DNA of 32,281 bases, from positions 1-32,281 of the IMG/VR virus record IMGVR_UViG_3300044846_003029. One strand, written 5' to 3'. Each line of letters starts with the position of its first letter. Position 1 is the first letter of the stretch. The stretch comes from a virus. The notes below the pieces were generated by a model that searched no databases, was not told where the DNA came from, and saw only the letters and a list, made by a program, of their open reading frames with translations. Made by a program: the position numbers and the translations under genes. This document shows positions 1 through 32,281 of the stretch, piece by piece.

Positions 1-58
1 ATGGATATAACGAATCTCTTCTAAAGATTAGTTCCTAGTTCGATTCTAGGTGGGGCTA
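1..58 (+). tRNA. tRNA-Arg(UCU), 3' part (5' end outside window)
   Basis: The window opens inside a tRNA. The anticodon stem is AATCT (13-17) / AGATT (25-29) around the loop CTTCTAA, which places UCU at 20-22, with U33 before it and A37 after it. The T arm is CCTAG-TTCGATT-CTAGG (34-50), followed by the acceptor 3' strand TGGGGCT (51-57) and discriminator A58. No CCA is encoded. About 14-17 bases (acceptor 5' strand and most of the D arm) lie before the window. Its end touches the stop codon of the convergent HNH gene. AGA is a preferred Arg codon in the AT-rich genes here, so a phage copy of its tRNA makes sense. Confidence 0.85.
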
Positions 59-418
59 CTCGATATGATGACGTATTCTATGACAATTAGAACATAGTAA
101 TACGCATTTATCTAGTTCTTTGACAATTTTATCCCATGAGCGTAAACGAAGTTTACCCCAATCGACATCTTTTTCGTTTGGGTCTAAATGATGAAAATCA
201 AATATAACATAAGGTGCTGTTGGGTAAGTAATATTACAATCAACACATAAATCACCCTTATATTTAATTGCATCTATTTTTCTTTGTTTCCAACGTTCAA
301 CACAATATTGATTAAAACATTGTCTACATTGTGATGAACCAGTTTTTCTATCTTTTTGTTGATAGAAATCTGTTATAGGTTTTTCTTCATTACATAAAGT
401 ACAAATTTTATTTTCCAT
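56..418 (-). CDS. HNH endonuclease with N-terminal zinc ribbon
   Basis: This 120-residue protein has two parts. The N-terminus carries Cys pairs C6-x2-C9 and C31-x2-C34, like a small zinc ribbon. The C-terminal half is an HNH/McrA-type nuclease: C58-x2-C61, the core DFHH (74-77) with H76/H77 as the expected catalytic and metal-binding His, then C109-x2-C112-H113 closing the structural zinc site. Such freestanding HNH genes are frequent in large phage genomes, often as homing endonucleases beside tRNA genes; this one ends on the tRNA-Arg gene. Target and role (homing, or processing and restriction of DNA) cannot be read from sequence. It is the only minus-strand gene in the first 13 kb. Confidence 0.85.
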   Translation of the reverse strand: MENKICTLCNEEKPITDFYQQKDRKTGSSQCRQCFNQYCVERWKQRKIDAIKYKGDLCVDCNITYPTAPYVIFDFHHLDPNEKDVDWGKLRLRSWDKIVKELDKCVLLCSNCHRIRHHIE

Positions 419-460
419 ATTAATAATTATATGGATAGAATAAAAAATTCTAATAAAAAC

Positions 461-491
461 TTGTATAATTGAAAAAATATTTGTAACTTTG
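461..491 (+). promoter_or_regulatory. Bacteroidota-type promoter (TTG-N20-TAnnTTTG)
   Basis: TTG at 461-463 and TAACTTTG at 484-491 match the sigma-ABfr consensus, spaced 20 bases apart. The expected start, about 5-7 bases after the last G, falls at 496-498, exactly where the tRNA-like element begins. Confidence 0.6.
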
Positions 492-496
492 TATTA

Positions 497-553
497 TGAT
501 TCAATGGTTACCTTCTACGCAGTAGGTCAATGGTTCGAATCCATTCGGGATCA
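497..553 (+). tRNA. tRNA-like element without a D arm (degenerate or minimal tRNA)
   Basis: A perfect T arm is present, AATGG-TTCGAAT-CCATT (529-545), followed by an acceptor-like 3' strand. GGGATCA (547-553) can pair with TGATTC (497-502), including one G-U pair, giving a 6-bp end stem. Between them there is room only for one irregular hairpin (about 510-527, ACCT/AGGT around TCTACGCAGT) and none for a D arm. The length is about 57 nt against a usual 73 or more. No CCA is encoded, and I cannot assign an anticodon with confidence. It could be a tRNA remnant, a tRNA mimic or an armless tRNA. The promoter placed exactly at its 5' end argues that it is transcribed. Confidence 0.4.
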
Positions 554-569
554 CAACATAAAAAAATAT

Positions 570-577
570 TATATTTG
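570..577 (+). promoter_or_regulatory. -7 box TATATTTG, 3 nt before ATG 581
   Basis: A TAnnTTTG match lies 3 bases before an in-frame ATG and 33 before the preferred start at 611. No clear TTG -33 element is visible. It is one of four such boxes placed immediately before a start codon in this window. Confidence 0.4.
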
Positions 578-610
578 TTTATGAAAAGAATTAGCCGTAA
601 AAATATTGGT

Positions 611-1033
611 ATGAAAAAAAGAATTTATTTGGACGATGTTCGTACACCTATTGAGAAAGATCAATGGGTTATTGTACGTTCTTATGATGAGTTTGTTGAA
701 AAGATCAACGAAATTGGTTTGGAAAATATTTCATTGATCTCGTTGGATCATGATTTGGGTGATACTGCAATGGAGGAATGGAAACGTAATGTTTATACCA
801 ACTACACTTTAGATTACGATAATATCACTGAAAAAACTGGTATGGATTGTACTAAATGGTTGGTAGAACAATGGATGGAAGGTAAACCTGTTGTTGATGT
901 TGTTGTTCACTCAGCGAATGCTATTGGTAGTGCGAACATGATGGGATATATTAATAACTACCGTCACGTTAATCGTTTACCCCAAAATTGTGTTAGAGTA
1001 CAAATTGAACATACTGTAGATCATGGAAAATAA
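611..1033 (+). CDS. Cyclic-phosphate-processing receiver-like protein (cREC_REC type)
   Basis: From the preferred ATG at 611 the protein has 140 residues and begins directly with KKRIYLDDVRTP, the first strand and Asp cluster (D8, D9, R11) of a receiver-like fold. Further signatures are SLDHDLG (D46, H47, D48) and VVVHSANAIGSANM with H100/S101. This pattern fits the small phage and bacterial family annotated as cyclic-phosphate-processing receiver domain. An in-frame ATG at 581 sits only 3 bases after TATATTTG (570-577), so a longer leaderless form is possible, but its extra residues look unlike the family. The stop overlaps the next gene by 11 bases. An RNA ligase 5 kb downstream suggests a shared role in RNA repair, which is inference. 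Confidence 0.6.
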   Translation: MKKRIYLDDVRTPIEKDQWVIVRSYDEFVEKINEIGLENISLISLDHDLGDTAMEEWKRNVYTNYTLDYDNITEKTGMDCTKWLVEQWMEGKPVVDVVVHSANAIGSANMMGYINNYRHVNRLPQNCVRVQIEHTVDHGK

Positions 1034-1217
1034 AATCTTAGAAAGAGTCTTAACTATTAATATTTTATTATATTTGTTGGGTGTTTTTATTTCAGGTAGT
1101 GCAAACCCTTTTGATTGGTGGATGATGCAAAGTCCATTTGGTCGTTTATTAATCATTGGGGTTGAATATCTGTTAATTGTAAAATATCCTGATATAATTA
1201 AATTATTAAAACGATGA
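1023..1217 (+). CDS. Small membrane protein, unknown
   Basis: This 64-residue protein has two hydrophobic stretches, about residues 12-27 (ILLYLLGVFISG) and 42-54 (LLIIGVEYLLIV), joined by an aromatic and polar turn (NPFDWWMMQSPFGR), with a basic C-terminus. That suggests a two-pass inner-membrane hairpin. Its ATG lies inside the end of the preceding receiver-like gene, and its TGA overlaps the next ATG (ATGA), so the three are translationally coupled. I do not recognise a family. A role in lysis or superinfection control would be a guess. Confidence 0.65.
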   Translation: MENKILERVLTINILLYLLGVFISGSANPFDWWMMQSPFGRLLIIGVEYLLIVKYPDIIKLLKR

Positions 1218-1690
1218 ATATTTTCTTTTTGGATACTGATGTTAAGAAATGTGCGGAATACCATGTTGATAAGCATGTTGTTAAAATGATCTTGGAAACG
1301 GCACAACTTTTATGTGGTGTTCACCACGTTATCGACCAAGACCCCACAAGTACCCTACAAGTACCGTACAAGTTATCTCACAAAAATCATCCTTGTGCGG
1401 TTTGGGTTAGAGAATCTCTATCCAATTATTTGTATCTTTGTGAACTTGGATTGGAGTTGTGTAAAGAATATACATACCGATATGGAAAAAGACATAAATC
1501 TCAGGAAGTAATTTTGTGGTGTATCTTTAACAGACCAAATATTACTGACATTGGATTTACAGATCCACCAAAAGCGATGCCTGACGAATATAAGGTTGAC
1601 AATGTTGTTGAGTCTTATAGAAATTATTATAGAGGTGCAAAATCGAGTTTTGCGTCATGGAAATTAAGAGAAATACCAAAATGGTTTTAA
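1214..1690 (+). CDS. Conserved viral protein of the MNIFFLD...YHxDKHVVKM family
   Basis: This 158-residue protein starts with MNIFFLDTDVKKCAEYHVDKHVVKM, a pattern I recall from conserved hypothetical proteins of large phages and other large DNA viruses. Further conserved-looking blocks are HKNHPCAVWVR, LCKEYTYRYGKRHK, TDPPKAMPDEYK and SYRNYYRGAK, ending in a Trp/Phe tail (REIPKWF). Several invariant-looking His, Asp, Arg and Tyr residues suggest an enzyme, probably on nucleic acid or nucleotides, but I cannot name the reaction. Coupled by ATGA overlap to the membrane protein before it and by a 1-nt gap to the phosphoesterase after it. Confidence 0.6.
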   Translation: MNIFFLDTDVKKCAEYHVDKHVVKMILETAQLLCGVHHVIDQDPTSTLQVPYKLSHKNHPCAVWVRESLSNYLYLCELGLELCKEYTYRYGKRHKSQEVILWCIFNRPNITDIGFTDPPKAMPDEYKVDNVVESYRNYYRGAKSSFASWKLREIPKWF

Positions 1691-1691
1691 A

Positions 1692-2345
1692 ATGAAATTT
1701 GATAAATTACTTACATCAGGAAAAGTTTGGATAACTTCTGATACACATTATGCGCATAAAAACATTTGTCTTGGGGAGACCTCTTGGAGGGAGGCTAATG
1801 GTGAACTGCCAACAAAATCAACTCGACCTTTTGACACTTTGGAACAAATGAACACTGCAATAGTTAATAATATTAACCAATTTGTTGGGCAAGATGATAC
1901 CTTGATTCACTTGGGAGATGTTTCTTTTGGTGGGTTTGACAACATCGGGATTTTTCTTGAAAGATTGGTATGTCACAATGTTCACCTAATCCTTGGAAAC
2001 CATGATCACCACATTAAAAACAATAGAGATTATGTTCAAGGTAGGTTTTTGAGTGTCCAACAATATTTGGAAGTAAACATTTCCGGTAAAGATTTTGTGC
2101 TATGTCATTATCCATTTCAAAGTTGGAATGGTCTATCTAAAGGTGTGATTCATTTACATGGTCACGTTCATTTACCTGAACATAAAAAATTTGGTAATGG
2201 TAAAAAAATGGATGTTGGTGTTGATGGTAACAATTTGAAACCTTATCTGATTGATGATATTATCAAAATCATGGATAAACGTGAAATTGGTTCTGAAATG
2301 TTGGATGATCATCATTTGGATGGTAAAATTGGTGTTATAGGATAA
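1692..2345 (+). CDS. Calcineurin-like metallophosphoesterase
   Basis: All five sequence blocks of the two-metal phosphoesterase fold are present in this 217-residue protein: SDTHY (D17, H19), HLGDVS (D76), LGNHD (N103, H104, D105), CHYP (H139) and HLHGHVH (H158, H160). The last acidic and His-rich 25 residues lie beyond the core. The substrate is unknown; relatives in phages act on nucleotides, phosphoproteins or RNA ends. Lying between a cyclic-phosphate-type receiver protein and an RNA ligase, an RNA 3'-end or 2',3'-cyclic phosphate substrate is an attractive idea, but only inference. It follows the previous stop after one base. Confidence 0.85.
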   Translation: MKFDKLLTSGKVWITSDTHYAHKNICLGETSWREANGELPTKSTRPFDTLEQMNTAIVNNINQFVGQDDTLIHLGDVSFGGFDNIGIFLERLVCHNVHLILGNHDHHIKNNRDYVQGRFLSVQQYLEVNISGKDFVLCHYPFQSWNGLSKGVIHLHGHVHLPEHKKFGNGKKMDVGVDGNNLKPYLIDDIIKIMDKREIGSEMLDDHHLDGKIGVIG

Positions 2346-2351
2346 TTTTTT

Positions 2352-2381
2352 TTGTTTTATAAAAAAAGTTTCATATATTTG
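2352..2381 (+). promoter_or_regulatory. Promoter TTG-N19-TATATTTG placed for a leaderless mRNA
   Basis: TTG (2352-2354) and TATATTTG (2374-2381) stand 19 bases apart. Only TTCT separates the box from the ATG at 2386, so transcription would start at or next to the start codon. The 16-mer ATATATTTGTTCTATG recurs exactly at 15159-15174. Confidence 0.6.
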
Positions 2382-2385
2382 TTCT

Positions 2386-2703
2386 ATGAATTTTGAAATG
2401 ACGATAGAGGACTTTAGACAAGACAAACACAAAAGTTTTACAAAACTTGTGATCAAAGGTGTTAATTCTACTATAGATGGTGAATATACAATCAAAGAAA
2501 TGGCAAACTTTGGTAATGGTTTTTGGTTTTATACTAATGAAGCTCACACTTTAATCGGTTATGCACCTATGACAAAAGGTCAATCTGTTGACGGTTGGGA
2601 TGTTACATTCTTTAGAAATAGAACTGAGTTGAGAGTAACATACAAGTCAAACAAAAACTATATGGAAAAAAGAATCCAGGTTGATAAATTTTATTTTATC
2701 TAA
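2386..2703 (+). CDS. Unknown 105-residue protein
   Basis: No family is recognised. The sequence looks like a small mixed alpha/beta domain: a charged N-terminus, alternating hydrophobic strands (TKLVIKG, FWFYTNEA, WDVTFFRN, ELRVTYKS) and a basic tail ending in DKFYFI. It is driven by its own host-type promoter, whose -7 box ends 4 bases before the ATG. Its TAA stop is the TAA of the TAACG that opens the first hairpin site, just as in the first complete downstream unit, so it may be the remains of a further cassette. Its 5' flank matches its 3' flank only weakly, however. Confidence 0.65.
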   Translation: MNFEMTIEDFRQDKHKSFTKLVIKGVNSTIDGEYTIKEMANFGNGFWFYTNEAHTLIGYAPMTKGQSVDGWDVTFFRNRTELRVTYKSNKNYMEKRIQVDKFYFI

Positions 2704-2788
2704 CGATTGGGTGTATGAGAAGGTTTACTTAGATGGAATTTCAAATTACCACAACTATTGATAGCAAACTTTCTTATACGCCTTGTTA
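2701..2788 (+). repeat. attC-like hairpin site A (88 bp)
   Basis: Opens with TAAC, then a 5-base bulge GATTG, then the arm GGTGTATGAG..., which pairs (with G-U type changes) with CTTATACGCC, then TT and GTTA. The architecture is the same as sites B-E, but the hairpin top is longer: GGTTTACT pairs imperfectly with AGCAAACT. It marks the left edge of the five-unit array. Confidence 0.7.
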
Positions 2789-2830
2789 CCAACAGTACGG
2801 ATTATTAATATAAAACTTAAATAAAATAAA

Positions 2831-3052
2831 ATGGAAAAGAAAATCGAAAACATTGAGGATATTTGTTTAGTATATGATTATACTGGTGACACTAATAATG
2901 TTTATGTAAGAGTTTCAAAAGTTCACGAAGTAGATGAAAATGTTTATCTTAAAATACAGAACCCTGTTGTGAATAAAGGGTTACTTCAATATCAACATAA
3001 AGATTTATGTGGTACTGGTTGGGATGAGGGTGAAAAAAAATATTGTTTATAA
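2831..3052 (+). CDS. Cassette 1 product, unknown 73-residue acidic protein
   Basis: The only gene of unit 1. The sequence shows short strands (DICLVYDYTG, NVYVRVSKV, VYLKIQNP) and two Cys near the end (LCGTG, YCL), suggesting a small beta-rich fold. No family is recognised. The ORF's stop codon TAA is itself the first three bases of the TAAC of hairpin site B, a very tight packing of gene and site. The leader is A-rich with no Shine-Dalgarno and no clear TAnnTTTG box, so it may be read from upstream. Confidence 0.6.
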   Translation: MEKKIENIEDICLVYDYTGDTNNVYVRVSKVHEVDENVYLKIQNPVVNKGLLQYQHKDLCGTGWDEGEKKYCL

Positions 3053-3097
3053 CGTCTGATGATAAACAATCGTTTTAATGTTGTTTATCATTTGTTA
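3050..3097 (+). repeat. attC-like hairpin site B (48 bp)
   Basis: TAAC-GTCTG-ATGATAAACAA-TCGTTTTAATG-TTGTTTATCAT-TT-GTTA. The 11-bp inner stem is perfect, the 11-base loop is identical to those of C, D and E, and the 5/2 asymmetric internal loop is shared by A, B, D and E. Nearly the same as site E. Confidence 0.85.
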
Positions 3098-3119
3098 TGT
3101 GTATGTAAATTAATTTTTA

Positions 3120-3127
3120 TACCTTTG
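3120..3127 (+). promoter_or_regulatory. -7 box TACCTTTG inside cassette 2
   Basis: A TAnnTTTG match lies 13 bases before the ATG at 3141, carried within the cassette itself. The -33 TTG is not at standard spacing (nearest about 25 bases), so this is only a candidate. Confidence 0.4.
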
Positions 3128-3140
3128 AAAAAAAAATATT

Positions 3141-3434
3141 ATGACAACAAGAGAAATTTATTTTAAGAACTTAGTTTTTTGTGATTTACCAATGGGTTTG
3201 GTCGGCTATACCTACAAAGATAAGGATGGTGTAATTCAAATTGGTAAAGATGTTTGTTTGGAATTACGGACAGATGAGATTACTGTTGAAAAATCTGTTG
3301 AAATTATGGAAGAAATTGAAAAGACTGATGGATTTATGTTTTGGAATAACTCACCAGAAGGAGAAGAATTTTTCAAAAGTAATTGGGATGTAATTGGTAA
3401 ATCACTTGTGAGAATGGTTTTAAATCAAAAATAA
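3141..3434 (+). CDS. Cassette 2 product, unknown 97-residue protein
   Basis: A soluble, acidic small protein. An N-terminal beta-like part (REIYFKNLVFCDLPMGLVGYTYKDKDG) is followed by a helical part rich in Glu (ITVEKSVEIMEEIEK) and a C-terminal amphipathic helix. I recognise no domain. It is the only gene of unit 2, whose two ends match over 10 bases. A 23-base AT-rich stretch separates its stop from hairpin site C. Confidence 0.6.
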   Translation: MTTREIYFKNLVFCDLPMGLVGYTYKDKDGVIQIGKDVCLELRTDEITVEKSVEIMEEIEKTDGFMFWNNSPEGEEFFKSNWDVIGKSLVRMVLNQK

Positions 3435-3457
3435 TATAAAAATTAATTTATTACACA

Positions 3458-3505
3458 TAACGGTTGAGTGTAAAAAATCGTTTTAATGTTTTTTATACGC
3501 TGTTA
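3458..3505 (+). repeat. attC-like hairpin site C (48 bp)
   Basis: TAAC-GGTTG-AGTGTAAAAAA-TCGTTTTAATG-TTTTTTATACGCT-GTTA. The right arm has a two-base difference from site D, but the total length stays at 48. The flanks TACACA (left) and GCAGTA (right) belong to different cassettes. Confidence 0.85.
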
Positions 3506-3516
3506 GCAGTATGTAT

Positions 3517-3524
3517 TATTTTTG
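3517..3524 (+). promoter_or_regulatory. -7 box TATTTTTG inside cassette 3
   Basis: A TAnnTTTG match lies 25 bases before the ATG at 3550. In such AT-rich sequence the match alone is weak evidence. Confidence 0.3.
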
Positions 3525-3549
3525 TTTTACCTTAAATAAAAAATAGATT

Positions 3550-3693
3550 ATGACTTGGTTAGTATATGAAAACGCAGACGAAGCGACACAAATATTTGTG
3601 GGTGTATTATTAATATTGGCTATAACATTTGTTATTGGTGCTAATATATATTTTTGGATTTGCGATAAAATAAAAAACTCAAAACAAAAATAA
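3550..3693 (+). CDS. Cassette 3 product, 47-residue single-pass membrane protein
   Basis: ATG at 3550, TAA at 3691-3693. A short acidic N-terminus (MTWLVYENADEATQ) is followed by one clear transmembrane helix at about residues 15-37 (IFVGVLLILAITFVIGANIYFW) and a basic tail (DKIKNSKQK), so the topology is probably N-out/C-in. It is the only gene of unit 3, whose two ends match 10/10. Small membrane proteins are common cargo of integron cassettes and of phage accessory loci. Function unknown. Confidence 0.7.
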   Translation: MTWLVYENADEATQIFVGVLLILAITFVIGANIYFWICDKIKNSKQK

Positions 3694-3702
3694 TATTACT
3701 GC

Positions 3703-3750
3703 TAACGGTTGAGTGTAAAAAATCGTTTTAATGTTTTTTACACTTTGTTA
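3703..3750 (+). repeat. attC-like hairpin site D (48 bp)
   Basis: TAAC-GGTTG-AGTGTAAAAAA-TCGTTTTAATG-TTTTTTACACT-TT-GTTA, with a perfect 11-bp inner stem. The left part is the same as in site C. Confidence 0.85.
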
Positions 3751-3794
3751 TACACAGTCAAAAATTATTTATAAACAAATTAAAATCACTTGAT

Positions 3795-3989
3795 ATGGAA
3801 ATTACAAAAGAAATGATTGAAAAGGAACTTGGATATGAGATTAATAAATTCAAGTTAGAACCACTTTATAAAGATGGTGAATGTATTGGATTAAATGTTA
3901 AAGTTGAACCGAAGAAGAAACTTGAATTTATTAATACTACGATAACTATTGGTAAAACAAGTGATTTTAATACCGATGAAAAAGAATAA
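3795..3989 (+). CDS. Cassette 4 product, unknown 64-residue protein
   Basis: A small lysine- and glutamate-rich protein: an N-terminal helix (ITKEMIEKELGYEI), then two beta-like stretches (CIGLNVKVEPKK, FINTTITIG) and an acidic tail. No family is recognised. It is the only gene of unit 4, whose ends GTTATACACA and TGTGTATAAC are perfect reverse complements. No clear promoter of its own. Confidence 0.55.
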   Translation: MEITKEMIEKELGYEINKFKLEPLYKDGECIGLNVKVEPKKKLEFINTTITIGKTSDFNTDEKE

Positions 3990-4003
3990 TTTTTTATTGT
4001 GTA

Positions 4004-4051
4004 TAACGTCCGATGATAAACAATCGTTTTAATGTTGTTTATCATTTGTTA
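4004..4051 (+). repeat. attC-like hairpin site E (48 bp)
   Basis: TAAC-GTCCG-ATGATAAACAA-TCGTTTTAATG-TTGTTTATCAT-TT-GTTA. It differs from site B by one base in the left bulge. The outer flanks differ completely from those of B and match cassette 4 on the left and cassette 5 on the right. Confidence 0.85.
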
Positions 4052-4068
4052 TGTTCAGTTTTTATTTG

Positions 4069-4076
4069 TATATTTG
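4069..4076 (+). promoter_or_regulatory. -7 box TATATTTG inside cassette 5
   Basis: A TAnnTTTG match 16 bases before the ATG at 4093. It overlaps an in-frame upstream ATG (4051) that would code through the promoter, which argues for the later start. Confidence 0.45.
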
Positions 4077-4092
4077 TAAAAAAATAATTATT

Positions 4093-4266
4093 ATGGAAAG
4101 AACATTTAATAAAAAAGAAGTTGAAGAAATGTGTAAACAATCCTATATGAGAGGAATGAGTATTCAACACGACACAATGACAAAAAAGAAAATGAAACCA
4201 CCAAAGGTTTTTGTTGAATGGGTAAAACAACTTATTGATGAATGTCCAGTTGGTAAATTCAAATAA
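4093..4266 (+). CDS. Cassette 5 product, unknown 57-residue basic protein
   Basis: ATG 4093 is chosen because the promoter box lies upstream of it; an earlier in-frame ATG at 4051 begins inside hairpin site E. The protein is helical and charged (NKKEVEEMCKQSYMRGM, TKKKMKPPKVFVEWVKQLIDE), with the look of many small phage proteins that begin MERTFNKKEVEEM. No function is known to me. It is the last cassette, next to the recombinase; its 5' end GTTATGTTCA matches TGAATATAAC (4271-4280) in 9 of 10 positions. Confidence 0.6.
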   Translation: MERTFNKKEVEEMCKQSYMRGMSIQHDTMTKKKMKPPKVFVEWVKQLIDECPVGKFK

Positions 4267-4270
4267 AAAT

Positions 4271-4332
4271 TGAATATAACTAGATTATATCAACACCTAC
4301 CCAAAAACCCTCTATAAAACAACGTTTTAAAG
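4271..4332 (+). other. Degenerate end site (attI candidate) between array and recombinase
   Basis: TGAATATAAC (4271-4280) is the expected left end of a sixth site, and CGTTTTAA (4323-4330) echoes the CGTTTTAATG loop of sites B-E. Between them no 11-bp inner stem is seen. It may be a decayed site or the primary attachment site of the array. Confidence 0.35.
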
Positions 4333-5133
4333 ATGAATAAGACAAATTATTACGAAATTTGTAATCAAAAATTGAAGTATTTAAACTATTCAGATAGGAC
4401 AATAAAGTCCTATCTTTTTTATATAAAACAATTTTTGGATAATACTAAAATACCACCAACCAGACTAAAATCCGATGATTTCCAGTCCTATTTGGATCAG
4501 TATGGTTTTAAGTCTGTGTCACAACAAAACCAGGTTATAAACTCCATTAGGTTTTTATATAAATTTGGTTTGGAAAAGAAATACGACAAAGTAAGTTTCA
4601 AAAGACCAAAATCGGAAAAGAAACTACCTGTTGTTATTGATGGTGAATACATCAAAGAACGATTATCAAAAATTGAAAACCTAAAACACAAAACAATACT
4701 TACAATAACATATTCTGTTGGGTTAAGGGTGTCTGAGGTTATAAATCTAAAAATTGAGGATATTGACCCTAAAAGAATGGTAATATATATTAAAAACGCA
4801 AAAGGTAGAAAGGACCGGATTGTACCTCTATCACAAACTGTATTAGAATTATTAAGAAATTATTTCATACAATATAAACCAAAAGAATACTTGTTTAACG
4901 GACAAAATTCATTACAATATAGTTCAAATAGTTGTAATAAGATTGTTAAAAAATATTTGGGAGAACAATATCATATTCATCAGTTACGACATTCTTGTTT
5001 CACAAATCTTTTAGAATCAGGTTGTGATCTGAGAATCATCCAGAAAATTGCAGGACATAGCAATGTTAAAACTACTGAAATATATACCCATGTCTCAAAT
5101 CAAATGTTAAGTAAAGTGAAATTACCAATTTAA
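4333..5133 (+). CDS. Tyrosine recombinase (compact Xer/integrase type) beside the cassette array
   Basis: A 266-residue protein with an N-terminal SAM-like core-binding domain (about 1-90) and a catalytic domain carrying the full active site: R132 in GLRVSE, K157 in AKGRKD, H216-x2-R219 in HQLRH, H242 in GHSN and nucleophile Y251 in EIYTHV. The stretch RHSCFTNLLESGCDLRIIQ...TTEIYTHV resembles both XerC/D and IntI enzymes. Between the second and third catalytic patches (about 165-214) there is no room for the extra helical insertion of integron integrases, and the length is below the 310-340 usual for IntI. It reads in the same direction as the cassettes, as downstream neighbour. Likely substrate: the hairpin sites; alternatives are phage genome integration or dimer resolution. 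Confidence 0.9.
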   Translation: MNKTNYYEICNQKLKYLNYSDRTIKSYLFYIKQFLDNTKIPPTRLKSDDFQSYLDQYGFKSVSQQNQVINSIRFLYKFGLEKKYDKVSFKRPKSEKKLPVVIDGEYIKERLSKIENLKHKTILTITYSVGLRVSEVINLKIEDIDPKRMVIYIKNAKGRKDRIVPLSQTVLELLRNYFIQYKPKEYLFNGQNSLQYSSNSCNKIVKKYLGEQYHIHQLRHSCFTNLLESGCDLRIIQKIAGHSNVKTTEIYTHVSNQMLSKVKLPI

Positions 5134-5159
5134 TATTTGGTTTATTAAAAAATATTTTT

Positions 5160-5167
5160 TAGTTTTG
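5160..5167 (+). promoter_or_regulatory. -7 box TAGTTTTG, 4 nt before ATG 5172
   Basis: A TAnnTTTG match with a TTTG about 21 bases upstream (near 5137), placed so that transcription would start at or beside the ATG. Confidence 0.45.
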
Positions 5168-5171
5168 TGTT

Positions 5172-5408
5172 ATGAATATGACAGATTTTAGAGAGTCCGA
5201 AAAGTTTTTATTATCCTTGAACGTTGGTGAGGGTTACAATGATATTATTGTAACCAAAAAAACAAAAAAAAGGATCCACCTATCAAACGGAAAAATTGTT
5301 ACTATTAAAAATGGTGGTGATTTTTTATATTTGGACTCAGCTAAAAACGGTATCAATCAAATCCTAAGAGATATTCAAGGGTTTTTAATTTATAAAATTC
5401 ATTGTTAA
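5172..5408 (+). CDS. Unknown 78-residue protein
   Basis: Begins MNMTDFRESEKFLLSLNVGEGYN and continues with alternating strands (DIIVTKKTKKRIHLSNGKIVTIKNG), suggesting a small beta-barrel-like or SH3-like fold, then a helix (INQILRDIQGFLIYKIHC). No family is recognised. It is the first gene of a tight run of small genes (5172-6034) that leads into the RNA ligase; its stop is followed at once by the next ATG. The putative promoter box lies 4 bases before its start, so the mRNA may be leaderless. Confidence 0.6.
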   Translation: MNMTDFRESEKFLLSLNVGEGYNDIIVTKKTKKRIHLSNGKIVTIKNGGDFLYLDSAKNGINQILRDIQGFLIYKIHC

Positions 5409-5603
5409 ATGAAAAACCCCTGTAAAGAATGTCCCCACTTTATCCGAAATCGTCACAACGATATGATTGTTGATTTTGCTGAAAGAACCGGTAAGAAACA
5501 CAATTGTCATATGACGGAAGGAAAAAAAGATTTGTGGGATGTTAAAGATAAAAAATTAGAATGTTATGGAAGCAAAACAGACAGCAGTAGAGTATCTAAT
5601 TGA
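5409..5603 (+). CDS. Small zinc-binding protein (CxxCP...CH...C pattern)
   Basis: This 64-residue protein has C5-x2-C8-P at the start, then C33-H34 and C52-Y-G, a spacing seen in a phage and bacterial family of small putative zinc proteins (CxxCPxR...CH...C, DUF6283-like). The Cys/His set could hold one zinc ion. The role is unknown. It abuts the gene before it (TAA|ATG), and its last 38 bases overlap the next gene in another frame, so one of the two proteins has an unusual overlap-coded tail. Confidence 0.6.
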   Translation: MKNPCKECPHFIRNRHNDMIVDFAERTGKKHNCHMTEGKKDLWDVKDKKLECYGSKTDSSRVSN

Positions 5604-5766
5604 AGAGTTAAGAAGTCATTTAATGGGTAATATAAGTGACACCAAATTACACTTAATTGTTGAAACTTCATTAGCTATGGAAAAAGTAGAAAAAGAAACC
5701 GAATATAGACGAGGGTTTCAAGACGGTAAACAATATTACAAAGAAGAATATGGAAACAAAAGATAG
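5566..5766 (+). CDS. Unknown 66-residue helical protein
   Basis: Helical and charged throughout (VEYLIEELRSHL, KLHLIVETSLAMEKVEKETEYRRGFQDGKQYYKEEY). The central helix and the YxxGxxDGxxYY ending are features I associate with very common small phage proteins of unknown function. The start overlaps the preceding gene by 38 bases and the end overlaps the next by 17 bases, typical of compact phage operons. Confidence 0.6.
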   Translation: MEAKQTAVEYLIEELRSHLMGNISDTKLHLIVETSLAMEKVEKETEYRRGFQDGKQYYKEEYGNKR

Positions 5767-6034
5767 TCCAACAAAACTAACCAGTGATAAAATCACAAGG
5801 TTTGTTGAAAGATTGAAAAAAATAGGTATTGATGTAAAACTATCAGGGAACTTTCCTTGGGTTTATATTGATGAGATATGTGGTAAAAGAGTTACTGAAA
5901 CATTTGCGGCAAATCACGGATTTACTTTGATCTTCCTTCCTGGTAGGAACGATAGTCCACCATCTGAATTTACGGACATCACAGAAATTTTTAAACTAGT
6001 TAGAAAATACACAAATGGAAAGGAAATTAGCTAG
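5750..6034 (+). CDS. Unknown 94-residue protein
   Basis: A basic N-terminal helix (SDKITRFVERLKKIGIDVKL) leads into a beta-like part (FPWVYIDEICGKRVTETF, GFTLIFLPGR) and a C-terminal helix (FTDITEIFKLVRKYTNG). The pattern ...NFPWVYIDEICGKRVTE...H.F...F resembles small proteins I have seen in many phages of Bacteroidota, with no known role. It overlaps both neighbours (17 bases before, 20 after), so it is coupled to the RNA ligase. Confidence 0.6.
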   Translation: METKDSPTKLTSDKITRFVERLKKIGIDVKLSGNFPWVYIDEICGKRVTETFAANHGFTLIFLPGRNDSPPSEFTDITEIFKLVRKYTNGKEIS

Positions 6035-7106
6035 TATTAGAAAAATTTTAGATATTACCCCAATTGAAGGTGCGGATAAAATTGAATTGGTAACCATCGA
6101 TGGGTGGAAAGTTGTTGTTGCAAAAGATGTTGGGCATAAAGTAGGTGACTTAGTTGTTTACTGTGAAGTCGATTCATTTTTACCAATTAGAGAAGAATTT
6201 GAATTCTTGAGAAAGAGTTCATACAAAAAAATGGGTGATCAAGAAGGTTTCAGATTGAAGACAATTAGATTACGTGGTCAATTATCTCAAGGATTGATTT
6301 TACCTTTATCAGTATTTGCGGGTTACGGATACAGAGTCTCTGAAGATTTATTGAATGAGAATCCTGCGTTAGAACCTAATAGAACTGTTATTTCAGTTGC
6401 CGATATGATTGAGTTGACACATGGCCAAGATGTGACCGAGGTATTAGGTATTGTTAAATACGAACCACCAATCCCTGCGGAACTTGCGGGTAAAGTAAAA
6501 GGATTGTTTCCATCTTTCTTACGTAAGACTGATGAAGAAAGGATTCAGAACTTGGCATCCGAATATGAAGAATACAAAAATTCTGAACAAAAATTTTATG
6601 TGACAGAAAAATTAGATGGATCTTCAGCGACATTCTACTTTAAAGATGGTGTGTTTGGTGTGTGTTCTCGTAATTTGGAATTACTTGAAACGGAAGGGAA
6701 TACTTTTTGGAAAGTTGCTCGTGAATTGAAATTGGAAGAATGGTTGGGTACTTTGGAAAATAACATTTGTTTACAAGGTGAGTTGATCGGAGAAGGGATT
6801 CAAGGAAACCCTTACAAAATTAAAGGTCAAACAGTTCGTTTCTTCAATGGATTCAATATCGATACTCAAGAAAATATTCCATTTTTAGAGTTTGTTGAAT
6901 TGGTTCAAAAAATGAAATTACAAACGGTTCCGATTTTAGATTACGATTTTACGTTACCTAGCACTGTTGGGGATATGTTAGAATACGCAGATCATAAATC
7001 AGAATTAAATTCTAACTTCGATAGAGAAGGAGTTGTGGTTAGATCATACGATAGAACAATTAGTTTCAAATCAATCTCTAATAAGTTCTTATTAAACGAA
7101 AAATAA
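6015..7106 (+). CDS. RNA ligase, DRB0094/Rnl5-like
   Basis: A 363-residue ATP-dependent RNA ligase. An N-terminal OB-like domain (about 1-110: WKVVVAKDVGHKVGDLVVYCEVDSFLP) is followed by the nucleotidyltransferase domain: motif I EKLDGSS with adenylated K199, motif Ia VCSRN (216-220), motif III region LQGELIGEGIQGN (253-265), motif IV REGVVVRS (337-344) and motif V SFKSISNK (350-357). The N-terminal OB domain is the hallmark of the Deinococcus DRB0094 group, which seals 3'-OH/5'-P RNA ends. Likely role: repair of tRNA or other RNA cut by host anticodon nucleases, fitting with phage tRNA and tmRNA genes nearby. A terminator hairpin follows directly. Confidence 0.88.
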   Translation: MERKLASIRKILDITPIEGADKIELVTIDGWKVVVAKDVGHKVGDLVVYCEVDSFLPIREEFEFLRKSSYKKMGDQEGFRLKTIRLRGQLSQGLILPLSVFAGYGYRVSEDLLNENPALEPNRTVISVADMIELTHGQDVTEVLGIVKYEPPIPAELAGKVKGLFPSFLRKTDEERIQNLASEYEEYKNSEQKFYVTEKLDGSSATFYFKDGVFGVCSRNLELLETEGNTFWKVARELKLEEWLGTLENNICLQGELIGEGIQGNPYKIKGQTVRFFNGFNIDTQENIPFLEFVELVQKMKLQTVPILDYDFTLPSTVGDMLEYADHKSELNSNFDREGVVVRSYDRTISFKSISNKFLLNEK

Positions 7107-7130
7107 AAGGGTCAAACGACCCTTTTTTTA
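7107..7130 (+). terminator. Rho-independent terminator after the RNA ligase
   Basis: AAGGGTC-AAAC-GACCCTT followed by a run of T. Nearly the same hairpin, with the same AAAC loop, stands at 29963. Confidence 0.9.
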
Positions 7131-7138
7131 TTCTCCGT

Positions 7139-7148
7139 AATATTTATT
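7139..7148 (+). promoter_or_regulatory. Late-promoter motif AATATTTATT
   Basis: Lies 12 bases before the ATG at 7161 and just after a terminator. It is the first occurrence of the motif that recurs before late genes. Confidence 0.5.
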
Positions 7149-7160
7149 AATAAAAATTTT

Positions 7161-7532
7161 ATGAAAAAGATCGTTAGATTAACTGAGTCACAATTGATTA
7201 AAGTAATTAAAAATATAATTAAAGAAAGTGAAATTAATGAATTAGGTCAATCTGATTTTTTGGATATAGAAGATGTTGATTGTGTTGACCCTATTGGTGA
7301 TTTACATGTAGGTATTGCGACCATTTCAGACGCAGAAGGACTTAGATCTGAAAAAGATGTTTTAGTTGTTTATTATGTTAACGAAGATAAGGGTGAAAAG
7401 GTTGTATATGGTTACGGACCACAAGTTTCTGAAAATATGTATAGAGAAGATAATGAAGGTAATCTGATAATTTGTCGTATAGCTGATAGATTGTTATCAT
7501 CTATGTCAGAAGAATATGAGGAAAACATTTAA
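7161..7532 (+). CDS. Unknown protein with N-terminal MKKIVRLTES tag
   Basis: A 123-residue protein. The first 22 residues (MKKIVRLTESQLIKVIKNI...) are nearly the same as those of the otherwise different protein at 18123. The body is acidic with a beta-like centre (VGIATISDAEG, KDVLVVYYVN, KGEKVVYGYG). Because LTE-S fits the L/I-x-E cleavage rule of T4-type prohead proteases, I infer that the tag directs the protein into the prohead and is then removed. First gene after a late-type promoter, with a 2-base gap to the next gene. Specific function unknown. Confidence 0.65.
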   Translation: MKKIVRLTESQLIKVIKNIIKESEINELGQSDFLDIEDVDCVDPIGDLHVGIATISDAEGLRSEKDVLVVYYVNEDKGEKVVYGYGPQVSENMYREDNEGNLIICRIADRLLSSMSEEYEENI

Positions 7533-7534
7533 AT

Positions 7535-8137
7535 ATGAATAATTACGTTGGTATTATAGTAGCATTTATTACGGGGGTATTAGGACCTGTTGTTGTAATT
7601 TTAGTAAAAAATTGGTTAGGATCTAGAAAACAAAAACCTGACATTGTTAAAGAAGCGTTAAAAGTAAGTGAATTAGTTAATCATAAATTAGACGAAATAA
7701 GAGAAGAGTTTAACGCTGATAGAGTTTGGATCACACAATTTCATAATGGGGGTAATTTTTATCCAACGGGAAAATCAATTGCTAAATTTAGTGTGATATA
7801 TGAGACGGTTAATCAAGATGTTACTTCAATACAAACAAATTTTAGAAATATTCCTGTTAATCTTTTTAGTAAATCTATAAACCAATTACTTGAAAATAAT
7901 AAAATTGTTATTCCTGATTATAAAGATGTAACTATCGCAACTTACGGTTTAAAATATGTTGCCGAGTCAACATCATGTAAGTCAGGATATTTATTCGCAA
8001 TTAAAACCATCGATGATAAATTCATCGCAACTTTGGGATTAGATTATACTAAAAAAATTGTTAGTTTGACCGATCATCAAATAATTGAATTAGAAAAACA
8101 AGCATCAATATTAAGTGGTGTTTTAATGACGTATTAA
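7535..8137 (+). CDS. Membrane-anchored GAF-like domain protein
   Basis: The 200-residue protein has one N-terminal transmembrane helix (about residues 4-26, VGIIVAFITGVLGPVVVILVK), a linker, and a domain of about 150 residues with features of GAF folds: a long first helix (LVNHKLDEIREEFNADRVWITQFHNGG), paired strands and the closing helix (LTDHQIIELEKQASILSG). Similar proteins with the ADRVWITQFHNG pattern occur in phages and bacteria without a known ligand. A signal-sensing role at the membrane is possible. The gaps to its neighbours are 2 and 1 bases, so it is cotranscribed. Confidence 0.6.
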   Translation: MNNYVGIIVAFITGVLGPVVVILVKNWLGSRKQKPDIVKEALKVSELVNHKLDEIREEFNADRVWITQFHNGGNFYPTGKSIAKFSVIYETVNQDVTSIQTNFRNIPVNLFSKSINQLLENNKIVIPDYKDVTIATYGLKYVAESTSCKSGYLFAIKTIDDKFIATLGLDYTKKIVSLTDHQIIELEKQASILSGVLMTY

Positions 8138-8138
8138 A

Positions 8139-8824
8139 ATGGAAAAAAATATAAATGAAGTTAATCTTTATGGGTTTGAACAAGGTAAAGTTGATTCAGG
8201 AAAAGTAGTTACTGGTGGTGATGGTGGTAATTGGGGGGGATCAATGGAAAGAGCCTTACAAGTTGCGTCAATAGTTAAAGCATGTGGAGGTCCAAATCCG
8301 TCATCACAAAAAAGATCTAGAGTTAAAACCGCTAGTGGTAATGTGTCAGATCATTATCAAGGTAATACGTCAGCTTATGCTATAGATATTCCGGCAAAAG
8401 GATCTGGTGGTGATAACTTATTGAAATGTATAATGTCAAAATTTAATAGTGGTGCTCAAGCTGGGTATAAAGGGGGTAAATGGTTAGACGTTAATGTTGA
8501 TGGGTATAGATATCAATTTGGATGGCGTGTTAAAAATCACTATGACCATATTCATGTTGGAGTTAAAAAAGGTGGTGGTGGAAGTACAAAAAATATACCA
8601 CTTGATGATACAACATCAACATCAACATCAACAGAAACAGAAACACCATCAACAGAAACTGGTACGTCTCAAGGATTTGATAGAGAAAGTTTAAGAAAAT
8701 CATTACCGTCTTCAGTTAACCCTGATTTTGAAAAAATATTTACTTCTCAACTTAAACAAGAAATGAAAGAATCAACTAATAGGTTAAATGAAGAAATTAA
8801 TAGAATAAAAAAATTAATGTGATG
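8139..8824 (+). CDS. M15-type peptidase (endolysin-like or virion-associated)
   Basis: The catalytic part (about 30-145) shows the zinc site of M15/hedgehog-type peptidases: VSDHY (H72), YAIDIPA (D83) and DHIHVG (D136, H139), which cut D-Ala or D,L peptide bonds of peptidoglycan. A low-complexity Thr/Ser linker (156-175) follows, then a C-terminal coiled-coil tail ending NEEINRIKKLM, shared with the next gene product. No signal peptide. It may be an endolysin or a wall-cutting part of the particle; the shared tail favours a structural link. The final TGA at 8820-8822 overlaps the next ATG as TGATG. Confidence 0.75.
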
Positions 8825-9415
8825 AAACCTACGTATAAATTTATATTACCTGTTAAATTAAATAAACAAGTAAAAAATAATGATAAAGAAGTTTCACTTT
8901 CTTCATATCAAGGTGATTATGTTATATCACCGTATAAAGGTATAATTGAAAAGACAGATATAAACGATTGTGGGGGTAAAGTTGTAATTAAACATAAATT
9001 AGATAACACAATTTATTATTCTAAAATTTGTGGTGTTAATAGAATATCAGTTCATGATGGTCAAAAAGTTGACGAAGGTAAAATAATTGGAATTGTTGGA
9101 AACGATCCTATAGTTTTCAATATATTAAGTGAATTAAAAATAAAACAAATAATTAAACCATTTCTTGATGGTATTGTAAATAAAGAAAAACAAAAAGAGG
9201 ATAAAAAACTAAAAAAACAAAACTCTCCAAGAGAAAAAGGTTTTGGAGATGCTTTAATTGATTTATTTACAACCGTTGCAACAACTCCTTTTAATGTTGT
9301 GAGAGGTGATAAAATAGGTTCTCCAAAAGATCTATTTACAGATGATGATCCAAATCAAGTAACCGAAACCTTAAAATTAAAAGAAGAAATAGATCGAATT
9401 AAAAAATTATTGTAA
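8822..9415 (+). CDS. LytM/M23-like protein lacking catalytic residues
   Basis: About 197 residues from ATG 8822. Residues about 30-110 follow the duplicated-hybrid pattern of LytM peptidases (VISPYKGIIEKTDINDCGGKVVIKHKLDNTIYYSK... VHDGQKVDEGKIIGIVGN). The zinc-binding positions of true enzymes (HxxxD, then HxH) are missing: YAHL is YYSK here, and HLHFE is replaced by IVFNILSE. It is therefore probably a binding or structural module, not an enzyme. A lysine-rich linker and a C-terminal coiled coil ending KEEIDRIKKLL follow, the same ending as in the M15 protein before it. An earlier GTG at 8819 is less likely as start. Confidence 0.6.
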   Translation: MKPTYKFILPVKLNKQVKNNDKEVSLSSYQGDYVISPYKGIIEKTDINDCGGKVVIKHKLDNTIYYSKICGVNRISVHDGQKVDEGKIIGIVGNDPIVFNILSELKIKQIIKPFLDGIVNKEKQKEDKKLKKQNSPREKGFGDALIDLFTTVATTPFNVVRGDKIGSPKDLFTDDDPNQVTETLKLKEEIDRIKKLL

Positions 9416-9432
9416 TTTTTTTTGTATTTCGC

Positions 9433-9463
9433 TTGTCTAGTCAATATTTATTACATACATTTG
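9433..9463 (+). promoter_or_regulatory. Promoter TTG-N20-TACATTTG, with overlapping late motif
   Basis: TTG 9433-9435 and TACATTTG 9456-9463. A late-type AATATTTATT (9443-9452) lies between the two boxes, so this small gene may be read both early and late. Confidence 0.55.
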
Positions 9464-9512
9464 TAAAACAATCAGACAGTTCTTTTATTATTAACCTTTA
9501 AAACACTTTTGT

Positions 9513-9668
9513 ATGTCAGAAGAAAACAAAAGCGTGGAGATCGAAGTAGATGTAGTCTACGGGTATAAAGATGACAAGGGGAAACTCCTATGGACCCCAA
9601 ATCAGACTTTGGCTTACCTTAGAGCACAACATTTCGGTACTTACGATGTATACGAAGAAAAAAATTAA
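9513..9668 (+). CDS. Small acidic protein, 51 residues, unknown
   Basis: ATG 9513 to TAA 9666-9668. Acidic, with a compact beta-like pattern (VEIEVDVVYGYKDDKGKLLW) and a helix (PNQTLAYLRAQHFGTYDVYEE). The codon use is orderly and G/C-richer than that of its neighbours, which often goes with strong expression. It has its own two-part promoter and stands alone between the LytM-like gene and the giant RNA. No family is recognised. Its position next to the RNA suggests a possible partner protein, which is speculation. Confidence 0.6.
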   Translation: MSEENKSVEIEVDVVYGYKDDKGKLLWTPNQTLAYLRAQHFGTYDVYEEKN

Positions 9669-9689
9669 AAAAAAAAGTTCACAAAGTAC

Positions 9690-9719
9690 TTGACAAATCA
9701 AAAAAAAGGTCGTAACTTT
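9690..9719 (+). promoter_or_regulatory. Strong Bacteroidota promoter of the giant RNA
   Basis: TTG (9690-9692, within TTGACA) and TAACTTTG (9712-9719) with a 19-base spacer. The predicted start is about 9725, a few bases before the first RNA hairpin. Confidence 0.75.
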
Positions 9720-9724
9720 GTAAA

Positions 9725-10676
9725 ACAAATTCGGAAACGTCCGAAATCGTTCTTTGAAAATTTAGATTATCCTTTCAGGAGTACCAAGAGTGTCGGTGAC
9801 ATTATCCACCGAGTAAATGACAGAAAGTTCGCAGCTTAAGGAAAACTGATAAAGATATTGGGCCGTGTATAGTCCATAAAATAAACTACGAAAGTAGGAT
9901 AAAGTGAATCAGAAGTGTAACTGATTTGCGTCTTGGGAAACCGAGGTCGAGTACACAAGCGGGATACCGTTTAATCTTTAGTACCGAGGGCGACGCTGTA
10001 GGGAAAGTGGTTAGATGATTGGGCGATGTGGGTCGTCTGATTGAGGTGGGAACACCAATAGGAATAACCCGTAGGAATTTTGCAAAAAATGTGGTTATCC
10101 AATCATATTATTGCGAGTTCCAATATTAAAGGAGACTTAAAACCGAAAGGTATGTTGATGTACAGGTGGTGCTGTTATTAACCTTGACCGTTCCCCACCA
10201 AGGGATTGATCACGAAGTAGTCTTAAAATATGGAGATGGGGACATTTCAGAGAGTAGTTGAGTATCGGGTCGCTCAAAAGGTGACTTGGCTCGGTTGGCG
10301 GACCACTACTTTCACAATCCACGACACATAACTTATGGAAACTATTAATTCCCAAATTAAAAAGATCATTAAGGAAAAGTGTCCGTCAGGTCTAGTTGAA
10401 AGGTGACTACTTAGTCGTGAGCTGTTCACGGCACACAAGGATCCCAAGTCTGAGTGTAATTTTACCAAAGACCTCTAATCCCGCAAGGACGAGCTGGGGA
10501 GGCATCCTCGGAGAGAGTTGAGTAATGAGAGAGTAGATTAGACCTCAAGGAGTGGTTCACCTAAATAACCGTCACTGAGAAATACTTCTCAAAAGGAAGT
10601 GGATAGGAGTAGAAACAATAATGACTCTAAAGGTTCTCAATAAAAACTGTAATCTCAGGTTTTATTTTTACATATA
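9725..10676 (+). ncRNA. Giant structured non-coding RNA (GOLLD/ROOL-like candidate)
   Basis: About 950 bases without a credible ORF, richer in G and C than all surrounding coding DNA, starting at a strong promoter and running into a tRNA-like end and a terminator. Many local hairpins are visible: TTCGGA-AACG-TCCGAA (9730-9745), TCGGTG/CACCGA (9793-9812), CTAC-GAAA-GTAG (9886-9897), AATCAG/CTGATT (9907-9926), GGTG-GGAA-CACC (10045-10056), ACC-GAAA-GGT (10142-10151), GGTGG/CCACC (10165-10199), CGTGA/TCACG (10416-10430) and ACTTC/GAAGT (10584-10600). Three of these are closed by GNRA tetraloops. Known giant phage RNAs of this size (GOLLD, ROOL) also lie next to tRNA genes. Class membership is inference; the function of those classes is unsettled. 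Confidence 0.75.
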
Positions 10677-10747
10677 GCAGGGGGGAGGTAAGGTATCTCA
10701 TCGGTCTCATAAGCCGACCCAAATTGGTTCGATTCCAGTCCGTTGCT
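10677..10747 (+). tRNA. tRNA(CAU)-like element at the 3' end of the giant RNA
   Basis: The anticodon arm TCGGT-CTCATAA-GCCGA (10701-10717) gives anticodon CAU with U33 and A37 (Met or, if modified, Ile2). The T arm ATTGG-TTCGATT-CCAGT (10723-10739) is perfect. The D arm is short (AGGT-AAGGT-ATCT). The acceptor GCAGGGG/CCGTTGC has a G-G mismatch at the fifth pair, but two further pairs outside (10675-10676 with 10747-10748) extend it to 9 positions. No CCA is encoded. The odd acceptor and D arm leave open whether this is a working tRNA or a tRNA-like end of the large RNA. Confidence 0.65.
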
Positions 10748-10750
10748 ACA

Positions 10751-10785
10751 AAAGGGTAAAGTATTTGACTTTATCCTTTTTTTTT
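10751..10785 (+). terminator. Terminator of the giant RNA/tRNA unit
   Basis: A 12-bp stem, AAAGGGTAAAGT pairing with ACTTTATCCTTT around ATTTG, followed by a T run. It closes the unit that starts at 9725. Confidence 0.9.
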
Positions 10786-10800
10786 GTATTTATATTATAT

Positions 10801-11409
10801 ATGAATAACAAAATATTATTGGTATTATTTTCCCTATTTTCTTACGTTGTTTTTTCACAATGTGCGGGAACTCAAACATTTACATTAACACCACTACCTG
10901 TTAATGGAACTTACAATCCGGGACAAGTTGTCACACTTTGTTATACGTTAAATAGTTTTACTCAATCAAATTCAAATTGGTTTGAGGGTTTTGATTTAAA
11001 CTTAGGTTCAGGATGGGCATCTGTTTCACCACAAACGGCACCAACAAATTGTCAAGGAAATTCATCAGGAGGTCAATGGATTTGGGTTAATAGTGTAACA
11101 TCAACAGCGACTCCTGCTCAAACTGTAGGGCCTGGATATTTTTTTGATTTGGATAATGATGGTAATCCTGGCGATGATTTCGGGGATTCTCAAGGTTTAT
11201 TTGGATCTTGTTCTTGGTCTTTTTGTGTTACACTTACAGTTGCTAACGGGTGTACACCACAAAGTTTATTAATACAAGTCACTTCAGGACCCGATGGGTT
11301 ATGGGGTAGTTATACAAGTTCATCATGTGATGTTGTAACACCAAATACTGTTTTTAATGGAACAATAAACGTGACAATACCAACTTTAGGAAGTATAAGT
11401 CATAATTAA
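10801..11409 (+). CDS. Secreted protein 1 of the T9SS-linked trio
   Basis: From ATG 10801 (after the terminator) 202 residues. Residues 1-19 form a signal peptide (MNNKILLVLFSLFSYVVFS, then Q), with the FSQ ending typical of flavobacteria. The mature part is rich in Ser, Thr, Gly, Asn and aromatic residues with about eight Cys, and looks like an extracellular beta-sandwich (TQTFTLTPLPVNGTYNPGQVVTLCYTLN). The pattern LDNDGNPGDDFGDSQG could bind calcium. No catalytic motif. The composition is much like host cell-surface proteins, suggesting transfer from a flavobacterial genome. It is followed by two further signal-peptide genes in the same operon. Confidence 0.75.
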   Translation: MNNKILLVLFSLFSYVVFSQCAGTQTFTLTPLPVNGTYNPGQVVTLCYTLNSFTQSNSNWFEGFDLNLGSGWASVSPQTAPTNCQGNSSGGQWIWVNSVTSTATPAQTVGPGYFFDLDNDGNPGDDFGDSQGLFGSCSWSFCVTLTVANGCTPQSLLIQVTSGPDGLWGSYTSSSCDVVTPNTVFNGTINVTIPTLGSISHN

Positions 11410-11422
11410 AAAAACAAATAAA

Positions 11423-11986
11423 ATGAAAAAATTATTATTTATTTTAGGAATTTTGATGACCACTATAACTTTTGGTCAATCAACAGTTAATCCTGACACT
11501 GTTTGTTATCAAACTGCAGGATCAACATATTCTGTACCTTCACTTGGTGCAGGTTATACTTATACTTGGACAGTCACGTCCCCTGGTGTTTTAGTTTCGG
11601 GACAAGGAACAAATTCTATAAATGTTAACTGGTCGTCAGCTTCACCTGGATTAATAAATAACGGGATTACTGTAGTTGCGTCAAACGCATCAGGATGTCA
11701 ATCATCTCCAGTAACCTTGAATGTTTTTATTTTACAAATTGTTCCTACAATTACGGCTCTTGGTCCATTTTGTACAACTGAATCCTGCGTTACGTTAACA
11801 AGTACTCCGTCAGGAGGAACATTTTCAGGTCCAGGGGTATCTGGAAACCAATTTTGTCCTGCAAACGCAAACATTGGGTCAAACACAATTACTTATACTG
11901 TAACTCAAGGTGGATGTACCTTCTCAACAACAACATCTGTGACAGTTAATTCACAACCTGTACTTTCTCCGATTCAACATAATTAA
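11423..11986 (+). CDS. Secreted protein 2 of the T9SS-linked trio (Ig/PKD-like)
   Basis: 187 residues with a signal peptide (MKKLLFILGILMTTITFG, then Q). The mature part holds two repeats of bacterial surface type: a PKD-like stretch (YTYTWTVTSPGVLVSGQG...NVNWSSASPG) and a second Ig-like one (SCVTLTSTPSGGTFSGPGVSGNQF). Such modules make up the long stalk of gliding adhesins in flavobacteria. Here the gene ends after two modules, with TAATG overlap into the gene with the sorting domain, as if one long adhesin had been split into three coupled genes or assembled from pieces. Binding partner unknown. Confidence 0.75.
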   Translation: MKKLLFILGILMTTITFGQSTVNPDTVCYQTAGSTYSVPSLGAGYTYTWTVTSPGVLVSGQGTNSINVNWSSASPGLINNGITVVASNASGCQSSPVTLNVFILQIVPTITALGPFCTTESCVTLTSTPSGGTFSGPGVSGNQFCPANANIGSNTITYTVTQGGCTFSTTTSVTVNSQPVLSPIQHN

Positions 11987-12549
11987 TGAAATTTTGGTGG
12001 GTCATATTGTTTTTATCAACACTTGCTTTTTCACAACAAGAAATAGAACTTTGTGGAGAAGATGACAAAACTTTTATTTATTCCTCACCATCAACAGATT
12101 TGGGTATAAATGAATGGGAAGTTAATGGGTTATATTTTTATGGTGAAACTTTAGAAATGACATGGGTCGATACTGGAACATATGTTATTAATGTTATAAG
12201 GTTTAATGATGGTTGTCCATCTATTCCTCAATCATTAACTGTTAAAGTTACAAAATGTGAAGATCCAATATATTGGATTCCAAACGCATTTACTCCTGAT
12301 GGTGATGATTATAATCAATCTTTCACACCTATTTTTACGTCAGGAGTTGATCCATATGACTACCATTTAATAATCTTTAATAGATGGGGTGAATTATTAT
12401 TTGAAAGTTATGATATGACAAAAGGTTGGAACGGTAAATATGGTGGTACGGAATGTCAAGATGGTATCTATATTTGGAAAATCGAATTTAAAACTTTAAA
12501 AAATGATGAACGAATTTTAGATTTTGGTCATGTTGTTTTAATAAAATAA
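11986..12549 (+). CDS. Secreted protein 3 with gliding-motility C-terminal (T9SS type B) sorting domain
   Basis: 187 residues: signal peptide 1-16 (MKFWWVILFLSTLAFS), a short beta domain (20-92), and a full CHU_C/type B sorting domain from about residue 95, with PNAFTPDGDDYNQ (99-111), LIIFNRWGELLFES (128-141), KGWNGKYGG (146-154) and DGIYIWKI (159-166), ending in the typical final strand GHVVLIK. In Bacteroidota this domain sends proteins through the type IX secretion machinery to the cell surface. A phage making a T9SS cargo implies that it displays a protein on infected cells, perhaps to block other phages or alter adhesion. TAATG-coupled to the gene before it. Confidence 0.88.
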   Translation: MKFWWVILFLSTLAFSQQEIELCGEDDKTFIYSSPSTDLGINEWEVNGLYFYGETLEMTWVDTGTYVINVIRFNDGCPSIPQSLTVKVTKCEDPIYWIPNAFTPDGDDYNQSFTPIFTSGVDPYDYHLIIFNRWGELLFESYDMTKGWNGKYGGTECQDGIYIWKIEFKTLKNDERILDFGHVVLIK

Positions 12550-12577
12550 AAAAAAATAATTTTTTTATATAGTTAAA

Positions 12578-12587
12578 AATATTTATA
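12578..12587 (+). promoter_or_regulatory. Late-promoter motif AATATTTATA
   Basis: 30 bases before the ATG at 12618, in an otherwise AT-rich leader. Confidence 0.45.
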
Positions 12588-12617
12588 AGTAAATATAAAC
12601 TTATAAAAAAATTAAAA

Positions 12618-13523
12618 ATGTCTGAATTTATTTATGTTCCATCTAGACAAATTAGATCCCAAATAGAAACTTTAACAACAACCATTAAAGTTAAAACTAA
12701 TCAAATTAAAATTGCTCAAAAACAAATTGCAATAAATGAAACATTAATTACCCAATATAAAGAACAAAATGATGTTCTAAAGAAAAAAATTGAAATTGCC
12801 GAAAAAGTGGGTGATAAAAAGTTAGTTAGAGAATTACAATTAGAATTACGAGATTTAAGAATAAAAACTCAAGAATCTGAAATTATTATTGAAAATTCGA
12901 ATAAAAGAATACCTGTTTTAGAAAAAGAAATTAAAGAATTAAATGAAGTATTATCAGATTTAAATAAAAATTTAGAAGAATCTTTAAGATATGAAGAGGC
13001 TTTGGAGATCAGAAAAACTAAAACAGTTGTTAGTCTTACAGATGTTTCTATATTCTTTGGTGGTTTCGGAGGTCAAGATAATGGGCCAAAACCAAGACCA
13101 ATATTTCAAACTGATTCTTCAGTAACACTAAACATTAAACAAGGTCAAAAATTAGAAACTATAATTTTAAGGGAAACTAATCAGACGTTTATTAAAGTAT
13201 CAACTATTAGTAATTTTAAAAATGTTGAATTTACATTTAAAACTGTTGATTATAATAACATTTTAATTAGTAATGATCCTCATGGTGGTATAATAGGTCC
13301 TAAAACTCCAAATGTTATAGGAACACCTGAAAATGATCTTGTTTTTACATTAGATAATTCTTATGGGTTTAGTAATGGTGTTGAAACGACATATGTTTCA
13401 CAAGTTCTTGATTATGATATGACGTTATCAATATCACCATCAATTGGATTTATAACATTAGATGTTGATAGAAAAGATGGTGATTTATCACTTTGGGTTA
13501 TGACATCATCAGGTAATGAATAA
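12618..13523 (+). CDS. Coiled-coil virion or fibre-like protein, unknown
   Basis: 301 residues. Residues about 10-135 form a long coiled coil (Lys/Glu/Gln/Ile-rich heptads, e.g. IAQKQIAINETLITQYKEQ), followed by a beta-rich C-terminal part with glycine turns (FFGGFGGQDNGPKPRP, SNDPHGGIIGPKTP) and regular strands to the end. A helical stalk plus a globular beta domain is the plan of many phage fibre or whisker proteins. No family is recognised. Preceded by the late motif. The convergent tmRNA terminator lies 18 bases after its stop. Confidence 0.6.
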   Translation: MSEFIYVPSRQIRSQIETLTTTIKVKTNQIKIAQKQIAINETLITQYKEQNDVLKKKIEIAEKVGDKKLVRELQLELRDLRIKTQESEIIIENSNKRIPVLEKEIKELNEVLSDLNKNLEESLRYEEALEIRKTKTVVSLTDVSIFFGGFGGQDNGPKPRPIFQTDSSVTLNIKQGQKLETIILRETNQTFIKVSTISNFKNVEFTFKTVDYNNILISNDPHGGIIGPKTPNVIGTPENDLVFTLDNSYGFSNGVETTYVSQVLDYDMTLSISPSIGFITLDVDRKDGDLSLWVMTSSGNE

Positions 13524-13540
13524 AAAATTATTTTAAAAAT

Positions 13541-13567
13541 AAAAACCCCACCCTAAAAAGGTGGGGT
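13541..13567 (-). terminator. Terminator of the tmRNA, possibly bidirectional
   Basis: AAACCCCACC / GGTGGGGTT hairpin. On the minus strand it is followed by TTTTTATTTTT directly after the tmRNA 3' end; the plus strand of the coiled-coil gene could use it too, though its T run is poorer. Confidence 0.85.
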
Positions 13568-13572
13568 TACAG

Positions 13573-13973
13573 TGGAGGTGGAGGGGTTCGAACCCTCGTC
13601 CATAACATCCTGTCAGATAAGGACTACACGTTTAGGTTAACATTTTCTAATGTTCCAAAATAGTTGGTTATTTAAAATCCGATCCAACAACGGATACAAT
13701 CAAATGACCCCCTGATTGTTAGGGGTTTGTTTCTTTTCGGGTAGAAACCACACCTTAAAGGACTTCTGTTGCTAGGTTATGTGTCCACCGACCCCCCGTT
13801 TCCGTAAACTTCTTAAGCTACAGTAACATCAGAAGTACGGATTAATCCGATAGCTTCCATTTTGTTTAGCACATTGCCAGTTGTTTTTCTGAATCAGTTT
13901 TTAAGGAGATTAATTCAGTCCCCACGTGCCCTTATTCTTCAGCCGATACCTGTCAAATCCAAAAAACACCCCC
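13573..13973 (-). ncRNA. ssrA: Phage-encoded tmRNA
   Basis: The minus strand shows the complete one-piece tmRNA. The 5' acceptor GGGGGTG pairs with CACCTCC at the 3' end, including the G3-U70 pair that alanyl-tRNA synthetase needs. GGATTTGACAGG follows near the 5' end, and the T arm GAGGG-TTCGAAC-CCCTC near the 3' end, then discriminator A. CCA is not encoded. A tag frame bounded by TAA codons runs over 13870-13813. With resume codon GCT it would give AIGLIRTSDVTVA-stop, an ending unlike the usual ALAA. The 401-nt length is normal. Role: rescue of stalled ribosomes and tagging of their products. Confidence 0.93.
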
Positions 13974-14035
13974 ATAATGTCAAATAACGTTTGTTATACA
14001 AATATATAAATATTCAGTTAAATAACAAGTGACAT

Positions 14036-14043
14036 ATATTTAT
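14036..14043 (+). promoter_or_regulatory. Late-promoter motif ATATTTAT
   Basis: 13 bases before the ATG at 14057, in a very AT-rich leader that also holds the divergent upstream region of the tmRNA (TATATTTG on the minus strand about 25 bases from its 5' end). Confidence 0.4.
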
Positions 14044-14056
14044 TTATATAAAATAT

Positions 14057-15148
14057 ATGGAATATTCTGAAGAATATATTGAGTTAGAAAACATACTTAA
14101 AGGTAAACCAACATCCAAATGGATCAATGATGACATTGAGGTTAGGTTTAATGAAAAAAATCCGGGAAAATCTTTAGTTAAATTACATTTTAATAGCGTT
14201 GATAAATTTACAGATCTTTTTGATGGTAGTTTGGACTATTCTGACAAAGGGATGGTTGAAAAGTTATTTTCTTATTACAGTTCAACCGAGGAGTTTATGG
14301 ATATTTACACAGCCGAAGGAGATTTTAAAAGTGGATGGGTTCTTGATTACTTTAACGATGAAAATAAAGTAAAATTAAATGAAATAATTGAATCAGATTT
14401 TAAATTTGGTAATCGAGAAAAAACTAATAAAGAAATTTCTGAATTTTTATTAGAACACTATGGGGATCAATCGGATCAATTAACACATGAATATGCTCAA
14501 TATTATAACGAATGTTTAAGTGATTCGATGAGAGAACTAATAGAAAAAGAACTTAACGGTGTTTTATTTGATTTGAATCTAATACCAAAATATAATTTTA
14601 ATGAATATATAACCACTGCTAAAAATTTATTTAACTTATACAATAAAGTTGAACAGAATAAAACTCTATCAATTTATGGTTTAATAGAAAATTTAATTTA
14701 TGATAAGTCTCCAGGTATAGGTAATTATTGGGATGATGTTTGGAATCATGGTTGTAACAACTTTAATAAAGAAGATTTTAATTATTATGTTAGTCGAGAA
14801 CTTGATGAGATAATAGAAAAAATAGAAAGTTCTTATAACGATAACCCAAACTTCCATGAATATAAAACAATGTATTATATCGTTAATAAATTAGGAGGTT
14901 TTGATAAATGGATTCCATTACAAAAAGAAAATAGATTTATTAAATTTGTTAATTTTAATGGTGAAACAAATACATTGGTTTTTTATATAACAAAAAAAGG
15001 GGGTACTGATAATCCAGAATATGATGGATCTTTGGATTCAATATCAGAAAAAAGAAGTGTTAATAACGTAGAAGATCTAAATAATGAAATTTATCATCCC
15101 GAATTGTTTGAAAGTATAAAAAAACATTTAAGAAAATTTTTAATTTAA
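14057..15148 (+). CDS. Unknown 363-residue acidic protein
   Basis: Acidic, rich in Asn, Tyr, Phe and Glu, and mostly helical by eye, without signal peptide or membrane segment. Recognisable landmarks are only descriptive: an Asp/Tyr-rich first third (DKFTDLFDGSLDYSD), a middle with QLTHEYAQYYNECLSD, and a C-terminal strand pair (FIKFVNFNGETNTLVFYITKKGG). I cannot assign a family. It sits between the divergent tmRNA and the peptidase gene; a late-type motif precedes it, so it could be a particle protein or an internal protein. Confidence 0.6.
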   Translation: MEYSEEYIELENILKGKPTSKWINDDIEVRFNEKNPGKSLVKLHFNSVDKFTDLFDGSLDYSDKGMVEKLFSYYSSTEEFMDIYTAEGDFKSGWVLDYFNDENKVKLNEIIESDFKFGNREKTNKEISEFLLEHYGDQSDQLTHEYAQYYNECLSDSMRELIEKELNGVLFDLNLIPKYNFNEYITTAKNLFNLYNKVEQNKTLSIYGLIENLIYDKSPGIGNYWDDVWNHGCNNFNKEDFNYYVSRELDEIIEKIESSYNDNPNFHEYKTMYYIVNKLGGFDKWIPLQKENRFIKFVNFNGETNTLVFYITKKGGTDNPEYDGSLDSISEKRSVNNVEDLNNEIYHPELFESIKKHLRKFLI

Positions 15149-15159
15149 AATAAATTCCA

Positions 15160-15167
15160 TATATTTG
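15160..15167 (+). promoter_or_regulatory. -7 box TATATTTG, 4 nt before ATG 15172
   Basis: Part of ATATATTTGTTCTATG, identical to the sequence at 2373-2388. No clear -33 TTG upstream. Placement predicts a leaderless mRNA. Confidence 0.45.
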
Positions 15168-15171
15168 TTCT

Positions 15172-16008
15172 ATGGAAAGAAATTTTAAATTGTTGGTTGA
15201 TGTATTATCCGTCCCAACTAAAACTTATCAAGAAGGTTTAATGTTAAAATTTTTGGTTAATTATTTAACCGAGAATAACTATGACCATTATTCCGATAAG
15301 TATGGTAACATTTATGTAACAAAACAAACTGATGAGGTTGAATTTTTTCCTTGTGTTGTTGCTCATACAGATACTGTTCACAATATTGATACAATTAATG
15401 TTAGAGAAGAAATTCTTGAAAACGAACAAGGGGTTTTGAAACCGTCATTAAAAGCATATAATGACGAAGGTAATCCTACAGGTATTGGTGGTGATGATAA
15501 GTGTGGTGTATATGCTTGTCTTGAACTATTGAAGGAATTACCAAACTTAAAAGTCGCGTTCTTTGTATCTGAAGAAACAGGATGTCATGGATCCCGTAAA
15601 GCCGATCCTGAATTTTTCAAGAACGTTGGATATGCAATTCAATTTGACGCACCTGGTAATAGTATTGTTAGTGAATATTGTATGGGGGTACAATTGTTTG
15701 GTAGAAAGACCGAATTTTTTGAATCCTGTCATAAAGTATTATCAGAATCTTTTGATAACAAACAGAAATATCAAAAACACCCATATACTGATGTTTACGC
15801 ATTGAGGCAGTTATTTGATTTTTCTTGTATTAATTTCTCAATTGGATATTATGATTATCATACCAAAAATGAATATGTTGTAATTGAAGACGTATACAAT
15901 GGTATTAAAACAGGTAAACAAATGATTGAATCATTGGGGTACAAACAATATATTCATGAACCTGAAGACATGTTTGCTTATTTGTATAAAAAAAGGGGTC
16001 TTATTTGA
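15172..16008 (+). CDS. M20-family zinc peptidase (peptidase T-like)
   Basis: 278 residues with the metal-binding set of M20/M28-type exopeptidases: VAHTDTV (H65, D67), GIGGDDKCG (bridging D108 or D109), SEETGCHG (general base E134, E135), QFDAPG (D159) and a late His in YDYHTKNEY (H230). The lid domain that splits the M20 catalytic domain is very short or absent, so the enzyme is smaller than the usual 370-410 residues. Expected activity is removal of an N-terminal residue from short peptides in the cytoplasm, which could recycle amino acids from degraded host proteins. A Clp-type unfoldase is convergent with it and shares its terminator. Leaderless-type promoter. Confidence 0.8.
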   Translation: MERNFKLLVDVLSVPTKTYQEGLMLKFLVNYLTENNYDHYSDKYGNIYVTKQTDEVEFFPCVVAHTDTVHNIDTINVREEILENEQGVLKPSLKAYNDEGNPTGIGGDDKCGVYACLELLKELPNLKVAFFVSEETGCHGSRKADPEFFKNVGYAIQFDAPGNSIVSEYCMGVQLFGRKTEFFESCHKVLSESFDNKQKYQKHPYTDVYALRQLFDFSCINFSIGYYDYHTKNEYVVIEDVYNGIKTGKQMIESLGYKQYIHEPEDMFAYLYKKRGLI

Positions 16009-16016
16009 CCCCTTTT
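15991..16016. terminator. Bidirectional terminator shared by convergent genes
   Basis: AAAAGGGGTC-TTATTT-GACCCCTTTT. The stop codons of the M20 peptidase (16006-16008) and of the Clp-like gene (16001-16003) both lie inside the hairpin. Confidence 0.9.
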
Positions 16017-18028
16017 CTTTTTCTTCCTTTTTTCTTTAGTTCAAGTTTGATCTCTTTATCTTCAGAATAAATTCTATATTCACTTTCTTCTAAAATATTA
16101 CCATTCAAAATTTCTTCAGAAATAAAGTCTTCGATCTTATCTTGGATTGCTCTTTTTAGAGGACGAGCTCCATACAATTCATCAAAACCAACTTCAGAAA
16201 TTAAATCAATTATTGATTGATCAAATTCAAAATTATATTTTAGTTTCTCAAGTCTACCACTTAATTTTTGAATTTCAAGTTTAACAATTTTATCAACATC
16301 ATCTTTAACTAACTGGTTGAAGATTATAACCTCATCAATACGGTTTAAGAATTCAGGTGCAAAGAATTTTTGTAATTCCTTTTTCAAAACTTCTCTTTTG
16401 TGTTCTTCTTGAACATAAGATCTGGCTTGAGTCGAGAATCCGACTCCTGTACCAAAGTCTTGTAGTTTTTTAACTCCCAAGTTTGATGTCATAATGATAA
16501 CACAGTTTTTAAAATTAATCTTTCTACCAAGTCCATCAGTAATATGACCGTCATCTAATACTTGTAGTAGTGTTTGGAATACATTTTTGTTGGCCTTTTC
16601 AATTTCATCAAATAATATAACTGAATATGGTTTGTTTTTAACTTGTTCAGTTAATTGTCCACCTTCATCATAACCAACATATCCTGGAGGGGCTCCGATC
16701 AATCTTGAAATAGTATGTTGTTCTTGAAATTCCGACATGTCAATTCTAATTAAAGAATCTTCACTACCAAATATTTGTTTAGCCAATTGTTTTGCCAAAT
16801 ATGTTTTACCAACCCCAGTTGATCCTAAGAAAATGAATGAACCAATCGGTTTATTTGGATCCTTAATCCCAATTCTATTTCTCCTAATAGATTTCGCAAT
16901 TTTTGAGATGGCATCTGGTTGGCCAACAACATTATCATTTAATGATGACTCAAGATTACTTAATGATTTTGCTTCATCAGAGTTCATTTTAGAAATTGGA
17001 ATTTTGGTCATATTAGAAACAACCTCATAAACTAAATCAACAGTAACTTCTTTCTTTTGATTACCAAGTTCTTCTTCAAATTTCTTTTTTTCAACATCAA
17101 GTTTATTTAAAATTCTTTTTTCTTTGTCTCTTAGATTTGCCGCTTCCTCATAGTTTTGTTGTTTGACAACATTTAATTTATCTAATTTAATTTGTTGAGC
17201 TTCGGATTTTAACTCTTCAATAACAGGTGGCATTTTAACTTCAACTTGACTACGAGCGCCAACCTCATCAATAATATCAAACGCCTTATCAGGAAATTCT
17301 CGGTCTGTAATATATCTTTCAGCAAGATCAACACATAAGTTTAATATTTCATCATTGTATTTTACTTTATGATAATCCTCATATTTTTCTTTAGCATTTT
17401 TTAAAATAATTAAAGTTTCTTCTTTAGATGCCGCGTCAACAATTACTTTTTGAAATCTTCTTTCTAACGCCCCGTCCTTTTCAAAGTTTTTACGGTATTC
17501 ATCTAATGTTGTTGCTCCGACACATTGAATCTCACCTCTTGCTAATGCGGGTTTAAAAATGTTTGAAGCGTCTAAAGATCCTGAACTATTCCCAGCTCCA
17601 ACAATAGTATGGATTTCATCAATGAATACTATAATATCAGGATTTGATTGGAGTTCTTCAATAATAACTTTCATTCTTTCTTCAAATTGTCCACGATATT
17701 TTGTTCCCGCAACAATTGATGTCATATCTAATGATACAATTTTTTTATCCATTAAATTTCTTGGACATTCTCCATTAATGATTTTAATAGCAAGTCCCTC
17801 AACAATTGCGGTTTTACCACAACCAGGTTCTCCGACAACAATTGGGTTATTCTTTTTTCTTCTTGATAGAATTTGTGCGATACGAGTGATTTCTCTATCC
17901 CTACCAACAACAGGGTCTAATTTACCTTCTTCCGCTAATTTATTTAAGTTACGACTAAAATTGTCTAATACGGGGGTCGAGGAATCCCCTTTTTTACCTT
18001 TTCCACTATTTTCCGCTGATTCGATCAT
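16001..18028 (-). CDS. ClpC/ClpA-like AAA+ unfoldase without N-domain
   Basis: 675 residues with two AAA+ modules. D1: Walker A GEPGCGKT (66-73), Walker B FIDEIH (D137, E138), ALERRF arginine finger region (187-192). Middle: short UVR-like helix pair (EEAANLRDKEKRIL, 294-307) as in ClpC, not the long ClpB arm. D2: Walker A GSTGVGKT (402-409), pore loop PPGYVGYDEGG, Walker B LFDEIEKA (D474, E475), sensor-2 GARPLKRAI (620-628). GVGF (528-531) stands where ClpC/ClpA have the ClpP-docking loop. The Clp N-domain is absent (bacterial ClpC is about 810-850 residues). Likely role: unfolding of selected proteins into host ClpP, perhaps those tagged by the phage tmRNA. It is the only long minus-strand gene here. 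Confidence 0.9.
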   Translation of the reverse strand: MIESAENSGKGKKGDSSTPVLDNFSRNLNKLAEEGKLDPVVGRDREITRIAQILSRRKKNNPIVVGEPGCGKTAIVEGLAIKIINGECPRNLMDKKIVSLDMTSIVAGTKYRGQFEERMKVIIEELQSNPDIIVFIDEIHTIVGAGNSSGSLDASNIFKPALARGEIQCVGATTLDEYRKNFEKDGALERRFQKVIVDAASKEETLIILKNAKEKYEDYHKVKYNDEILNLCVDLAERYITDREFPDKAFDIIDEVGARSQVEVKMPPVIEELKSEAQQIKLDKLNVVKQQNYEEAANLRDKEKRILNKLDVEKKKFEEELGNQKKEVTVDLVYEVVSNMTKIPISKMNSDEAKSLSNLESSLNDNVVGQPDAISKIAKSIRRNRIGIKDPNKPIGSFIFLGSTGVGKTYLAKQLAKQIFGSEDSLIRIDMSEFQEQHTISRLIGAPPGYVGYDEGGQLTEQVKNKPYSVILFDEIEKANKNVFQTLLQVLDDGHITDGLGRKINFKNCVIIMTSNLGVKKLQDFGTGVGFSTQARSYVQEEHKREVLKKELQKFFAPEFLNRIDEVIIFNQLVKDDVDKIVKLEIQKLSGRLEKLKYNFEFDQSIIDLISEVGFDELYGARPLKRAIQDKIEDFISEEILNGNILEESEYRIYSEDKEIKLELKKKGRKRKGVK

Positions 18029-18082
18029 AAGTTATTTGTTTTGTATAATAATAAGTATAAAAAAGAAAATCTGAAATATTAT

Positions 18083-18110
18083 GATATTTATAAAAAAAAT
18101 AATATTTATA
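18083..18110 (+). promoter_or_regulatory. Tandem late-promoter motifs GATATTTATA and AATATTTATA
   Basis: Two copies (18083-18092 and 18101-18110) in a near-perfect direct repeat; the second ends 12 bases before ATG 18123. Earlier in-frame ATGs would translate through both copies, which favours the 18123 start. Confidence 0.5.
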
Positions 18111-18122
18111 AAAAAAATAATT

Positions 18123-18554
18123 ATGAAAAAAATTGTTAGACTAACAGAATCTGAACTAATTAATGTTGTTAAAAAAATAATTAATGAAACTAAACAAGTA
18201 ATAACTGAAGAAGTTGATTTTTATGGTATGAAAATAAAACCATCTAATGATGGTAGAGGTCATCTTATTTTAACTTTAGGAAAAACACAAATGGATTATA
18301 AAGTAAACGTTGATGTAAAAAAACTTGGTTTTTCAGTGTATAAAGGTCCAATTTCTGTTGTTGCTCTTTGGAAAAATAATGAAGGTAAATTTTGGGCTAA
18401 AGACAATACAGGTAAAATGTTTAAATTAGATAGTACCCAATTAAAATCAATGTATGACGCAATTAAATCAAAAAGTAAACAAATTAAATTTAGTGGTGAA
18501 GGAGAAGTTGCTGGTGTGTCAGGAACTTACGATGCAACATTGACATCGGCATAA
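18123..18554 (+). CDS. Unknown protein with N-terminal MKKIVRLTES tag
   Basis: 143 residues from ATG 18123. Residues 1-21 (MKKIVRLTESELINVVKKII) nearly repeat the start of the protein at 7161, while the rest is unrelated. The tag ends near a Glu-rich stretch (ETKQVITEEV), and LTE-S and VITE-E both fit the L/I-x-E cleavage rule of T4-type prohead protease. The body is beta-rich (HLILTLGKTQMDYKVNVDVKK, KQIKFSGEGEVAGVSGTYDATL) and might be an internal head protein. First gene of the head block, divergent from the Clp-like gene. Function unknown. Confidence 0.65.
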   Translation: MKKIVRLTESELINVVKKIINETKQVITEEVDFYGMKIKPSNDGRGHLILTLGKTQMDYKVNVDVKKLGFSVYKGPISVVALWKNNEGKFWAKDNTGKMFKLDSTQLKSMYDAIKSKSKQIKFSGEGEVAGVSGTYDATLTSA

Positions 18555-18573
18555 TTAAAATTATATTTAATTT

Positions 18574-18816
18574 ATGGCAATTACAAAAGAAGAAATAGTT
18601 GGTACTAAAATTATTAATGAGATACAATCAAGTAATGTTGTTAAAAGTGAATATGATACTGAAACAAAGAAAATGATTGTTGAATTTAAAAATGGTCAAA
18701 GATATGAATATGATGATGTACCTCATCAAACATACACACAGTTCAGACTTTCAGAATCTCAAGGTAAATTTTTCAGTTCTAAAATCGCAAAAGCTTTTAA
18801 ATATAAAAAGTTATAA
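18574..18816 (+). CDS. KTSC-domain protein
   Basis: 80 residues. Residues about 18-78 match the KTSC pattern: SSNVVKSEYDTETKKMIVEFKNG, then YEYDDVPHQTYTQF and SQGKFFSSKIAKAFKYK. The small domain occurs in phages and bacteria, alone or fused to lysyl-tRNA-synthetase-like proteins, and is thought to bind nucleic acid or protein; its precise role is not known. Follows the tagged protein after 19 bases and is probably cotranscribed with it from the tandem late motif. Confidence 0.75.
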   Translation: MAITKEEIVGTKIINEIQSSNVVKSEYDTETKKMIVEFKNGQRYEYDDVPHQTYTQFRLSESQGKFFSSKIAKAFKYKKL

Positions 18817-18830
18817 TTCAATTAAACGGA

Positions 18831-18838
18831 CTATTTAT
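18831..18838 (+). promoter_or_regulatory. Late-promoter motif CTATTTAT
   Basis: GACTATTTATTA ends only a few bases before the ATG at 18844. It has C in place of A at the first position of the motif. Confidence 0.35.
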
Positions 18839-18843
18839 TAGTG

Positions 18844-19593
18844 ATGAATAATATTAAGTCCATTCTTGGTAGCTTTAAAATCAAAGATGAGCTAAACTCT
18901 AACATTTGGGAAAAAACAGATGACGGGTACGTCATGAAACAAAAAGTTAGAGATCGATTATTAAAAATTGCAAATGATTTTATTGAATTTTTAGATGTTG
19001 ATATAATAATAACTGATATTATTATGACAGGATCTTTAGCTAATTTTAATTGGTCTAATTTTTCTGATATTGATGTTCATTTAATTGCTGATCTAAGGCA
19101 ATACCCTAAAAATTTAAGACCATTATACGAAGATTTATTTAAATTAAAAAAATCATTGTATAAAAAAAAACATGACATAACAATTTATGGGTACGAAGTC
19201 GAATTGTATGTTGAGGATGAATCTCAAATTAATGAAGTAAAAAACAGTGCAAGATTTTCAATATTAAATAATGAATGGATAGAAAAACCTGTTAAAGAAA
19301 CTTTTGAAATAAAAGTAGATCGAATTAAATCAAAATCAAATCAATGGATGAGTATAATTGACACATTGATAGAATCAGTTAAAGATGATGATTATGACGA
19401 TGCTAAAGAGTTGATTCAAAAGTATAATGACAAGTTAAGAAAATATAGAACTTGTGGGTTACAGAAAGACGGAGAATTTTCGGATGAAAATTTAGTATTT
19501 AAAGTTTTGAGAAGAAATGGTTATTTAGACAAATTAAAAGATCTTAAAAATAAGTTAACGGATAAAAAACTTTCTTTGAAAGAATCAAGATAA
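18844..19593 (+). CDS. Nucleotidyltransferase-fold protein
   Basis: 249 residues from ATG 18844 (a GTG at 18841 also fits). The Pol-beta-type core is clear: TGSLANFNWSNFSDIDVHLI with G63-S64 and D75-x-D77, and the third acidic residue E120 in GYEVELYVED. A helical C-terminal part (about 150-249) could be the substrate-binding bundle. Such enzymes move a nucleotide onto RNA, protein or antibiotic; the substrate here is unknown. Tailless copies occur near head genes of other Bacteroidota phages as I recall. The C-terminus ends KKLSLKESR, again with an L-x-E-S site. Confidence 0.75.
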   Translation: MNNIKSILGSFKIKDELNSNIWEKTDDGYVMKQKVRDRLLKIANDFIEFLDVDIIITDIIMTGSLANFNWSNFSDIDVHLIADLRQYPKNLRPLYEDLFKLKKSLYKKKHDITIYGYEVELYVEDESQINEVKNSARFSILNNEWIEKPVKETFEIKVDRIKSKSNQWMSIIDTLIESVKDDDYDDAKELIQKYNDKLRKYRTCGLQKDGEFSDENLVFKVLRRNGYLDKLKDLKNKLTDKKLSLKESR

Positions 19594-19636
19594 TAACATT
19601 ACCAAATAGAATTTTTTAACATTTCTATTTGATAAT

Positions 19637-19645
19637 ATATTTATA
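19637..19645 (+). promoter_or_regulatory. Late-promoter motif ATATTTATA
   Basis: 29 bases before the ATG at 19675, in an AT-rich leader. Confidence 0.45.
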
Positions 19646-19674
19646 TATAAAATAATTTCTAAAAAATAAAAACA

Positions 19675-20967
19675 ATGGGAGGATTAAAACCAATTGGTAG
19701 TGAAAAATTACAAGGTATAGATAAGATTAATCGCATTATGGAGATTGCGAGATATAGAGAAAACATACCTACACCTGTAAATGAAGATAAATCGGTAGAA
19801 TATAATATTACATTGGCTGATGGTCTTACTTATCGTATTGATAAAGAAAAAAATGGTTATGTAATTAAAAAAGGGTTAAACGAATCTTTTGATTATGTTG
19901 AACCTATGAAAAATAGAAAATATTATTCTTCATATTCTCAGGCATTCAAAAGACTTAATTTAATTGCTAAAGAAGTTAATATTAATGAAGGATATAATGA
20001 TAATATTTCATTGTTTACTGAAAGTGATGATGTTAAGTATTACTTAAAATTAAATAATGGAGGTGAGGTTAAAGAACAACCTGCATCACCCGCTCCGGCA
20101 CCCGCTCCAGCACCTGCACCGGCACCCGCACCGGCACCCGCACCTGAAGGTGAAGTGGCTCCTGTTCCAACTGATGAACCAATGCCTGATGACATGGGAA
20201 TGGACGATACTGATATTGAAGGTGAAGATGATGAAGAAGGTGTTAGTTTAAAAACAATACAAAAGATCACAGGAAAATTAGGTCAAAAAATTAGAGCGTT
20301 TTTATCTGATGAAGAAAATGAAATGACATCAGATGATACAAAATATGTTATTAATTCTATTTTATCAGCATTAGATTTAGATAATTTAGATGAAGAAGAT
20401 AAAGAAGAAATCATTTCTAAAATTGAAGGTGAAGAAGAAGAGGGTGATGAAGATTTTGATATGGGTGACGAAGAAGGTGGAGAAGAAGTATCACCTGAAA
20501 CACCTGAAGTACCATCACCTGAAGGTGAAATGGCTGAAGATGATTTAGATGAATGGGGTTCTTCAGAACATGATATGTATTCACATCATTTTGGAGGTGA
20601 TGATGAAGAAGAGGAAGAACCTGAACACAAACATAGAGGCACTAGACGTAGAAGAATTCATCATGATGATTTAACTGACGAGGATTCATATAAAGTTGAA
20701 GATATGTTTGAAGAAATTTTTTCAGAATCTAAAGTTGATAAAGTTTTGAACAAATATTTTGATGAACCGTCAAATAAAAAACAAACAAAATCAAATAAAA
20801 TAGAAACTTTATCTGAAACAACTTCACAAAAAGTTGCATCATTTAAAGTTTTACAAAAATACCCAAATGCTAAATTAGTTGGTAAAACAACATCTAAAGG
20901 TTTAGTATTTGAGGTGGAAGATAAAAGATTAAAAGTATCAACAAAAGGTGGTTATTCGCTAATATGA
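19675..20967 (+). CDS. Acidic structural protein with Pro-Ala hinge
   Basis: 430 residues in distinct parts: a folded N-terminal third (about 1-130), a Pro-Ala dipeptide run (about 137-158), a very acidic middle (Asp/Glu-rich, about 165-325, with a His/Arg patch KHRGTRRRRIHHDD) and a small C-terminal domain (about 385-430, VLQKYPNAKLVGKTTSKGLVFEVEDKRLKVSTKGG). L-x-E-S sites (GLNES, LFTES) occur in the first part. This plan resembles scaffold or internal head proteins. It is separate from the second acidic protein at 30092, but their shared features suggest related jobs in head assembly. Overlaps the next ATG (ATGA). Confidence 0.65.
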   Translation: MGGLKPIGSEKLQGIDKINRIMEIARYRENIPTPVNEDKSVEYNITLADGLTYRIDKEKNGYVIKKGLNESFDYVEPMKNRKYYSSYSQAFKRLNLIAKEVNINEGYNDNISLFTESDDVKYYLKLNNGGEVKEQPASPAPAPAPAPAPAPAPAPAPEGEVAPVPTDEPMPDDMGMDDTDIEGEDDEEGVSLKTIQKITGKLGQKIRAFLSDEENEMTSDDTKYVINSILSALDLDNLDEEDKEEIISKIEGEEEEGDEDFDMGDEEGGEEVSPETPEVPSPEGEMAEDDLDEWGSSEHDMYSHHFGGDDEEEEEPEHKHRGTRRRRIHHDDLTDEDSYKVEDMFEEIFSESKVDKVLNKYFDEPSNKKQTKSNKIETLSETTSQKVASFKVLQKYPNAKLVGKTTSKGLVFEVEDKRLKVSTKGGYSLI

Positions 20968-21374
20968 ATTATTTAATTTATGTAAATGAATTAGGACCAA
21001 ATTATAAAGGAGATAATATTTACGAATTTATTTTCTCCGATACTTTGGAAGAAATTTGGGGAGAATCTTGGGAATCAACACCATCTAATGGGTATCCAAG
21101 TCCTCCCCATTTGGATTTTATAAAAAAGGTTGGTGTTTTGAAAAATAGTGTAGTTGAAATGGATGTTATTCAAAATTCTGACTATTTTTGTATGACAGAT
21201 TCTATGGACGGGGTAATTGCTCTGGCTTGGGAAAAAGAAAGTGATTCAGTTGACTTTACACACCAAAAAAGATTAGTATTTACTTTTGGTGATGAAGAAC
21301 AAATTGTAAAAGATAAATTATATGAACGAGATATCGTTTTAGAGTTTGAAAAAAAAGTTGTATATGAAAAATAG
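20964..21374 (+). CDS. Unknown 136-residue protein in the head block
   Basis: Starts MNYLIYVNELGPNYKGDNIYEFIFSDTLEEIWGESWESTPSNG and continues with strands such as SVVEMDVIQNSDYFCMTDSMDGVIALAWE. Similar short proteins with a 'YEFIFSD...WG..WE..P..G' pattern are found in head gene clusters of large T4-like phages, but I know of no function. ATGA overlap with the preceding gene and a start-codon overlap with the next gene show a coupled operon. Confidence 0.6.
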   Translation: MNYLIYVNELGPNYKGDNIYEFIFSDTLEEIWGESWESTPSNGYPSPPHLDFIKKVGVLKNSVVEMDVIQNSDYFCMTDSMDGVIALAWEKESDSVDFTHQKRLVFTFGDEEQIVKDKLYERDIVLEFEKKVVYEK

Positions 21375-22371
21375 TGAAAAAAAGTTACAACTAATTAGTT
21401 ATGGGTTAAAACCATCTACGGTAACAAAATTAAATGAATCACAAGTTGATGCTCTTTACCAAAGATTATCTGAGTCTAAAAAAGAAACAAAAGAAGATTG
21501 GACGAAAAAAGTTAGTCAAGAAACTGAGTATGTTGCACCTATAGCATCAGTTTCAAGTGGTAAAGGATTACAAGTACCTCCACCAACAGATCCATCAAAG
21601 AAAAGTATGATATCTGTGGCCGGTGGTAATGTTAAAGTAACTCAAGCTGAAAGTGAAATGACGGAGGGTGAATTAGATGAAAAATTTGAATCAAAATCAC
21701 AACAAGGTTTAATGTGGGCTAGATGTAAAAAATCTACAGGAGAACAAAAGGAAAAATGGTGTAAATTAGCAAAAGAGTTTTCTAAATCAACTACTAAAAA
21801 AGATTATGAAAAAATGCCTGAGAAAAAACATCCTGAAAAAACAGTTAAAAAACTGAAAGAAGAGGGTGGATACATGGATATGATTGGTAAAGCTTTTAAC
21901 AAAAATATGCAAAACAAAATCGCCGATATTAAACCAGGGTTAAAATGGGAAAGTGAATTAGAAAAACAATTTTCACAGATTATTGAAAGTACAATTTTCC
22001 CAAAAATGACTAAAAAAGATTTTATTAAAACTTTAATGGAATCTCCTGAAGTGGCCCCTGAAAAGGAAAGAACAAAAGAAAAAGAAAGGGAAACTGAAAA
22101 AGAAAGAAGAAGAAAGGATGAAGATGATCCATTCAGACCTGGTAGAAGAAACAAACCAAAACCAGCTCCTAAAGCCGATACTGAAGTTGCACCTGAAAAG
22201 GAAAGAACAAAAGAAATAGAAAGAGAGACTGAAAAAGAAAGACGAAAAAAAGATCAAGACGATCCATTTAGACCTGGTAAAAGAAACAAACCGAAACCAG
22301 CACCTAAAGCGGAAACAAATGAAGGATCACTACCTGATTGGTTATCTTCAAGATCAATAGGTATTAAATAA
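21364..22371 (+). CDS. Basic structural protein with DUF3008-like segment and two 45-residue repeats
   Basis: 335 residues from ATG 21364, which lies inside the end of the preceding gene (a TTG at 21346 is rejected). A middle segment (about 105-155, KFESKSQQGLMWARCKKSTGEQKEKWCKLAKEFS) resembles DUF3008-type proteins of phages and proteobacteria. The C-terminal third holds two tandem 45-residue repeats (22048-22182 and 22183-22317) that start EVAPEKERTKE and end KPKPAPKA, very charged and probably extended. L-x-E-S sites (KLNESQ, RLSESK, LMESPE) suggest processing in the prohead. Exact role unknown. Confidence 0.65.
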   Translation: MKNSEKKLQLISYGLKPSTVTKLNESQVDALYQRLSESKKETKEDWTKKVSQETEYVAPIASVSSGKGLQVPPPTDPSKKSMISVAGGNVKVTQAESEMTEGELDEKFESKSQQGLMWARCKKSTGEQKEKWCKLAKEFSKSTTKKDYEKMPEKKHPEKTVKKLKEEGGYMDMIGKAFNKNMQNKIADIKPGLKWESELEKQFSQIIESTIFPKMTKKDFIKTLMESPEVAPEKERTKEKERETEKERRRKDEDDPFRPGRRNKPKPAPKADTEVAPEKERTKEIERETEKERRKKDQDDPFRPGKRNKPKPAPKAETNEGSLPDWLSSRSIGIK

Positions 22372-22389
22372 CTAAAACAAAAATAGATA

Positions 22390-23820
22390 ATGAGCTTAAA
22401 TCATAAAATGGAAAAAATCCTTAAAACTAAAAAAAATCTTGAGGATAAGTTAATTAAAGAAGGTCTTACTAAAAAAGAAAAACAAATTTTGGACGAGATC
22501 AAAACTAATTTGACTGAAGCACCTATCGATTATTCTAATGTTGGTGGTGCAAGAATGGAACCTGAACGTCAAAGAAAATTTGAATCAGGTGAAAATCCAT
22601 ACGTTAAATATGGTATGTCTCAAGAACTATTAGATATTTTGGGTAGTGAAGCATTTAAAACATCTGTAGAGAAAGTTAAAAGAGCTCTTGGTGATAGATC
22701 AGGGATGGTTGAGGGTGACCCACAACAAGTTTTTATGCAACTTATGATGTTGGCAATGAGAGATCTTCAAATGATAACGTCAATACAAAGTCGTAAAAAA
22801 GAAGAGATAGAAGAACTTGCCGAAAACTTAGTTTCATCATATTTTAATTTAAACAAACCACCTTTAAATAAAAGAGTTAGATTAGAGGCGACTTTAATTG
22901 GTGGTCCGGTTGGGTCTTCAGAAGGAATGAGATCATCTGCTGAGGAATTTAGTGAAGAAGAAATAATTGAAGCATTTAAAGATGCTGAAAAACACAAAGA
23001 AGAACTTGAAGATTTTGCTCGTGAAGTTGAAAGTTTAGGAGGTAAATTTGATTCAGAACAAGCTGAAAAAGTGTTCGGTAAAAAAATGGAACAAGACGCA
23101 TTAAAATCATTCGAAGGTGAAAAAGGTAAACGTAGAATGATTAATACTATGATCCAAGGAGCGTCATTCAGCTTAGGTCATTTATATAAAACTCTTAATG
23201 ATCAAATATCTGAAATTGATCCGAGACTAATGAACTTATATAATGTTTCTCAAGCAATGATGGAACATTTGTACTGGTTATACCCTGATATGGAAGGTAT
23301 GGCAGGAAGTGGTGGTGGGCAGTTAGGTCAATCATCATTTGAAGAACCTGAAGACGAGGATGGTCCATTTGTAGTTAAAGCTAAGGCGGTAACATTACCA
23401 TTACTTGTTCATGAATTAGTTAAAGGATTGTTTGATTTTATGGCTTGGGATAGTTTACCTGAGAATGAAAAACAATCACAAATGGTATTAGGTGCTGAAG
23501 ATACATTACCTGGTGAAATTTGGGATTCATTGTTAGGTCCGGCAGTTTGGACAAGATTCCAAAATGCGTTACCAACAGATCTATTTGATGATGATAAAAG
23601 ACATATACAACTCTATTTATTCCACAGATTTGGAAGATTGTCTGCTGAAGATATGAAAAAATTAACTGACGCTATTTTGAGAGGTGATAAACAAGCTCAA
23701 AATATGATTAATCGTATGATTGAAGAAGTTAAAGAATATCTACGTAATAGACCTGAAGATGATGAAGAGGAAGAAGATGACTGGGATAGTGATATGTCTT
23801 GGTTGGATGACGAAGGTTAA
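22390..23820 (+). CDS. Unknown structural protein preceding the terminase
   Basis: 476 residues, largely helical, acidic at the end (DDEEEEDDWDSDMSWLDDEG). Landmarks: a lysine-rich N-terminal helix, LTEAPIDYSNVGGARMEPERQ (with an L-T-E-A site), a central helical core with many Met, and a conserved-looking part WDSLLGPAVWTRFQNALP followed by YLFHRFGRLSAEDMKKL. In T4 the small terminase lies directly before the large one, but this protein is far longer than small terminases (about 160-180), so I do not make that call. It could be a combined DNA-recognition and head protein. A 3-base gap separates it from the terminase gene. Confidence 0.6.
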   Translation: MSLNHKMEKILKTKKNLEDKLIKEGLTKKEKQILDEIKTNLTEAPIDYSNVGGARMEPERQRKFESGENPYVKYGMSQELLDILGSEAFKTSVEKVKRALGDRSGMVEGDPQQVFMQLMMLAMRDLQMITSIQSRKKEEIEELAENLVSSYFNLNKPPLNKRVRLEATLIGGPVGSSEGMRSSAEEFSEEEIIEAFKDAEKHKEELEDFAREVESLGGKFDSEQAEKVFGKKMEQDALKSFEGEKGKRRMINTMIQGASFSLGHLYKTLNDQISEIDPRLMNLYNVSQAMMEHLYWLYPDMEGMAGSGGGQLGQSSFEEPEDEDGPFVVKAKAVTLPLLVHELVKGLFDFMAWDSLPENEKQSQMVLGAEDTLPGEIWDSLLGPAVWTRFQNALPTDLFDDDKRHIQLYLFHRFGRLSAEDMKKLTDAILRGDKQAQNMINRMIEEVKEYLRNRPEDDEEEEDDWDSDMSWLDDEG

Positions 23821-23823
23821 TTT

Positions 23824-25590
23824 ATGTCTTTAAGTAGAGAACAGATATTATTAGAATATGTTAAATGTCAAAAAGATACGGTATACGCATTAAAAACTTA
23901 TCTTGAAACTTATGACAATACGGTTAAAAAATATGTTCCACTAGAACTATTTCCTGACCAAATATCGTTATTAGAAGATTACGAGAATTATAACGAAAAC
24001 ATCGCATTAAAATACAGACAGGCGGGGGTATCAACAGTTACCGCCGCTTGGTCATCAAAAAAACTTGTATTAGCGAAAAAAACAAACCCTGAAAAAATTC
24101 TAATTATCGCCAACAAATTGGATACCTCGTTAGAGATGGCCAATAAAATTCGTTCATTTGTTGGTCAATGGCCAAAATGGGTTGGTATTGATTTTGCCCC
24201 TGAAAAGAATTCACAAAAACATTATAAATTAACAAATGGATGTGAAGTTAAAGCGGTTGCAACATCTAAAGATGCCTTACGTGGATTTACCCCTACAATA
24301 CTAATATTTGATGAGGCGGCGTTCATCGATGCCGATAGTGATTTCTGGGCTGCGTGTATGGCGTCTCTATCTACAGGGGGTAAAGTAATTGTGGTATCAA
24401 CACCAAACGGATATGACCCTATCTATTATGAGATATACGATCAAGCATTAAGAAATATGAATGACTTCAAAATTTCTGAAATGTATTGGTTTAGAGATCC
24501 AAGATATACCAAAGATTTATATTTTGTTAAAACTGATGATATTGTACATTATTTGTTAACTAAAGAAGAGTATGACCAATCAACAAATATAAGTTGGGAA
24601 GATATCGCATTTAATGATAGAAATTTTAACGATGCTAAAGAGTTAATGAATCAAGGATATAAACCATGTTCATCTTGGTTTGAAGCCATGGTTAAAAAAC
24701 TTAAATACGATAAACGTAAAGTTTCCCAAGAGTTAGAATGTAACTTCTTAGGATCAGGTGATAATGTATTTGATTCAAAATTAATGCAAAAAATTAATGA
24801 CAATTACATTAGAGAACCTCAATCTAAAATGGTTGCCAATGGTTTATGGATATGGAAAGAACCAGTAGTTGGTCACAAATATATTATGGGGGTTGACGTA
24901 TCAAGAGGGGATAGTGAAGATTTTAGTTCATTTCAAATTATTGATTTTGACACAAGAGAACAAGTTGCCGAATATTTAGGTAAACTTCCTCCTGATACCA
25001 TGGCTGAGGTCGCGTATAAATGGGGAACTATGTATAGTGCTTATATAGTTGTCGATATCACTGGTGGTATGGGTGTATCAACATCTCGTAAACTACAAGA
25101 GATGGGTTACAGGGATTTATATGTTGATGGTGTTGAGGGAGGCAATCAGTGGAAATATAATCCAAAAGCTGCAGATAAAATTCCAGGAATAAATTTCAAT
25201 AACAAAAGGGTTCAAATAGTTTCTTCATATGAAGAAGCAATACGACATGAATTTAAAATTTATAGTTCTCGTTTATACAATGAAATGAACACTTTTGTTT
25301 ATATAAACGGTAGACCTGATCACCAAAAAGGACAACATGACGATTTAATCATGGCAATTGCTATGGCGACTTATGTTGGAGAATCATCATTTGCAAATTT
25401 AACAAAAGTTACTGAACATACAAAAGCAATGATTGATTCTTGGTCTGTAAATAGTAATGAAGAGGTTAATAAACAATTAGATTTTAATCCTGTGATTCCG
25501 CATTATCAAGATCGAATGAGACAAATGAATCAAAACCAACATTCTCGTGAAGATTATATGAAATACGGATGGTTATTTGGTGTTAAATAA
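23824..25590 (+). CDS. Terminase large subunit (gp17-like)
   Basis: 588 residues with ATPase and nuclease domains. ATPase: the adenine and P-loop region KYRQAGVST (63-71), the variant RQxGxST form lacking the usual GKT lysine; Walker B ILIFDEAAF with D163 and E164; coupling motif VVSTPNG (190-196). RNase H-like nuclease: D358 in MGVDVSRGDSEDF, D411 in VVDITGG and D507 in QHDDLIMA. The enzyme cuts concatemeric DNA and pumps it through the portal into the prohead. The portal gene follows directly, as in T4, and a late motif lies between the two. Confidence 0.95.
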   Translation: MSLSREQILLEYVKCQKDTVYALKTYLETYDNTVKKYVPLELFPDQISLLEDYENYNENIALKYRQAGVSTVTAAWSSKKLVLAKKTNPEKILIIANKLDTSLEMANKIRSFVGQWPKWVGIDFAPEKNSQKHYKLTNGCEVKAVATSKDALRGFTPTILIFDEAAFIDADSDFWAACMASLSTGGKVIVVSTPNGYDPIYYEIYDQALRNMNDFKISEMYWFRDPRYTKDLYFVKTDDIVHYLLTKEEYDQSTNISWEDIAFNDRNFNDAKELMNQGYKPCSSWFEAMVKKLKYDKRKVSQELECNFLGSGDNVFDSKLMQKINDNYIREPQSKMVANGLWIWKEPVVGHKYIMGVDVSRGDSEDFSSFQIIDFDTREQVAEYLGKLPPDTMAEVAYKWGTMYSAYIVVDITGGMGVSTSRKLQEMGYRDLYVDGVEGGNQWKYNPKAADKIPGINFNNKRVQIVSSYEEAIRHEFKIYSSRLYNEMNTFVYINGRPDHQKGQHDDLIMAIAMATYVGESSFANLTKVTEHTKAMIDSWSVNSNEEVNKQLDFNPVIPHYQDRMRQMNQNQHSREDYMKYGWLFGVK

Positions 25591-25598
25591 TATTTATA
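25589..25598 (+). promoter_or_regulatory. Late-promoter motif AATATTTATA
   Basis: Overlaps the terminase stop; a second near-match AATATTTAAG stands at 25621-25630, 15 bases before the portal ATG. Confidence 0.45.
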
Positions 25599-25645
25599 AA
25601 AAAAAAACTATTTAAACCTCAATATTTAAGTTTAAATTTTAATTT

Positions 25646-27490
25646 ATGGAAAACAAAAAAAATTTAACGGTTTGGCAACGTTTGTCCCACGCATTTGGAC
25701 CTAACTCGTTGTTGAATCAGGATTACCCAACATATGAGTTTGATCGAGAAGTTTTATTAAAAACTCAATCAAAACAAGATTATGAAAAAGAGTTATTACA
25801 AGCTCAACAAACTTACTATCTATCTAATCAATGGACTAAGATAGAAAGTAACTTATACACCCAAGCGGTATATTATGAACCAACAAGATTAGCATCATTT
25901 TATGATTATGAATCTATGGAATATACCCCTGAGATTTCAGCTGCTTTGGATATCTACGGAGAAGAATCTACAACTGTTGATGAGAACGGTTTTATGTTAC
26001 AGATTTATTCGGAATCAAAAAGAATTAAATCAATCCTTGCCGACTTATTTAATAATACTTTAGATATTAATACTAATTTACCTATGTGGACAAGAAACAC
26101 TTGTAAGTATGGGGATAATTTTGTTTATCTAAAATTGGACGTTGAAAAGGGTGTTGTAGGTTGTATGCAATTACCAAATATTGAGATTGAACGTTTGGAA
26201 AGAGGTATGGCAGCTAAATCGGCCAATGTTGAGGAACCCATAGAAAATAAAGGTTTAAGATTTAAATGGAAAGCTAAAGACATGGAATTTAATACATGGG
26301 AAATAGCTCATTTCCGTTTATTGGGTGATGATAGAAAATTACCATATGGTACTTCTATGTTGGAAAAAGCAAGACGTATATGGAAACAATTGTTATTATC
26401 TGAAGACGCGATGTTGATTTATAGAACATCAAGAGCACCTGAAAGAAGAGTATTCAAAGTATTTGTTGGTAACATGGATGATAAAGATGTAGAACCTTAT
26501 GTTCAACGTGTTGCAAATAAATTTAAAAGAAGTCAAGTTGTTGACTCACAATCAGGTAATGTTGATTTAAGATTTAACCAAATGGCGGTTGATCAAGATT
26601 ACTTTATTCCTGTTCGTGATCCTGCAGCACCTAACCCAATTGAAACATTGGCTGGTGCTCAAAACTTGGGTGAAATTGCCGATATTGAATATATCCAAAA
26701 GAAATTATTAACTGCATTACGTGTACCTAAAGCTTTTTTAAATTTTGAGGAACCAGCGGGTGGGGGTAAAGATTTGTCATTAATGGATATTCGTTTTGCA
26801 AGAACTATTAATAGAATTCAGAATTCAATGATTGCAGAACTTAATAAAATAGCAATTATTCATTTATTTATTTTAGGATTTGAAGATGAATTAAATAATT
26901 TTACTCTTAATTTAACTAACCCATCAACTCAAGCGGATTTACTTAAAATTGACGCTTGGAAAGAAAAAATGTTGTTATATAAAGATGCAACTATGGCCAG
27001 TACAGAAGGTATTATGCCAGTGTCTCACACTTGGGCTAAAAAACATATTCTTGGTTTATCTGATGAAGATATTAAACTTGATCTACAACAACAAAGATTT
27101 GAAAGAGCCATCGGTGCTGAATTAATAAATACCGCAACAATTATCACTCACACAGGTTTATTCGATAATTTAGACAAATTGTATAAAAATAAACCGGGAG
27201 TACCTCAAGCCGCAGGTGCAACACCTCCACCTCCTCCGGGTGGTGAGGGTGGAATGCCTGACATGGGTGGTGGAGGAGGAATGCCATCACCACCATCAGC
27301 ACCACCTCCCCCTGGTCCCGAACCAGGTGGTGAAGCGGGTGTAACTCCTGAATCATATAAACGGGATAATTTAAAAATACTATTAGAAAGTGATGGTTTA
27401 ATTGAATCTGATACATTCATTGATTTATCAAAAGCCAAAAATTATTTGGGGGATATTGAAAACGAATTGAATAAACTTATGAAAGATTGA
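25646..27490 (+). CDS. Portal protein (gp20-like)
   Basis: 614 residues, identified by position and by features of T4-type portals: an N-terminal wing (YYEPTRLASFYDYESMEYTPEISAALDIYGEE), a central helical crown and stem region (FRLLGDDRKLPYGTSMLEKARRIWKQLLLSEDAMLIYRTSRAPERRVFKV) and the tunnel-loop region after YIQKKLLTALRVPKAFLNFEE. The C-terminal part carries a Gly/Pro-rich low-complexity stretch (about 525-567) absent from T4 gp20 (524 residues). Twelve copies form the DNA entry vertex and the docking site of the terminase. L-x-E-S (LLESDGL) near the end could be a protease site. Confidence 0.88.
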   Translation: MENKKNLTVWQRLSHAFGPNSLLNQDYPTYEFDREVLLKTQSKQDYEKELLQAQQTYYLSNQWTKIESNLYTQAVYYEPTRLASFYDYESMEYTPEISAALDIYGEESTTVDENGFMLQIYSESKRIKSILADLFNNTLDINTNLPMWTRNTCKYGDNFVYLKLDVEKGVVGCMQLPNIEIERLERGMAAKSANVEEPIENKGLRFKWKAKDMEFNTWEIAHFRLLGDDRKLPYGTSMLEKARRIWKQLLLSEDAMLIYRTSRAPERRVFKVFVGNMDDKDVEPYVQRVANKFKRSQVVDSQSGNVDLRFNQMAVDQDYFIPVRDPAAPNPIETLAGAQNLGEIADIEYIQKKLLTALRVPKAFLNFEEPAGGGKDLSLMDIRFARTINRIQNSMIAELNKIAIIHLFILGFEDELNNFTLNLTNPSTQADLLKIDAWKEKMLLYKDATMASTEGIMPVSHTWAKKHILGLSDEDIKLDLQQQRFERAIGAELINTATIITHTGLFDNLDKLYKNKPGVPQAAGATPPPPPGGEGGMPDMGGGGGMPSPPSAPPPPGPEPGGEAGVTPESYKRDNLKILLESDGLIESDTFIDLSKAKNYLGDIENELNKLMKD

Positions 27491-27498
27491 TATTTATT
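27489..27498 (+). promoter_or_regulatory. Late-promoter motif GATATTTATT
   Basis: Overlaps the portal stop and ends 15 bases before ATG 27514. An earlier in-frame ATG at 27487 would translate through the motif. Confidence 0.5.
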
Positions 27499-27513
27499 TA
27501 TAAAAACAAAGAA

Positions 27514-28227
27514 ATGAAATTTGGAATTTTAAAATCGAAAATAGAAAAATTATTGGCTGAATCATATACCAATAATACTTTTAAAAAAGAATTATCTAAT
27601 TTTAAAAAATTAGTGTTAGAGAATAAAAATATCTCTAAAGTTTTTTATCTGTATGATGAGCTTAATTCTAATAAAGGATTAAATGAATCTATGGTTGAAA
27701 CATTTATTAATGAATGTTCATCCACGTATGAAAAAACAATTGTTAAAATTAAAACGTCAGAAATATCTTTAATTAAAGAATGGGTTAAAAATATTAAATC
27801 GGATAATGTATATAATCATATTGATGATTTATTTTCTGATAGTGTTTTAACTATTGAATCAAGAATTAAAAGTAAAACTTTAATTAAAGAATCTTTAAAG
27901 AAAACCCCAACAACTAAAAAAGAAACTTTAAAAGTTCCTGTTAAGTCGATGATCTCAATTGCCAATAAAACAATTGTTGATTATCTTAATACGTTAAATG
28001 AATCGGATAAAGAAGAATTAATAAAACTTCTTTCTGAAAATGATGATAATTTATCAAAAGAGTTTCCCTCTTTACAAGAATCAGTAATTAGTAAATTAGA
28101 ATCTTTAAAAGAAGGTGTTGATGAAGAAACTAAGGTAAAAATTACCGATACAATTACAAAAGTTAAATCTGAAAAATACGATAAACTTTCGTACTATAAA
28201 TTAAAAGGTTTAAAAGAGAATCTTTAA
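27514..28227 (+). CDS. Helical prohead-core-like protein
   Basis: 237 residues from ATG 27514; lysine- and glutamate-rich and almost wholly helical (e.g. KELSNFKKLVLENKNIS, TKVKITDTITKVKSEKYDKL). Many L/I-x-E-S sites (LLAES, GLNES, TIES, LIKES, TLNES, SLQES, KLES) suggest that it is cut into pieces by the prohead protease. It lies where T4 has the small core genes 67/68 (between portal and protease), so a prohead core role is likely; no direct sequence likeness is claimed. It is convergent with bS21, their stop codons overlapping. Confidence 0.65.
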   Translation: MKFGILKSKIEKLLAESYTNNTFKKELSNFKKLVLENKNISKVFYLYDELNSNKGLNESMVETFINECSSTYEKTIVKIKTSEISLIKEWVKNIKSDNVYNHIDDLFSDSVLTIESRIKSKTLIKESLKKTPTTKKETLKVPVKSMISIANKTIVDYLNTLNESDKEELIKLLSENDDNLSKEFPSLQESVISKLESLKEGVDEETKVKITDTITKVKSEKYDKLSYYKLKGLKENL

Positions 28228-28415
28228 TTATTATTCTTATAAGTTTTTTGAACATGCTTAGCTTTGTTGAGCATGTTTCTTTTTTTAACAGATTTTTTCA
28301 CGTATTCTTTACGATCTACTAATTGAGAACTTTGTCGTGTTTTTATAATTTTACTCTTATATTCTTTAAGAGCTTTCTCAATATTTGAGTTTTTATCTAC
28401 TTTTACAATTAACAT
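28224..28415 (-). CDS. rpsU: Ribosomal protein bS21, phage-encoded
   Basis: 63 residues matching bS21: MLIVKVDKNSNIEKALKEYKSK at the start (compare the bacterial pattern of one or two strands, then IE.ALK..K), a central RQSSQLVDRKEYVKKSVKKR with the typical basic helix, and a Lys/Asn-rich tail. bS21 sits on the 30S platform near the anti-Shine-Dalgarno; in flavobacteria it helps to hide that sequence. Copies occur in several large phages and are thought to steer host ribosomes towards phage mRNAs. The gene is set against the head operon. No Shine-Dalgarno is seen before its ATG (leader TTTAACTTAGCGTTT), while host rpsU genes in this group often have one. Confidence 0.85.
   Translation of the reverse strand: MLIVKVDKNSNIEKALKEYKSKIIKTRQSSQLVDRKEYVKKSVKKRNMLNKAKHVQKTYKNNN
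28251..28287 (+). terminator. Plus-strand terminator inside the bS21 gene
   Basis: AACATGCT-11 nt-AGCATGTT, then TTCTTTTTTT on the plus strand. It would end the portal and core transcript while lying within the coding sequence of the convergent bS21 gene (tail residues about 47-55). Confidence 0.65.
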
Positions 28416-28499
28416 AAACGCTAAGTTAAAAAAATTTTTGATTATACTATTAAATATACCTATATTTTTAAAAAATAAACGAACAAAAAATGAAAAAGA

Positions 28500-28967
28500 A
28501 TGAAAAAGGGGAAAACCTCGAAAATTCAGGGGTTCTCAAATTCCAAAATTGTTTATGGAACTGTGGACTCAATTAATTTCAAATCACTGTATTTAAATTT
28601 ACAAACTTGGGTAGAACCCATAAAAGAACCTGAAAATTGGACAAGAATTGTTCTTAACATGAGTAGGGCGATAAAACATTCAATTTACGAAACAATCGAC
28701 AAAAATTTATTTGATGATCATTTTATTGTAGATCTCGATTTACGATCAAGTGGTTTAATCGTAGGTAAAAAATCTTTCATGAATTTAGAAGTCAATTTTT
28801 ATGTGATACATGAAGAAATTGATTTTAAAGAAAAACAAATTAAAAATAATTTAAAAGAAATTATTCAAAGGATTTATGATGAAAATTTTATAAACAATAA
28901 TTATTTTAATTTCCATTTAACTAAAGGTAAAAAAACAGAAGAGGTATTACAAACCGAAAGTGTTTAA
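28500..28967 (+). CDS. Unknown 155-residue head-block protein
   Basis: A basic start (MKKGKTSKIQGFSNSKIVYG) is followed by an alpha/beta body: VDSINFKSLYLNLQTWVEPIKEPENWTRIVLNMSRAIKHSIYETID, then DHFIVDLDLRSSGLIVGKKSFMNLEVNFYV and a helical, Asn-rich end. The pattern SLYLNLQTWV and the DLDLRSSGL block look conserved, as in small proteins next to the prohead protease in other large phages, but I cannot give a function. The next gene's late motif overlaps its stop codon. The start at 28500 has an A-rich leader. Confidence 0.6.
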   Translation: MKKGKTSKIQGFSNSKIVYGTVDSINFKSLYLNLQTWVEPIKEPENWTRIVLNMSRAIKHSIYETIDKNLFDDHFIVDLDLRSSGLIVGKKSFMNLEVNFYVIHEEIDFKEKQIKNNLKEIIQRIYDENFINNNYFNFHLTKGKKTEEVLQTESV

Positions 28968-28975
28968 TATTTATT
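28966..28975 (+). promoter_or_regulatory. Late-promoter motif AATATTTATT
   Basis: 14 bases before ATG 28990. An earlier in-frame ATG at 28960 would again be read through the motif. Confidence 0.5.
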
Positions 28976-28989
28976 TAAAAAACTTTTAT

Positions 28990-29724
28990 ATGGAACAAAG
29001 AATATTAGGACCAAATGATACAGGTAAAAAAGGTATTCTTATTGAATACGACGCTGGATACATTAATCCGAGAGAAAACGATAATCAATATATCATGGAA
29101 TCCAAATCATTTTTGGACCATTCAAAACCGTTTGAATTTTATGCGGTATTACAAAAATATAATACCCCAAATAGAAATGGTAGAATCTATCCTGAACAAA
29201 TATTAAAAAGGGAAGCTGACAATTATAAAAAAATGATTGAGAAAGGGACTTCTCTTTCAGAATTAAATCACCCCGAATCTTCACTTATAGATCTTGATCG
29301 TGTATCACATATCATCACAGATATTTGGTGGGATGGTAATGTACTTATGGGTAAACTTAAATTATTAACAAGTCCAGGTTTTCATGAAAGAGGAGTTTGT
29401 TCAACTAAAGGAGATTTGGCGGCTAATTATTTAAGACAAGGTGTAACCCTTGGGATTTCTTCAAGAGGTGTAGGGTCACTTAAAAAAGTTGGAGAAACAA
29501 ATGAAGTCCAACCTGATTTTGAATTAATCTGTTTTGATTTAGTATCATCTCCATCAACACCTGGTGCGTATCTATTCTTAAATAAAGATGGTAGATTTGA
29601 ATTTGAGGAAAACCTTGAAGAGGAAAAGAAAACAAGAATTGAAAGGGAAGTTGGTAGTAGTGGGAACGCATCGCTTGACTTAATGAAAAAATTGTCTAAA
29701 TATTTAGGAGATAAAACTAATTAA
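28990..29724 (+). CDS. Prohead protease (T4 gp21-like serine protease, S80 type)
   Basis: 244 residues from ATG 28990. Key blocks are YAVLQKYNTPNRNGRIYP (51-68), LSELNHPESS with the catalytic His H94, and TLGISSRGVGSL with the nucleophile Ser (S157 or S158), then SSPSTPGAYLF. These are the conserved features of T4-like prohead proteases, which cut scaffold, core and capsid proteins after L/I-x-E during maturation. It lies between the core-like genes and the acidic scaffold, as in T4 (21 between 68 and 22). The last 40 residues are acidic and helical and are probably self-removed. Confidence 0.9.
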   Translation: MEQRILGPNDTGKKGILIEYDAGYINPRENDNQYIMESKSFLDHSKPFEFYAVLQKYNTPNRNGRIYPEQILKREADNYKKMIEKGTSLSELNHPESSLIDLDRVSHIITDIWWDGNVLMGKLKLLTSPGFHERGVCSTKGDLAANYLRQGVTLGISSRGVGSLKKVGETNEVQPDFELICFDLVSSPSTPGAYLFLNKDGRFEFEENLEEEKKTRIEREVGSSGNASLDLMKKLSKYLGDKTN

Positions 29725-29726
29725 TT

Positions 29727-29936
29727 ATGGATGAAAAATATTTTGTGGCTAAAATTAGCACAGATTTGGTTGATACCGAATCAGGTAAAGTTAAAAAAGT
29801 AAGAGAAGAAAAATTGGTGAGAGGTTACAGTCCCACAGACGTAGAAGCTAAAGTTACCAAGATTTACGAAAACTATACGATGGATTGGCGTATCACCGCA
29901 ATTGTTGAAAGTAAAATAGATGAAGTGATAGAATAA
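29727..29936 (+). CDS. Small protein, DUF4494-like
   Basis: 69 residues: YFVAKISTDLVDTESGKVKKVREEKLVRGYSPTDVEAKVTKIYENY, then strands to EVIE. The order (strand, long turn with KV, EEKLV.GYSxTDVEAKV) resembles DUF4494-type proteins of Bacteroidota genomes and their phages, whose role is unknown. Starts 3 bases after the protease stop and is followed by a strong terminator. Confidence 0.6.
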   Translation: MDEKYFVAKISTDLVDTESGKVKKVREEKLVRGYSPTDVEAKVTKIYENYTMDWRITAIVESKIDEVIE

Positions 29937-29962
29937 CTTTTATTTTCAAGTTAGGTAAAATT

Positions 29963-29987
29963 AAGGGGTCAAACGACCCCTTTTTTT
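29963..29987 (+). terminator. Rho-independent terminator before the scaffold gene
   Basis: AAGGGGTC-AAAC-GACCCCTT followed by TTTTT; the same loop and nearly the same stem as the terminator at 7107. Confidence 0.9.
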
Positions 29988-30060
29988 ATTTTTAAAATTT
30001 CCATATAATAATTTTTTTTGTGTTAGTCAATATATAAATTATGTTTTTTTAAAAAACCGT

Positions 30061-30070
30061 AATATTTATT
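30061..30070 (+). promoter_or_regulatory. Late-promoter motif AATATTTATT before the scaffold gene
   Basis: 21 bases before ATG 30092 and the only signal between a terminator and the scaffold gene; with the terminator it gives the best support for the motif as a promoter. Confidence 0.6.
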
Positions 30071-30091
30071 TATTAAAACACAAACAAATTA

Positions 30092-31546
30092 ATGGATAAA
30101 AACAAAAATTTAGTTGAAGAAGCTATCATCCAAATAAAGAATTTGGAAGAAGCTATCTCTGAAAATGCAAAAGGAATACTTGAGTCAACTATGGCTGAAG
30201 AAATCAAAGAACTTGTAAAAGAATCTCTTAACGAACAAGGTGATGACGAAGAAGAGGTTACACCAGATGCTGAAGTTGAAGATCTAATGGGTGATGTTGA
30301 ACCAATGGACGATGTTGATCCAATGGATGATGAAGAACCTGTAGATGGAGCTGACGCTGATAATGTTGATCTTGATGACGAAGAACCTGTTATTGATTTA
30401 ACACAAGAAGAAAATCCTGAAGAGGTTTTACGAGTGTTTCAATTGATGGGACCTGAAGACGAAATTATCGTTAAAAAGGATGAGTCAGGAAATATCAACT
30501 TAAAAGACAACAAAAACAACACAGAGTATATGATAGTAGGTGAATCAGAAGAAGAATACTACGAATCTGACATGTGGGAGAATGACGATGACTTAATGGA
30601 ATTTGAAGACGAAGATGAAGATATTACATCAATTATTGATGATGTATTTTCTGAATCATATGATGAAGAAGAAGCCGATGAAGAAGTCGTTTATGAAATC
30701 GAAATGGATGAGGAAGAAGAAGAATACTACGAATCTGACATGTGGGAGAATGACGATGACTTAATGGAATTTGAAGACGAAGATGAAGATGAAGATGAAT
30801 CTTATGATGAATACATGGAAGATTCTATGGATCTTGATGCCGTTATGGAATCTAAATCTATCAAACCTAAAGGAGTCGGAATCGGAAAACCTAAAAAAGT
30901 AGATTTCAAACCTAACACAGAAGGTGGATTTAAAGTAGTTAAGAAAAAAGCCAATAAAACTATGGGTACAGGTAAAGCTAAATTTACTTACAAAGATGGT
31001 GAAAATCTTGACGGAAAAATGAAACCTGTAAAAGGTAAGAAAGCTGAAACTAAAGAAGCCGCTCGTACATTAGGTAACGGGTCTAATTTTAGAAAAGGTG
31101 GATTACCAAAACCAAGAGCACATTCAAAGTTCAATACAGCAATCAAAGAAAGTACAACTCAAGAAGTACAAATATTAAGAGAGAAAAATGAAGAATACAG
31201 AAAAGCTCTTAATGTATTTAGAGACAAACTTAATGAAGTAGCTGTTTTCAACTCAAACTTGGCATACGCAACACGTTTGTTCACAGAACATACAACTAGT
31301 AAACAAGAAAAAATCAATATCTTAAAAAGATTTGATTCTGTTGAAACTTTGAAAGAATCTAAAAACTTGTATAAGTCAATAAAAGACGAATTAACAAATT
31401 CAAAAGCTCAACCAATGAACGAGTCAATTGAAAAAGTAATGAACAATACTCCTTCTAACGGTTCAGCAATTAACTTAATCGAGTCAAAAACTTACGAAAA
31501 TCCTCAATTCTTGAGAATGAAAGATTTAATGACAAAATTAAGATAA
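30092..31546 (+). CDS. Acidic scaffold-like protein (position of T4 gp22)
   Basis: 484 residues. Start: a helical segment (about 1-50). Middle: a very acidic region (about 50-270) that contains the 25-residue block EEEYYESDMWENDDDLMEFEDEDED twice, 56 residues apart; the DNA copies are identical over 76 bases. Then a basic Lys/Gly-rich stretch (about 275-345) and a C-terminal coiled coil (350-484). L/I-x-E-S sites are many. An acidic, helical, protease-sensitive protein between protease and capsid genes is what T4's main scaffold gp22 is; at 484 residues it is longer than gp22 (269). Confidence 0.7.
   Translation: MDKNKNLVEEAIIQIKNLEEAISENAKGILESTMAEEIKELVKESLNEQGDDEEEVTPDAEVEDLMGDVEPMDDVDPMDDEEPVDGADADNVDLDDEEPVIDLTQEENPEEVLRVFQLMGPEDEIIVKKDESGNINLKDNKNNTEYMIVGESEEEYYESDMWENDDDLMEFEDEDEDITSIIDDVFSESYDEEEADEEVVYEIEMDEEEEEYYESDMWENDDDLMEFEDEDEDEDESYDEYMEDSMDLDAVMESKSIKPKGVGIGKPKKVDFKPNTEGGFKVVKKKANKTMGTGKAKFTYKDGENLDGKMKPVKGKKAETKEAARTLGNGSNFRKGGLPKPRAHSKFNTAIKESTTQEVQILREKNEEYRKALNVFRDKLNEVAVFNSNLAYATRLFTEHTTSKQEKINILKRFDSVETLKESKNLYKSIKDELTNSKAQPMNESIEKVMNNTPSNGSAINLIESKTYENPQFLRMKDLMTKLR
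30547..30622 (+). repeat. 76-bp exact direct repeat, copy 1
   Basis: Identical to 30715-30790, offset 168 bp (56 codons), so in frame within the scaffold gene. Confidence 0.95.
30715..30790 (+). repeat. 76-bp exact direct repeat, copy 2
   Basis: Second copy of the 76-bp repeat starting at 30547. It is followed by further GAT/GAA codons, which is where the copies stop matching. Confidence 0.95.
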
Positions 31547-31584
31547 AAAAATAAAATAAACAAATAAAAACAAAAAACAAAACA

Positions 31585-32281
31585 ATGGGAGCATTATTAG
31601 AATCAGGTCTTGTTGGTAATATCGGTCTTAAGCACCTTAAAGTTATCAAAGAAGATACTATTAACAAATGGGATAAATTAGGATTCCTAGACGGTCTTCA
31701 AGGACATCTAAAAGAGAACGTGGCTCAGTTATATGAGAACCAAGCGTCTTTCCTAATCAATGAAGCAACTTCTGACGGTTCATCAGGTTCATTCGAAACT
31801 GTGGTTTTCCCAATCGTTAGACGTGTATTCTCTAAATTGTTGGCTAACGACATCGTTTCTGTACAAGCAATGAACTTACCTATCGGTAAATTGTTCTACT
31901 TCGTACCTAAAATCCAAGGATATGATGGTGGAGATGCTAATTATTCAGGAGAACATTACGCACCTTTTGGAGCACCTAACAGTAACGCAACTAACCAAAA
32001 TGATGGTTATACTGAAGCTACAGGAGCTTACGCTAAAAACCTTTACGATTTGTTCTATGAAGGTGCTGAACCATCATTGGATCCGCCAGGTTTATTTGAT
32101 TATTCAAAAGGTCGTTGGACTGCAGTTACAGCTTCTACAGATGTTCAAGTATGGAACGGAAGTAGATTAGATGACGCTCCTGCTGGTACATATGATGATA
32201 AAAATGTAAGAAAACTTATCATTAAAATGTGTGGTTTTGCTAATTCAGGAGCAGGTAAATTGATTGGTCCTGACGGTAACG
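31585..32281 (+). CDS. Major capsid protein (gp23-like), 5' part; runs off the window
   Basis: The open frame from ATG 31585 has no stop before the window end (232 codons seen; T4 gp23 has 521). The N-terminal part shows the gp23 pattern: W29 within NKWDKLGFLDGL, then KENVAQLYENQASFLINEATSDGSSGSFETVVFPIVRRVF...NDIVSVQAMNLPIGKLFYFVPKI. I-N-E60/A61 fits the prohead protease rule and lies near the known cut of T4 gp23 after Glu65, so residues 1-60 are a likely propeptide. Codon use is richer in G/C at third positions than in neighbouring genes, fitting very strong expression. The long A-rich leader follows the scaffold gene with no terminator between. Confidence 0.93.
   Translation, partial: MGALLESGLVGNIGLKHLKVIKEDTINKWDKLGFLDGLQGHLKENVAQLYENQASFLINEATSDGSSGSFETVVFPIVRRVFSKLLANDIVSVQAMNLPIGKLFYFVPKIQGYDGGDANYSGEHYAPFGAPNSNATNQNDGYTEATGAYAKNLYDLFYEGAEPSLDPPGLFDYSKGRWTAVTASTDVQVWNGSRLDDAPAGTYDDKNVRKLIIKMCGFANSGAGKLIGPDGN

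Follow-up and report, generated by a model that had tools for sequence, protein, structure and literature searches.

Does a tyrosine recombinase gene that follows a row of small genes and hairpins in an uncultured phage belong to a gene-capture platform of the phage itself? Most of what is known of integrons concerns bacteria, in which they serve as platforms for the spread of adaptive genes. The window, which is the whole 32,281-nt stretch of DNA analysed (IMG/VR record IMGVR_UViG_3300044846_003029), very probably carries a phage-encoded integron-like system with its own recombinase, attI and hairpin-borne cassettes. This reading draws on what appears in the sequences of the window and its relatives, namely the sites, attI, end complementarity, covariation, re-ordering, transfer between distant phages and breakpoints at TAAC.

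All parts of the locus lie on the plus strand. Its fixed left flank is a phage gene of 105 aa (2386–2703), whose stop codon is the TAA of site 1, and from there TAAC...GTTA hairpin sites bound five units (2704–4279). Each cassette runs from AA^C to AA^C. Site 1 (2701–2788) opens cassette 1 (2704–3052; ORF 2831–3052, 73 aa), and site 2 (3050–3097), whose R and L stems fold on the top strand at -9.2 kcal/mol (z -4.5), opens cassette 2 (3053–3460; ORF 3141–3434, 97 aa). Site 3 (3458–3505), the weakest hairpin, with mosaic L arms, precedes the ORF of cassette 3 (3461–3705; ORF 3550–3693, 47 aa); site 4 (3703–3750) and site 5 (4004–4051) do the same for cassette 4 (3706–4006; ORF 3795–3989, 64 aa) and cassette 5 (4007–4279; ORF 4093–4266, 57 aa). 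The putative attI (4277–4332), TAAC followed by TAGATTATATC (in shorter form, TAAC followed by TAGATTATATCAACACC...), lies between the last cassette and the start of the recombinase gene (4333–5133, 266 aa; PF00589, 4e-37), the proposed cassette integrase. Re-reading the sites and finding this gene intact bore out the preliminary description of a five-unit array followed by a tyrosine recombinase. Its constant 48-bp site applies to four of the five; site 1, at 88 bp, has the same plan (TAAC-5 nt-stem-loop-stem-2 nt-GTTA) with a longer loop.

The ends of each unit are matched to each other. When the 10 bases from GTTA were compared with the reverse complement of the unit's last 10, direct reading gave 8/10 between sites 1 and 2, 10/10 for each of the next three units and 9/10 between site 5 and the TAAC at 4277–4280, identical to the counts first reported; GTTA itself is invariant, so each unit offers six informative positions. 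The match also holds in related genomes. Among 142 units from related loci, the matching run extended at least 4 bases beyond TAAC/GTTA in 78 (55%), against 6.6% with shuffled partners, and the 38 last units ending at attI matched it at a mean of 5.18 of 8 positions versus 3.10 after shuffling (2000 shuffles, maximum 3.76). Own-end complementarity thus exceeds chance both within units and at attI.

Exchange of cassettes can be followed among relatives. About 80 IMG/VR loci encode a related recombinase (at least 57% identity), and such a platform appears to be present in several dozen or more other phages, likewise uncultured. Three phages, L117, L155 and L164, are 97–99.9% identical to the right of attI, and they have blocks P1, P2, Q, M, X, T and B in common at 99.6–100% identity, in differing order and number: (T)-P1-P2-Q-M-X-T-attI in L117, A-B-M'-X-T-attI in L155 (M' is 94% identical to M) and B-T-P1-P2-Q-M-K-attI in L164. 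The joints fall exactly at TAAC, and the occurrence of the same cassettes in different orders in near-identical phages indicates that the platform was active recently. Cassettes also occur in phages that are otherwise different. Cassette 5 of the window recurs inside the arrays of L117 and L164 at 97.5% identity, although the recombinase genes are only 73–74% identical to that of the window, and in the phage with the 74% gene the remaining compared sequence does not align with the window; in the comparison with L117, identity stops exactly at TATAAC, where attI comes next in one phage and a hairpin in the other. Cassette 4, hairpin included, recurs in L012 and L021 at 98.9% identity over 3688–4054. 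The near-relative L120 has both flanks in common with the window and different cassettes: the last ~150 bp of the left-flank gene are identical up to TTATCTAACG, divergence begins right after TAACG, and a 48-bp site stands where the window has the 88-bp site 1. The 3' part of the cassette 1 gene is 100% identical in L120, its 5' part and hairpin being replaced. Other events have left mosaics, both in cassette 1 and in some hairpins.

Cassettes are gained, lost, exchanged and re-ordered at the sites, and the outcome that would have spoken against a working or recent gene-capture platform, the same genes in the same order in all relatives, did not occur. With these relatives the integron-like interpretation moves from plausible to well supported.

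The direction in which the system is read was revised. The motif TAAC followed by TA..ATATA lies 41–98 bp before the recombinase start in nearly all of the ~80 loci, and across 68 distinct sequences its form TAACTA..TATAT is kept, with TAAC at 97–100% and TATA at 100%. At least one site was detected upstream of attI in 54 loci; same-strand sites downstream were seen in two only. Cassette genes read toward attI rather than away from it in 146/155 units, and the hairpin lies on the 5' side of its gene. The crossover, placed at G^TT in the preliminary description, fits best at AA^C, at the end of each unit that is nearer to the recombinase, a unit then being a hairpin and its downstream gene. This polarity rests mainly on the attI joint, from which the classic arrangement (attI on the left, followed by G^TT units) was rejected. 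An improbable variant retains the same system with the crossover at G^TT, its classic point, and a unit made of a gene and its downstream hairpin. In pairs of shared cassettes, conservation falls on the upstream hairpin five times and on the downstream hairpin twice, the two cases that favor this variant; in addition, hairpin-encoded leaders meet many bodies at GTT, which leaves room for some exchange there. Against it, arrays end hairpin-gene-TAAC-attI with an own-end match to attI, and the left flank stops at TAAC ahead of different hairpins, an order that insertion at G^TT into a fixed attI does not give.

The hairpins themselves are conserved as structures. Their stems covary strongly: in tip-anchored, stem-blind sites, both partners vary in 10 of the 11 L-stem pairs, with a covariation score of 0.481 compared with 0.132 when shuffled and at most 0.109 when slid. 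The gene-coding (top) strand folds both R and L stems by means of G.T wobbles, whereas the bottom strand folds L only, and the sites have no match in Rfam. Many stems that are unrelated to one another end in one constant 11-nt loop, and there are mini-cassettes that contain no gene. In 46 hairpins, a start codon and leader peptide are encoded and continue in frame into different bodies; true leader-type sites are ~115–160 bp long, and in-frame ORFs across the 48-bp sites were rejected as incidental. Some leaders or cargo N-termini look like capsid-targeting sequences.

The recombinase has the R-K-H-R-H-Y residues of tyrosine recombinases such as IntI, and these are invariant in the alignment of relatives. 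Its profile scores lie below cut-off for both NF040815 (187 bits) and the IntI model TIGR02249 (157 bits against 265). Between its two matched stretches lie 37 aa, compared with 85 in IntI4 (2A3V), and the IntI-specific additional domain, defined around patch III (PMC9668308), was not found in the recombinase or in any aligned phage relative, while it is present in the aligned IntI of Gammaproteobacteria and Bacteroidia. By this defining insertion, membership of the IntI family is rejected. A free tree set an IntI clade (100/98) apart from the phage rows, which were not nested inside it, and a single clade of IntI and phage sequences was not rejected by the tree test (p-AU 0.61). XerA and IntI4 rank first in a structure search.

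An origin in the host, in which a passive CALIN from a host integron is moved by host IntI in trans beside an ordinary phage integrase, is unlikely. CALINs have been described in phages and IntI1 can recombine some phage attC sites (PMC9892861); in addition, a complete recombinase of the family is present in only ~8 of 46 checked virus records with sites, and many site-bearing phages, including huge phages of 462 kb and 635 kb, show none in the searched record. Fragments and remnants explain some of these records; in phage record LR756504, which gave a weak match, no site was detected near it. Host origin of the sites was rejected, as the pattern occurred in 1/395 Bacteroidia genomes searched, on a small contig. 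With IntI above cut-off in 1/295 such genomes and the IntI domain absent, this argues against a copied bacterial integron. The recombinase and attI at the array end across the family and a cassette pool common to different phages speak against the passive CALIN as well. In the weakest alternative, which is very unlikely, the enzyme serves lysogeny or resolution and attI is its attP, while homologous recombination shuffles repeats that act as terminators or REP-like elements. In its favor, integrases of the XerA/XerD type have such functions, mosaic hairpins that keep one tip suggest that homologous recombination occurs and the relative L215 lies in a likely Sunxiuqinia prophage. Against it, terminators give no role to unit-specific end matching, and cassette T is flush with attI in one phage but lies within the array of another, two placements that homologous recombination cannot easily produce from attI and hairpins sharing only TAAC.

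In the integron-like system favored here, the recombinase would recognize a fixed double-stranded attI just upstream of its own start, as well as the attC-like hairpin carried by each cassette, a cassette being a hairpin followed by one small gene. Because the cassette ends R' and R'' are complementary, they would rebuild one stem in the excised circle, with R and L as recombinase-binding arms, a 5/2-nt spacer and a loop. Joining the AA^C of a folded cassette to that of attI or of another cassette would let cassettes enter beside the recombinase and be excised, re-inserted, duplicated and exchanged between co-infecting phages; the empty site would be flank TTATCTAA joined to CTAGATTATAT. We infer the circles, the single-strand folding of the gene-coding strand and catalysis by the window recombinase; use in co-infection and a promoter on each cassette are likewise presumed.

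Like bacterial integrons (classes 1–3 and sedentary chromosomal), the system has a tyrosine recombinase read away from a neighboring attI, tandem small-gene cassettes exchanged at a fixed core and imperfect hairpins ending in AAC/GTT with own-end complementarity. It differs in being phage-borne, in its recombinase without the IntI-specific domain, in cassette genes that face attI and have their hairpin on the 5' side, in an L stem with a 5/2 spacer instead of a single extrahelical base and in the constant 11-nt loop of many sites. The closest sequence models and structures are XerA/archaeal Xer-like recombinases (NF040815, PDB 5HXY, 4A8E). Xer enzymes resolve dimers at dif and, unlike the phage system, have no cassette arrays. 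Spirochaetota provide a known departure in relative orientation, their IntI being reversed (PMC9668308), whereas in the phage system it is the cassette genes that are turned round, the integrase lying as in classic integrons. From phages, both integrons with a classic IntI and clusters of attC sites were already known: Qi et al. (2023; PMC9892861) reported 3 complete integrons, 1 In0 and 17 CALINs in 10,705 phage genomes, found with bacterial IntI/attC models, some being clear host or class 1 pieces. AttC-like arrays, there in temperate and virulent phages, are common to both studies; the present system differs in that one family of phage recombinases, with an attI of its own, recurs across dozens of phages. 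In the literature covered, with bioRxiv outside its scope, no paper was found that names phage-specific integron integrases or describes a phage family dedicated to a system built in this way.

A broader proposal can be offered tentatively: a second, phage-specific kind of integron, with a non-IntI recombinase, inverted cassettes, hairpins that supply promoter, start codon and leader, and in-frame leader-cargo fusions swapped between phages. If the capsid-targeting likeness is real, cargo might be packaged and injected. The system bears on the origin of integrons, on the need for the IntI-specific domain in recombining folded sites and, through the constant 11-nt loop and the gene-less mini-cassettes, on how cassettes are made. 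A phage-owned integron common in environmental phages would, if confirmed, hold a stock of small genes whose functions are unknown and be a direct engine of virus–virus gene exchange.

The window, a 32,281-bp viral contig from IMG/VR, encodes a terminase, a portal protein and a head protease (prohead protease at 28960-29724). Five small genes lie in it between a gene for a 105-aa phage protein (2386-2703), the left flank of the array, and a gene for a 266-aa tyrosine recombinase (4333-5133). An attC-like hairpin site, running from TAAC to GTTA, stands 5' of each small gene (2701-2788, 3050-3097, 3458-3505, 3703-3750 and 4004-4051). The preliminary description had given these sites a constant 48 bp, which holds for four of the five, the first measuring 88 bp. 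Its claim of unit-specific end matching was borne out in all five units, fully or nearly: the bases after GTTA equal the reverse complement of those before the next TAAC at 8, 10, 10, 10 and 9 of 10 positions in units 1-5. The fifth unit ends at a TAAC (4277-4280) with no hairpin behind it. The contig also carries a GOLLD RNA (10250-10661, plus strand; 328 bits), a phage-borne tmRNA gene (13570-13973, minus strand; 110 bits) and a tRNA match interrupted by the contig start (1-58, plus strand).

The 48-bp core recurs in other viral contigs: as a DNA pattern it matched at least 118 stretches. Recombinase relatives numbered 15 loci from a single-sequence query and 80 from its alignment, on contigs of up to 362 kb. 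The motif TAACTA..ATATA or a near variant of it precedes the recombinase start by 41-98 bp in 80 loci. Among 68 distinct sequences, TAAC is conserved at 97-100% and the later TATA at 100%, and the bases just before TAAC have no fixed sequence and match the start of the last cassette (mean 5.18 of 8 in 38 last units ending there, vs 3.10 shuffled). Because of this conservation and matching, the motif is read as the constant part of the insertion site, termed attI. A simple stem search by a hand-made rule found at least one site in 54 of the 80 loci with the motif, a count that is not an unbiased frequency, since relatives were picked by similarity to the window's recombinase; several loci are one contig under different ids, and the contigs are metagenomic fragments. 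Sites lie upstream on the same strand, with same-strand downstream sites in two loci only.

Because arrays begin flank-TAAC-hairpin and end hairpin-gene-TAAC-attI, the cassette unit is a hairpin plus the gene behind it, with the joint at TAAC, most simply AA^C, rather than at the G^TT crossover proposed earlier. Cassette genes point toward attI in 146 of 155 units, and their position behind the hairpin suggests per-cassette promoters. In DNA folding, the gene-coding strand forms both the R and the L stem, with a 3-nt bulge, helped by G.T pairs in which the G following TAAC and the T preceding GTTA, both almost invariant, take part; the other strand forms the L stem only (clear in three of four sites, weak in site 3). 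This predicted folding agrees with the proposed polarity. Read on the other strand, the array is arranged as in a classic integron, with the integrase directed away from attI, G^TT at attI and the hairpin at the far cassette end, apart from one inversion: its cassette genes are reversed, reading toward attI. In classic integrons the recombining strand is the bottom one relative to the attI-to-array reading; the geometrically equivalent strand here is the gene-coding one.

Constancy of genes and order across relatives, which the preliminary description would have held against its reading, was not observed. In the L120 locus the recombinase is 99% identical to that of the window, and both flanks are shared, the left one without a difference up to TTATCTAACG and the right one from TATAACTAGATT on; between these flanks sites and cassettes differ, and in the two first cassettes just the 3' portion of the gene is common to both. 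Three further loci, L117, L155 and L164, are 97-99.9% identical right of attI and share blocks T, P1, P2, Q, M, X and B at 99.6-100% identity (M 94% in L155), yet block order and number differ, and cassette T adjoins attI in two and is internal in the third. Window cassette 5 (4004-4280) is 97.5% identical to a cassette in L117 and L164, from the hairpin to TATAAC, where identity ends; between the recombinase genes identity is 73-74%, and no sequence outside array and recombinase could be aligned. Homologous recombination does not readily account for the attI joints, since attI and the hairpins have only TAAC in common. At the sequence level, the re-ordered arrays, the transfer of cassette 5 and the TAAC breakpoints are direct signs of site-specific exchange. 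Six virus records (G045, G023, G006, G019, G011 and G030) retain sites but have the recombinase as fragments or frame-broken remnants, and their platforms have probably decayed.

The catalytic residues are present in the recombinase, which resembles the XerA and IntI models but scores under the cut-off of each; the additional insertion that defines IntI (PMC9668308) is absent. In a tree, the phage enzymes group with L214-L216 apart from IntI, though a single common clade is not rejected, and the structure predicted from 9 sequences (pLDDT 81, pTM 0.58) has XerA and IntI4 as nearest folds. The nearest matches in cellular genome sets appear in part phage-like themselves; L215, by reading ORFs, neighbours genes resembling terminase, portal, protease and capsid. 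Judged from these sequences, the phage system works like an integron, with a recombinase that fails the IntI test. Qi et al. 2023 (PMC9892861) reported temperate phages with complete integrons and virulent phages with CALINs; additional here is a phage-owned recombinase family that comes with an attI of its own, cassettes that are inverted and hairpins that bear leaders, a combination of which no description was found in open-licence PMC papers. As the search covered these papers only, unpublished or preprint accounts may exist.

Of 395 Bacteroidia genomes, one had the 48-bp pattern when two mismatches were allowed. IntI was detected in 1 of 295 Bacteroidia genomes, vs 88 of 229 in a gammaproteobacterial sample. 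The sole host-genome match (1501-1548 of L281, a 3-kb stretch) accompanies one cassette and an attI-like TAACTAACATATA; no recombinase was seen within the stretch, which may be a prophage piece. Sites without a full recombinase of this family occur in two records of huge phages, LR756500 (462 kb) and LR745206 (635 kb). Cargo consists mainly of small proteins without recognised function (median 92 aa); among the recognised ones are D12 and N6/N4 DNA methyltransferases, an RNA ligase, GNAT, YopX, one exoribonuclease-like and one phosphatase-like protein. Several N-termini (L138, L155, L156, L165, L196 and L198) read MKxLRxFIxTTIREYLNE or similar and may resemble T4-type capsid-targeting sequences, which include an LxE protease site.

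Hairpin pairing was assessed on sites chosen by loop alone, with no stem requirement: 96% of cells were paired, 10 of 11 L-stem pairs showed two-sided changes, and covariation was 0.481 vs 0.132 shuffled and at most 0.109 slid. In 46 sites, mostly ~115-160 bp, the loop carries a start codon and leader peptide whose frame crosses the L' arm and GTT (...ISDV) and continues into bodies that differ between sites. Such hairpins occur in L128, L142, L146, L156, L172, L165 and other loci, with leader families MKDLxHIKRFNESEENLNISDV, MEEVNKNTxLDNTDKKLHISDV and MSKEMR..LTESENLNISDV. The loop TCGTTTTAATG caps many unrelated stems, and the exact 11-nt tip lies between complementary arms in 179 of 198 distinct CGTTTTAATG occurrences. 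In ~17 cases it lies between R arms instead, giving 29-bp mini-cassettes (an automatic class in which one or two errors are possible). These are gene-less, of the form GTTAnnnnn-tip-nnnnnTAAC, and filled by TCGTTTTAATG. The loop was seen in L122, L156, L160, L169, L177 and others, the tip also in window sites 2-5, and a variant, GCGAA(G/T)CGAACGTTTTAATG, in L183 and L194. This constant 11-nt loop may be relevant to the way in which cassettes form.

Follow-up and report, generated by a model that had tools for sequence, protein, structure and literature searches.

The segment at 2701-5133 of the window, a term used here for the whole analysed stretch of 32,281 nucleotides, very probably represents a phage-encoded integron-like system with a complete array. 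Sequence comparison brought out its parts and their polarity, the folding bias of the sites, the matching ends and the exchange of the cassettes, and the missing IntI insertion of the adjacent tyrosine recombinase. The features of this segment are as follows.

2701..2788, + strand: attC-like site A, of an 88-nt class with another loop, first of the array, found by the hairpin scan
2789..3049, + strand: interior of cassette 1, ORF 2831-3052 (73 aa), ends matching 4/6, partly decayed
3050..3097, + strand: attC-like site B, 48 nt, loop TCGTTTTAATG at 3070-3080
3098..3457, + strand: interior of cassette 2, ORF 3141-3434 (97 aa), ends matching 6/6
3458..3505, + strand: attC-like site C, 48 nt, a chimera of two families joined at the loop
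3506..3702, + strand: interior of cassette 3, ORF ~3550-3693 (47 aa), ends matching 6/6
3703..3750, + strand: attC-like site D, 48 nt
3751..4003, + strand: interior of cassette 4, ORF 3795-3989 (64 aa), ends matching 6/6
4004..4051, + strand: attC-like site E, 48 nt
4052..4276, + strand: interior of cassette 5, ORF 4093-4266 (57 aa), ends matching 5/6
4277..4332, + strand: attI-like site, TAAC followed by TAGATTATATCAACACC..., directly 5' of the recombinase start
4333..5133, + strand: 266-aa tyrosine recombinase (Pfam PF00589, 4e-37, and PF13495), the proposed array integrase

The source record is a 32-kb virus fragment whose genes include those for terminase, portal, RNA ligase and a Clp-like protease. 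A GOLLD RNA (328 bits) occupies 10250-10661 on the plus strand of this tailed-phage fragment and is followed by tRNA-Met, and a tmRNA lies at 13570-13973 on the opposite, minus strand. The nearest TerL among cultured Bacteroidota phages was that of Flavobacterium phage immuto (28%), and the recombinase had no close relative in cultured phages, with a best identity of 41%. Elsewhere in the window, a tRNA match at 1-58 is cut by the window start, and a tRNA-like stretch (..GGTTCGAATCC..) at ~497-556 was left uncalled by ARAGORN. A 135-nt tandem repeat at 88% (22046-22315) and a large direct repeat with 76 identical nt placed 168 apart (30547-30790) both fall within long ORFs of the structural region.

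The original prediction described four sites of exactly 48 bp with one identical loop, and coordinates and letters of sites B-E confirmed both properties. Exact copies of the loop TCGTTTTAATG in the 32-kb record were confined to these four sites, and the control pattern and orientation of the loop gave no match in the same record. The asymmetric bulge of five left and two right bases proposed for B, D and E proved to be the usual geometry of the 48-nt class, although 5/1 and a few other spacings also occur. The special bulge ascribed to site C did not hold, as this site is a chimera of two hairpin families, with a left arm of the D type joined at the loop to a right arm (TTTTTTATACGC+T) of the kind usual in a 49-nt family. 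Such chimeric hairpins, in which arms of different families meet at the common loop, were seen at L024:2889, in L178 and at site C of the window. For site A, the left-hand DNA is common to the window and locus L123 up to TAACG, while the body is not. An Rfam scan returned no family covering the sites.

Viral contigs were scanned with TAACG, the loop and GTTA fixed and with no demand on the stem, which returned at least 118 stretches. Among the matches listed, 35 distinct 48-nt sites formed the covariation set, and 97.5% of their pairing cells were paired versus 71.7% after shuffling. Both sides had changed in 10/11 stem pairs of these 35 sites, and the covariation score was 0.648, compared with 0.149 for shuffled alignments (0/500) and at most 0.194 for slid ones; because the sites are related to one another, the shuffles overstate significance, whereas the slid control is free of that fault. 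The compensatory stem changes first noticed in the window thus recur as strong covariation in a larger alignment, and selection on shape, as had been supposed, was borne out by it. The stem of the 48-nt class is gapless, with 96.6% of the stem cells paired and extrahelical (bulged) L-stem bases absent. In 34% of the short sites, inner-stem 7-mers are common to the short and long site classes, which is suggestive only.

The fixed loop of the covariation set is partly due to selection by the pattern. The invariance is not an artefact, since recombinase-adjacent sites that were found by a loop-free scan displayed the same loop with few variants. The loop also closes units lacking an ORF, of the form GTTA-N5-TCGTTTTAATG-N5'-TAAC. 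These units are exactly 29 bp long in 30/31 distinct contexts, in a search that allowed arms of 3-9 nt, and their arms are fully complementary in 29/31 with many different 5-mers. Being found in both the 48-nt sites and the 29-bp units, the loop behaves as a modular cap for stems of two kinds. The 29-bp units (L320-L357, L091, L148 and L145) were often the last before attI or an attI-like end.

The cassettes between the hairpins carry matching ends, as had been predicted. The right flank of each site is complementary to the left flank of the next, with a mean run of 4.39 bases over 223 distinct cassettes, versus 0.95 after shuffling (maximum 1.18) and 0.93 when both flanks were taken from one site. 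At position 7 of the ends a G.T mismatch is conserved, after which pairing resumes at positions 8-11. Such matched ends are, as with integron cassettes, the mark of a former circle. The cargo of 112 cassette ORFs is mostly of unknown function, and some encode DNA methyltransferases and one a Lar-like restriction alleviation protein. A promoter of its own for each cassette (TAnnTTTG in the GTTA-ATG interval) was rejected, with only 42 matches in 219 cassettes and no clear position.

End matching is silent on which cassette owns a hairpin body, and ownership was assigned by comparing loci. The hairpin upstream of an ORF was kept with that ORF while the downstream hairpin differed in 5/6 informative pairs as well as between the window and L123, from a small total of about eight such pairs; in the contrary pair L083/L179 the other hairpin body is conserved, but its flank is non-matching. 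Whole blocks ending at TAAC or TAACG distinguish three near-identical phages, L143, L144 and L152. One cassette block of 960 bp, at 99.9% identity, stands beside the recombinase and attI in L143 and L144 and in the middle of the array in L152, with its breakpoint at TAAC. Spacer bases differ between otherwise identical cassettes. As comparison showed, the unit of movement runs from G through the spacer, hairpin body and GTTA to a flank, the ORF, a second flank and TAAC.

At the recombinase end of the array, the last cassette closes in a bare TAAC followed by TANNATATAT.., and across ~60 phage loci the 3' side of this junction is conserved and the 5' side variable. The conserved 3' sequence reads TAACTANNATATAT.., and an 856-bp block common to the window and L123 (99.5%) starts at TATAAC|TAGATTATATC. 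This putative attI is thus, as judged from the letters, the boundary of the array and adjoins the recombinase gene. The cassette comparison together with the bare TAAC at attI places the crossover at the TAAC to the left of each site; for the same reasons, a crossover at the right-hand GTTA was ruled out.

The displayed strand, TAACG..TTGTTA, gave the more stable fold in 217/240 sites of a scan that accepted G.T, and a symmetrical detection counting Watson-Crick pairs only found 201 G.T versus 33 A.C oppositions, counts in which the sites are related and hence are not independent events. When the array is turned over, it reads integrase, attI and cassettes and its crossover falls in the GTTA on the right, which identifies the displayed strand with the attC bottom strand, the recombining strand of integrons (PMC4792948). 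The cassette ORFs are inverted relative to this order: they lie on the displayed strand and face attI and the recombinase in a ratio of 155:1 in the recombinase loci and of 139:1 in the site-scan loci among the matches listed. The usual orientation of integron ORFs, pointing away from attI and to their own attC, was confirmed by the class 1 integron on p1658/97, where aadA1 lies on the attC top strand. Phage genes are mostly co-oriented with the recombinase, 127:20 before the array and 247:25 after it, and through their inversion the cassettes run in the direction of the phage transcript. This co-direction may be the reason for the inversion. The inverted cassettes suggest that phage transcripts, and not a promoter in the platform, provide for their expression. 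Their orientation would prevent a Pc promoter in the platform from driving them.

A protein search with the recombinase retrieved 220 viral relatives, of which 80 with identities of 53-99% were kept, on contigs of up to 362 kb. Among the matches listed from the site scan, six other contigs had a relative of the enzyme immediately 3' of sites. By the loop-blind scan, 315 sites were upstream of the recombinase on the same strand, 2 were downstream and 1 was on the opposite strand; the scan needs TAACG and a stem, so that site counts are biased in those features and unbiased in strand and position. Of the 61 recombinase loci with upstream DNA of 1.5 kb or more, 57 had at least one site, and up to 12, beside the gene; some of these contigs are near copies of each other, and the strict scan found no site in the remaining four. 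Many phage contigs carry sites with no recombinase in the stretch examined, and enzymes of the host or of other origin may therefore act on them as well.

Previous studies described I2 as a domain of 20 residues said to occur nowhere else, which is tied to the recombination of folded attC sites, accommodates the bulged attC bases and is considered necessary for handling extrahelical bases (PMC4792948). In the phage recombinases the interval from VGLRVSE to HxLRHS spans 93 residues (92-94 in 36/36 proteins) versus 140 in 12 true IntI, and this difference indicates that the IntI-specific insertion around patch III, I2, is absent from all 36. The IntI model TIGR02249 gave the scanned phage recombinases 141-157 bits against a cut-off of 265, their best NCBIfam score came from the XerA-like model NF040815 and stayed below its cut-off, and 199 viral loci contained no IntI-type protein, none of their ORFs fitting an IntI model better. 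In a quick tree the phage recombinases and those of four MAG contigs formed one clade (support 100) apart from IntI (support 100). An AlphaFold model of the recombinase (pLDDT 87) found its best PDB match in 2a3v, an integron integrase-attC complex, with a TM of 0.74. Recombination of the folded sites is not guaranteed for an enzyme lacking I2. The missing I2 and the missing bulges fit a recombinase adapted to bulge-free hairpins, possibly in a pre-I2 state.

In bacterial genomes the 48-nt class is rare, at 1/297 by pattern and 6/118 by a covariance model. Related recombinases without the insertion occur in bacteria and one archaeon near arrays of longer sites with the canonical ORF direction, and the phage-type direction was seen in a ratio of 3:23 in bacterial loci with related recombinases, where ORFs are thus mostly canonical. 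In the Bacteroidota loci L231, L236, L277, L282 and L240, chromosomal XerA-like recombinases lacking the IntI insertion stand near attC-like arrays on the opposite strand with canonical ORFs, and the attC-like sites near such Bacteroidota enzymes are mostly 126-129 nt long. A like arrangement of insertion-less recombinase and array was noticed in other phyla and one archaeon (L207/L208, L268, L279 and L229). Insertion-less XerA-like recombinases with arrays possibly constitute a wider integron class that IntI-based searches have missed.

An improbable account of the array is that of a CALIN, in which host integron integrases shuffle a cluster of ordinary attC sites and the neighbouring recombinase, a phage integrase or XerA-like resolvase, has no relation to them. 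Integron parts were reported in 2023 from 21 phages, mostly as attC clusters without integrase, and one of two sites tested from the Polaribacter phage P12002L recombined with IntI1 (PMC9892861). In P12002L, two sites of the same architecture as those described here flank a methyltransferase gene, and the tested sites are assumed to be those two. True IntI above the TIGR02249 cut-off is present in 21/61 sampled Bacteroidota genomes, and bacterial genomes contain rare members of the TCGTTTTAATG class. Against this account, the adjacency, strand and order of the recombinase are fixed across a phage-specific clade, and the conserved attI-like site between last cassette and recombinase coincides with the boundary of variation. 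In addition, none of 11 sampled Bacteroidota IntI genes (L297-L307; G093, G080, G076, G104 and others) had a detectable TAAC..GTTA array within the flanks examined, on which ground a bacterial host IntI was rejected as the driver.

It is also unlikely that the sites are double-stranded and Xer/dif-like, each composed of outer arm, central spacer and inner arm, with a hairpin shape that only reflects the inverted order of the arms. The lack of the IntI insertion, the top rank of the XerA-like model (below cut-off), the arm-spacer-arm build of each half site and the spacer bases that vary between otherwise identical cassettes all suit such sites, but a long paired stem and strand-specific wobble pairs have been kept that a double-stranded site would not need, and the cassette ends pair over ~10 bp across the circularised unit. 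A role for the hairpins in terminating transcription, or as mRNA elements separating small phage genes, with no link to recombination, is highly improbable. The hairpins do lie in the transcript, at a median of 14 nt after the stop codon and ~44 nt before the next ATG; yet sites B-E have no run of T after the stem, the outer ends of the cassettes match, blocks move with TAAC breakpoints, and the array ends in a recombinase with a fixed attI-like site. Neither outcome named beforehand as speaking against the original prediction was seen: covariation proved strong, and these hairpins do not serve as terminators behind unrelated genes.

For the favoured integron-like reading, a pathway can be proposed in which the 266-aa recombinase recombines folded single-stranded attC-like sites with the attI-like site upstream of its own gene. 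The strand TAACG..TTGTTA would fold when single-stranded, for example during phage replication. The recombinase would then bind the inner stem as well as the outer arms, which consist of TAAC plus 6 bp and are closed by pairing between the two complementary ends of one cassette; the 5/2 asymmetric spacer lies between arms and stem. Catalysis may consist of a single-strand exchange at the AAC core, the partner being either another site or attI, and the junction would be resolved by replication. New cassettes would enter beside the recombinase, and the route of their expression would presumably be the phage transcript.

The proposed system resembles integrons in its small single ORFs between attC-like hairpins, its end-complementary cassettes, an attI-like site by a tyrosine recombinase, the AAC core, the favouring of one strand for folding and the exchange of whole cassettes. 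It differs from them in a phage recombinase without I2, in ORFs inverted relative to the sites (155:1), in bulge-free 48-nt sites with a constant 11-nt loop, and in outer arms that pair over ~10 bp with a conserved G.T mismatch followed by further pairs. attC sites share only the 5'-AAC-3' at the crossover (PMC4792948). The likeness to attC drawn earlier therefore stands insofar as the sites behave like attC, but the suggestion of a new site class from a misfit to RYYYAAC/GTTRRRY does not, because the AAC core is present. The attI-like site, the absent IntI domain and the inversion of the cassettes went unremarked in the original prediction. The sites depart from the full consensus in that 64% of them carry T as the fifth base of the right box. 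The TAAC/GTTA core accompanies the conserved fold in sites picked by scans that required this core.

The phage integron parts known from earlier work likewise comprise attC-like sites and cassettes in phage genomes with methyltransferase cargo, but those were attributed to fragments or captures of bacterial integrons (PMC9892861), in contrast to the present phages, which have a recombinase clade with an attI-like site of its own and with as many as 12 sites in an array. Treponema integrons share the atypical gene direction, their integrase and cassettes running in one direction. In Treponema it is the integrase gene that has been turned round to read toward attI (PMC3607928), whereas in the phages the turned elements are the cassettes, whose ORFs point to attI and the recombinase. 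The phage enzymes are like XerA and XerH in length and in their closest NCBIfam model, NF040815, below its cut-off. XerA/XerH systems resolve a single double-stranded dif site, unlike the phage recombinase gene, which is tied to a cassette array with up to 12 hairpin sites. The literature searched, with preprints and most subscription papers outside its range, described neither inverted cassettes nor I2-less integrases with arrays in phages.

A bolder proposal, possible but doubtful as a joint claim, is that a separate phage integron lineage recombines bulge-free folded sites without I2, as a living pre-I2 step, and that the constant loop TCGTTTTAATG, which closes the inner stems of the 48-nt sites and replaces the gene in the 29-bp units, either arises from a dedicated hairpin-capping step or serves as its substrate. 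If the hairpin-capping reading is true, it could bear on the making of cassettes and attC sites.

These observations reveal a widespread phage recombinase that lacks I2 beside folded sites that lack the bulges I2 serves, and the lack of I2 explains why searches requiring IntI would miss these putative phage platforms. If the system is active, the evolution of single-strand recombination would become directly testable with natural enzymes, and phages would own gene-capture platforms whose cargo includes methyltransferases and restriction alleviation. The recombinase type and the cassette direction are what is new, and they may show how such gene-shuffling systems evolved.
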